This document shows positions 1-40,375 of a stretch of 40,375 bases of DNA, in pieces. Location: assembly GCA_903939515.1 (NCBI GenBank), contig CAJAHH010000016.1:1-40375 (forward strand). Direction: 5' to 3'. The DNA is from an uncultured Verrucomicrobiota bacterium (GTDB lineage Bacteria; Verrucomicrobiota; Verrucomicrobiia; Limisphaerales; UBA9464). A program made the position numbers and the translations under genes. The first letter of the stretch is position 1, and every line of letters begins with the position of its first letter. The notes beneath the pieces were generated by a model that worked only from the letters and a program-made list of their open reading frames with translations, was not told where the DNA came from and did not search any database.

Positions 1-254
1 CCTTGGATAAGACTGCCATCCGCGCCGAATTAGCCCGCGGGGGACGCTTGAGCCTCCCTGAAATCCTCCGCCTCCGGGTCCGTCACCTCACGGCCGGGGT
101 GGCCATCGGCTCACGGGACTTCGTTAATCAGGTCTTCGCTCACCATCGCTCCCACTTCGGCCCAAAACGCATCGACGGAGCTCGTCCCATCCGCGGCGTC
201 CCTCTGCCTCACCTAAAAACACTCCGCGACCTCCGCATCAATGCCATCGGTTAG
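1..254 (+). CDS. REP-associated tyrosine transposase (RAYT), C-terminal part, cut by window edge
   Basis: The open frame runs in from the left edge and stops at 252-254. Only about 83 residues are visible. The segment with GVAIGSRDFVNQVFAHHR followed by FGPKR and GARPIRG matches what I know of the C-terminal extension of Y1/RAYT-type transposases common in Verrucomicrobiota and Planctomycetes. These enzymes cut and join single-stranded DNA and are linked to spread of short palindromic repeats. The catalytic HUH and Tyr motifs would lie upstream, outside the window, so I cannot say whether the gene is intact. The first in-window start-like codon (TTG at 3) is unlikely to be the true start. Confidence 0.7.
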   Translation, partial: LDKTAIRAELARGGRLSLPEILRLRVRHLTAGVAIGSRDFVNQVFAHHRSHFGPKRIDGARPIRGVPLPHLKTLRDLRINAIG

Positions 255-341
255 GCCTTACAGATCCGGCAGGAAGGGGCAAATCGGAGGTCCGAAATCC
301 AGATTGGGCAGAGAAACTTCGATTGGAGATCAGGATGAGAC

Positions 342-959
342 TTAAAGCCCCATCAGGGCCGAGACACGGGAGACCGTTTCCACAGCATCCGCATGAATCC
401 ATGTCTGCCATCCACGCGAGTCTCCAGCGGCAATATTCTCCGGACGGTCATCCAGATAGAGCAAGTCTTGGCCGGAGTGTCCGGTGACACGCTCGACAGC
501 TTCATAGATCCGACTATCTGGCTTCATTGAGTGGACCTCGTAGGACAGAACTTCGCCGGTAAACTGACGGTAGAAGTCAAAGGATGTGCGCACATAGCGG
601 ATTGCCTGCGCATTGGTGTTGGAAAAAACATAAGTGGGAACGCCCCTTCGAACCAACTTCCCCTGAAGTGCTACCATCGGGACGATCTCAGTGAAGATGT
701 CGCCGAACCAATTCAGAAACTCTTCTTCAGTACCACGAAACCCGGTCGCCATAACCACCGCATCATAAAATTCACGGTCGCTGATAAGGCCCGTCTCGTA
801 GCGATGTAGAAGCGGGGTCTGGTTGACCACAGCCAGGATCTCCTCGGCGGAGACGCTGGACTGGCTTGCCATGCGACGGGCCAGGATTCCGTAATCGAAA
901 TCGAGAAGCACTTTGCCCAAGTCAAAAACGACGGCTTGCGGTACTCGTGAGGCATTCAT
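342..959 (-). CDS. HAD-superfamily hydrolase, YihX/epoxide-hydrolase-N type
   Basis: A 205-residue cytosolic haloacid-dehalogenase-fold phosphatase. All four HAD motifs are visible. Motif I is FDLGKVLLDFD, with the nucleophile at Asp13 and Gly where many phosphatases have a second Asp, as is normal for the YihX-like subgroup. Motif II is SNTN near residue 114, motif III is the Lys of MKPDSRIY near 146, and motif IV is YLDDRPENI near 168. The cap is a short helical insert after motif I. The substrate is probably a small sugar phosphate or nucleotide, but this cannot be read from sequence. Its ATG overlaps the recR stop as ATGA (956-959), so it is the last gene of the dnaX-ybaB-recR unit and probably translationally coupled. 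Confidence 0.85.
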   Translation of the reverse strand: MNASRVPQAVVFDLGKVLLDFDYGILARRMASQSSVSAEEILAVVNQTPLLHRYETGLISDREFYDAVVMATGFRGTEEEFLNWFGDIFTEIVPMVALQGKLVRRGVPTYVFSNTNAQAIRYVRTSFDFYRQFTGEVLSYEVHSMKPDSRIYEAVERVTGHSGQDLLYLDDRPENIAAGDSRGWQTWIHADAVETVSRVSALMGL

Positions 960-1558
960 GAAAATTCGCGTCGACCCTCCAGGGCTCGGCTCAATGTGAG
1001 CTCGTCGGCGTATTCCAAACCCGCTCCGGCCGGCAGCCCTTGAGCCAGTCGGGTAATGCGTGCACCGGCTCCGGCCAAGCGCTGGCGGATGTAGTGGGCC
1101 GTTGCCTCGCCCTCGACATCCCCAGACAACGCCACCACCACCTCACGAACAGGGCCCTCCGACATGCGGGCTTCCAACTCGCGGATCCGAAGATCTTCCG
1201 GGCCTACGCCGTCCAGTGGGCTCAATTTACCCCCCAAAACGTGATACCTGCCTCGGAAGGTACCGGATTTCTCAAAACTCAAGATGTCCGTGGGTCGTTC
1301 GACCACACAGAGCAACCCAGCATCGCGCAGGCCATCGGAACAAATTCGGCACGGTTGACACTCGGTCAACCCCCCGCACCGCTCGCAGGCGACAATACGC
1401 TCGCGGGCAAACATCAATGCTTCGGACAGAACTCGCACCCGCTCCGGCTCCATTTGGATGACATGGAGCGCCATCCTCTCGGCCGAACGCGGTCCAATCC
1501 CAGGCAACGATTTGAGCGCGAGGACCAGCGCCTGAATCGGAAGGGGCAACTCGGTCAT
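956..1558 (-). CDS. recR: Recombination mediator RecR
   Basis: A 200-residue protein of normal RecR length. With RecO and RecF it helps load RecA on SSB-coated gaps. An N-terminal helix-hairpin-helix (LPGIGPRSAERMA, about 18-30) is followed by a four-Cys zinc site (Cys58, Cys61, Cys70, Cys73, with an extra Cys67). Then comes a TOPRIM domain starting near LLCVVERPTDI, with the Walker-like ALSGDVEGEATAHYI segment and a C-terminal ITRLAQGLPAGAGLEYAD motif. All are typical of RecR. It lies 15 bp after ybaB and overlaps the HAD gene by 4 bp. The dnaX-ybaB-recR order is one of the best conserved bacterial clusters, which supports the call. Confidence 0.97.
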   Translation of the reverse strand: MTELPLPIQALVLALKSLPGIGPRSAERMALHVIQMEPERVRVLSEALMFARERIVACERCGGLTECQPCRICSDGLRDAGLLCVVERPTDILSFEKSGTFRGRYHVLGGKLSPLDGVGPEDLRIRELEARMSEGPVREVVVALSGDVEGEATAHYIRQRLAGAGARITRLAQGLPAGAGLEYADELTLSRALEGRREFS

Positions 1559-1573
1559 CGCATCAATTCAGGT

Positions 1574-1885
1574 TCAGAACATCCCCGGAAGGCCAAAACC
1601 CTGGGTTACTGAACCCATCTCCTTGTTAGAGACCTCCTTGGCCTGAGCAAGTCCTTGGTTGATCGCCGTCAGCAAAAGATCTTCCAAGAATGCCACGTCG
1701 TCCTTGTTCACCGCATCCGGGTTAATGTGAATGGCTTTTAGCTGTCCATCTCCAGAGACGACCACTTTAACGGCTCCCCCACCTGATGTGGTTTCGATGG
1801 TCTTCTGGGCGATGGACGCTTGGACGGTTTCCATCTGCTGCTGGATCCGCTGTGCCTGCCGCATGAGTTTTCCAACGCTGCTCAT
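1574..1885 (-). CDS. ybaB: YbaB/EbfC family nucleoid-associated protein
   Basis: A 103-residue small DNA-binding protein of the YbaB/EbfC family, which forms dimers with pincer-like helices and binds DNA in the nucleoid. The N-terminal helix is Gln-rich (KLMRQAQRIQQQMETVQA). It is followed by the conserved sheet GGGAVKVVVSGDGQLKAIHI and a C-terminal helix ending in a Gly/Phe-rich tail (TQGFGLPGMF). The position between dnaX and recR is the family's usual place. The ATG at 1885 is the natural start. About 103 bp separate it from the dnaX stop. Confidence 0.95.
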   Translation of the reverse strand: MSSVGKLMRQAQRIQQQMETVQASIAQKTIETTSGGGAVKVVVSGDGQLKAIHINPDAVNKDDVAFLEDLLLTAINQGLAQAKEVSNKEMGSVTQGFGLPGMF

Positions 1886-1988
1886 AGTGTGTGGTTACGA
1901 AGTGAAATTGTTGTCCTGTCTGGCGTCAGTCTGGACGAGAGATCCCACCGGAGGCAACCCTGGGGTCGATGATTGGAATCCCAATGCG

Positions 1989-3872
1989 TCAACTCGCTTC
2001 AGCAGGTCCCCGGACTTCCATAATCCGACCCTTGAAAACCTCCAATGCCTGACGGATCAGCGGGTCGTTGAGGAATTCATCCTTGTTCAACAAAACCGGT
2101 GCTCCCGCTTTGGGTTTGGCCTCCGTTGGCTTCACCTCGGACGCGGAGGGTCGGGCGCTTTCCCGGGGTGAGGTCGCAGGGCTCAATACAGGGACCACCG
2201 GCTCCGGAACTGAAAGACTCTCCGAGACCACAAAACGCAACGTCACCCTCTTGCCGGTGATGGTCTGAAGCACCGTTTGCAGGGTGCCAATGTTCCGAGC
2301 GGTATCGAGATAGGCTTCAGGGGGATGAGCGATGGTCAATGTCTCGCGCAACCAACTCTCCGCGCGACTCTGTTGCAGGGCTGCCCGAAGGAGTCCCTCA
2401 CTGTGAGGCAATTGCGCCATCAATACTTGCCAGATCGCCTCGATCGTCTGGGAACTCTCCGACAGTAACGGGGCCGAATCTAACGGCGATTTGGCCGGTC
2501 CACTCGGAGTCGGGAGCGAAGAGACAGCGGCGGCCGGCGGGTTGACGACTGGAGCCACTGACGGAACCGACGCCGCTGGAGGTTTCGGCAACGGCGGGTT
2601 GACCGGCGGGGACGCCACTGTAGGGGCCACTACGGTAGGGGTAACCACGGGGGCCGGCGGCACCACAGGGGCTAGGGAGTTCACCTTCGTTGCCGACGCT
2701 GCAGGCACTGCCACCGCAGGACCCGCCGGAACCTGATCCCGCATCGCCTTCAATTGCTTGAGCACGGCATCAAGGCTCGTGGCCTCGCGGGCTTGGATCA
2801 CCTTGAGCAACGTCACCTCCATGAAGATGCGCTTGGAAGCCACCTCTCGCTGACGCCCCTCGGCCGCACTCAACACCTCCATCACTCGAGTCAGGGCGTC
2901 CGCGTCGATGTGTTTGGCCTGTCGAGTGAGTGCCCCCATCTCGGCTTCACTGACATTGAGCAAACCCGCCTCGGACCCGGAAACCAGAAAGAGCAACAAA
3001 TTGCGGAAATGATTGAGCAAGTCCGCCAGCAGACGCCCCAAGTCTTTACCGGAACTGGTCAGCTCCTCCAGAAGCCGCAAGGTGGTGGCAATATCGCCCT
3101 CCAAAAGCGCGTCCACCAGCTGCATGAGCTGAGCACGGGCCGCCAAGCCGAACATCGACAACACATCGGATTCGACAATCCGGTCACCGCAAAAGCTGAT
3201 CAACTGGTCCAGAGTCGACTCGGCATCCCTCATGCCGCCGTCCGCACCACGGGCGATGGCCAAGAGGGCGTCCGGATCGATCGAGACCTTCTCTTGCTCG
3301 GCGATCCAAGCCAGATGCTTGACGATGAGTGCCGCTGGGATACGACGAAGGTCAAACCGCTGGCATCGACTCAGAATCGTCGGCAAAACCTTCTCGGGAT
3401 CGGTCGTCGCGAAGAGAAACTTCACATGCGGCGGGGGCTCTTCCAACGTCTTGAGCAGCGCATTGAAAGCCGCTGTCGAGAGCATGTGCACCTCGTCGAT
3501 GATGTAGATTTTGTATTTGCCCGAGGCGGGCGCAAACTTGGCCGTATCCCGCAACTCACGAACTTGGTCGACGCCGTTGTTCGAAGCACCGTCGATCTCC
3601 AATACGTCCAAGGAGCGCCCCTCGGTGATTTCCTTCACCCTCGGGTCGGCATCGTCGAACTCAACGCTGGGTCCACCGGTGCAATTGAGCGCCTTGGCAA
3701 AGATGCGCGCCAAGGTGGTCTTGCCTGTACCACGAGGCCCACAGAACAAATAGCCATGCGCGATCCGCCCCAGACGAATGGCGTTGGCCAAGGTGGTGGT
3801 CACATGTTCCTGCCCCACCACGTCGGCAAAACGCTGGGGACGGTATTTTCGGGCGATGACCTGGTAACTCAC
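1989..3872 (-). CDS. dnaX: DNA polymerase III subunit gamma/tau
   Basis: Clamp-loader ATPase of the replicative polymerase. I choose the GTG at 3872 because it gives the family N-terminus VSYQVIARKYRPQRF. An upstream in-frame ATG at 3917 would add 15 unrelated residues. Domains: AAA+ module with Walker A GPRGTGKTT (45-53), Walker B IIDEVHML (about 124-131) and the SRC sensor region (TILSRCQRFDL, about 165-175); helical domain III to about 370; a long Pro/Ala/Val linker (about 390-475); and a C-terminal domain V-like part. Odd: of the usual zinc module only Cys64 remains. The other three cysteines are replaced by an acidic PSVEFDDADPRVKEI stretch. The zinc site is therefore probably absent while the ATPase motifs are intact. 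Followed by ybaB and recR. Confidence 0.95.
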   Translation of the reverse strand: MSYQVIARKYRPQRFADVVGQEHVTTTLANAIRLGRIAHGYLFCGPRGTGKTTLARIFAKALNCTGGPSVEFDDADPRVKEITEGRSLDVLEIDGASNNGVDQVRELRDTAKFAPASGKYKIYIIDEVHMLSTAAFNALLKTLEEPPPHVKFLFATTDPEKVLPTILSRCQRFDLRRIPAALIVKHLAWIAEQEKVSIDPDALLAIARGADGGMRDAESTLDQLISFCGDRIVESDVLSMFGLAARAQLMQLVDALLEGDIATTLRLLEELTSSGKDLGRLLADLLNHFRNLLLFLVSGSEAGLLNVSEAEMGALTRQAKHIDADALTRVMEVLSAAEGRQREVASKRIFMEVTLLKVIQAREATSLDAVLKQLKAMRDQVPAGPAVAVPAASATKVNSLAPVVPPAPVVTPTVVAPTVASPPVNPPLPKPPAASVPSVAPVVNPPAAAVSSLPTPSGPAKSPLDSAPLLSESSQTIEAIWQVLMAQLPHSEGLLRAALQQSRAESWLRETLTIAHPPEAYLDTARNIGTLQTVLQTITGKRVTLRFVVSESLSVPEPVVPVLSPATSPRESARPSASEVKPTEAKPKAGAPVLLNKDEFLNDPLIRQALEVFKGRIMEVRGPAEAS

Positions 3873-3934
3873 GGTTAGAAGACAATTGAAGTCCGAAGCC
3901 CGTCCATTGGAAAGCAAACAGCGCAGTCAACAAC

Positions 3935-3960
3935 ACGGTTTCCCAGTCTTCTGGGAGGCC
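3935..3960 (-). terminator. Weak hairpin between rluA-like gene and dnaX
   Basis: A short inverted repeat, CCCAG-AAGA-CTGGG read on the minus strand, is flanked by CGG/CCG that can add three outer pairs. It lies just after the pseudouridine-synthase stop. There is no T-tract, so it may be a weak terminator, an RNA-processing hairpin or nothing. Confidence 0.25.
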
Positions 3961-3972
3961 GTGGCTGGATGA

Positions 3973-4779
3973 CTATTTGCCGAACTTGCGGAGGTACTTG
4001 AGAGCCACCTCCAGGTCGTCATGCCAGGGAGCCGTGATCTCGACCCGCCGCTCGTCGTCCGGATGGGCCACCCCTAATTTCCACGCATGTAGGGCGAGCG
4101 ATGGGGTCAATGGGCGCTCCTCCTGACCTTCCTTAAGACGGTAAGAGGGTTTCAGCGCTGAGAGGAACAACCGACGTCCATCCCCGTAAAACTCATCTCC
4201 GTAGATGGGAAAGCCCGCAAACTTGAGGTGAACCCGGATCTGGTGGGTTCGGCCCGTCTCGGGATGGCAGGACAACAAGGTCACGCCACGGAACCGCTCC
4301 AAGACCCGAAAACGCGTGAAGGCTTTCTTGCCGTCCTTGTTCCAGCGCATCATGCCCGTCAGACGAGGATCCTGCATCAGCTTGAGATCCACCTCGAACT
4401 CGTCCTGCTCCGGATTGCCGGGCACCAGGGCCACATAGGTCTTCTCGGGCTTCGCACCGCCGAACTGGTTGGCCAAGTGGACCAACGCCGGCTTGTCCTT
4501 GGCCAGCAACAGAACGCCCGTGGTTTCGAAATCCAACCGGTGAGCGTTGGCCAAATAGTCCAACTTCCGACTCGCCGCCCATTCCGTCCCACGCTCAATG
4601 CCCGCATGGAGCAGTTTCATGAGGTTCGGGCGCTCCGGATCGTAGCGGTCTGGAGATGTGAGTAACCGCGCCGGCTTGTCGATGGCAAGCAGGCGGGCGT
4701 CTTCGTAGACGACGGGGACAGACCAGAACTGGCCGGTCACCGGTGCGGAGAGTTTAATGACCGGCCTCGGGGCCTTCAT
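3973..4779 (-). CDS. RluA-family RNA pseudouridine synthase
   Basis: A 268-residue pseudouridine synthase that isomerises a uridine in rRNA or tRNA. The catalytic motif HRLDFETTGVLLLAK is at 80-94, with Asp83 as the catalytic residue. The conserved HPETGRTHQIRVHL segment follows near 170-185, then GFPIYGDEFYG. There is no N-terminal S4 domain, so it is closer to the RluA/RluC-like catalytic core alone than to RluD. The exact target base cannot be told. Its ATG overlaps the stop of the upstream PpiD-like gene by 4 bp (ATGA at 4776-4779). It ends about 100 bp before dnaX. Confidence 0.92.
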   Translation of the reverse strand: MKAPRPVIKLSAPVTGQFWSVPVVYEDARLLAIDKPARLLTSPDRYDPERPNLMKLLHAGIERGTEWAASRKLDYLANAHRLDFETTGVLLLAKDKPALVHLANQFGGAKPEKTYVALVPGNPEQDEFEVDLKLMQDPRLTGMMRWNKDGKKAFTRFRVLERFRGVTLLSCHPETGRTHQIRVHLKFAGFPIYGDEFYGDGRRLFLSALKPSYRLKEGQEERPLTPSLALHAWKLGVAHPDDERRVEITAPWHDDLEVALKYLRKFGK

Positions 4780-6437
4780 TGGGCGGGCGGCACGCCAGAC
4801 AAGGTCGAAGGTGTCTTGGCGGCCAAGGCTCCCGACTTCTGGAACTCAGAGGAGAACCAAGACTGGAACACGGACATGCGGCGCTGCTGCCGAGCCTCGA
4901 TGAGCGCCGCAGGCAAGGCCTGATTCATGGCCTCATTGGACACGGGTTCTTTCTTCTCCAAGTACAGAACGAAACCACCATCGGTGCTTTCGGTGTAGCG
5001 AGAGACCCCATTGAGCTTGGCGCTCGTCGCGGCGTTGCGCACGAGGTAGAGGTTCAGGCGGGAATCCAGACCTGCGACGTTCTGGGCCGCAGTCGTGAAT
5101 TCCGGAACTGCGACGACCGAAGCCTTCTCGGCCGATGCGATGTCGGCAAAGCGCTTTCCAGAGCTCAGGCCAACCGTGGCAGTCGCTTGGAACTTTTCAC
5201 CCGCCTCGCGGGCCGAGGCACGGGCGCGATCCATCTTGTAGTCTTGAAGCACCCGCTCGCGGACCGTAGCAAACGAAGGGATCTCCGGGGCGAGCTTGGT
5301 CTGAAGCATCGGAATCACTACGAAACCATCACCGTCCAAAGGTTCTGTGTACGGCGTTTCAGCGTTGAGTCCTGCCACGCGCTGCGGCAACGCCTGCACA
5401 CTCTCCAAACCGACGATGCGCTCACCCGCACGGAACGGGGTGGTGCTGCGCAAAGGCACCTTCAATTTAGCGGCCGTCATGGCAAACGACGAGGCCGTTA
5501 CGTTGGTCAGGCTGCCCAGCTCGTCATTGAAACGAACGGCTTCCTGACGGGCCAGACCCAGAGCGCCCTGAGAAGCCGCTTCATCACGGATCTTGCGCAA
5601 GGCGGCGTCCTTGCTCAGCACCTTTTCGTTCTCATCGCGGAACGTGTCGGCACCGCGCTGCTTGTAGAACTCTTCCAGACGATTGGTGAAGCCCGGCTCC
5701 TTGGCGATCATGGCCTCGGCCTCGGCGATGTGGCTGGTCGCGTCAAAGCGCACATACACCAGCACGGAACGCTCGGGGATGCGGTAGTAGGCGATACGGT
5801 TGCTGTAGAACTTGCTGAGGTCTTCCGGCTTGGCTGTGATGCTGGCCACACGGTTGGACACGCTGAAGAGAGCGGCCTTGGTCACCCACCGCTCGTTGTC
5901 CCGGCGATAATCGGCTTCAACCTCACGCGGCGTGACCAAACGCGAGGCGGCTCCCACCGTCTCGACCAAGTGCTGAATGGCCACCTGCTGGCGGATGTGC
6001 TCCAGGAACGTGGCCTCGTCGATGCGGGCGCGCTGCCGGAGGTTCTGTATGAAGGCGTCGTAGTTGAAGGTTCCCGTGTTGGGGTCCTTGAAGTTCTCAC
6101 GCAAGTACTTGCCCACGGCGTCATCGCTCACCTGGATGCCCATTTCCTTCACCTTGGCTTGAAGCACCATCAACTCGGCGACCTGACGCTCATTGTCGGC
6201 GGAGGCTCCACGAGCGCGACCACCGCGCAGTGCTTCATCCACGGCTGCCGCCGTGCGGGCCTTGAGCAGCTGATCACGGGTGATCGGCCGGCCGTAGAGC
6301 TTTCCGAAATCGGAGCCACCGAAATCAAAAGAGTTTCGACCGCCACTGGCATCACTCCAGATAACGAAGCTGGAGATGACCGCGGTGACGATGATGGCCC
6401 AGAGCCAGTTCGAATGTTTGCGAATCGATCCGATCAT
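4776..6437 (-). CDS. PpiD/SurA-like membrane-anchored periplasmic chaperone
   Basis: A 553-residue protein with a short basic N-terminus and one membrane helix (about 11-28, WLWAIIVTAVISSFVIW), the layout of PpiD-type foldases facing the periplasm. Residues about 45-190 look like a SurA/PpiD N-terminal chaperone domain: GKLYGRPITRDQLLKAR, a helical bundle, then FKDPNTGTFNYDAFIQNLRQ and the VTPREVEADYRRDNE helix. I do not see the usual parvulin signature (GGDLG-type loop and paired His) in the middle. It may therefore be a chaperone whose isomerase domain is lost or strongly diverged. It heads the minus-strand run and overlaps the pseudouridine-synthase gene by ATGA, suggesting cotranscription. 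Confidence 0.8.
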   Translation of the reverse strand: MIGSIRKHSNWLWAIIVTAVISSFVIWSDASGGRNSFDFGGSDFGKLYGRPITRDQLLKARTAAAVDEALRGGRARGASADNERQVAELMVLQAKVKEMGIQVSDDAVGKYLRENFKDPNTGTFNYDAFIQNLRQRARIDEATFLEHIRQQVAIQHLVETVGAASRLVTPREVEADYRRDNERWVTKAALFSVSNRVASITAKPEDLSKFYSNRIAYYRIPERSVLVYVRFDATSHIAEAEAMIAKEPGFTNRLEEFYKQRGADTFRDENEKVLSKDAALRKIRDEAASQGALGLARQEAVRFNDELGSLTNVTASSFAMTAAKLKVPLRSTTPFRAGERIVGLESVQALPQRVAGLNAETPYTEPLDGDGFVVIPMLQTKLAPEIPSFATVRERVLQDYKMDRARASAREAGEKFQATATVGLSSGKRFADIASAEKASVVAVPEFTTAAQNVAGLDSRLNLYLVRNAATSAKLNGVSRYTESTDGGFVLYLEKKEPVSNEAMNQALPAALIEARQQRRMSVFQSWFSSEFQKSGALAAKTPSTLSGVPPAQ

Positions 6438-6588
6438 AAAATTTGCTGAGTCGACGGAGCCGCTGAACCTAATGGCTGCAGGAAAACCGGGTCAAACCGT
6501 AAAACAGACGGACTTCCGGGCTAAGGCCCAAAGGTTTTCACCGCTCGTCGCTTTCCTACCGGTCCATTCTGCAGGGAGATTTCATTCC

Positions 6589-6617
6589 TTATCCACAGAA
6601 ATGAGCCCTTATCCGGA
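6589..6617 (+). promoter_or_regulatory. DnaA-box-like 9-mer with a partial second copy
   Basis: TTATCCACA at 6589-6597 is an exact match to the classical DnaA box. TTATCCGGA at 6609-6617 matches 7 of 9 positions in the same orientation, 20 bp further on. Two boxes do not make an origin, and dnaA/dnaN are not nearby. A regulatory DnaA site, or chance, is more likely. Confidence 0.25.
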
Positions 6618-6641
6618 AGGATTTAGTGAGGAGCGAAAGTT

Positions 6642-6764
6642 ATGGCAGAAGAAGACCCGCCCAGCGCGACCGGTTTCACTGAATCGTTCCGGCTTAAAAC
6701 GAAACAAGCGCTCTGGGTGATTCCGACTCCTCAGGGAAACTTGCGGCAAAACCCTCCGATTTGA
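6642..6764 (+). CDS. Possible small protein, 40 aa, with strong Shine-Dalgarno
   Basis: An ATG at 6642 opens a 40-codon frame ending in TGA at 6762-6764. GAGGAG (6628-6633) sits 8 bp before the ATG, whereas most genes here show no recognisable SD. The peptide begins MAEEDPPSATGF and contains a hydrophobic ALWVIP stretch; I recognise no family. The frame is antisense to its neighbours and stops before the 14-bp hairpin at 6803-6834, which could serve as its terminator. It may be a true small gene, a remnant or coincidence. Confidence 0.3.
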   Translation: MAEEDPPSATGFTESFRLKTKQALWVIPTPQGNLRQNPPI

Positions 6765-6802
6765 AGACCATTGAAAAGTGACCTCTATGGCCTCTCTCAT
6801 GG

Positions 6803-6834
6803 AAAGGGCGGAATGGTTGCCCATTCCGCCCTTT
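6803..6834. terminator. 14-bp perfect hairpin, likely terminator of the peroxiredoxin gene
   Basis: AAAGGGCGGAATGG (6803-6816), loop TTGC, and its exact complement (6821-6834). It starts about 40 bp beyond the peroxiredoxin stop. The stem ends in TTT on either strand, so it could act in both directions, but there is no long U-tract. Confidence 0.65.
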
Positions 6835-6873
6835 GAAAACACTCGGCAACTGACCGAGCGAGTGACTGATACC

Positions 6874-7353
6874 TTACTGAAGCTGGGCCAACACAGCCTT
6901 CACGGCTTCGAAGTTAGGCAGGTCCTTCGGCGTAGCAGTTTGCTCGGCGTAATGGACCGAGCCGTCTTTACCAATGACAAACGCGGCGCGAGCCGAGGTG
7001 TCACCCACACCGGCCAACATCGGGAACAGAACCCCGTAGGCCTTGGTCGTCTCCTTGTTCAGATCGCTGACCAGCTTGATGCCGATCTTGCTCTGATTGG
7101 CCCAAGCCTCTTGCGCAAAGGGGCTGTCGACGCTGATGCCGATGACATCTGCATTGAGACCGGTGTACTGCGAGAGACCGGCCGTGATGTCGCACAACTC
7201 CTGGGTGCAGACTCCGGTGAAAGCCAGAGGAACGAACAACAAGACGGTGTTCTTGGAGCCAAAGTTGGCGCTGAGCTTTACGTCAACCAGACCGGTCGAG
7301 GTCTTGGACTTGAGGGTGAAATCAGGCGCGGCGGATCCGACAGCGATAGGCAT
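6874..7353 (-). CDS. AhpE-like peroxiredoxin
   Basis: A thioredoxin-fold peroxidase that reduces peroxides with an active-site Cys. I start it at ATG 7353 (159 residues, MPIAVGSAAPDFTL). The open frame upstream adds unrelated residues. The active-site motif is PLAFTGVCTQELC, with the peroxidatic Cys49 in the PxxxT/SxxC setting and Cys54 five residues later as a possible resolving partner. The sequence resembles the AhpE/BCP side of the family (LAFTGVC, WANQSKIG, AYGVLFPMLAGVGDTSARAAFVI). Cytosolic, no signal peptide. It appears monocistronic: a strong hairpin follows, and 144 bp separate its ATG from the stop of the upstream ceramidase-like gene. Confidence 0.92.
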   Translation of the reverse strand: MPIAVGSAAPDFTLKSKTSTGLVDVKLSANFGSKNTVLLFVPLAFTGVCTQELCDITAGLSQYTGLNADVIGISVDSPFAQEAWANQSKIGIKLVSDLNKETTKAYGVLFPMLAGVGDTSARAAFVIGKDGSVHYAEQTATPKDLPNFEAVKAVLAQLQ

Positions 7354-7497
7354 AGTTTGTACGAATTTGACAGTTTTAAACCAACGTTGCCCCGGAGCCC
7401 TAAGCCGACTTGGTCGACCTGTCAAACCCCGCGTTGTGGAGAGTTGTTTTTGGTTACCTCGGTTTGCCCCTCAGGAAGCCGGTCCTTTTCCCCGACT

Positions 7498-8859
7498 TTA
7501 ATCCCTCAACAGCTTCCGGACAGCCCCCATCAAAACCGACTCCACTTCGGGTGCCACGTTCGAGGACCTGGGCTCTGTCTCGTACCCTCCTTCGGTGTAG
7601 GCTACCGAGGTTCCGATGTAGTAGGGGCCGTAGTCTCCGTAGGCGGCCATGGCGACAAATAAATCCTTACGTTCCGCCTTGGCAGCCAATTGGTACTCCA
7701 CAAACAGTTCACCGGGCATATGCAGGATCCGGGCCCGCCCGAGCGCCAGGCATCCGATGTCGATCTGGTGCCCCGCCTTGGCCCGCCGCAACCAAGCCAG
7801 GCGCCCTGCCCCATTGGCCGTCAAGAAGCTGGCCTCACGCCCCTTCAATTGAGCCACCAGTCGGTCTTCGTCCAAATGCCGAGACACAGGCAACGCCACC
7901 GGTTCGAATCGCCAACGCAAGTCGTTGGTGGTCACCGGTTCGCGCCGGGTCGATTCCCAGGCCCGACGCATACCATCAGCCAAGCGTTCTCCGAGGATCC
8001 GGCGGTTGGCTGGCGATCCGTCGTTGTACTTCCCAGCCCCGATGTTGCCACCGGCCCCGTTGAAGTGAACGTGCAGCACCTCAGGCACGGCGATCTGGCG
8101 CAGAAAGCGAGCGACTCCCGGAAAATCCGGATTGGCGATGCCTGTGCGATAATAACTCTGGGGATGCGTGGCATAGTAGCTCAAGACCGCCACCGGGCGT
8201 TCGTCATTCCAGAAGCTCACGAGAGACACCATGGGGTCGATAACACCCTCGGGTTCTGCCCGTAGAGCGGGGTCGACGGTGGCCGTGTAGCGCACGGTCC
8301 GCACCTTGCCGTCGGGACCGAAGATGCGCCGATTAGAAGCCACCTCGCGCACCTCGGCCTGCCCGGTGCCCACTTGGTTGAACGGCTGGGCCTTGGCGGC
8401 AGCGCGGGCCACCGCAGTGCTGAGTCGACCCAAGAGCTCTCGGGCGAAGGTTCCCTCGTAATTCCATGGGCTGACTCCCGCGTCGCGAAGAATTTTCTCC
8501 GCACCGAAATCACATTCAGGCGCATCATGCTGATGCAGCGAATGGACCGCCACCCGGTCTACGGTCGTCCCCGCCGCCGTGGCCAGTTGCTGCCGAAACG
8601 CATCGTGTCCCTCATTGCCAATACCGATCCAATCGACGGCACAAAGAACCACCGGACGATCCTTCCCCAAGACCACAACGCCTCGGGCCCGCAGGCCCAG
8701 ATCCCAGACGTTGGTGACCGGATCGTATGCCAAGCGTGATCCGACGGGCGGAGTGGCATCGATGTCGAAGAGCCCCACCCGCAACTGAGCCTGGACGGAA
8801 ACGACCAACATACAGGCCCACAATAAGCACCCTGAGACCAATCTTGTTCGGGGAATCAT
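7498..8859 (-). CDS. Secreted neutral/alkaline ceramidase-like protein
   Basis: A 453-residue exported protein. I start at ATG 8859 because it gives a clean signal peptide (MIPRTR, hydrophobic core about 7-22, cleavage near VQAQ). The frame is open 33 codons further but without such a signal. GLFDIDATPPVG (29-40), the HSLHQHDAP motif (106-114), THPQSYY (231-237) and NGAGGNIGAGKYNDGS (267-282) match the metal-binding N-terminal domain of neutral/alkaline non-lysosomal ceramidases. Planctomycetes and Verrucomicrobiota carry large sets of such relatives, usually of unknown substrate. Whether it hydrolyses ceramide is not shown. Its start is 97 bp from the divergent cstA start, so the two share a promoter region. 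Confidence 0.8.
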   Translation of the reverse strand: MIPRTRLVSGCLLWACMLVVSVQAQLRVGLFDIDATPPVGSRLAYDPVTNVWDLGLRARGVVVLGKDRPVVLCAVDWIGIGNEGHDAFRQQLATAAGTTVDRVAVHSLHQHDAPECDFGAEKILRDAGVSPWNYEGTFARELLGRLSTAVARAAAKAQPFNQVGTGQAEVREVASNRRIFGPDGKVRTVRYTATVDPALRAEPEGVIDPMVSLVSFWNDERPVAVLSYYATHPQSYYRTGIANPDFPGVARFLRQIAVPEVLHVHFNGAGGNIGAGKYNDGSPANRRILGERLADGMRRAWESTRREPVTTNDLRWRFEPVALPVSRHLDEDRLVAQLKGREASFLTANGAGRLAWLRRAKAGHQIDIGCLALGRARILHMPGELFVEYQLAAKAERKDLFVAMAAYGDYGPYYIGTSVAYTEGGYETEPRSSNVAPEVESVLMGAVRKLLRD

Positions 8860-8956
8860 GGAGGGGAGGCTATCGAGATCCGTCCGGCTTTCGAGGTGAA
8901 GTTTCCGCGCAAGTTTTCGTAGGAGGATTCTGGGCCCTTTTGGCACCCTTGGCCTC

Positions 8957-11317
8957 ATGCATTCCCTCGGGCGCGGATTGGCTTGGACCCTAGTGGCGGG
9001 GCTGGGAGCCTTCGCCTACTTCATTCTGGCGACCCATCGTCAAGAACCGGTCAGCTCGGCCTACATTCTGGTGGCAGCCTTATGCACCTACGCCATCGGA
9101 TACCGGTTTTACTCACGCTGGATCGCCGCCAAAGTCTTGATGCTTGATGATCGACGAGCCACGCCCTGTGAACGCCATGAAGATGGACGAGAGTTCGTAA
9201 AGACCCACCGCTGGATCGTCTTCGGGCACCATTTTGCCGCCATCTCCGGCCCCGGCCCCCTCGTGGGCCCCGTGCTGGCTGCCCAGTTCGGCTACCTTCC
9301 TGGAACGCTGTGGATCCTGATTGGAGTCATCCTTGGCGGTGCCGCCCAAGACTTTCTCATCCTCGCCGCATCCATGCGCCGCAACGGCCGTTCCTTAGGT
9401 CAAATGGTGAAGGACGAATTGAATCCCTTCCTGGGTGCACTGTCCCTGGTGGCGATCTTGTCGATCATGATCATCCTTCTGGCGGTGCTCGGATTGGTTG
9501 TCGTAAAGGTGCTCGCCGAAAGTCCATGGGGCGTTTTCACGGTCGGAGCAACCATCCCCATCGCGCTGCTCATGGGCCTTTACCTGCGGTATGTCCGGCC
9601 CGGCAAAACCCTGGAGGGCTCGGCGCTCGGCGTCCTCCTGCTGATCGCTGCGGTCTGGGGAGGTCAGTGGATCCACAGCAACCCAGCGCTCGCCAAACTC
9701 TTCACCTTCTCGGCCGAACCCTTGGCCTGGGCGATTGTGCTCTACGGTTTCGCCGCGAGCGTGCTGCCTGTCTGGTTGCTGCTCGCGCCGCGAGACTACC
9801 TCAGCACCTTCATGAAGCTCGGCACTATCCTCGCCTTGGCCGCCGGCGTGCTGTTGGTGCTGCCCATCCTCAAGATGCCCGCCCTCACCGCCTTTATCGA
9901 CGGCTCGGGGCCCGTCGTTCCGGGCAAACTGTTTCCATTTTGCTTCATCACCATTGCCTGCGGAGCCATCAGTGGTTTTCACACACTCATCGCCAGCGGC
10001 ATCACCCCTAAAATCATCACCCGTGAGAGCTACGCCCGCCCCATCGGGTACGGGGCTATGCTGCTAGAATCACTGGTGGCCATTATGGCTTTGATCGCGG
10101 CCTGCACCCTCGAACCCGGTGTCTACCTGGCGATCAATATCGCTGGCACGGGCGCCGACGCGGCCGCCATCGCCGCAGACACCGTAGCCAAGGTCCGGGC
10201 AACGGGCTTCACTCTGGATCCCGGAGTGATGGACTCGCTGGCACAACAGGTCGGCGAGAGTTCGCTCTACGGACGAACCGGAGGAGCCGCCACGCTGGCC
10301 GTCGGCATGGCCAATTTGTTCTCCCAGGTGACTCACGGACGCTGGCTCGATGTCTGGTACCACTTCGCCATCATGTTTGAGGCGCTGTTCATTCTTACGA
10401 CCTTGGATGCCGGAACCCGAGTGGGCCGTTACCTCCTTCAAGATGCCTTGGGTCACCTTTGGAAACCCCTGGGAGACGTGCGATCAACCGCCGCCGGAGC
10501 CTTGGCCAGTGCATTGATCGTGGCCGGTTGGGGGTGGTTTCTAATCCAAGGAGTCCGAGACCCCTTGGGCGGCATCAATTCGCTCTGGCCGCTCTTTGGC
10601 ATCGCCAATCAATTGCTCGCCGCCATCGCCCTGGTGCTCGCCACCACTTTGCTTCTCAAGCAGTCGTTGGCCCGAGGCAAATCTCCGGCGATCGCGTGGG
10701 TGGCGCTCCTGCCGCTCATCTGGCTTTTGGCGGTGACCGGGACCGCCGGATTTCAGAAAATCTTCCACCCATCACCGCGTATCGGCTTTCTGGCCACGGT
10801 CCGAGACCTGGACCAAAAATACCCCGCCCTTCAACGGGCTGCAGACTCCGCCCCCGAGGATGCCGCAGCCCAGAAGGCCCTGCGTGCAAATCGTAGCCGC
10901 CGGCTCAACAACGCCTTGGACGTAGGAGTCACGGCCGTCTTCCTGGGGTTGGCTGCCTTGATCGTGACCGGCGCCGTGGTGGAGTGGGTTCGCCTACTGC
11001 GCGGCCGGCGAACCCCTGACTCGAGCGAAGAAGCGCCCGTGTGGCTCCCAGAATCCGCGTTGGCTGAGGGAAGCAACCGCACCGGTTGGGCCGGGATCTT
11101 TGCACTCGGCCTAGCCCTACTGCGCAACTGGTCGGGACAAGACGCCGTAGACCGCACAGCCCGTCAACTCGAGGCGAATGTCTCGCAGCAAGTGCCCTCC
11201 CAAGCCGTGCTCATTCCCCTACCCGAAGTGACTGAAGCCGCCCGCCGCCACAACGCCCCCATCGCCTACGTCCAAGCCGCCGAAGCCCGCCTCAACGGCC
11301 CCAACCGCTGCTGCTAA
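8957..11317 (+). CDS. cstA: CstA-family peptide/pyruvate transporter
   Basis: A 786-residue inner-membrane protein with more than a dozen hydrophobic segments. The family signature HHFAAISGPGPLVGPVLAA, followed by GYLPGTLWILIGVILGGAAQDF, spans 91-133. Further conserved blocks are GFHTLIASGITPKII and LWPLFGIANQLLAAIAL. CstA and BtsT/YjiY in E. coli are about 700-716 residues and take up peptides or pyruvate. This one is longer because of a soluble loop near 610-650 and a polar C-terminal tail after about 690. No sensor kinase or regulator lies next to it. Divergent from the ceramidase-like gene. Confidence 0.93.
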   Translation: MHSLGRGLAWTLVAGLGAFAYFILATHRQEPVSSAYILVAALCTYAIGYRFYSRWIAAKVLMLDDRRATPCERHEDGREFVKTHRWIVFGHHFAAISGPGPLVGPVLAAQFGYLPGTLWILIGVILGGAAQDFLILAASMRRNGRSLGQMVKDELNPFLGALSLVAILSIMIILLAVLGLVVVKVLAESPWGVFTVGATIPIALLMGLYLRYVRPGKTLEGSALGVLLLIAAVWGGQWIHSNPALAKLFTFSAEPLAWAIVLYGFAASVLPVWLLLAPRDYLSTFMKLGTILALAAGVLLVLPILKMPALTAFIDGSGPVVPGKLFPFCFITIACGAISGFHTLIASGITPKIITRESYARPIGYGAMLLESLVAIMALIAACTLEPGVYLAINIAGTGADAAAIAADTVAKVRATGFTLDPGVMDSLAQQVGESSLYGRTGGAATLAVGMANLFSQVTHGRWLDVWYHFAIMFEALFILTTLDAGTRVGRYLLQDALGHLWKPLGDVRSTAAGALASALIVAGWGWFLIQGVRDPLGGINSLWPLFGIANQLLAAIALVLATTLLLKQSLARGKSPAIAWVALLPLIWLLAVTGTAGFQKIFHPSPRIGFLATVRDLDQKYPALQRAADSAPEDAAAQKALRANRSRRLNNALDVGVTAVFLGLAALIVTGAVVEWVRLLRGRRTPDSSEEAPVWLPESALAEGSNRTGWAGIFALGLALLRNWSGQDAVDRTARQLEANVSQQVPSQAVLIPLPEVTEAARRHNAPIAYVQAAEARLNGPNRCC

Positions 11318-11330
11318 AATCCCACCTGCG

Positions 11331-11360
11331 ATCCCGCCGGATCCCGCCGGATCCCGCCGG
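11331..11360 (+). repeat. Three perfect tandem copies of a 10-bp unit
   Basis: ATCCCGCCGG occurs three times head to tail (11331, 11341, 11351), just after the cstA stop. The last copy runs straight into the long repeat beginning near 11354. Confidence 0.95.
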
Positions 11361-11398
11361 GGTCGGTCCCACCTATTTACACAAAATGGGCCACTACA
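11354..11398 (+). repeat. 45-bp dispersed repeat, copy 1
   Basis: The 33 bp from 11354 to 11386, containing GGTCGGTCCCACCTATTTAC, recur exactly but inverted at 19173-19205. A further 12 bp match at 9 positions. It contains a GGG-ACCGA-CCC type palindromic core when read on the other strand. It is non-coding here and its function is unknown. With a RAYT fragment at the window edge, a REP-like element is one reading. Confidence 0.9.
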
Positions 11399-11508
11399 AA
11401 CTATTTGAAGGCGATGTTCTAAAATGGAATTCAGTCGATAGAAAGCCGCAGTTTACGGGAGTCTCAAGTAGGCTGGCAGCGACAAGCACCACCACGAGCA
11501 GTAAGACA

Positions 11509-11538
11509 GATTAGAACCGCGAGGACGCGGTTCTAATC
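11509..11538. terminator. 13-bp perfect hairpin after hemW
   Basis: GATTAGAACCGCG (11509-11521), loop AGGA, exact complement at 11526-11538. It lies 20 bp beyond the hemW stop on the minus strand, so it most likely ends the receiver-hemQ-hemW unit. It could also block read-through from cstA. No long T-run follows on either strand. Confidence 0.65.
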
Positions 11539-11557
11539 GGATACTCCCAGCAAATTG

Positions 11558-12796
11558 TCACAGCCGGGCTGGCTCGGGTCGCAGGAACAACTGCGCCGCA
11601 GAATCGGCAAAACGCAGCCCAGCCCGGGTCAACCGGAAATGGGTCGGCGTACTCTCAGCCCAACCCCTGGATACTAGTTGAGCCATCTCCGTGGACCATT
11701 CGGTTCTGAGGTCGAAGCCGGTCTGACCTTGGAATTCTTCCCACGGCCAACCGGCATTCATCCGCAAACCGAAAGCAGCCATCTCTCCGGCTCGCCCAAG
11801 AGGCGGGAGCGCTTCGGCGAATTCCTTGGCTCGGCGGCCTTTTTCCAACTGCTCGCAATACAGCACCGTGTTGGACCAGTTGCGCGAGCGCAACCCTCGC
11901 ACCCACTCGCTGGCGCTGGGCCCCAGACCGTAGCTGTCTCGTCCGCGCCAATAGCCAACATTGTGTCGGCAGGCAAAGGCCGGGATGCCAGGCTCCGCCT
12001 CAGGTCGATCCACCGATTCGCCCACCCGTCGGCGACGAGCAAAATTGGCAACTTCGTATGCCCCAAAACCCACGGCTCCAACGCGATCGTACAGCACCTC
12101 ATACAGGTCAGCTGCCAAGTCGTCATCCACATCGCATTCCCCAGCTTTGAGCTGCTCGTAAAGGGGGGTGTCCTCTTCGTAAATCACCTCGTAGCAACTG
12201 AGATGCTCAGTGCCCAGGGCCAAGGCCTCGTCCAAGGTGCGGTTCCAGATGTCCATCGTCTGACCCGGGATCGCAAACATCAGATCGATGTTGATGTTCT
12301 CGAAGCCGGCCTTTCTCAAAATGTCATAACTACGGAACACCATGTCGCGGCTGTGGACACGCCCCAACCGGTCCAACAACGCCTCATCGAGCGATTGCAC
12401 GCCCATGGAAATGCGATTGACACCGAACTGGCGCAAGAGGGCCGCTTTATCCGCCGAAACGGTCGCCGGATTGCACTCCACACTGAACTCCGCAGCGTTG
12501 CCCAGGCCCAACCGATGAAGGGTAGTCAAGACCGACTCCCATTGCTTGAGGGTCAGCAACGACGGAGTTCCGCCGCCGAAAAACACCGTCTTGGGTCGGC
12601 AGTCTTGGGCGATGAGTTCTAACTCCAGAAGGAGCGCTTGGACGTAGCGCTGAATTAAATCACCGGAAGCCGGGCCCGAATAGAATGCGCAGTACTCGCA
12701 CTTCTGGGCGCAAAACGGCACATGCACGTAAAGCGACTCCACCGGAGGGTTCACCGATCCTGCCGCTGGAATCCACGTGGTGCCGTTGGAGACCAT
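11558..12796 (-). CDS. hemW: Radical SAM heme chaperone HemW (HemN-like)
   Basis: A radical S-adenosylmethionine protein of about 412 residues from the ATG at 12796. A GTG at 12847 would add 17 residues and overlap hemQ by 22 bp. The cluster-binding motif CAQKCEYC, followed by AFY, comes directly after SLYVHVPF. The family blocks FFGGGTPS, ECNPATV, VNRISMGVQS, NINIDLMFAIPGQT and LSCYEVIYEEDTPL follow. The four-residue start before the Cys motif and the short length fit HemW, the heme-trafficking protein, better than true HemN coproporphyrinogen dehydrogenase. It sits directly downstream of hemQ, which points to heme synthesis or delivery. Confidence 0.88.
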   Translation of the reverse strand: MVSNGTTWIPAAGSVNPPVESLYVHVPFCAQKCEYCAFYSGPASGDLIQRYVQALLLELELIAQDCRPKTVFFGGGTPSLLTLKQWESVLTTLHRLGLGNAAEFSVECNPATVSADKAALLRQFGVNRISMGVQSLDEALLDRLGRVHSRDMVFRSYDILRKAGFENINIDLMFAIPGQTMDIWNRTLDEALALGTEHLSCYEVIYEEDTPLYEQLKAGECDVDDDLAADLYEVLYDRVGAVGFGAYEVANFARRRRVGESVDRPEAEPGIPAFACRHNVGYWRGRDSYGLGPSASEWVRGLRSRNWSNTVLYCEQLEKGRRAKEFAEALPPLGRAGEMAAFGLRMNAGWPWEEFQGQTGFDLRTEWSTEMAQLVSRGWAESTPTHFRLTRAGLRFADSAAQLFLRPEPARL

Positions 12797-12825
12797 CCGA
12801 AGCGGCGCTACTGAGGGGGATGAGT

Positions 12826-13641
12826 TCACAAGTGTAGGTGCAGCCACAGTGCGGTCGGTTGCAGTCGGAGGTTAACGTAGAAGGGGCCGAAGTCGCCGTA
12901 GCGGGCCGTGACCTCGTCGAATCGCATTTCGTAGACGATGCCCTTCACGTCATCCAGTCGATGAGCCAAGAGCGTGACGCCCCATTCCCAATCATCGAGA
13001 CCCGTAGATCCCGTGATGAGCTGGCTAATCTTGCCCGCATATTTGCGGCCGGTGCGCGCGTGGGTGCCCATGAGTGCCTTGCGAGCCGCGAAATCGAGCA
13101 TGTACCAGTTGTCACCCCCGGAGCGCTTTTTGCTCATGGGGTAGAAACACACGATCGGCCAGTCGTCCTGCAGTTCCGGATTGAGCCGATAAAACTTCTG
13201 ACCCTCATTGCGTTTCTTGGCCGCCTCGAGGGCCTGCTCGAACTCCGGCGAATCGGGCGTGTGGCGGGGTTCAGCGGTCTCAAGATACCGACGAAGATCG
13301 TCCTCGGTCGGAACATACTCAGGCAACTCGGTCACACTCAGGTAAGAAAAGACGGGAACCAGAGTTCCTGGCGGAAAACAGGCCTCCAACTCGCGGTGGA
13401 GCGTAGAAAGCCCATCGAGCGTTGCGTGGAACAAGATGAAACCGATATCGGCCTTTCCTCCCACGTTGGCCAGAGTCATTAACCGGGGATGGGCGGGTCC
13501 GGGAAACCGGGCGGCTAAGGACTCCAAACGAAGGCGCACCTGATCGGACTCGCCCGCAGGAAGCCCGGCCCAGCGGATCCGGTCGATGCGGTAGAGCAAA
13601 TGCTGAACGTGAATACCTTGAGAAAGGGCGATGGAATTCAT
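12826..13641 (-). CDS. hemQ: Coproheme decarboxylase HemQ (chlorite dismutase family)
   Basis: A 271-residue member of the chlorite-dismutase family. HemQ converts coproheme to heme b in the coproporphyrin-dependent pathway. The block YPMSKKR is followed by NWYML, MGTHARTGRKYAGKISQLIT and TGLDDWEWGVTLLA, all family hallmarks. Tyr167 and His194 are 27 residues apart, the same spacing as catalytic Tyr145 and axial His172 of the S. aureus enzyme. True chlorite dismutases have a different active-site environment, so HemQ is the better call. Operon with hemW (30 bp gap to the chosen hemW ATG) and an upstream degenerate receiver protein. Confidence 0.9.
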   Translation of the reverse strand: MNSIALSQGIHVQHLLYRIDRIRWAGLPAGESDQVRLRLESLAARFPGPAHPRLMTLANVGGKADIGFILFHATLDGLSTLHRELEACFPPGTLVPVFSYLSVTELPEYVPTEDDLRRYLETAEPRHTPDSPEFEQALEAAKKRNEGQKFYRLNPELQDDWPIVCFYPMSKKRSGGDNWYMLDFAARKALMGTHARTGRKYAGKISQLITGSTGLDDWEWGVTLLAHRLDDVKGIVYEMRFDEVTARYGDFGPFYVNLRLQPTALWLHLHL

Positions 13642-13684
13642 GGGGTTTCAGTGGCCACACGGCCGATCCGAAGACAGAACCCAC

Positions 13685-14146
13685 TCACTCTACAGCCAGC
13701 ACCTGATCTAGCAATTGCGCCAATTGATCGGGAATCCCCTGCTCCGCGGCGACGAGCTTGGCACCGGCCTCCAGAGCGGCCACCACCAGTTTACGGTTCT
13801 TGGAATCGCAGTAGCCCAAGACCGGCACATGCGCCAGGTCCGGACTGGCCCGCAATTGGGCGATGATCCCGCAGAAATCGCCATGACGAAGAGCCAAGTC
13901 TGCGATGACCACCATGGGCGTGTGCTCTCGCACAAGGCGAGGCACGTCCACGGCAGTCTGGGTCGCTGTGACGCGGTACCCGAGATCGGTCAGACGGTTC
14001 ACCACCTGAGTTCCGGGAAGGAGCTTCTCGTAGAAGACAATGGCCAAGGGTCGCGTCACCACGGACAGGTTGGGAGACACCCCTCCGGAAGGCAAGCGGC
14101 CCTTGGGCCTAGCGAATTCGGCGCTTCCGAGGCCCTCGGTGCTCAC
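13685..14146 (-). CDS. Degenerate receiver (CheY-like) domain protein
   Basis: About 153 residues from GTG 14146; GTG codons at 14062 or 14059 would give a tighter start, just before the receiver fold. The fold is visible as beta-strand LAIVFYEKLL, then YRVTATQTA, MVVIADLALRHGDF (candidate phospho-acceptor Asp after VIA), VPVLGYCDSKN and GAKLVAAEQGI. The usual acidic pair near the first strand and the conserved Lys before the last helix are not seen. It may therefore be a pseudo-receiver rather than a phosphorylated switch. It has no output domain. It lies 43 bp upstream of hemQ on the same strand, so a regulatory or scaffolding link to heme synthesis is possible but unproven. Confidence 0.65.
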   Translation of the reverse strand: MSTEGLGSAEFARPKGRLPSGGVSPNLSVVTRPLAIVFYEKLLPGTQVVNRLTDLGYRVTATQTAVDVPRLVREHTPMVVIADLALRHGDFCGIIAQLRASPDLAHVPVLGYCDSKNRKLVVAALEAGAKLVAAEQGIPDQLAQLLDQVLAVE

Positions 14147-14250
14147 TCCATTGGTCTCACCCTTGGCCGACCGAAAACAGACCGCTCGAAAAAGGGGATT
14201 GGAAGGCCGACCGTTTTGGGCCGATCCTTCACAGACCGTTTTCTCCGACC

Positions 14251-14973
14251 ATGCTCTCGAAACTCTTCCCTCCGCGCCCCGGACCTAAGGCCTCCGGTCG
14301 GACGATCTACCGGGCATTCCACCCGTGGACCATGATCTCGCCACCGATGTATGCCGACAACATCGACCTGGCTCGCCAGGTACGAAACATCCCGGGGGAT
14401 ATCGTAGAATGCGGTGTCTGGCGTGGCGGCATGGTCGCTGGCATCGCCTCGCTCCTGGGCGGGCAGAACCGATCCTACCATCTCTTTGACAGCTTCGAAG
14501 GTCTGCCCGAGGCCAAGGACATCGATGGCACTGCCGCCAAACAATGGCAGGCCGCCAAAACCGACACTTACTACTTCGACAACTGCAAGGCCGAGCAAAC
14601 CTACGCCGAAGAGGCCATGGCCAAGGCCGGTGAATCGCGATTCAAGATCTACAAGGGCTGGTTCAACGAAACAGTGCCCGGGGTGCGCATCGATCCGGGA
14701 ATCGCTCTACTGCGCTTGGACGGAGACTGGTACGAATCGACCTGGGTGTGCCTAGAGGCCTTCTATCCTCAGGTCGTGAAGGGCGGCATGATACTCATCG
14801 ACGACTACTTCATCTGGGATGGCTGTTCGCGGGCCGTTCACGACTACTTGTCGAAAACCCAGAGCACCGACCGCATCCGGCACTCTCCCGAAGGGGTCGC
14901 CTACCTGGTCAAGGGAGCCCCGAACACTTACGAGAAGTACCTGGCCGAAAAAGCGGCTCAATCCGCTTCTTGA
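14251..14973 (+). CDS. TylF/MycF-family O-methyltransferase
   Basis: A 240-residue S-adenosylmethionine-dependent methyltransferase. The SAM-binding block VECGVWRGG is at 52-60 and DSFEGLPE at 80-87. The metal-binding LRLDGDWYEST (Asp157, Asp159) and ILIDDY (Asp184, Asp185) are followed by GCSRAVHDYL. This is the layout of macrocin O-methyltransferase TylF and relatives that methylate sugar hydroxyls with Mg2+. No glycosyltransferases or antibiotic genes are adjacent, so the acceptor is unknown; a surface polysaccharide sugar is plausible. It starts 104 bp from the divergent receiver gene and ends 120 bp before the Hsp70 gene. Confidence 0.87.
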   Translation: MLSKLFPPRPGPKASGRTIYRAFHPWTMISPPMYADNIDLARQVRNIPGDIVECGVWRGGMVAGIASLLGGQNRSYHLFDSFEGLPEAKDIDGTAAKQWQAAKTDTYYFDNCKAEQTYAEEAMAKAGESRFKIYKGWFNETVPGVRIDPGIALLRLDGDWYESTWVCLEAFYPQVVKGGMILIDDYFIWDGCSRAVHDYLSKTQSTDRIRHSPEGVAYLVKGAPNTYEKYLAEKAAQSAS

Positions 14974-15053
14974 TGGCTGCAGCAACGACGGTAGGCAGGC
15001 CCGTTTTTCGAAGGGCTTACCAGGAATTTTCTCAAGGAATGATCGCACCTGAC

Positions 15054-15081
15054 TTGGCTTCCCCGGCAAATCAGACATAAT
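15054..15081 (+). promoter_or_regulatory. Possible sigma-70-like promoter of the Hsp70 gene
   Basis: TTGGCT (15054-15059), 16 bp, CATAAT (15076-15081), placed 12 bp before the ATG at 15094, so the transcript would be nearly leaderless. No CIRCE element (TTAGCACTC inverted repeat) is present. Confidence 0.25.
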
Positions 15082-15093
15082 CACTCCAGTTCA

Positions 15094-17028
15094 ATGAGCA
15101 ACATCGTCGGCATCGACCTCGGAACCACCAACTCTCTGGTCGCCATCGTGGAGAGTGGCATCCCCTACGTTATCGCGGATGCGGAGGGGCAACGTCTCAC
15201 TCCTTCAGTGGTCCATGTTTCTGCCAACGGCGGAGACCCTCTGGTAGGACAGGCCGCCAATCGGGTGCGCGTTTTGCACCCCGAGCGCACCCTGTACTCC
15301 ACCAAGCGGTTCATGGGTCGGCGCGGCTCGATGCTCACCCCGGAAGACCTCCGAGTGACTTACCCCGTGCAGCGCACCGAGAACGGCCCGGCCGGCTTCG
15401 ACATCGGAGGCAAGGTTTGGAGCCCGGAAGAGGTGGCTGCCGAGGTGCTGAAGAAGCTCAAACGGGATGCGGAATTGGCGTTAGGACAACCCGTAGATCG
15501 TGCGGTCATTACCGTTCCGGCCTATTTCAATGACGCCCAACGGAACGCCACCCTACGGGCCGGAGAACTGGCCGGATTCCAGGTCGAGCGCATCATCAAC
15601 GAGCCGACGGCGGCGGCGCTCGCCTACGGTCTCAACAAGCTCAAGGAGCACTCCAAGATCGCGGTGTACGACTTGGGTGGCGGCACCTTCGACCTTTCCA
15701 TTCTCGAGCTCAACAACGGCGTCTTTCAAGTCCTGGCCACCCATGGAAACACCCGATTGGGCGGCGATGATCTGGACCGTGCGCTGAGCGACTTTTTCAT
15801 CTCCGAGATCTCCAAGGCGGGCGGCCCCGATCTCCAGCAAGCCACCCCGGCCCAGCAACCGCTGATCTCGCGCATCCGGGAAGCCGCCGAAGCGGCCAAG
15901 ATTCGCCTCAGTTCCGATCTGGAAACGGAGGTGCAACTCCCCTTCCTCACGCCGGACTTCAGCTTCTTGATCCGCATCACCCGGGCAGAGTTTGAAACCC
16001 TCACCCGCGGCATTATCGAGAAAACCCGCTCGCACTGCCTCCGCGCACTCAGCGATGCGAAGCTGGAGTCCAAAGATCTAAACCAGGTCATCTTGGTCGG
16101 TGGACAAACCCGGATGCCGCTGGTCCGGCAATGCGTGGCGCACTGGTTTGGTTGCTCGGAGTTCGAAGAAACCCGCGGAGACCTGCGCTTGGGAGACGAG
16201 CACCACAAAGCCAAGGGCCCTCAGCTCAACACCTCCCAAAACCCGGACGAAGCAGTGGCCCTCGGCGCGGCCATCCAGGCAGAAATCCTGCGCGGCGGAC
16301 TTAGCCACTTGCTCCTGCTCGATGTCACCCCGCTATCACTGGGCATCGAAACCTTCGGCGGATTGATGAATGTCATCATCCACCGAAATACCACCATTCC
16401 AGTGAAGGCAGGCGAACTCTTCACCACCGCTGTGGACAACCAGCGCAGCATGAAGATCCACGTCCTGCAGGGGGAGCGCGAACGCGCCCGTGACAATTGG
16501 AGTCTCGGAGAATTTGACCTCGAGTTCGAGGCGGCCCCGAAAGGAGTACCCCGCGTGGGTGTCCAGTTCGAGATCGACGCCAACGGCATCCTTCACGTGC
16601 TGGCCCGCGACGTGAAGACCGGTCACCAGAAGATCGTCCAGATGCGCTCCGCCGTGGACGTGGACGACGCCGACGTGCAGAAGATGGTCGAGGAATCCGT
16701 GGAAAACGCCTTTGACGACTTGCGCGCCCGTCAATGGATCGAGGCCAAGATCCGTAGCGGCGAGACCTTAACAGCGACCCGCAAGACCATGGCGGAGTAC
16801 GACAAAGACCTCGACGACGACTACCGAAAGCAGCTCCACGAAGCCCTGGAAGTGGTCGAGGCCATTTTGTCAGAAGAAAACCCCAAGACCAAGACGGGCG
16901 ACCCCACCCAACTCAAGGCCGCCAACGCCCGACTCGACGAAGTGAGCCGCCCCTTGGCAGAACACGCCATGGACCAAGTCATGGAAGCCATGCTCCGCCA
17001 ACGCGGCGTCACCGCCGTCGAAGGCTAA
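15094..17028 (+). CDS. Hsp70/DnaK-family chaperone paralogue with an NBD insertion
   Basis: A 644-residue Hsp70. ATPase motifs: GIDLGTTNS (6-14), TVPAYFNDAQR (140-150), VYDLGGGTFDLS (191-202) and VILVGGQTRMP (332-342). The substrate-binding beta domain starts near LDVTPLSLGIETFGG (409-423), and a short helical lid ends without the glycine-rich tail of housekeeping DnaK. Between WFG (351-353) and NPDEAVALGAA there are about 22 extra residues rich in charge (EETRGDLRLGDEHHK), absent from E. coli DnaK. No dnaJ, grpE or hrcA lies nearby. It is best read as a specialised paralogue in the same strand run as the methyltransferase and the coiled-coil protein. Its client is unknown. Confidence 0.92.
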   Translation: MSNIVGIDLGTTNSLVAIVESGIPYVIADAEGQRLTPSVVHVSANGGDPLVGQAANRVRVLHPERTLYSTKRFMGRRGSMLTPEDLRVTYPVQRTENGPAGFDIGGKVWSPEEVAAEVLKKLKRDAELALGQPVDRAVITVPAYFNDAQRNATLRAGELAGFQVERIINEPTAAALAYGLNKLKEHSKIAVYDLGGGTFDLSILELNNGVFQVLATHGNTRLGGDDLDRALSDFFISEISKAGGPDLQQATPAQQPLISRIREAAEAAKIRLSSDLETEVQLPFLTPDFSFLIRITRAEFETLTRGIIEKTRSHCLRALSDAKLESKDLNQVILVGGQTRMPLVRQCVAHWFGCSEFEETRGDLRLGDEHHKAKGPQLNTSQNPDEAVALGAAIQAEILRGGLSHLLLLDVTPLSLGIETFGGLMNVIIHRNTTIPVKAGELFTTAVDNQRSMKIHVLQGERERARDNWSLGEFDLEFEAAPKGVPRVGVQFEIDANGILHVLARDVKTGHQKIVQMRSAVDVDDADVQKMVEESVENAFDDLRARQWIEAKIRSGETLTATRKTMAEYDKDLDDDYRKQLHEALEVVEAILSEENPKTKTGDPTQLKAANARLDEVSRPLAEHAMDQVMEAMLRQRGVTAVEG

Positions 17029-17117
17029 TTCCTGGGCACCCCTTTTTCACTGGGATTGGGGATTCCCCTGAGCGGACAGCATCGGTACCATGACCAAACG
17101 TTCGCCCCATTGGTTTT

Positions 17118-18479
17118 ATGTTTGCCCTACTTGCCTCCCCTTGGCTGCCGTTGGCTGCCGCATTCCTGAGCGGATTGCTCGTCAAGTGGCTGCTGGACCT
17201 GTTCTTCCTGCGCAGCTCGATGTTCGAGACTCAAGAGGCGTTGCTCACCCGCGAACGGCAAATCACTGATCTGCGTCACGAGCTGAACCGCTCAGTCGAG
17301 ACCCTCAAGAACCGGACGATTGAATTGGACGCCACGGTCAAGGCGAAGACGGCGGCTGAAGCTCTCAGAGCTCAACGTTCGGCTGAGAACCTCGCAACTG
17401 CGCAACGGGCTGCCGCTGAATTGGCTCTACTGAAGCAGGCCAAAACGGAAGACGAAGAAATCGCCGCGAATTTGCGAGCAGAGATCCACACGCTTTCGGG
17501 ACAGGGGTCGATGGAACGTTCCCTGCGCCAATCCGCCGAATCCGAAGTTCTGGACCTAAAGCTGCAACTAGCCACGGCGGCGCCGCTGGCTTTGGACCAA
17601 GAAGCTGCTCTTCAATCGCTGCGGCTGGCTCAACAACTCGCTGTTTCGGAAAATGAAACGCTGCGTCCGCTGCTCGACCAATCCCGTCGCGAATTAGCCG
17701 CTCAATTAACAGTCAACCTCGCCCTGCAAGAGGCTGTGCAACTGCGGGACACCACGCTGGAAGGAGTCCGCACTCAACTCGTCAGCGCTGAATCGGAATG
17801 CCAGTCAGTCTCTCAACTCCTGACCCGTCAGGATGAAGAACGCACCCGTTTTACCGAGGTTCAGACGACTCTCGCTGAGGCTGAAGCGCGGTGCGCCGCC
17901 AGTCAGGCGGAAGCCGCCGCAACCCGCCTCCAACTGGAGACCCTCCAGACTCGGCGGATGGATTTTGAAGCAGCGCTGATGCTGAAGGAAACTCAGACCA
18001 ACGCTTGGGAGCGGGAGTGTCGGACCGCCAAGAATCGTGCCGATACAGCCGTCCGAAAGTCCGCCGCAGATGCTCAGGCGCTGGAATCCATGAAGGCGGA
18101 GTTTGCGGCCTATCGGGCAGAAACAGCAGAAGTTAAAGAGGCACCGTCCGCTTCTGCGGTACCCACCTCCGATCCGGCTCTGGCTCAACGAGTCAAAGAC
18201 TTGGAGAACGAGTTGGCGGTCGTTTCCGAATCGCATGCCCGGCTGGAATCCGAGCTCGCCGAGACGAAGGCTCTGGCCTCCCGAGCCGAAGATTTGTCGG
18301 AACAATTGGGCACCGTCGAGGCCGAGCTTGCGGCCTTGAAATTGGAACCGACCCCTTCTCCGTCTGGAGATTTGGAGACACTATTCCAAGACCTCGACAC
18401 GCTGACCCACGAACGCAACCGGCTCGCCGCTGAGGTTGCTTCACTGAAGGCCTCCGGCACCCGCCCCGACTCCGTCTGA
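17118..18479 (+). CDS. Membrane-anchored coiled-coil protein
   Basis: A 453-residue protein of unknown function. A short N-terminal hydrophobic stretch (about 4-28, LASPWLPLAAAFLSGLLVKW) looks like a membrane anchor. From about 35 to 445 the sequence is rich in Ala, Glu, Leu, Gln and Arg with heptad-like spacing, that is a long coiled coil facing one side of the membrane. A tandem 10-bp duplication (TTGGCTGCCG at 17141-17160) encodes part of the anchor. The next gene starts 6 bp after its stop and is also single-pass, so the two are probably cotranslated partners in an envelope or division-linked structure. That role is inference. Confidence 0.75.
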   Translation: MFALLASPWLPLAAAFLSGLLVKWLLDLFFLRSSMFETQEALLTRERQITDLRHELNRSVETLKNRTIELDATVKAKTAAEALRAQRSAENLATAQRAAAELALLKQAKTEDEEIAANLRAEIHTLSGQGSMERSLRQSAESEVLDLKLQLATAAPLALDQEAALQSLRLAQQLAVSENETLRPLLDQSRRELAAQLTVNLALQEAVQLRDTTLEGVRTQLVSAESECQSVSQLLTRQDEERTRFTEVQTTLAEAEARCAASQAEAAATRLQLETLQTRRMDFEAALMLKETQTNAWERECRTAKNRADTAVRKSAADAQALESMKAEFAAYRAETAEVKEAPSASAVPTSDPALAQRVKDLENELAVVSESHARLESELAETKALASRAEDLSEQLGTVEAELAALKLEPTPSPSGDLETLFQDLDTLTHERNRLAAEVASLKASGTRPDSV

Positions 18480-18485
18480 CCGGCC

Positions 18486-19082
18486 ATGTTCAACGCACAA
18501 GGCAAACCCCGCTACTGGCTCGGAACCTACGACGCCTGGCACCTGCTCATCCCGATTGCACTGATTGCCGTCCTCGGGGCCTGGGTCCTCACTCCTAAGC
18601 CGGCCACAGCGCCTCGAACCGTCGCACCAGTTCTGCCACCTCTGACGCCTTCGGCCATCACGCTACCGACGGCCGGGTCGACCCTGCTGGTTCGTCAGTT
18701 CACCGCGATTCAGGGTATCAGCCACCCGCAGGCCCGGGTATTTCTCTTCCTTCGCCAAATTCCAAATTCGGAACAACTGCTCACTGAAACTCGATCGGCT
18801 ACCAACGGAGTTTTTCAGTTCACCATGGCCCCGTTTCCGCCCGGCGATTACGGATTTCGAGTCGAGGCGGTTTCTGCCGATGGGCGTCGGGCTCCTTCTC
18901 CCGAGATTTCTGTCCGCCTAATTACAGCTCCCCCTCCGGCTCCAACCAAGAAGGCGCCGGCATCCAAGGTCGTGCCCAAGCCACCTGCCAAAAAGGCTCC
19001 GGCTACCAAACCGGCGCCCCCTAAGCAGAGCCCGCCCGCCAAGAAACCCCAGCCCTCCCAGACTGCTCCGAAGCAGGACTGA
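18486..19082 (+). CDS. Single-pass membrane protein with Ig/FN3-like domain and Pro/Lys/Ala tail
   Basis: A 198-residue protein I cannot assign to a named family. One membrane helix is at about 19-36 (HLLIPIALIAVLGAWVL). Residues about 55-142 form a beta-rich domain (VFLFLRQIPN, GVFQFTMAPFPPGDYGFRVEAVSADG, SVRL) resembling small Ig/FN3-like modules. From about 146 to the end it is a low-complexity run of Pro, Lys, Ala and Gln (KKAPA/PPAKK units), basic and probably disordered. It follows the coiled-coil gene by 6 bp. The LysM-like peptidoglycan or DNA-binding roles sometimes given to such tails are not shown here. Confidence 0.7.
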   Translation: MFNAQGKPRYWLGTYDAWHLLIPIALIAVLGAWVLTPKPATAPRTVAPVLPPLTPSAITLPTAGSTLLVRQFTAIQGISHPQARVFLFLRQIPNSEQLLTETRSATNGVFQFTMAPFPPGDYGFRVEAVSADGRRAPSPEISVRLITAPPPAPTKKAPASKVVPKPPAKKAPATKPAPPKQSPPAKKPQPSQTAPKQD

Positions 19083-19160
19083 GACGCTAAAGTTTCATCC
19101 GCCCCTACCCCAAAACACTGGGGAGAATTCACTGCTGTCTACCGATTACTCCTAATAGTG

Positions 19161-19205
19161 TGGAGTGTCCCCTTTTGTGTAAATAGGTGGGACCGACCCC
19201 GGCGG
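19161..19205 (-). repeat. 45-bp dispersed repeat, copy 2 (inverted relative to copy 1)
   Basis: 19173-19205 is the exact reverse complement of 11354-11386. The next 12 bp (19161-19172) match the other copy at 9 positions. It lies alone between the Pro/Lys/Ala-tailed gene and asd. The 10-bp tandem units next to copy 1 are missing here. Confidence 0.9.
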
Positions 19206-19337
19206 CGACGGACGGGCCGTAGAATTCTGGGGCCGGGTTTCGACCGCGCCGGGCATTCCAATCTTCCTGCGCCTCAACGCCCGCAGCCTGCGTCCCTGAG
19301 GAGGAACGGAACGCCGATTTGGCGCTTCCCTCTCGAC

Positions 19338-19369
19338 AGGGGCCGATCCGAGACCACTATCCGGCCCCT
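19338..19369 (+). promoter_or_regulatory. 8-bp hairpin directly before the asd start
   Basis: AGGGGCCG (19338-19345) and CGGCCCCT (19362-19369) enclose a 16-nt loop and end 5 nt before the asd ATG. In RNA it would cover the ribosome landing area, so it could modulate translation. It does not resemble a known lysine riboswitch. Confidence 0.35.
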
Positions 19370-19374
19370 ACTTT

Positions 19375-20385
19375 ATGAAGAGCAGTCCCCATGTGGCCGT
19401 GGTCGGTGCCACCGGTGCCGTTGGCATCGAGATGATCCGGACCCTGGAGCGCCGCAACTTTCCTGTCGGCAAATTGACCCTGCTGGCCTCGGCCCGCTCG
19501 GTCGGCAAAAAGCTCACCTTCCGGGGCACTGAAATCACCGTCGAAGAGCTGACCCATGATGCGTTCGCCGGGATCGACATCGCTCTCTTCAGCGCCGGCG
19601 GATCTATTTCGCGCGACTACGCCCCGTCCGCGGTCAAGGCCGGCTGCGTGGTGGTCGACAACTCCAGCTACTTCCGCCAAGACCCGACCGTCCCGCTGGT
19701 GGTTCCCGAGATCAACGCGGCCGACGTGGCCTCGCATCAGGGCATCATCGCCAACCCGAACTGCACCACCGCCATCACCCTGATGGCCTTGTACCCGCTG
19801 CACCAGGCCTTCGGCGTGAAGCGCATCTTCGCCTCGAGCTACCAGGCCGTCTCCGGTACCGGCGCCAAGGCCATCGAAGAGCTGGAAAAGCAAGTCGGCC
19901 AAATCGTGCGCAGCGAACCGGTGACCCGCGAAGTCTACCCGCACCAAATCGCCTTCAACGTCCTGCCGCAGGTCGATTCATTCCTGGACTCCGGCTACAC
20001 CAAAGAAGAGATGAAGCTCGAGAACGAGGGACGCAAAATCATGCATCACCCGGGCTTCAAGGCCTCGGTCACCTGCGTGCGCGTTCCTGTGTACCGCTCT
20101 CACTCCGTGGCCGTCAGTGCTGAATTCGACCGGCCCATCACCGTCGAATCCGCTCGTGCGGTCCTGCTCAAGGCCCCGGGCCTCGATGTGGTGGACAACC
20201 CGTCGGCCTCGCAATACCCGATGCCCCTGCACACCTCCGAAAAGGACAACTGTGCCGTCGGGCGGATCCGCATGGACTGTGCCCTAGAGAACGGCCTGTC
20301 CCTCTGGATTTGCGGCGACCAACTGCTCAAGGGGGCTGCTCTCAATGCGGTGCAAATCGCCGAAGAACTCCTGAAGCTGAAGTGA
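19375..20385 (+). CDS. asd: Aspartate-semialdehyde dehydrogenase
   Basis: A 336-residue cytosolic enzyme that reduces aspartyl phosphate to aspartate semialdehyde with NADPH, the branch point to lysine/diaminopimelate, threonine and methionine. An N-terminal nucleotide-binding GATGAVG (11-17) is followed by VVDNSSYFRQD, and the catalytic Cys130 lies in IANPNCTT. SSYQAVSGTGAKAIEEL, a substrate-binding arginine region and the MPLHTSEKDNCAVGRIR stretch follow. The length is normal. The start codon is preceded by a hairpin. No other lysine-pathway gene is adjacent. Confidence 0.97.
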   Translation: MKSSPHVAVVGATGAVGIEMIRTLERRNFPVGKLTLLASARSVGKKLTFRGTEITVEELTHDAFAGIDIALFSAGGSISRDYAPSAVKAGCVVVDNSSYFRQDPTVPLVVPEINAADVASHQGIIANPNCTTAITLMALYPLHQAFGVKRIFASSYQAVSGTGAKAIEELEKQVGQIVRSEPVTREVYPHQIAFNVLPQVDSFLDSGYTKEEMKLENEGRKIMHHPGFKASVTCVRVPVYRSHSVAVSAEFDRPITVESARAVLLKAPGLDVVDNPSASQYPMPLHTSEKDNCAVGRIRMDCALENGLSLWICGDQLLKGAALNAVQIAEELLKLK

Positions 20386-20466
20386 CCCCGTCGGGACAGA
20401 GATTTACGAGGTTGTCACATCCTTCGGCTTGAACTCTGAACCCAGCAGTCAACGCTGGTGCCTGTG

Positions 20467-22131
20467 ATGGCTCGCCGGATTTTGATCCTAACGGTGGCCG
20501 GTTTCCTAATTGGGGAACCGGTGACATGGCCCGTCTTTGGTGCCGAAGCTCCGGGGCCCAGTCCGGCAAACTCTCAGGCGACAATCCAGCCTCCCAAGCC
20601 CGGCTCAAAACGAGCCCGCCAGCAGGCCGATGACGCCGCGGCCGAGGCTCTCTTCGCCGGGCCCATCCAACGGTTTGTCATCACCTTCGCACCGGCCGAG
20701 ATCCAGAAGCTGCGCGACAATCCTCGTAGTCCCGTCCAGTCGACTGTCACCGTGGGCACCAACCGCTTTGAAAAGGTGCTCGTCCACGTCAAGGGCTCGG
20801 CCGGCAGCACCCGGAGCGTCGACGACAATCCCGCCCTGACCCTCAACTTCGACAAACTCATCCCCGGCCAGCGCTTCAGCGGGATGGACAAAATTCATCT
20901 CAACAACTCCGTCCAAGATCCCTCATTGCTGAGCGAGCAACTCGGCCGCCGCCTCTACCAAAAGGTGGGCATCCCCACCGCCCGGGCCACCCAGGCACTG
21001 GTCAGTTTCGATGGTCGCGAACTCGGCCCCTACGTGCTGAAAGAAGGCTACAACCGCAGCTTCTTGCGCCGCAATTATCCCGACCCTTCCGGCAATTTCT
21101 ACGACGGTGGATTCGTCCGCGACATCGACCAAGACCTCGACCGCGACTCGGGCGACGGCCCGCTCGATTACAAGGATCTCCAAAAGTTGCGCGATGCCGC
21201 CGACCTCGGCGACCTCCGACGCCGCGAGACAGCCCTCGAATCCATCCTCGATGTCGACCGTTTCATCACTGAATCGGCCATGCAGGCCTTGCTCGTGGAT
21301 TGGGACGGGTACGGCAACAACCGAAACAACTACCGCATCTACTTCGAACCGCGCACCGGCAAGGCCATCTTCCAACCGCACGGCATGGACCAATTGCTCG
21401 GCAATATCGGGAAGGACCTGGAGATCCCGGGCGGCGGCCTGTTGTCCCGGCAATTGTTCGATGTGCCGACCTACCGCGACCGCTTCTACTCGGAAATCGA
21501 TCGCCTGCTCCGAGACGTGTTCACAACAGAGACCCTCGACGCCCATTTCAAACGCGTGGGCGCTCGCCTCATGCCCATGATTCAGTCGCTGCCGCAAGAT
21601 CAGCGGGAATGGCGCAGCGAAGCCATCCACTCATTTCAAGACCGCGCCTTCCGCCGTATCGAAATCGCCAAGTCGCGCCTCGAATCACAGCCCAAGCCCA
21701 TCCGCTTCGAGGTCGGTGGCGTCACGGCCCTCGCGCGGTGGCAACCCCGCTATCAGCGCGGCCAGGTCAAGATGGAGCCCACCAAACTTGGAGACCTCGA
21801 CACCCTCTACATCCAGGCTCAAGCACCCGACTCCGTCGCCTCGTTCCGAGCCATGATCCGGCTACCCATCGGCAAGTACGAGGTGCGCGGCCGCATTCGC
21901 ACCCGAGGCGTTCAGGCAGCTCCCGATCAACGTTACCCAGGCGGTGCATCCTTTCGACTCAGTGGCGGCGAGCACGCCCGACTTTTCACCGGCGACAACG
22001 AGTGGACCGAATTCGTTCATCCCTTTCAAATCCACGACCCGCGCGACATCGAATTGGTGGCCGAGATTCGCGCCCATGCCGGCGAAGTCTGGTTCGACCT
22101 GAAGTCGATGCACCTCAAGATGGTGCCCTAA
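20467..22131 (+). CDS. Secreted CotH-kinase-family protein
   Basis: About 554 residues from ATG 20467; a GTG at 20458 adds three residues. A signal peptide (ARRILILTVAGFLIGEPV...GAEA) is followed by a Pro-rich spacer to about 60. The CotH-like core runs from about 70 to 420 (FVITFAPAEIQKLR, VLVHVKGSAGS, LNFDKLIPGQRFSGMDKI, LLSEQLGRRLYQKVG, VLKEGYNRSFL, then NRNNYRIYFEPRTGKAIFQPHGMD). CotH proteins are atypical kinases known from spore coat and secreted proteins. In this phylum they are abundant and of unknown substrate. The C-terminal 120 residues form a beta-rich domain. A second, much larger CotH protein lies at 33919-38802. Confidence 0.8.
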   Translation: MARRILILTVAGFLIGEPVTWPVFGAEAPGPSPANSQATIQPPKPGSKRARQQADDAAAEALFAGPIQRFVITFAPAEIQKLRDNPRSPVQSTVTVGTNRFEKVLVHVKGSAGSTRSVDDNPALTLNFDKLIPGQRFSGMDKIHLNNSVQDPSLLSEQLGRRLYQKVGIPTARATQALVSFDGRELGPYVLKEGYNRSFLRRNYPDPSGNFYDGGFVRDIDQDLDRDSGDGPLDYKDLQKLRDAADLGDLRRRETALESILDVDRFITESAMQALLVDWDGYGNNRNNYRIYFEPRTGKAIFQPHGMDQLLGNIGKDLEIPGGGLLSRQLFDVPTYRDRFYSEIDRLLRDVFTTETLDAHFKRVGARLMPMIQSLPQDQREWRSEAIHSFQDRAFRRIEIAKSRLESQPKPIRFEVGGVTALARWQPRYQRGQVKMEPTKLGDLDTLYIQAQAPDSVASFRAMIRLPIGKYEVRGRIRTRGVQAAPDQRYPGGASFRLSGGEHARLFTGDNEWTEFVHPFQIHDPRDIELVAEIRAHAGEVWFDLKSMHLKMVP

Positions 22132-22170
22132 GGCGGCTCGACCGAGCTATCGGCCCATGGCCCGTCCCTC

Positions 22171-22198
22171 CATTCTCCATTCTCCATTCTCCATTCGC
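22171..22198 (+). repeat. Four-copy 7-bp tandem repeat
   Basis: CATTCTC repeats at 22171, 22178 and 22185, then once as CATTCGC at 22192. It sits between the CotH-like gene and glycerate kinase. A slippage-prone microsatellite with no coding role here. Confidence 0.9.
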
Positions 22199-22247
22199 CG
22201 TTCCCCAACTTGCCCAGAAGCCCCCGTGCGGACCACCCTCGCGGTCG

Positions 22248-23369
22248 ATGCCGCTCCGCGTCCTCATCGTTCCCGACAAGTTTAAAGGCACCCTCACCGC
22301 CGCAGCCGCAGCCCAGGCCATCGCCGAGGGATGGCGACGCGTTCGACCCGACGACACACTCACCCTGCTGCCCATCAGCGACGGCGGTGACGGATTCGGA
22401 TCGGTCTTGGCCGAGCGCCTGGGTGCTGAGCGCAGAACCGTGGAAACCGTCGATGCGGCCCATCGCCCCATCCAAGCGCATTGGTGGTACGATCCGCATT
22501 CCGGTCGCGCCCTGATCGAGTCGGCCGCCATCATCGGGCTTGCTCAACTCCCGCCGGGCCGCTTTCACCCCTTTGAACTCGACACCACTGGCCTCGGTGC
22601 CGCGCTGAAGGCCGCCCAACACGCCGGAGCCTGCGAGGTGCTTATGGGTATCGGCGGCAGCGCCACCAACGACGCCGGCTTCGGCATGGCTCGAGCCCTC
22701 GGATGGAAATTCTTCGACGAGGCTGGCCAACCCATTGAGCGTTGGATCCACCTCGACCGACTGCATCGCTGGGCACCGCCCGAATCCCCCTTTCCGCTGC
22801 CCATCACCGTGGCGGTCGATGTCGACAACCCGTTATTAGGTGCCCGCGGCTGCAGCCGTGTTTATGGGCCCCAGAAAGGGCTTCGCCCCCAAGACCTCCC
22901 GATCGCCGACGCCGCTCTGGATCGACTGGCCGAGTTCGCGGCCAACACCCACGGGACCCGCTTCGACCAATTACCCGGGGCCGGAGCGGCTGGCGGGTTG
23001 GGCTTCGGACTGCGCCTATTTCTCGGAGCAACCCTAGAATCGGGATTCGAAATCGTGGCCCGGCACACGGGCCTCATCGCCGAGATCGACACGGCGGACC
23101 TCATCGTCACCGGCGAAGGATGCATCGATTCCCAGACCTTCATGGGCAAAGGCACCGGCCAAATCGCCCTGCTCTGCCGCCAACGCTCGAAGCCCTGCTG
23201 GGGCCTAGCGGGTGTCTTAGAAGCACCGAGCGCCGCGGAGCAATCGGCCACGCTCTTCCAACGGCTTGGAGCCATCGTCCCCACGCTGGCACCCGCCGCC
23301 GAAGCCAAGGCAGAGGCCGCCCATTGGCTCAAAATTCTGGCAGAAAACATTGCGGCGGAGGCCCTCTGA
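22248..23369 (+). CDS. Glycerate kinase, type 1 (GlxK/GarK family)
   Basis: A 373-residue kinase that phosphorylates glycerate. ATG 22248 gives the family start PLRVLIVPDKFKGTLTA. The frame is open much further upstream, but that part overlaps the CotH gene and is not protein-like. Conserved blocks are LPISDGGDGFGSVL, ALIESAAIIGL, GIGGSATNDAGFGMARALGW, VAVDVDNPLLGARGCSRVYGPQKG, GAAGGLGFGLR, DLIVTGEGCIDSQTFMGKG and a C-terminal helix. It links glyoxylate/tartronate or serine metabolism to glycolysis. No glyoxylate carboligase or semialdehyde reductase is adjacent. It lies 116 bp after the CotH gene, with a 7-bp tandem repeat between. Confidence 0.95.
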   Translation: MPLRVLIVPDKFKGTLTAAAAAQAIAEGWRRVRPDDTLTLLPISDGGDGFGSVLAERLGAERRTVETVDAAHRPIQAHWWYDPHSGRALIESAAIIGLAQLPPGRFHPFELDTTGLGAALKAAQHAGACEVLMGIGGSATNDAGFGMARALGWKFFDEAGQPIERWIHLDRLHRWAPPESPFPLPITVAVDVDNPLLGARGCSRVYGPQKGLRPQDLPIADAALDRLAEFAANTHGTRFDQLPGAGAAGGLGFGLRLFLGATLESGFEIVARHTGLIAEIDTADLIVTGEGCIDSQTFMGKGTGQIALLCRQRSKPCWGLAGVLEAPSAAEQSATLFQRLGAIVPTLAPAAEAKAEAAHWLKILAENIAAEAL

Positions 23370-23564
23370 AGCCCAGCGCCGGGTTCCGATACCCATCCCC
23401 TAAGGCCCACCACCCTGAGGCTGAACGAATCGCCCGTTATCTGGACTGATCAGGTCCCAGTATTTTGCGGTTTAAAAAACCAACTGAACCGCGGGAACCG
23501 CTGAGCTCCACAACCTCGGCCTCCACCGCGAAATCATTTTTTGGATCCGCGACCCACGTGGGGC

Positions 23565-23593
23565 TTGAAATGCTCCGTGGAATCAGGAATATT
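23565..23593 (+). promoter_or_regulatory. Likely promoter of tRNA-Gly
   Basis: TTGAAA (23565-23570), 17 bp, AATATT (23588-23593), ending 14 bp before the tRNA. The -35 box matches 5 of 6 and the -10 box 4 of 6 sigma-70 consensus positions. Confidence 0.45.
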
Positions 23594-23607
23594 TCTCTCA
23601 CTGGAAC

Positions 23608-23682
23608 GCGGGCGTAGCTCAGCGGTAGAGTCCTAGTTTTCCAAACTAGTTGTCACGGGTTCGAATCCCGTCGCCCGCTCCA
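23608..23682 (+). tRNA. tRNA-Gly (anticodon TCC)
   Basis: A full cloverleaf: acceptor GCGGGCG (23608-23614) pairs with CGCCCGC (23672-23678), discriminator T, encoded CCA at 23680-23682. The D-arm is GCTCAGCGGTAGAG. The anticodon stem CTAGT/ACTAG holds the loop TTTCCAA with TCC at 23640-23642. The T-arm contains GGTTCGAATCC. It reads GGA and GGG codons. Confidence 0.97.
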
Positions 23683-23694
23683 TCCTACTACTCT

Positions 23695-23721
23695 AAAACC
23701 CCTGTTAACGCAGGGGTTTTT
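23695..23721 (+). terminator. Rho-independent terminator after tRNA-Gly
   Basis: AAAACCCCTG (23695-23704), loop TTAACG, CAGGGGTTTT (23711-23720) then T. A textbook 10-bp stem with a T-rich end, 12 bp after the tRNA. Confidence 0.9.
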
Positions 23722-23891
23722 ATGTTTTCTCGGTTTTAGCGCCCCCCCTGGCTGGTGACTGTTTAGCGACAGAAAACCAGGACTGCGCCACAAAATCCCC
23801 CGACACTCGGGAAGTTCCCCAAGACCGTCCGAAGTGGGAGTAGAACAGTCCGAATGGGAGGATGCTCTGGGTGCCGATGCGTTTCGTTTGA

Positions 23892-24176
23892 ATCCGAAAC
23901 AAGGCTCTGCTGGAACTGCTCCATGAAGTGGGCGTCAACCAGGGTGTTGAAGAGACTCGGAACATCATGGAAGGCCTTCGATCGCTGCGCCCGGAGGTGC
24001 TCGCTCTGCACTTGGAGCACTGCCAGCGAGTCAAAGCCGCCCGGCTCTGTGTGCGGTGGTCCGAAGAGTTGAACCTCCCTTGGGCCGAGACCGCCCGACG
24101 AGCGGCAACCAAACACCTGACCGGTGGCCGATGGTCGGCCCGGCTTAAAAGTGGCACCCGACTCAGCCTCCCCTGA
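23892..24176 (+). pseudogene. C-terminal remnant of an AbiEi-like antitoxin
   Basis: From the stop at 23889-23891 to TGA 24174-24176 the frame encodes about 94 residues. They read like the end of type IV AbiEi-family antitoxins: ALLELLHEVGVNQGVEET, then RSLRPEVLALHLEHCQRVKAARL, then LNLPW and a closing GGRWSARL...LSLP block, matching the family pattern of LL-x-C-x-VK-x-x-RL, W, and a Gly-rich end before a final Pro. The N-terminal winged-helix part is missing in all upstream frames, so it is a 5'-truncated relic. The nucleotidyltransferase gene at 24354 follows on the same strand, the usual antitoxin-then-toxin order. Confidence 0.55.
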
Positions 24177-24353
24177 TGAACAAGTTCCGGTTGGATTGAT
24201 CAACACGACTTCTGCGGGTGCGGCGCACATCCCGCCCAGATCTCAATTCGTTCACATGGTGGCTTGATCCGCCTCAAAAAGCCGGGACATTGGTTTTATC
24301 AATGGGGGTCTGTTAATCCGAGCCCCTGAAGAACGCCAAGCCTAACTCACCTC
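24177..24353. other. Spacer between antitoxin remnant and nucleotidyltransferase
   Basis: 177 bp with no gene. A promoter for the downstream gene is expected here, but I could not place one convincingly. Together with 23722-23891 it makes up most of the non-tRNA sequence between glycerate kinase and the nucleotidyltransferase, in which I see no other gene. Confidence 0.5.
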
Positions 24354-24887
24354 ATGATGTCAGAAGCCGAATTCTTTGCCGGAATCACCGGTAGCGAAAA
24401 TGATCTCGCCAGGTTGGTGAGAGCGCTTCGTGGCACCGGCGTTCCCTTCTGCCTGATCGGTGGGTTGGCGGTGAATCAGTATGTCGAACCCGTGGTCACG
24501 CTGGACGCCGATTTCGCCATCACCGCCTCAGATGGGGTCCGCACAGCACTCGAAGGTGCCGGGTTTGTCGTGGAGGCATTTCCCCATTCGATGAACGCCA
24601 CCCAACCGGGCAGCCGTCTTCGGATTCAAATCACCATCAACAATCGCTACGGCAGTTTCCCTTCGCGAGCCGTCGAGGGTGTCATTTTCGGAGTTCCGGT
24701 ACCGGTGGCTTCGCTCCCAGATGTGGTTCAGGGAAAGCTCTGGGCAGCGACGGACTCCTCACGTCGGTCCAGCAAGCGGGCGAAGGACGAAGCCGACTTG
24801 GTACGAATTTGCGAAAGCTATCCCCAGGTCCTGAACCTAATCCCGCCTGGAACCTTCGCCCGTATCGACGAACTTCGACAACACTGA
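24354..24887 (+). CDS. Nucleotidyltransferase-fold protein (AbiEii/MNT-like)
   Basis: A 177-residue protein with a minimal nucleotidyltransferase core: LIGGLAVN (Gly36-Gly37) and TLDADFAI (Asp51, Asp53), followed by a small C-terminal helical part (LPDVVQGKLWAA, RAKDEADLVRI). That is the pattern of AbiEii/AbiGii and MNT-type proteins found in type IV and type VII-like toxin-antitoxin pairs. The third carboxylate expected on the next strand is not obvious (RLRIQITINN), so activity is uncertain. Start ATG 24354; a second ATG follows at once. An AbiEi-like antitoxin relic lies 177 bp upstream. With its antitoxin broken, this protein may be inactive or may serve another role. Confidence 0.7.
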   Translation: MMSEAEFFAGITGSENDLARLVRALRGTGVPFCLIGGLAVNQYVEPVVTLDADFAITASDGVRTALEGAGFVVEAFPHSMNATQPGSRLRIQITINNRYGSFPSRAVEGVIFGVPVPVASLPDVVQGKLWAATDSSRRSSKRAKDEADLVRICESYPQVLNLIPPGTFARIDELRQH

Positions 24888-25248
24888 CTCGTTGGAAATG
24901 GCCGAACTGCCTCGGCTCAACAGGACCAACAACTCCCTAAGTATTGTTAAAAAAGCTATGTCTGCCCCCTTGTCCCGGCAGTCTCCCTCCAGATACGCCG
25001 AAGATCCGTGCGAGGCCGGCCCAGATGCTGAAGGAGGCAGGGGCATCGGTTCCACCTGCGTCCATTGGGCATCTGTGAGGTCCGTAGCGCCCCGCCCACA
25101 GTCCGTTGTCAAGCTCCTACAACTCGTTTTCACGCGACCACAACTTCACCCCTTCAACCCAGACCGACTTCTCAAACAGGCTCTGAAGGGATTTCGGGGC
25201 AGGCAACGATTTCTGACAAAGACCAGTGTGTTGAGATGGCTTTGATTT
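24888..25248. other. 361-bp stretch with a transposase scrap
   Basis: No intact gene. The only recognisable content is a decayed IS5-type transposase start on the minus strand (about 25044-25085). Confidence 0.5.
25044..25085 (-). pseudogene. Fragment of an IS5-family transposase N-terminus
   Basis: On the minus strand 25085-25044 encodes TDLTDAQWTQVEPM, matching the first helix of IS5/DUF4096 transposases (LTDAQW-x-x-IEP-L). A Pro-rich piece follows, then the similarity fades with apparent frameshifts. No terminal repeats or catalytic DDE residues remain. Confidence 0.5.
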
Positions 25249-26565
25249 CTACTTTGACTTGAGTCCGGCGGTGTTCACCGAAAACACACGATATCGGTGC
25301 CGTTTGCCCGGCTCGGCGGTGGTGTCGATGAAACGCAGCGGTGCCAGCGGTTGGGGTGGCGTGTCGCTGTATTGCAAGTTCTGGAAGACCGGGCGGCCGT
25401 AGGGATTCCGACCCTGTGTCGGAAAATTGGCGAGGAACCGCCCGTCACGTTCGATCACGAATCGTGCAAGGCCGCTCTCGACGTCCACTTCGGCTTCCCA
25501 AGTTAGTTCGTTGCCGACGGCCTGAAGCTTCTTAGGCGCGGGAGGTGGCGTTGGGTCGGTCACCGCAGTGTTCTTGGAATACTGAACCCAGGCGCGAGCG
25601 ATGGCCTGGTCCGGCAGCCAAACAGACCGCTCCTGGACTCCGGTGAATCGTGCTGCTGGCACTGGGATCGCGTCCGGGCCCAACGGAGCCAACCAAGCGA
25701 CCGAAGCCCGCATGGGTCTGAGGGGGGCGCCAGCTCGGGCGGGTAATCGAGCCGTGAGGCAGGCATCGAGCCACGGAATGGCCAAGTAGCGCTGATTGCC
25801 GCATTCATGGCTGGTCAACGGATCCACAGCCACGCCGATGAGCGCTCCCTGACTCCGCATCCCAACGAAAAATCGCTCCACTCCAGGCCAAACGCCGGCG
25901 AAACGGTCGGTTGGGTCCGTAACTCCTTCTTTCGTGCCGAGATTGCACATCAACGGCACCTGAACGGCGGCCTTAGAAATTATGTAAGACTCGGGCTGCC
26001 CCTCGGCCCTCGTGAGCGGTGGCACCCCGGAGCGCAACCACGCCGCAACAACCCGATCTGGATGCAGCAGCGCCATGCCACCGGCCCAATGCCCTCCCCC
26101 GCTATGGCCCCAGAGCGCCCACGGCACCGACGCCAGTTCCGGATGCCCGCACTGACGGGCCAACTCGTTCAGCGCCTTTTGAAAGGCAGCATCCGAACCC
26201 CGGCGGGGATCACACCAGAGCTGGCAATCCGCCTTGTCCGGCTGTTCATAAGCCGGTGACAGCAGCGCACAACGGTGCTTCCGGGCGAGCGCCTGCCAAT
26301 GCAAGTCATAGGCACCGGTAAGCCCCGACTTGCAGGATCCCTCGCCACATCCGTGCTGATGGACGATGACACCGCGCAACGAACGCACCTCGGGCGGAAC
26401 CCAGAGAGTGAAGTTGGCTGCATAGCCCAATCCATGAGGCGCGTCCGCGGCCTCGTGGCGCACCCGGTAGTACGGGCGATCCGCCGGTGGGAAGACGTCG
26501 TAGGGCGGCTTTTGGGCTAAAACTGCACCAACGAAACTGAAAAGCAGGACAAGAAAGCGGCGCAT
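25249..26565 (-). CDS. Secreted alpha/beta hydrolase with C-terminal FN3-like domain
   Basis: A 438-residue exported protein. The signal peptide is [17 protein letters not shown]. An alpha/beta-hydrolase or PHB-depolymerase-like core follows: [15 protein letters not shown], and the nucleophile elbow GHSGGG with Ser155 ([20 protein letters not shown]). A late [13 protein letters not shown] stretch could hold the catalytic His. Six or more cysteines suggest disulphides. Residues about 345-438 look like a fibronectin-III-like module. The substrate is unknown; such proteins in this phylum often act as esterases on plant or algal polymers. It stands alone on the minus strand between the toxin-like gene and tRNA-Ser. 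Confidence 0.75.
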
Positions 26566-26824
26566 GGGGTGTGCAGAGGCTGTCCGTGCCTTCGTGCAGT
26601 TGCAAGGAATGCAGCGACTTCTCCGTGGACCGCGGAGTGCGGGAAATGCCGGGCATCACCACCCCAATTTCAATCTCGGCGACTTCGCCATAATTCAAAG
26701 GCCGACCCGTTTGAACAAAGCCGAGCGAAGCCTCCATCGCGACTTTGCTTTCAGAAGTTCGGCGTGAAGTTGAGAGTGAGAACTTGACCCTGGGATGGAG
26801 CGCATGGTCTTCTTTGCCTCCAGC

Positions 26825-26917
26825 GGAGAGGTGGCCGAGTGGCTGAAGGCGCTGGTTTGCTAAACCGGTTTACGGTCAAAAGCCGTAACGGGGGTTCGAA
26901 TCCCCCCCTCTCCGCCA
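26825..26917 (+). tRNA. tRNA-Ser (anticodon GCT)
   Basis: A class II tRNA with a long variable arm. Acceptor GGAGAGG (26825-26831) pairs with CCTCTCC (26907-26913), discriminator G, encoded CCA at 26915-26917. The anticodon stem CTGGT/ACCGG holds the loop TTGCTAA with GCT at 26859-26861. The variable arm (ACGGTCAAAAGCCGT) is followed by GGGGGTTCGAATCCCCC. It reads AGC and AGU codons. Confidence 0.97.
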
Positions 26918-27120
26918 GCTTTTATTGGGGGTTTTCAACACTTCGTTGATTCTTCCCACAAATTTCCCACGCAAGTTCTCTAAAAGTTCCATTACGGCTC
27001 AGCGCAGAGAGCCCGGAAAAGAACCCGAAAGAACGGGACTGGAATCCAATGGAAAATTCTCCGGCCTTAATTCAATAGGCCCTCACTGACCTCAGCAACT
27101 TGGCCTCAGCGACCCTTCCC

Positions 27121-27153
27121 AAAACAGGTTGCTGACCAGCCTGAGCCTGTTTT
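27121..27153. terminator. Terminator-like hairpin downstream of tRNA-Ser
   Basis: AAAACAGG (27121-27128) and CCTGTTTT (27146-27153) with a 17-nt loop that can itself form GCT/AGC. It ends in TTTT. The distance from the tRNA (about 200 bp) makes its partner gene unclear. Confidence 0.35.
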
Positions 27154-27161
27154 CCCGATCA

Positions 27162-27277
27162 AAGTCAGCGACGGGAAAATCTCCACGGAGGTCAAGATAT
27201 CGGGAATGACCCAAGTCTTCCGTTCGAACCCTCAGCCGACCGAAAAGCGTCCAGAATCGTAGCCCGACCCCGTTCCC
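27162..27277 (+). repeat. About 115-bp direct repeat flanking the peptide-transporter cassette, copy 1
   Basis: It contains GGGAATGACCCAAGTCTTC, then CCCTCAGCCGACCGAAAA and GTCCAGAA. Judged by eye, about 80% identical with 33754-33873 in the same orientation. Both copies can be read in one frame as a GMTQVF-x-SNPQPTE-x-x-PE peptide, so the repeat may descend from a coding sequence. Confidence 0.85.
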
Positions 27278-27429
27278 ACACCGACCGCTTCAAGGCCATC
27301 ATCGATCACGCCGGCGTGAACAGTTCCTACGCCCTGTATGCCACCGACATACCTCACGGTTTTCCCGAGGTCATGGGCGGCAAGCCCGTGCCGGAGAAAC
27401 CGGTCTTCGACGCGACGGAAGCGAAGTGA
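27262..27429 (+). pseudogene. Unassigned C-terminal-like ORF fragment
   Basis: An open frame without a good start ends in TGA 27427-27429. It encodes about 55 residues, among them DRFKAIIDHAGVNSSYALYA and FPEVMGGKPVPEKPVFDA, which look protein-like rather than random. I recognise no family. It begins where repeat copy 1 ends, so it may be a gene tail left by rearrangement. Confidence 0.3.
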
Positions 27430-27604
27430 TTTGTCATCGCGAGGCCCGCTTGGCCGGACTTCTCGCAATGAACTGAATCAAAAATAGCAGGCGCCGGTGC
27501 GAACACCGATGCCTCGCCGCGCTAATTCCTTATCCAACTCATTCAATATCCGGATTAGTGGTCGCGAAGCACACATGCGTTTGATACATTTAGAAGGATC
27601 CCCC

Positions 27605-28561
27605 ATGTCAAATCAAAACCCTGCAACGTCGCTGCCGGATTCTAAAGGCTGGCTTGGCGGACTTCTCCGGAACCGCCTCGTTCTCGTCGGCGGTTGCCTG
27701 CTGGTCCTGTTGGGCCTGGCGGCGCTGACCGCACCGGTCTGGGTCAAGGCCGGGCTGCTGCTCGATCCGGCCCAACAATTCCCCACCGGCCTAGATGAGG
27801 ATGGCATGCCGGTGAAGGCCAGCGGGCAGTTCCTTGTCGGCACGGACAACCTCGGGCGCGATGTGTTCAGCCGCGCGATTCACGGGACGCGGGTGTCGCT
27901 CACCGTTGGGGTGGCGGGAATGCTCACGGCGATGCTGATTGGGGTGGTGGTCGGAGTGGTCGCCGGATTTCGCGGCGGGACAATGGACCTGCTGTTGATG
28001 CGCTTCACGGATATGAACATGACGTTGCCGGGCATCCTGCTGGCGATCGCGTTCGCCGGAGTCATGGACGGGCGCACCCTGCACCTGCATCCGAGCTTCC
28101 TGCCGTGGCACTGGCTCGATGTGAAATTGGAGCGCGGGATGGTCAGCCTGTTCCTCATCATCGGTTTCGTCTGCTGGCCCGGCATGGTGCGGGTGATTCG
28201 AGCCCAGGTGCTGAGCGTCAAGGAACGGGAGTTCATCATGGCGTCCCGGGCGCTGGGCGCTTCGGATGCGCGGCTGATCTTTGGCCACGTCCTGCCCAAT
28301 ATTCTGCCTACCATCATCGTGATGGCGGCCATGCTGACGGCGAACACCATCATGCTCGAAGCCGGCCTCAGCTATCTAGGCATCGGCGTGCCGGCACCCG
28401 CGCCGACCTGGGGCGCGATGATCACCGACGGCCAGCCCTACTTCATCACCGCGCCGCATCTTGTCATCGTGCCCGGCCTCGCAATCGTAATGACGGTGCT
28501 CGCGTTCAACCTCATCGGGCAGGGTTTGCAGGAAGTGCTCGATCCGAAACGGAAGGTATGA
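27605..28561 (+). CDS. Peptide ABC transporter permease, DppC/OppC type
   Basis: About 318 residues from ATG 27605, preceded by a good SD (AGAAGGA at 27591-27597); the frame is open further up but without protein-like sequence. A short cytosolic N-terminus is followed by a first membrane helix (LVLVGGCLLVLLGLAALTAPV) and the OppC signature FLVGTDNLGRDVFSRAIHGTRVSL. Four more membrane segments follow, together with the EAA loop that contacts the ATPase (REFIMASRALGASDARLIFGHVLPN). Together with the B-type permease at 30622 it would form the channel. It is the first gene of the operon, which is unusual: in most Opp/Dpp operons the binding protein and B permease come first. Confidence 0.92.
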   Translation: MSNQNPATSLPDSKGWLGGLLRNRLVLVGGCLLVLLGLAALTAPVWVKAGLLLDPAQQFPTGLDEDGMPVKASGQFLVGTDNLGRDVFSRAIHGTRVSLTVGVAGMLTAMLIGVVVGVVAGFRGGTMDLLLMRFTDMNMTLPGILLAIAFAGVMDGRTLHLHPSFLPWHWLDVKLERGMVSLFLIIGFVCWPGMVRVIRAQVLSVKEREFIMASRALGASDARLIFGHVLPNILPTIIVMAAMLTANTIMLEAGLSYLGIGVPAPAPTWGAMITDGQPYFITAPHLVIVPGLAIVMTVLAFNLIGQGLQEVLDPKRKV

Positions 28562-28564
28562 GGG

Positions 28565-28709
28565 GTTTTCTACAGAAGGAAACGAAGACAACGAAGGTGA
28601 AAGCATCCGGCGCTACGTCACCCTTAAACGAATCCCATTGGGGTTGGCTTAGTCCGCTCCTCACACCTTTCTCTCCGTCTTCGTTCCCTTCGTTTGCTTC
28701 TGTGAAAAC
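28565..28709 (+). repeat. Inverted-repeat element A in the transporter operon
   Basis: About 145 bp. The left arm (TTTTCTACAGAAGGAAACGAAG, 28566-28587) is a near-complement of the right arm (CTTCGTTTGCTTCTGTGAAAA near 28688-28708). The element fills the whole gap between the permease stop and the binding-protein start, and its right arm contains the GTG start codon. About 88% identical to element B. Confidence 0.85.
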
Positions 28710-30270
28710 CCTCTTCCTTCTTCTTCTGTTCACCACGGCCGCTTTGTGCGCTGCCGAAACGCCGCGACGCCCGAAAATCCTCCGGCTCGCCCGCACCGAC
28801 GACCCGATGACTCTCGATCCGTCGACCATGCAAACTATGGTCGACGGGTTGTTTTGGCCGCTCCTGTATCTGCCGCTGCTCGACATCACAAACCGGACCG
28901 ATCTGGTGCCCTGCGCAGCGCGGGCCTGGAACGTCTCGCCGGACAAGCGCGTTTTCACCCTGTGGCTGCGGCCCGGAGTGAGGTTTTCCAACGGGCGCGA
29001 AGTCACCGCCGCCGACTATGTTTATGGGCTGGAGCGGTGTCTCAACCCTGCCACTGGCTCGAGTTGGTCGGGATTTTTGAAGGGCATCCGCGGCGCGCAA
29101 GCGTTCATTAACGGCAAAACCAATCACGTAAACGGCGTACGCGCCCCGTCTGCCGACACGCTGGTCATCGAATTGGAGCGCAGTGATCCCGCGTTTCTCT
29201 ACTTTCTGGCATCCTCTCCGGGAACTGCGGTACCACGGGAAGAGGTGGAGCGACTGGGACCCGCTTTCTCTGTCCGGCCGGTGGGCAACGGTCCGTATGT
29301 CGTTCAGAAGTGGGTGCGGGGCGCGCGGCTGCAGTTGGCCCGCAACCCTCATTACCAAGGCCCTGAGCCGCAGCATCTAGACGGGGTGGATGTCCTGATC
29401 GGCGGTGACTCGACCACGCTTCTGATGATGTTCGAGCGGGGAGAATTGGACGTGTCTCAACCTCTGTCCCCTCCGTTCCCAAGTTTTCTCCGCCTTAAGA
29501 ATGATCCGCGCTGGCGTGGCCTGATTGAACGGGAAACATTGTTTGGGACCCTCGGCATCATCCTCAACACCACAATTCCACCGCTTAACAACCGGCTGGT
29601 GCGCCAGGCGATCAACCATGCGATCAACCGGGATCTCCGGATGAATGTGGCCCAGGGACTGTCCACGCACGCGGAGGGCATGCTGCCGCCCATCATGTCG
29701 GGCTATAACCCCCGTCTGCGCGGCTACGACTACAATCCCGAAAAAGCCCGCGAGATCCTCCGACAATCGGGCCTACCGCTGCCGCTGCACACCGTCTTAT
29801 GGCACGATCCAATATATTCCGATAAGGCCCAGGGGCTCCAATGGGACTTGGATCAAGTCGGGATCAAAGTGGAACTCAAGGCCGTCTTGTTCAGCCAGCT
29901 CACCCCAGCGCAGAAGACGGGCGACCGCGTGCCAATGGCGTTGGACGGTTATTTTTCGATTTCCCCAGATCCGGTGGACATGCTGGGGGGCAATTTCGAT
30001 GGCCGGACCATCAAGAACGATTCGGCGTTTAACTTTGCGTTCTACAACAACCCCGAGGTCAACCGACTCTTGGACCTGGCGGCGCCGGAGGTGGAACTGT
30101 CCAAACGTTACGCGCTCTATCATCAGGTCGAGGAACTCATCGTGCGAGACGCTCCCTGGGTGTTTCTCGGACATCCGAATCTCGTGGTCCTGCGCCAGCC
30201 TTGGATCAAGGGGCCGCTCGTCGAGCCGCTCTGGTGGTATCGCTACGACCGGGTGTCGATTGAAGAATAG
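28702..30270 (+). CDS. Peptide ABC transporter substrate-binding protein (SBP family 5)
   Basis: 522 residues from GTG 28702, which gives a signal peptide (VKTLFLLLLFTTAALCAAE); an in-frame ATG at 28558 would place element A inside the protein. The family 5 (OppA/DppA/MppA) pattern is clear: LRLARTDDPMTLDPS, VPCAARAWNVSPDKRVFTLWLRPGVRFSNG, VTAADYVYGLERCLNP, GNGPYVVQKWVRGARLQLARNPHY, LLMMFERGELDV, LVRQAINHAINRD and MLPP...GYNPRLRGYDYNPEKAREIL. A Cys follows Leu near the cleavage site, but the lipobox is poor, so it is probably free in the periplasm. It captures oligopeptides for the permease pair. The 5' end plus element A is duplicated at 30330-30520. Confidence 0.93.
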   Translation: MKTLFLLLLFTTAALCAAETPRRPKILRLARTDDPMTLDPSTMQTMVDGLFWPLLYLPLLDITNRTDLVPCAARAWNVSPDKRVFTLWLRPGVRFSNGREVTAADYVYGLERCLNPATGSSWSGFLKGIRGAQAFINGKTNHVNGVRAPSADTLVIELERSDPAFLYFLASSPGTAVPREEVERLGPAFSVRPVGNGPYVVQKWVRGARLQLARNPHYQGPEPQHLDGVDVLIGGDSTTLLMMFERGELDVSQPLSPPFPSFLRLKNDPRWRGLIERETLFGTLGIILNTTIPPLNNRLVRQAINHAINRDLRMNVAQGLSTHAEGMLPPIMSGYNPRLRGYDYNPEKAREILRQSGLPLPLHTVLWHDPIYSDKAQGLQWDLDQVGIKVELKAVLFSQLTPAQKTGDRVPMALDGYFSISPDPVDMLGGNFDGRTIKNDSAFNFAFYNNPEVNRLLDLAAPEVELSKRYALYHQVEELIVRDAPWVFLGHPNLVVLRQPWIKGPLVEPLWWYRYDRVSIEE

Positions 30271-30329
30271 ATGAAACAGAAGGCAACAGCAGGAAGCACA
30301 ACTAAGAGCAGCTGCGCTCCAGCGGGGAA

Positions 30330-30472
30330 TTTTTCACAGAAGGAAACGAAGAAAACGACGGTGAAAGCATCTGGCGCCACGTCACCCTTAAACGAATCCC
30401 GTTGGGATTGGCTTAGTCCGCCCTCACTCCTTTCGGTCCGTCTTCGTTCCCTTCGTTTGCTTCTGTGAAAAC
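30330..30472 (+). repeat. Inverted-repeat element B in the transporter operon
   Basis: About 143 bp. The left arm (TTTTTCACAGAAGGAAACGA, 30330-30349) is a near-complement of the right arm ending at 30472 (CTTCGTTTGCTTCTGTGAAA). The interior also matches element A (GTGAAAGCAT, CACGTCACCCTTAAACGAAT, TTGGCTTAGTCCG). Confidence 0.85.
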
Positions 30473-30566
30473 TCTCTTCCTGCTTCTTCTGTTTACCGCG
30501 ACCGCTTTATGCGCATCCGAGACCGTCATGGGCGGGCCATCGATTCCCCGAAGAAATAGTGCCTAA
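30465..30566 (+). pseudogene. Orphan duplicate of the binding-protein signal peptide
   Basis: GTG 30465 opens 33 codons ending in TAA 30564-30566. The first 19 encode VKTLFLLLLFTATALCASE, nearly the same as the signal peptide of the upstream binding protein (residues 1-19). The match then stops. It is the stub of a second binding-protein gene, or of a partial tandem duplication that took element B along. It overlaps the leader region of the next permease gene. Confidence 0.7.
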
Positions 30567-30621
30567 CGGCAACAGCAATCTGTTAACCTCTGCGGCTCCC
30601 CCACGAAATCAAACAAACGCC

Positions 30622-31545
30622 ATGCTCTTACGACTCGGCAACCGGTTGTTCTGGTCGGCCGTGACCCTGCTCGGCACGGCCGTGCTCACGTTCTTGCTCG
30701 TCAACGCGGTTCCCGGAGACGTGGCGCGCGTCATCGCCGGGCCAAAGGCATCGCCCGAAGTGATCAAGGCGATCCACACGAAGTTTCATCTCGATGAACC
30801 GATTTGGAAACGTCTGGGCTATCATTTGAATAACCTGGCCCACGGAGATCTGGGGCAGTCCTACGTCACAGAACAACCGGTGGCCGAAGCCATCTTGACC
30901 CGGCTGCCGACGACTGCTGCCTTATCCACCCTAGCCATCATCCTCTGGATGTTCCTCGCCGTGCCGCTGGGCGTGCTGACCGCCAAATACAGCGGGTCGT
31001 GGTTCGACCGCTTCGTGCTGGTGATGGCCACACTCTCCCTCTCGCTGCCCGCCTTCTGGCTCGCGCGCATGCTTCAGTATTGGCTTTCCTACAAGATGGG
31101 CTGGTTTCCGGTGGCGGGGTTTCGCGGCTTCTCTCATTTGCTGCTGCCCGCGGGGACGCTCGCGCTGTTGTTCGTGGGCTACTACGCCCGACTCATCCAC
31201 AGCAACATGACCGAAGTGCTCAACAGCCCCTACGTCCGCGCCGCCCGGGCCAAGGGCGCTCCGGAAACGGTGGTGTTGTTCCGGCACGGCCTGCGCAATG
31301 CGATGATCCCGGTCGTCACCATTCTCGCCATGGACGTGGCTGGGCTGCTCGGCGGAGTGATGTTCACCGAGAACGTCTTCGCGCTGCCCGGCATCGGCAC
31401 GCTGGCGGTGCAAAGTGTGTTCAACCTCGACGTGCCGGTCATCATGGGAACGGTGATGTTCAGCGCCGTCCTCGTCGTGGCTGCCAACCTGATGGTGGAC
31501 GTGCTGTATCAGTGGATCGATCCGCGCATCAAATCGGCGGCGTGA
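30622..31545 (+). CDS. Peptide ABC transporter permease, DppB/OppB type
   Basis: 307 residues from ATG 30622 (MLLRLGNRLFWSAVTLLGTA); the open frame begins 21 codons earlier with unlikely sequence. The OppB signature is present: the first helix is followed by LLVNAVPGDVARVIAG, then FHLDEPIWKRLGYHLNNLAHGDLG, then PTTAALSTLAIILW. Six membrane segments are expected. The EAA loop is YVRAARAKGAPETVVLFRHGLRN, and the conserved GGVMFTENVFALPGIGTLAVQSV ends the core. Pairs with the C-type permease at 27605. Confidence 0.93.
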   Translation: MLLRLGNRLFWSAVTLLGTAVLTFLLVNAVPGDVARVIAGPKASPEVIKAIHTKFHLDEPIWKRLGYHLNNLAHGDLGQSYVTEQPVAEAILTRLPTTAALSTLAIILWMFLAVPLGVLTAKYSGSWFDRFVLVMATLSLSLPAFWLARMLQYWLSYKMGWFPVAGFRGFSHLLLPAGTLALLFVGYYARLIHSNMTEVLNSPYVRAARAKGAPETVVLFRHGLRNAMIPVVTILAMDVAGLLGGVMFTENVFALPGIGTLAVQSVFNLDVPVIMGTVMFSAVLVVAANLMVDVLYQWIDPRIKSAA

Positions 31546-31549
31546 TGGG

Positions 31550-31701
31550 GATCTTTACAGAAGGCAACGAAGGGAACGAAGAAGACGGGGAAATCAACAC
31601 CTGACAGGTCACGGCCAGATCAACCACCACTTGCAACCCGCCAAACCAAAAGCACGAAGCGCCAATTTATCAGGGCTCTTTCGGTTCCTTCTGTAAAAAT
31701 C
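31550..31701 (+). repeat. Inverted-repeat element C in the transporter operon
   Basis: About 152 bp. The left arm GATCTTTACAGAAGGCAACG (31550-31569) pairs with the right arm CGGTTCCTTCTGTAAAAATC (31682-31701), which ends exactly before the ATG of the next gene. The arms belong to the same family as those of A and B (ACAGAAGG-x-AACGAAG), but the interior is different. Confidence 0.8.
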
Positions 31702-32694
31702 ATGCCTCTCCTCGAAATCAAAAACCTCCAGGTCGAATTCGGCTCTGGCGCCCACGCCGCCCGTGCGGTGGACGGCGTCTCCCTCTCGCTGGAGGCCGGC
31801 AAGACGTTGTGTCTCGTCGGCGAGAGTGGCTCTGGGAAGAGCGTGACCGCGCTTTCTATTGCCAAGCTCGTGCCCTCTCCACCCGCGCGCTACGTCGGCG
31901 GTGAGATTCTCATTGAAGGTCGTGATGTTTTGAAAATGTCCTCGCGCGAGTTGCGCGATATTCGGGGCGGACTAGTGAGCTACGTCTTCCAGGAACCGGG
32001 CGCGTCCTTGAACCCAGTCTTTCGCATCGGGGCGCAAATTAAGGAATCCCTCAAATACCATCGGCCTGCGGCAGCCAACGATACCGAGGTCATCCGATTG
32101 CTGAAGCTCGTCGGCATTCCTGCGCCGGAATCGCGGTTGAGAAATTATCCGCACGAACTGTCCGGCGGCATGCAGCAACGTGTGATGATCGCGATGGCGC
32201 TCGCGTCGCAACCGAAGCTGCTCGTGGCCGACGAACCCACCACCGCCCTCGATGTCACCATCCAGGCGCAAATCATTGAGCTGTTGGGCGACCTGCGCAA
32301 ACAACTGGGCATGGCCGTACTGCTCATCACCCACAACCTCGGCATCGTGGGTGACCTCGCCGATGACGTGGCGGTGATGTATGCGGGACAAATCGTCGAG
32401 CACGGGCCGGTGCGCGAGGTTCTCCAGAGGCCGCTGCATCCCTACACCCAGGCATTGATCCAGTCCGTGCCCGACCTGGAGGCCGAAGTCGAGCGTCTGA
32501 CGGCAATTCCCGGCACTGTTCCATTGCTGGGATCCTTTCCGGGCGGGTGCCGCTTTCATCCCCGTTGTCCGAAGGCACAGGCAAGTTGCTCCACCCAGGC
32601 TCCAGAACTCGCCTCCGTCAAAGCGGGCCGTCGGGTGCGCTGCCCGCTTTGGGACTCGCTTCTCGAACCTCAAACCGTTTCTCACCGGGCATGA
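31702..32694 (+). CDS. Peptide ABC transporter ATPase, DppD/OppD type
   Basis: 330 residues. Walker A GESGSGKS (about 40-47), Q-loop [10 protein letters not shown], signature [15 protein letters not shown], Walker [14 protein letters not shown] and switch His in [10 protein letters not shown]. The C-terminal oligopeptide-transporter extension holds the Fe-S/Cys-type motif [16 protein letters not shown]. It powers import together with the F-type ATPase. Its stop overlaps the next start as ATGA (32691-32694). Confidence 0.95.
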
Positions 32695-33656
32695 ACCTTC
32701 TCGAAATCCAAGACCTCAAGGTCCACTTCCCTGTCGCACAACGCTTGTTTGGCCGGACGAAGGAATTCGTGCGCGCCGTGGATGGCGTGAGCTTCACCAT
32801 CGCGCCTGGCGAAACGGTTGGGCTGGTGGGTGAGAGCGGTTGTGGCAAGACCACGCTCGGGCGCGCCGCCATCAAGCTCGTCGAGCCGACCTCCGGCCGG
32901 ATTATGTTCGAGGGTGAAGACATTGCCGCCCTGAGCGGCAAGGAACTGCGCGCCCGCCGCCGCCGCTTCCAGATGATTTTTCAGGACCCCTTCGGCTCGC
33001 TGGACCCGCGACGGACCGTCTCCGAAATCATCGGCGAAGCGTTGGATATTCACGGCCTCGCTCCCGACGCCTCAGCGCGGCGCCAGCGCATCGACGCCTT
33101 GCTGAAGGACGTGGGGCTCGATCCGTCGCATGCTTCGCGCTTGCCTCACGAATTCAGCGGTGGTCAGCGCCAGCGTATCGGGATCGCGCGCGCCGTGGCC
33201 GTGGAGCCGAAGCTCATCGTCTGCGATGAGCCCGTCAGCGCGCTCGATGTGAGCGTGCAGGCGCAAATCATCAACCTGCTCCAGGATCTCCAGCGCGAGC
33301 ACGGCATCGCGTATTTGTTCGTCGCGCACGATCTCGCGGTGGTGAAACACATTAGCCGCCGCATCCTCGTGATGTATCTGGGGCGCATCGTCGAATCCGG
33401 AGAGGCCAAGGAAGTCTGTCGCGCGCCGAAACATCCCTACACCCAGGCGTTGCTCTCGGCCGTTCCCGTCGTCGATCCCGATTCCAAGCGTCAGCGCATT
33501 CTTCTGGCCGGCGATGTCCCCTCACCGATTCATCCGCCCGGCGGTTGCCCATTTCATCCGCGTTGTCCGGTCGCCGAAGCGCGCTGCAAAACCGAAGTCC
33601 CACCGCTGCGTGAACTCGGATCCGGACACTGGGCTGCATGCCATTTGGCGACGTGA
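32691..33656 (+). CDS. Peptide ABC transporter ATPase, DppF/OppF type
   Basis: 321 residues from ATG 32691, which overlaps the D-type ATPase stop. A longer frame opens at 32547 but would lie inside the previous gene. Walker [11 protein letters not shown]-loop [14 protein letters not shown], signature [15 protein letters not shown], Walker [14 protein letters not shown], switch His in [12 protein letters not shown], and the C-terminal [19 protein letters not shown] motif of the oligopeptide class. It ends the operon; no clear terminator follows before the repeat at 33754. Confidence 0.95.
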
Positions 33657-33753
33657 TAATCCTGAATGGGGTGAATGAGGTGACGGTCCAAAAGCCGCTG
33701 TTTCGGGGTCTGCTCAATTAACGAAGCCAGCGAGACACGATTGGCCACCGAAC

Positions 33754-33873
33754 AAGCCAGCGACGAAAACCTCTCCGCGAAGAGCAAGATCTTGGGAATG
33801 ACCCAAGTCTTCGGTTCCAACCCTCAGCCGACCGAAAACGGTCCAGAAACGTTGGCTGACCCCGGTTACCCCA
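33754..33873 (+). repeat. About 115-bp direct repeat flanking the peptide-transporter cassette, copy 2
   Basis: Same orientation as 27162-27277 and alignable from GCGACG...AAAA through GGGAATGACCCAAGTCTTC to TCCAGAA and GACCCCG. Also readable as the GMTQVFGSNPQPTENGPE peptide within a 65-codon frame (33741-33938) that I do not call a gene. Confidence 0.85.
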
Positions 33874-33918
33874 TTCCCCCACTCCTCGTAAACAGAGATG
33901 GGTTCACGGCCCGAGCAC

Positions 33919-36900
33919 CTATCTCAATCTCGCACTGACTCGGACAAATCGAGCGGTTGCAGAGCCATTCACCGCGGTTCCCAACCGGGCCACGACCCGA
34001 GTCGACCCATCCGACTGCGCAGCCCGCGACACCTCGCTGACCTCGCCACCGGCATCGATCCAAGTGTGCAGATCGGTTGAAAGCTCGAGTCGATAAGCCA
34101 AGTCCGTCGCCGCAGTCCGAATGCGGTACGCAAGAGTCATCCCTTGGCTTCCGACGCCCGAAATAACCTCCAATGGCCGGGGTCCGCTGCTCTCGGGCTG
34201 AAGCACAAATGCATAAACCGTGAAATTGTCTATGCCGTCGCCGTCCGCATCTGCACCCGGTAAGATACGTTCTGGAGTAAAGCCGCGCCTGAACGTGGCG
34301 GCCGCCCATGCCTCGTAGCCGGCAACCGGGAGCCCATTGGTAAGACCCGGCGTTGGCCCTTCGATCCAACGCCACGGACCGGTTCCCTCAGGAAATCGAC
34401 CCCAACTAATGCCGAGACGGCTCGGCCCCAGGTCGACCCAATCCACAAATGCCCGCAGCGTCCCGTCGCGATCGGCTTGAACCAAAAAGACATCGTCCCC
34501 CGACCGATCCAGAGCGAAGGGCACGCGCGCTGCCGCGTTGGCTGGATTGTTAAACTGCTTCTCTCCGAGCACGAACCGCGCCCTAGGGCCCAGCACTGTC
34601 GCCGGAAAAAGATACTTCCGGTAATCGGCCGAAGAATCGCTCAAGTACCAGCCAGTGATATCAACGACGTCCCCGCTGGTGTTGATCAACTCGATGAAAT
34701 CTTCTCCCCCGATCGCAGGAGCCGCCAAAACTTCGTTCAAGACCACTCGACGGTCCTGACCCCCTCCGGCTGAGCCGGGAGAACCATGAAACTCCGCGCT
34801 GGCCCGCCACCTCCTAGGATCGCCCAACCACGCACTCCTCGCACCCTCTGAAGACGGTGCACTCACAGGGTCGAGCAGTTCGAGGCTGCTGCCGCCTCCA
34901 TCCGCCCGGTTGGGCCATCCTCCGTCGGTACCGTAGACACAAATAAAGGCGGTGGCCCCGTCGGCCGCGAGCACCTCAATCCGTTCGCCCGCATTCGACA
35001 ACGTCCCGATCCACGGGCCTAGCACCCGGACACCGGCCCGGTAATAGGGCGAGGTCGTCGCCCCATATCGGGCATCAAAGGCGTTCAAATCTTTTGCCAG
35101 CACCAACCGCTCTCCTGCACCTAGGAGCGTGGCTTTCGGAAAGCGATAAAATACAGCGTTCGTCACCACCACGTCGGAAAGATCGACCGTCGCCCCAGAT
35201 GTGTTCAGAAACTCCAGGAACTCCGTGTCTGCGACCTCACGCGGATGGTATTGAATTTCGGACAGTATGAGGTTCCTTGAGGAGGCTTGGGCCATCCCTT
35301 CCGGAACAAAGTAGGACTCCACAATCGCCGACCAGTCCGTCCCCGTGTAGACGCGCGCTCTAAGCAACATCGGGCGATCAATCGCCACTGGCTGAGTTAG
35401 AACCCCGGCCGCGATGCCGCCTCCAGAAACGCGCGGATCGGATCCATCGATGGTGAAATAAACCTTCCCGACGGGGCTTGTGAACCCGACCCGTTGACCT
35501 GCGGGAACCGGACCCGGGCTCGCTGAGAGAATCGGTGGATCCGCAGGCCACCATCCACTCCGCTTGCGGATCTGTTGAATGAGGCGGGCCGTGCGAGCCG
35601 GGAAAAACGTTTCACGAAGATAGCGCCACTCGTTCGCCCATTCCTGATCACGATCCCAAGGCAACGCAGCAACGCTGCTCGAAGGCTGCCAGCGAGCCGT
35701 TTCAGCCACGATTGGCAACCGAAGCTCCTCCATCCAGCTATTGTAGGCCGCGCTGGCCCGGGCAGGAGTCAGTACCCCGTCACCAAAACAATGCCGGTAG
35801 AGTCGATCGCGAAAAAGCACTCGAAAGTCCGACTGCCGCATCAGCGCGGTAAAGATGCCATCAGGAACGTCTTGATCGGTGCAATCGGCAGCCACGTCTT
35901 GCAACGTAATGTCCGAATCCTGCTGAAAGAATTTCCAGCCACCGCGATCGGCCAAGCGGGGTCCGGCTGCCGCCCAGTTATGCTGAGCCGACCAATCCCA
36001 GTCATTCCCGGCATAAAAACTGAGCACCATGGAGTCACAAAGATTTGTGATATCGATCCACCGCTTCGCCTGAGGATAATTATTGAGGCTGGATTTGAGA
36101 CTGCTCCAGGCCACACGCCAGTGATCGCCGCGACCGTGGTCGCTACCGGTCGTCGCACCGCCGGAAAAATGAAAATCCTCACGCGGCCCGGGATAGTAAC
36201 TGGCCATGAAATCCTCATCCGGATGTTCATGGATGTGATAAATACCATGGTAGGATCCGTTGAGGAAAAGGTGTACCTGGCGCCCATGCTTTCCGGGCTG
36301 CCCCATGGCCAGTTGCATCTCATCAATCCAAGGATTTCTAGCCAACTGCGCATCTCCACTTCGGGTCACCGAAGGGCTCCCGTAGGGCACCGGTGGATTT
36401 TCCTTCGTACCCAGCCAGTAGAACGTGTCGTGAGAATGACTTCTCAAACGTAGTTCGTTGAACTCCGTCGCCGCCCCGGCCGAAAATCTCGATCCCCGGG
36501 CAAATACGGGATAGCGCAACTTGGCCGGTCCGTACTTGGTCCGAAATCGTGCCGACATACTCAGTTTTGGAGAACCCAGACTCGTCGTTCCGGTCGCCGC
36601 CACGCCGCAATCAATCTGGAAGCCTGGCTCGCGATTCTCCGGATCCAGCAACTCGACCGACGCCAGCCGCTCAGTCGTGGAGGGCCCAGTGCCCATAACT
36701 ACCGAAACCGCGGGCAAGGCCAAAAAGGCATCGTCGAGCAATGGCCCATAAGTCGCATGCTTCGTAATACTCGGTAGCAATCGTGTTTGACCCACAATCC
36801 CATCGGTCGCCGGACCGGTGACCCCGTTAACAAAGAGGTACGTTCGCGTTCCCACCGGTGAATACGCCGCTGCAGAGTGTACCGCAATTGCACGAACGAC

Positions 36901-38802
36901 TCGGGTTCCCCGCACGATCCCGGAGGTATTCGGGGTCACGGTAATTGGCCCCTCGTAGAGACTGCCCGTAGAAGCCGTCGGGGCTGTACCGTCGAGCGTG
37001 TACCGGATGACCGACTCTGGCAGGGCTGCCGTCAGCTCCACTGTAAACGTCTCGGTGAAAAACCCATGATCGCGACTGAAGCCAACCGGGTTTTCACCGC
37101 CACCGGTCCTCGCACCATTGGCTGCCCCCGGCGTCGGAACCTTGAGATAGCCGAGGCCACCGTCGACTCCCTGACCATAGGAGACACCGGGGAACTGCCG
37201 TGGAAATTTCAGTTCACTTTCTACAACCGAAAACCCCGGCCTAAACAACCCCACCCACTCCCCCTCTGAGGAAATGGAGAAGGTTGTGTGCAGTAGTTTT
37301 GAACCGGCCGGTGAGATTCCAAGGCCATCGGCCAGAATTACGAGAAACTCCCCCGGTGCCAGTGTCGTCGGAGGAAACTTCCATTGGCCCGGGTCCTTCT
37401 GGTCATTCGACAACGCCCAACCCGAGAGATCTACGTATTGCGGAAGTTCGTTATAAATCTCAATCCATTCCCGCAGAACTGAACCCTCATCGGGCACCCC
37501 GCCCATCTCGTTCGCCTGGATCTCCGTGATCCGGACCCTCGGCGGCAGAACCGATAGCTCAAAGGCCTGCTCAACCCAGCGCCCCGTGTTGTCCGTCGCT
37601 CGCAGTCGAAACCTCGCTGACGGTTGTCCTGCAGGCAGGGGTTTCATTAACCGCACATCACCAGCGACCACCTCGAAGAAGGTATTGTCCACGTCTCCGA
37701 CGCCCTTGGCTAATGCCACCGAGTGGGTATCGAACAGATCGACATCCTCAACCACAACCCGCGCCACCCGCTCACCGATCCGCGCCGACGCGGACACGGA
37801 CGTCGCATCTAATCGAAGCCCGCTCGGTGCATGCGGTTCGGTGAGCTTGATCCTGATGGCTTTCTCCAAGAACCGCTTTGCATCGGCCGAATCGGTGGCG
37901 CGCACCCGGATGGAAAACAGTGATCCGGGCGGAAGTTTTGAAAAATCGAAAAGCCCAGGGAGAACCGCTCCACCGGAGATCACAAACTTGGTGTTGTCCG
38001 CATCTCCCTCGCCGGCCACCCACGTGAGGTCGTGCGTTGCGTTGGGTTTGCCGTCTACAACACGCAACTGGCCGATCCGCTCGGGCTGCGGGAGTGAGAA
38101 CTCCGCGGGTTCTAGCAAGATGTCCTGTGGCGCTGGAGGCACGGTGATCCGTTCGAGGGTCAGCGCTTGCCAGATCGGGTTCCGGTCACCCCCGTCGACT
38201 GTTCCAAATAAATTCCCCATCTCAACGACGAGGACCCCTGAAGTGGCGGTGATTTCGCAGGTGTAGAGCGTCGCTCGATCGGGGAAATACGCCTGACCTG
38301 GGGCGACTCCTAGGGATGTCATCTCGTCAACGGCCTCGCTTCCACCGACCCGAATATCCCAGCGACGGTCCTCTGGGCTATTCCCTGAAATAAGAATTTG
38401 CAGCTTGTACTGCTCACCCGCCACGACCGTGAGGCTCGCTCGCAACCGCTCACCCGATCCCGCCACGGCCCACCGAATGTCGCTGAAAATCTCCTCAAGT
38501 TGGTCGTCATCCACACTGCCACCAAACTCCGGCTTCGTTTGCCAGGAGGTGACTTGCTGAGGCCCCACCAGCGTAGCACCCACGATCTTTTGTGTGTCGG
38601 GGAGAAAAGTGATTCCTCGAACTTTCCTGGGACCGTCGTCCGCACTGAAATTAATCGCGTAAAGAATCTCCCCCTCCAGATCCAGATCCTTAGCGCCCCG
38701 AATTTGCGTCACCGCCCCCATCTTAACTGTCGTCGCCGCGTGCAGCGTCAGCAACCCGCTCGCGAACCACAAAAAACCAGTTAGCCCTAAGAATTGGAAC
38801 AT
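33919..38802 (-). CDS. Giant secreted lamin-tail / CotH multidomain protein
   Basis: 1,627 residues from ATG 38802, chosen because it gives a signal peptide (MFQFLGLTGFLWFASGLLTLHAA); the frame is open 36 codons more. Approximate order: an N-terminal beta domain with a shark-fin/malectin-like look (30-215); two cadherin-like repeats (225-420, with DVDNTFFEV-type motifs); lamin-tail domain 1 (420-530, VRITEIQANE...WIEIYN); a chitobiase C-terminal-like module (580-660, IRYTLDGTAPT); the CotH core (about 695-1060, HGRQVHLFLNGSYHGIYHIHEHPDEDF and GGWKFFQQDSD); a second chitobiase-like module (VYFTIDGSDPR); lamin-tail domains 2 and 3 (EFLEFLNTSG, DFIELINTSG); and an ADADGDGIDNF Ca-binding-like tail. 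Likely a cell-surface or extracellular scaffold. Its substrate is unknown. Confidence 0.88.
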   Translation of the reverse strand: MFQFLGLTGFLWFASGLLTLHAATTVKMGAVTQIRGAKDLDLEGEILYAINFSADDGPRKVRGITFLPDTQKIVGATLVGPQQVTSWQTKPEFGGSVDDDQLEEIFSDIRWAVAGSGERLRASLTVVAGEQYKLQILISGNSPEDRRWDIRVGGSEAVDEMTSLGVAPGQAYFPDRATLYTCEITATSGVLVVEMGNLFGTVDGGDRNPIWQALTLERITVPPAPQDILLEPAEFSLPQPERIGQLRVVDGKPNATHDLTWVAGEGDADNTKFVISGGAVLPGLFDFSKLPPGSLFSIRVRATDSADAKRFLEKAIRIKLTEPHAPSGLRLDATSVSASARIGERVARVVVEDVDLFDTHSVALAKGVGDVDNTFFEVVAGDVRLMKPLPAGQPSARFRLRATDNTGRWVEQAFELSVLPPRVRITEIQANEMGGVPDEGSVLREWIEIYNELPQYVDLSGWALSNDQKDPGQWKFPPTTLAPGEFLVILADGLGISPAGSKLLHTTFSISSEGEWVGLFRPGFSVVESELKFPRQFPGVSYGQGVDGGLGYLKVPTPGAANGARTGGGENPVGFSRDHGFFTETFTVELTAALPESVIRYTLDGTAPTASTGSLYEGPITVTPNTSGIVRGTRVVRAIAVHSAAAYSPVGTRTYLFVNGVTGPATDGIVGQTRLLPSITKHATYGPLLDDAFLALPAVSVVMGTGPSTTERLASVELLDPENREPGFQIDCGVAATGTTSLGSPKLSMSARFRTKYGPAKLRYPVFARGSRFSAGAATEFNELRLRSHSHDTFYWLGTKENPPVPYGSPSVTRSGDAQLARNPWIDEMQLAMGQPGKHGRQVHLFLNGSYHGIYHIHEHPDEDFMASYYPGPREDFHFSGGATTGSDHGRGDHWRVAWSSLKSSLNNYPQAKRWIDITNLCDSMVLSFYAGNDWDWSAQHNWAAAGPRLADRGGWKFFQQDSDITLQDVAADCTDQDVPDGIFTALMRQSDFRVLFRDRLYRHCFGDGVLTPARASAAYNSWMEELRLPIVAETARWQPSSSVAALPWDRDQEWANEWRYLRETFFPARTARLIQQIRKRSGWWPADPPILSASPGPVPAGQRVGFTSPVGKVYFTIDGSDPRVSGGGIAAGVLTQPVAIDRPMLLRARVYTGTDWSAIVESYFVPEGMAQASSRNLILSEIQYHPREVADTEFLEFLNTSGATVDLSDVVVTNAVFYRFPKATLLGAGERLVLAKDLNAFDARYGATTSPYYRAGVRVLGPWIGTLSNAGERIEVLAADGATAFICVYGTDGGWPNRADGGGSSLELLDPVSAPSSEGARSAWLGDPRRWRASAEFHGSPGSAGGGQDRRVVLNEVLAAPAIGGEDFIELINTSGDVVDITGWYLSDSSADYRKYLFPATVLGPRARFVLGEKQFNNPANAAARVPFALDRSGDDVFLVQADRDGTLRAFVDWVDLGPSRLGISWGRFPEGTGPWRWIEGPTPGLTNGLPVAGYEAWAAATFRRGFTPERILPGADADGDGIDNFTVYAFVLQPESSGPRPLEVISGVGSQGMTLAYRIRTAATDLAYRLELSTDLHTWIDAGGEVSEVSRAAQSDGSTRVVARLGTAVNGSATARFVRVSARLR

Positions 38803-38940
38803 GTTTGGTGGAAATTCGCTTTGAACGGGGAATCTGGGATGATCAGTGCTTTTTGAGGAAAACTGCGAGCAAATTGCTTGTAACGCTCCGCCCGCAATTC
38901 TAACTCCCAAGAACCCCGCAACGCCAAAGCGAGTCGAGTT

Positions 38941-38956
38941 TGGCGCGCAAACTGCT
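38941..38956 (+). promoter_or_regulatory. Putative sigma-54 promoter of the flagellin gene
   Basis: TGGCGCGCAAACTGCT matches the -24/-12 consensus TGGCACG-N4-TTGCW at 10 of 12 defined positions, with GG and GC 12 bp apart as required. It lies 83 bp before the flagellin ATG. Flagellin genes in many bacteria are sigma-54 or sigma-28 dependent; no good sigma-28 site was found. Confidence 0.45.
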
Positions 38957-38980
38957 GCAATACCTAGGGGATTTAAGCGA

Positions 38981-39007
38981 TTTTTAGCAATAACGGCATG
39001 CTAAAAA
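38981..39007 (+). promoter_or_regulatory. 9-bp inverted repeat in the flagellin leader
   Basis: TTTTTAGCA (38981-38989) and TGCTAAAAA (38999-39007), perfect, with a 9-nt spacer. It sits between the sigma-54-like site and the ATG, so it could be an operator or an RNA stem in the 5' leader. Confidence 0.4.
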
Positions 39008-39039
39008 CTGTATATTAAATACTATAGCGGAAATATTCT

Positions 39040-40161
39040 ATGGTACTGAACACCAACATTCAAGCTCTAAAAACTTCTAGTTTCTTATCAGTTAATACAG
39101 CAAATCTCGCTAAATCACTCTCAAGATTATCATCAGGGTCAAAGATTGTTACACCTTCAGATGATGCCGCAGGTTTAGCTGTTAGCACCCGTTTGGCTAG
39201 CCAAATAGCTCGAAACGAAGTCGCTTACAGCAATGTTACTAATGCTGTTTCTTTTACACAGACCCAAGAAGGACTGTTAGCAACGATAGACAAAGCACTC
39301 AGGCGAATGGCGGACTTGAGCATATTTTCTCAAGACTCTACGAAGAGCCTATCAGATCTTGGATTGTATAGTAAAGAATTTGGCGAGCTCCAGGAATTTA
39401 TTGCAAAATCCATCGAGCAAAAGTTTAATGGAATTAATTTATTCTCAAGCGAATCTCTCAGTCTCGCTGTCAATGAAGATGGTTCAATATATAAACTAGG
39501 CGCAGTTAATTTAACTGATAGTAAATATCAGAACGTGCTTAATAAGCCTGAGAATTTTACCAATCAATCAGGCACAGCTATTTTTGCAGATAGCACGATG
39601 ATCAGGTTGACTCTTAGTCAAGTTGACTACAATAAAGCAATAAAGAGCGACTCGCTAACACTTAGCAATTTAGGTTTGACTAATGGTGTTGGAAGTAACG
39701 CCGCCGCTGATAGACTGCAATTAATGAACGGTACATACACAATTAAAAATGCAGACCCTGGTAACAGGTACATCTGGCTAGATGCAAGTGGTTCACCTAG
39801 CTCAATATACGGAACCAGCGTAAGTCTTACTTCAGATACAAAAGCTGAATTTAAAACTGGTTTTGATATAACCACTCCTGAAAGAGCGCAATCAGCCTTG
39901 ACTAGAGTTAAATTGGCGATTGACTCAATTGCTCAAACACGGGCTTCCCTAGGTGCTGTTCAGAGCCGTTTGACGATGACTAACGAACAGCTTAGGACAA
40001 CGAATGAGAATCTGTCCGCAGCAACATCTAGAATAACAGATACCGATGTCGCTGATGAGTCTACATCCTACGCTAAGTTGCAAATATTAATTCAATCGGG
40101 CACCGCGATGTTAGCACAATCTAATAAAATGCCTCAGTATGCATTGCAGTTGCTTCAGTAA
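39040..40161 (+). CDS. Flagellin
   Basis: A 373-residue filament protein. The N-terminal D0/D1 helices are classical: VLNTNIQALKTSSFLSVNTA, LSRLSSGSKIVTPSDDAAGLA, then a helix to FNGINLF near residue 130. A variable central domain (about 140-275) is followed by the C-terminal D1/D0 helix (ALTRVKLAIDSIAQTRASLGAVQSRL...TDTDVADE...MLAQSNKMPQYALQLLQ). It is exported by the flagellar type III system, with no signal peptide. The gene is strikingly AT-rich compared with its GC-rich neighbours (many TTA, AAT, ATT and AGT codons). No other flagellar gene is in the window. A small ORF starts on its stop codon. Confidence 0.95.
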   Translation: MVLNTNIQALKTSSFLSVNTANLAKSLSRLSSGSKIVTPSDDAAGLAVSTRLASQIARNEVAYSNVTNAVSFTQTQEGLLATIDKALRRMADLSIFSQDSTKSLSDLGLYSKEFGELQEFIAKSIEQKFNGINLFSSESLSLAVNEDGSIYKLGAVNLTDSKYQNVLNKPENFTNQSGTAIFADSTMIRLTLSQVDYNKAIKSDSLTLSNLGLTNGVGSNAAADRLQLMNGTYTIKNADPGNRYIWLDASGSPSSIYGTSVSLTSDTKAEFKTGFDITTPERAQSALTRVKLAIDSIAQTRASLGAVQSRLTMTNEQLRTTNENLSAATSRITDTDVADESTSYAKLQILIQSGTAMLAQSNKMPQYALQLLQ

Positions 40162-40304
40162 TGGGCGTTTTTTTTAAAGGCCTCTTTGGCCGCCGGCAGC
40201 GCCGCTACCGGGTGTACACTACCGATAGCAACGACATCGCCATCATTCGCCAGGCGGGTGAACGTCAGCCCTTCCTCTCGGGCCCTCCCCGATCAACGGC
40301 CTAG
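40161..40304 (+). CDS. Possible 47-aa basic protein overlapping the flagellin stop
   Basis: The flagellin stop TAA shares its last A with an ATG (TAATG, 40159-40163), and the new frame runs to TAG 40302-40304. The peptide starts MGVFFKGLFGRRQRRYRV and continues YTTDSNDIAIIRQAGERQPF; it is strongly basic at the start. Stop-start overlap is a common sign of translational coupling. Base composition returns to GC-rich exactly here, unlike the flagellin. I recognise no family; flagellin-linked small regulators exist, but this is not one I know. Confidence 0.35.
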   Translation: MGVFFKGLFGRRQRRYRVYTTDSNDIAIIRQAGERQPFLSGPPRSTA

Positions 40305-40360
40305 TGTAGTGTCTCAATTAAGTCTTTCTTAACAACCATTACTCGTGCCATCGTTCGGAC

Positions 40361-40375
40361 ATGGCCCGTCCAAAG
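40361..40375 (+). other. Possible start of a further gene at the right edge
   Basis: ATG at 40361 begins MARPK and runs off the window. The preceding AT-rich TGTAGTGTCTCAATTAAG (40306-40323) resembles transposon ends seen before some IS630/IS5-like transposases. Five codons are too few to call a product. Confidence 0.2.

Follow-up and report, generated by a model that had tools for sequence, protein, structure and literature searches.

The window, by which we mean the whole stretch of 40,375 nucleotides analysed here, is the entire contig C16 of a lake bacterium's genome (G000; 4.7 Mb in 160 contigs, 95.9% complete), and it carries close to its end a flagellin gene much richer in AT than the DNA on either side. 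This gene is most probably a functional, horizontally acquired accessory flagellin, which is a kind of gene already known from E. coli, where such loci are described as clear imports in the available part of PMC7018530. The source was probably an AT-rich bacterium, and the acquisition would have taken place before three species of the genus diverged. In a phylum that has received little study, the gene is a clear example of a flagellin whose origin can be separated from that of its neighbourhood by composition. It also stays under selection though the genome already has six other flagellins.

The identity of the gene as a flagellin rests on two Pfam domains, Flagellin_N (E 1e-23) and Flagellin_C (E 5e-24), both far above the curated cut-offs. 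The centre between them is variable, and diverges between G000 and one of its congeners, G017. Against the named flagellin subfamilies of NCBIfam, the protein scores below cut-off (best score 163.6 bits against 443, among the matches listed for 25 of 27 families), which bears on the naming of the subfamily and not on the status of the gene as a flagellin. A structure prediction from three sequences was too poor for use (mean pLDDT 38.5). The GC content of the gene is 0.404 and its GC3 is 0.34, compared with a GC content of 0.595 for the whole window. In bins of 40 bp, GC falls from 0.53 (bin 38940) to 0.25 (bin 38980) at the 5' edge and rises from 0.38 (bin 40140) to 0.72 (bin 40180) just beyond the stop codon of the flagellin. 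GC, GC3 and the bins thus confirm what a preliminary description had read from the letters, namely that gene and leader are much AT-richer than their surroundings and that composition switches sharply at the stop. The features discussed are collected in Table 1.

Table 1. Features of the flagellin locus in the window, and the other flagellins of the genome.
Feature	Position	Strand	Basis or remark
tRNA-Ser(GCU), edge of variable segment	26825..26917	+	relatives compared
Oligopeptide-type ABC transporter genes, between tRNA-Ser and CotH-like gene	27497..33656	+	not here in G005
Lamin-tail-domain/CotH-like protein, divergent neighbour	33919..38802	-	same three genomes as flagellin
Sigma-54-type -24/-12 element TTGGCGCGCAAACTGC	38940..38955	+	10/12 match; genus motif upstream of fliW
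AT-rich leader, predicted 5' untranslated region	38970..39039	+	40-bp bins, conservation
Perfect 9-bp inverted repeat, 9-base loop	38981..38989 / 38999..39007	.	sequence, orthologues
AT-rich flagellin gene, 373 aa (Flagellin_N, variable centre, Flagellin_C)	39040..40161	+	Pfam, orthologues
47-codon frame, judged spurious	40161..40304	+	broken in both orthologues
DNA matching chromate-transporter gene end and adjoining spacer of relatives	40248..40304	-	sequence match
End of repeated IS-like element; possible transposase ATG at 40362; contig ends	40300..40375	+	repeats
Six other flagellins: two on C136 (behind fliW-csrA), two on C159, one on C50, one on C99			

The Flagellin_N profile matches nine proteins of the genome, of which seven are flagellins. 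The two weaker matches (on C113 and C15) have a lower Flagellin_N score and a Flagellin_C score under the Pfam cut-off, and look FlgL-like. The gene is therefore solitary, as it had been called, at its locus but not genome-wide. Nor are the flagellins of this genome equally AT-rich: the six others have a GC content of 0.536-0.606 and a GC3 of 0.644-0.822. The C50 flagellin is partial and lies behind fliW-csrA, and the C99 flagellin stands at a contig start (fliW and csrA assigned by Pfam). Since contig C50 ends within a flagellin and contig C99 opens with the end of one, the two probably represent one tandem flagellin array divided by the assembly.

Close orthologues of the window flagellin were looked for in 39 genomes, that is, its own genome, those of 18 congeners and 20 more from the family or order. 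They were found only in G005 (contig C148, 95%) and G017 (C477, 89%), and the next-best match was the genome's own C50 flagellin (52%). The AT-rich flagellin is thus present in 3 of 19 genomes of the genus (its own and two of the 18 congeners); in the remaining 16 congeners it was not found, and as some of these are incomplete (67-97%), its absence from any one of them is uncertain. Both orthologues are AT-rich as well (GC3 0.372 and 0.323, giving a range of 0.32-0.37 for the three copies), and sit at the same locus between the same neighbours, which are of normal GC. The gene has, therefore, the marks of an accessory flagellin: it is extra to the resident flagellins, patchy among species and unlike its host in composition. 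A phylum-wide sample yielded a match at E 1e-40 in one of 387 genomes, the genome of the window itself; this says little, as the 21 rows listed include only one other genome of the same order. For that reason, 320 genomes of the order were searched, with up to 6 candidates scored in each, and neither a closer homologue nor an AT-rich donor was found among them. A scan of public contigs returned the G005 and G017 records again. As for vehicles, phage carriage was considered, and one scan of viral contigs gave no relative of the flagellin; a plasmid source was considered too, and all 155 plasmid records retrieved lie below 60% identity (29.7-39.0% among the matches listed, 15 of 155).

A phylogeny of the flagellins places the three AT-rich copies in one clade, on a very long branch (1.6), within a 12-row clade that also holds the genus class to which the C50 and C99 flagellins belong (support 100/99). 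This tree took 37 of 45 flagellin rows, eight partial or near-duplicate rows having been left out by name. A second tree, built from the conserved ends of 33 rows, keeps the grouping (11 rows, 100/99) with a branch of 0.81; in three of its rows (L012, L022 and L036) the gene is open at the 3' end, so that what was taken as their last 95 residues is not the genuine C-terminus, and L103 is missing its first codons. The sequence extraction did not contain L020, L028, L030 and L033, which were added by hand, and L031, L034, L035, L038, L043, L044, L099, L107 and L108 were not used. The ends of the window flagellin differ from those of five members of the class by a dN of 0.33-0.36, with dS saturated. 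A class member compared with three flagellins from other families of the order gives a dN of 0.25-0.31. Among themselves, the class members of G000, G005, G014 and G015 are separated by a dN of 0.002-0.09 (0.03-0.09 in comparisons with G014 or G015, below 0.01 where only G000 and G005 are concerned). Set against the values across families, the distance of the window flagellin from the class makes it look like an entrant into the lineage that is related to the class at family level, and not like a young duplicate.

The same tree could be read differently. The gene could be a duplicate of the C50/C99-type class that arose within the genus, lost constraint and drifted in place towards AT with a burst of change, an alternative that we take seriously and consider unlikely. 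What counts against an import counts in its favour: the class closest to the gene is that of its own genus (100/99), and no donor was found in the 320 genomes of the order, in the viral contigs or among the plasmids. The gene also has a probable promoter of the same type as the class, and its constraint between G000 and G005 is about three times weaker than that of the resident class. However, the CotH-like neighbour has a GC3 of 0.64 in all three genomes, so that no local mutational bias is visible, and the synonymous sites of the flagellin are saturated against the class. Moreover, at the rates seen between G000 and G005 a dN of 0.35 would by calculation require a dS near 4, whereas the dS of the class among G000/G005, G014 and G015 is only 0.65-1.2.

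The time of arrival can be bracketed from synonymous distances. Between G000 and G005, dS is 0.164 for the flagellin and 0.168 for the CotH-like neighbour, and the near-equality argues that the flagellin was resident before these two genomes separated; for the ends, dS is 0.192 in the window flagellin and 0.193 in a resident class pair. By these distances, the AT-rich flagellin appears to have been in place before G000, G005 and G017 diverged. The gene had previously been proposed as a recent acquisition; acquisition is favoured by the present analysis, but how recent it can be is limited by this split.

The window flagellin is under purifying selection, less strict than that on the resident class. 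Between G000 and G005 the dN/dS of its ends is 0.133, compared with 0.039 for the class pair, and across the three pairs of AT-rich copies it is 0.12-0.19. Nonsynonymous changes number 15 in the window flagellin and 4.5 in the class (Fisher p 0.02-0.04 with 4 or 5), in a comparison where gaps inflate the differences of L103 and the tandem copies of the class are not certain to be orthologous. Across the three copies, base changes do not run clearly in the direction of host composition, with the root unset and the changes in G005 readable both ways.

The pair G000 and G017 behaves differently along the gene. The ends are close (dS 0.05-0.07) and, compared with the neighbour gene, poor in synonymous differences (p = 0.004), and the centre is divergent (dS 0.68, dN 0.30). 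Because of this divergent centre, whole-gene dN/dS reaches 0.29-0.46 in the pairs with G017. Close ends around a divergent centre suggest that segments of the flagellin have been exchanged between species. The G017 gene itself (L093, 5000-6169; G017:C477) has its centre replaced relative to both G000 and G005 and its ends close to G000. In enterobacterial flagellins, replacement of the central domain by recombination is known as H-antigen switching (PMC7018530, in the part available), and the G017 pattern resembles it. Unlike the enterobacterial cases, the present one concerns environmental species, and only three sequences are at hand. It is conceivable, although we would not expect it, that the three copies are drawn from a pool of AT-rich flagellin alleles shared by the genus and an unsampled donor through the tRNA-Ser(GCU) region, with ends that recombine, centres that are swapped and a sigma-54 promoter; in that event, the promoter would let each flagellin that arrives be used at once, free of fliW-csrA control.

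Codon use bears on the explanation offered earlier that selection on a very highly expressed gene gives it peculiar codons. Flagellins are usually abundant proteins, which lends that explanation some initial appeal. Codon use was compared with two tables, one from nine window genes (the CotH-like gene included) and one from four highly expressed genes (EF-Tu, L11, NusG and SecE). On the first, the window flagellin deviates from expectation by z = -22, and the other flagellins lie between -3.1 and +4.3; the anomaly noticed in the composition is real. On the second, the window flagellin has z = -29 and the other flagellins -8.5 to -1.0; as the CotH-like gene reaches -31 there, the value of -29 alone is unspecific. 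On the same table, the mean log codon frequency of the window flagellin is -1.90 (expected -0.96), the lowest of the genes tested, compared with -1.46 for the CotH-like gene and -1.01 to -1.25 for the other flagellins. The codons it favours (e.g., ATA, AGA, TTA and TCA) are rare in the highly expressed set, EF-Tu (GC3 0.78), L11 (0.68) and the six other flagellins use GC-ending codons (GC3 0.64-0.82), and the untranslated leader is AT-rich as well. High expression as the cause is thus rejected by the codon sets and must be considered very improbable.

A sigma-54 site matching the consensus at 10 of 12 positions had been pointed out upstream of the gene. The site is there, and is found in both orthologues with one base different in G005. 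Since the window holds four such 10/12 matches where 4.96 are expected by chance, their number is no evidence for a sigma-54 promoter. A narrower pattern, YTGGC-N7-YTGCW, formed after the sites of the window, C50 and C136 had been seen, occurs once in the window, at this very site. It also lies upstream of fliW in each of the six loci of the C50/C99-type class for which upstream DNA was available (G000 C50, G001, G007, G014, G015 and G018), which are mutually related, and likewise precedes the fliW of C136; Pfam recognises FliW on C136 and in five of these six loci, the frame in G007 being alike by eye. The pattern is absent upstream of the C99 flagellin and of the two C159 flagellins. Its background, with flagellin loci excluded, is two occurrences in 141,940 bp of other DNA from this genome, or 0.001 expected per 150 bp on one strand; one further match falls inside the flagellin gene of L023. 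The genome has rpoN, and encodes a FliA-type sigma factor too. Because the motif recurs upstream of the fliW loci of the genus, the site gains credibility and is probably a sigma-54 promoter. A scan for sigma-70 promoters gave a single weak site, on the opposite strand, and no terminator was found.

The leader that follows has a GC content of 0.25 and 0.35 (40-bp bins from 38980 and 39020) and is conserved in both orthologues. The perfect inverted repeat reported there was recovered; it is identical in G017 and differs in G005 by one change from a U-A pair to a U-G wobble. Its RNA fold is slightly better than that of shuffled sequences (z = -1.9), and no function is assigned to it. In G001, a sigma-54-like sequence, TGGCACAACAGTTGCTGC, occurs in AT-rich DNA at a contig end (L087, 1-230; G001:C193), beside the gene that flanks the flagellin downstream in G005 and G017; whatever it may drive lies beyond the contig.

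In the window, tRNA-Ser(GCU) is followed by the ABC transporter genes, the CotH-like gene, the flagellin and the contig end. In G005 and G017 the gene downstream of the flagellin encodes an N-methylation-motif protein, and in G003 and G011 this gene and tRNA-Ser(GCU) lie about 0.13-0.18 kb apart with no insert, as an empty site. About 0.26 kb past the CotH-like gene, G005 carries a copy of the tRNA-Ser 3' end together with part of the flank downstream of it. Beyond this copy lies DNA of 46.9% GC (L092, 14019-15377; G005:C148) encoding an HTH_17 protein and a ribbon-helix-helix-like protein, the latter below the Pfam cut-off; copy and DNA together are probably a mobile element integrated in the tRNA gene and cut by the contig end. 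In the window, there is no integrase-sized ORF between tRNA-Ser and the transporter genes, and on the side of the flagellin nothing longer than 8 bp repeats the tRNA end. A genomic island proper, with an integrase and a duplicated tRNA end bounding the block, is not what is seen here, the 3'-end copy occurring only in G005 and on the CotH side. By these comparisons, the segment appears variable and tRNA-associated, and is a candidate only for an element that carried the flagellin. Two further observations concern this segment. The CotH-like gene of G014 is reduced to a fragment (L084, 3493-4856; G014:C161), 95% identical to G017 and the window, compared with 91% identity to G017 for the 3.4 kb next to it, a hint that the gene was transferred recently and has decayed. 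The transporter genes of the window are flanked by a 111-bp direct repeat of 83% identity (27162-27272 and 33754-33864), and the transporter ATPase gene of G014 is on another contig; the block is possibly a second insertion.

The course of events that we favour, acquisition of an accessory flagellin, can then be outlined as follows. The window gene would encode a functional accessory flagellin related to the C50/C99-type class, which in the genus is linked to fliW-csrA. The donor of the flagellin and its leader would be an AT-rich bacterium outside the sampled genomes, which probably belonged to the same order, and the two would have arrived next to the CotH-like gene, in the variable segment beside tRNA-Ser(GCU), ahead of the three-species divergence. 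Transcription would probably start from a sigma-54 promoter like that of the resident fliW-csrA-flagellin operons, and the protein may leave the cell through the resident flagellar secretion system and serve in the filament as an alternative or minor subunit.

Among known systems, the imported accessory loci of E. coli (flkA, fllA, flmA and flnA; PMC7018530, in the part available) likewise provide an extra flagellin gene outside the main locus. They belong to another phylum; the window gene differs in being nearest to its host genus's own class and in its strong mismatch of base composition. With the C50/C99-type fliW-csrA-flagellin operon the gene shares its class (ends 62% identical to C99) and the sigma-54-type motif. 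The resident genes, in contrast to the window gene, which stands alone and is AT-rich, are GC-rich, linked to fliW/csrA and, judging from the contig ends, probably tandem. The flagellin pair on C136, also behind fliW-csrA, is of another class, with ends 44% identical to those of the window flagellin. In the literature, no paper pairing flagellin with Limisphaerales was found.

There remains a frame of 47 codons that begins on the flagellin stop (TAATG). The overlap and the frame exist as letters, but the comparisons indicate that the frame is an artefact of an insertion-element junction and not a gene. In G005 the flagellin ends TGATAG, leaving no ATG for the small frame, and in G017 a stop codon closes it after 18 codons; a counterpart next to flagellins elsewhere was thus missing in both orthologues. 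That it encodes a translationally coupled regulator of the flagellin, as had been suggested from the overlap and the basic product, is hardly credible, given this loss of start and reading frame, the lack of any Pfam or NCBIfam match, the resemblance of 40248-40304 to DNA of other genes in relatives, and the position of its last bases and stop codon inside the end of a repeated element. A tempting misreading, in which such a junction is taken for a small gene, is thereby corrected.

The match at 40248-40304 is 86% over 57 bp in G001 and 90% over 51 bp (40254-40304) in G014. The corresponding gene in G017 is a Chromate_transp member by Pfam, and no match to it was found in the window's own genome at E 1e-60; the remnant would fit the loss there of an intervening chromate-transporter gene. 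The first 26 residues of the possible transposase match no Pfam family. The repeated element whose end makes up the window from 40300 on occurs at eight places in the genome, at least seven of them at contig ends, and the five copies that were read have a common start, CTAGTGTAGTGTCTC. With its TA-containing junction, the element resembles IS630.
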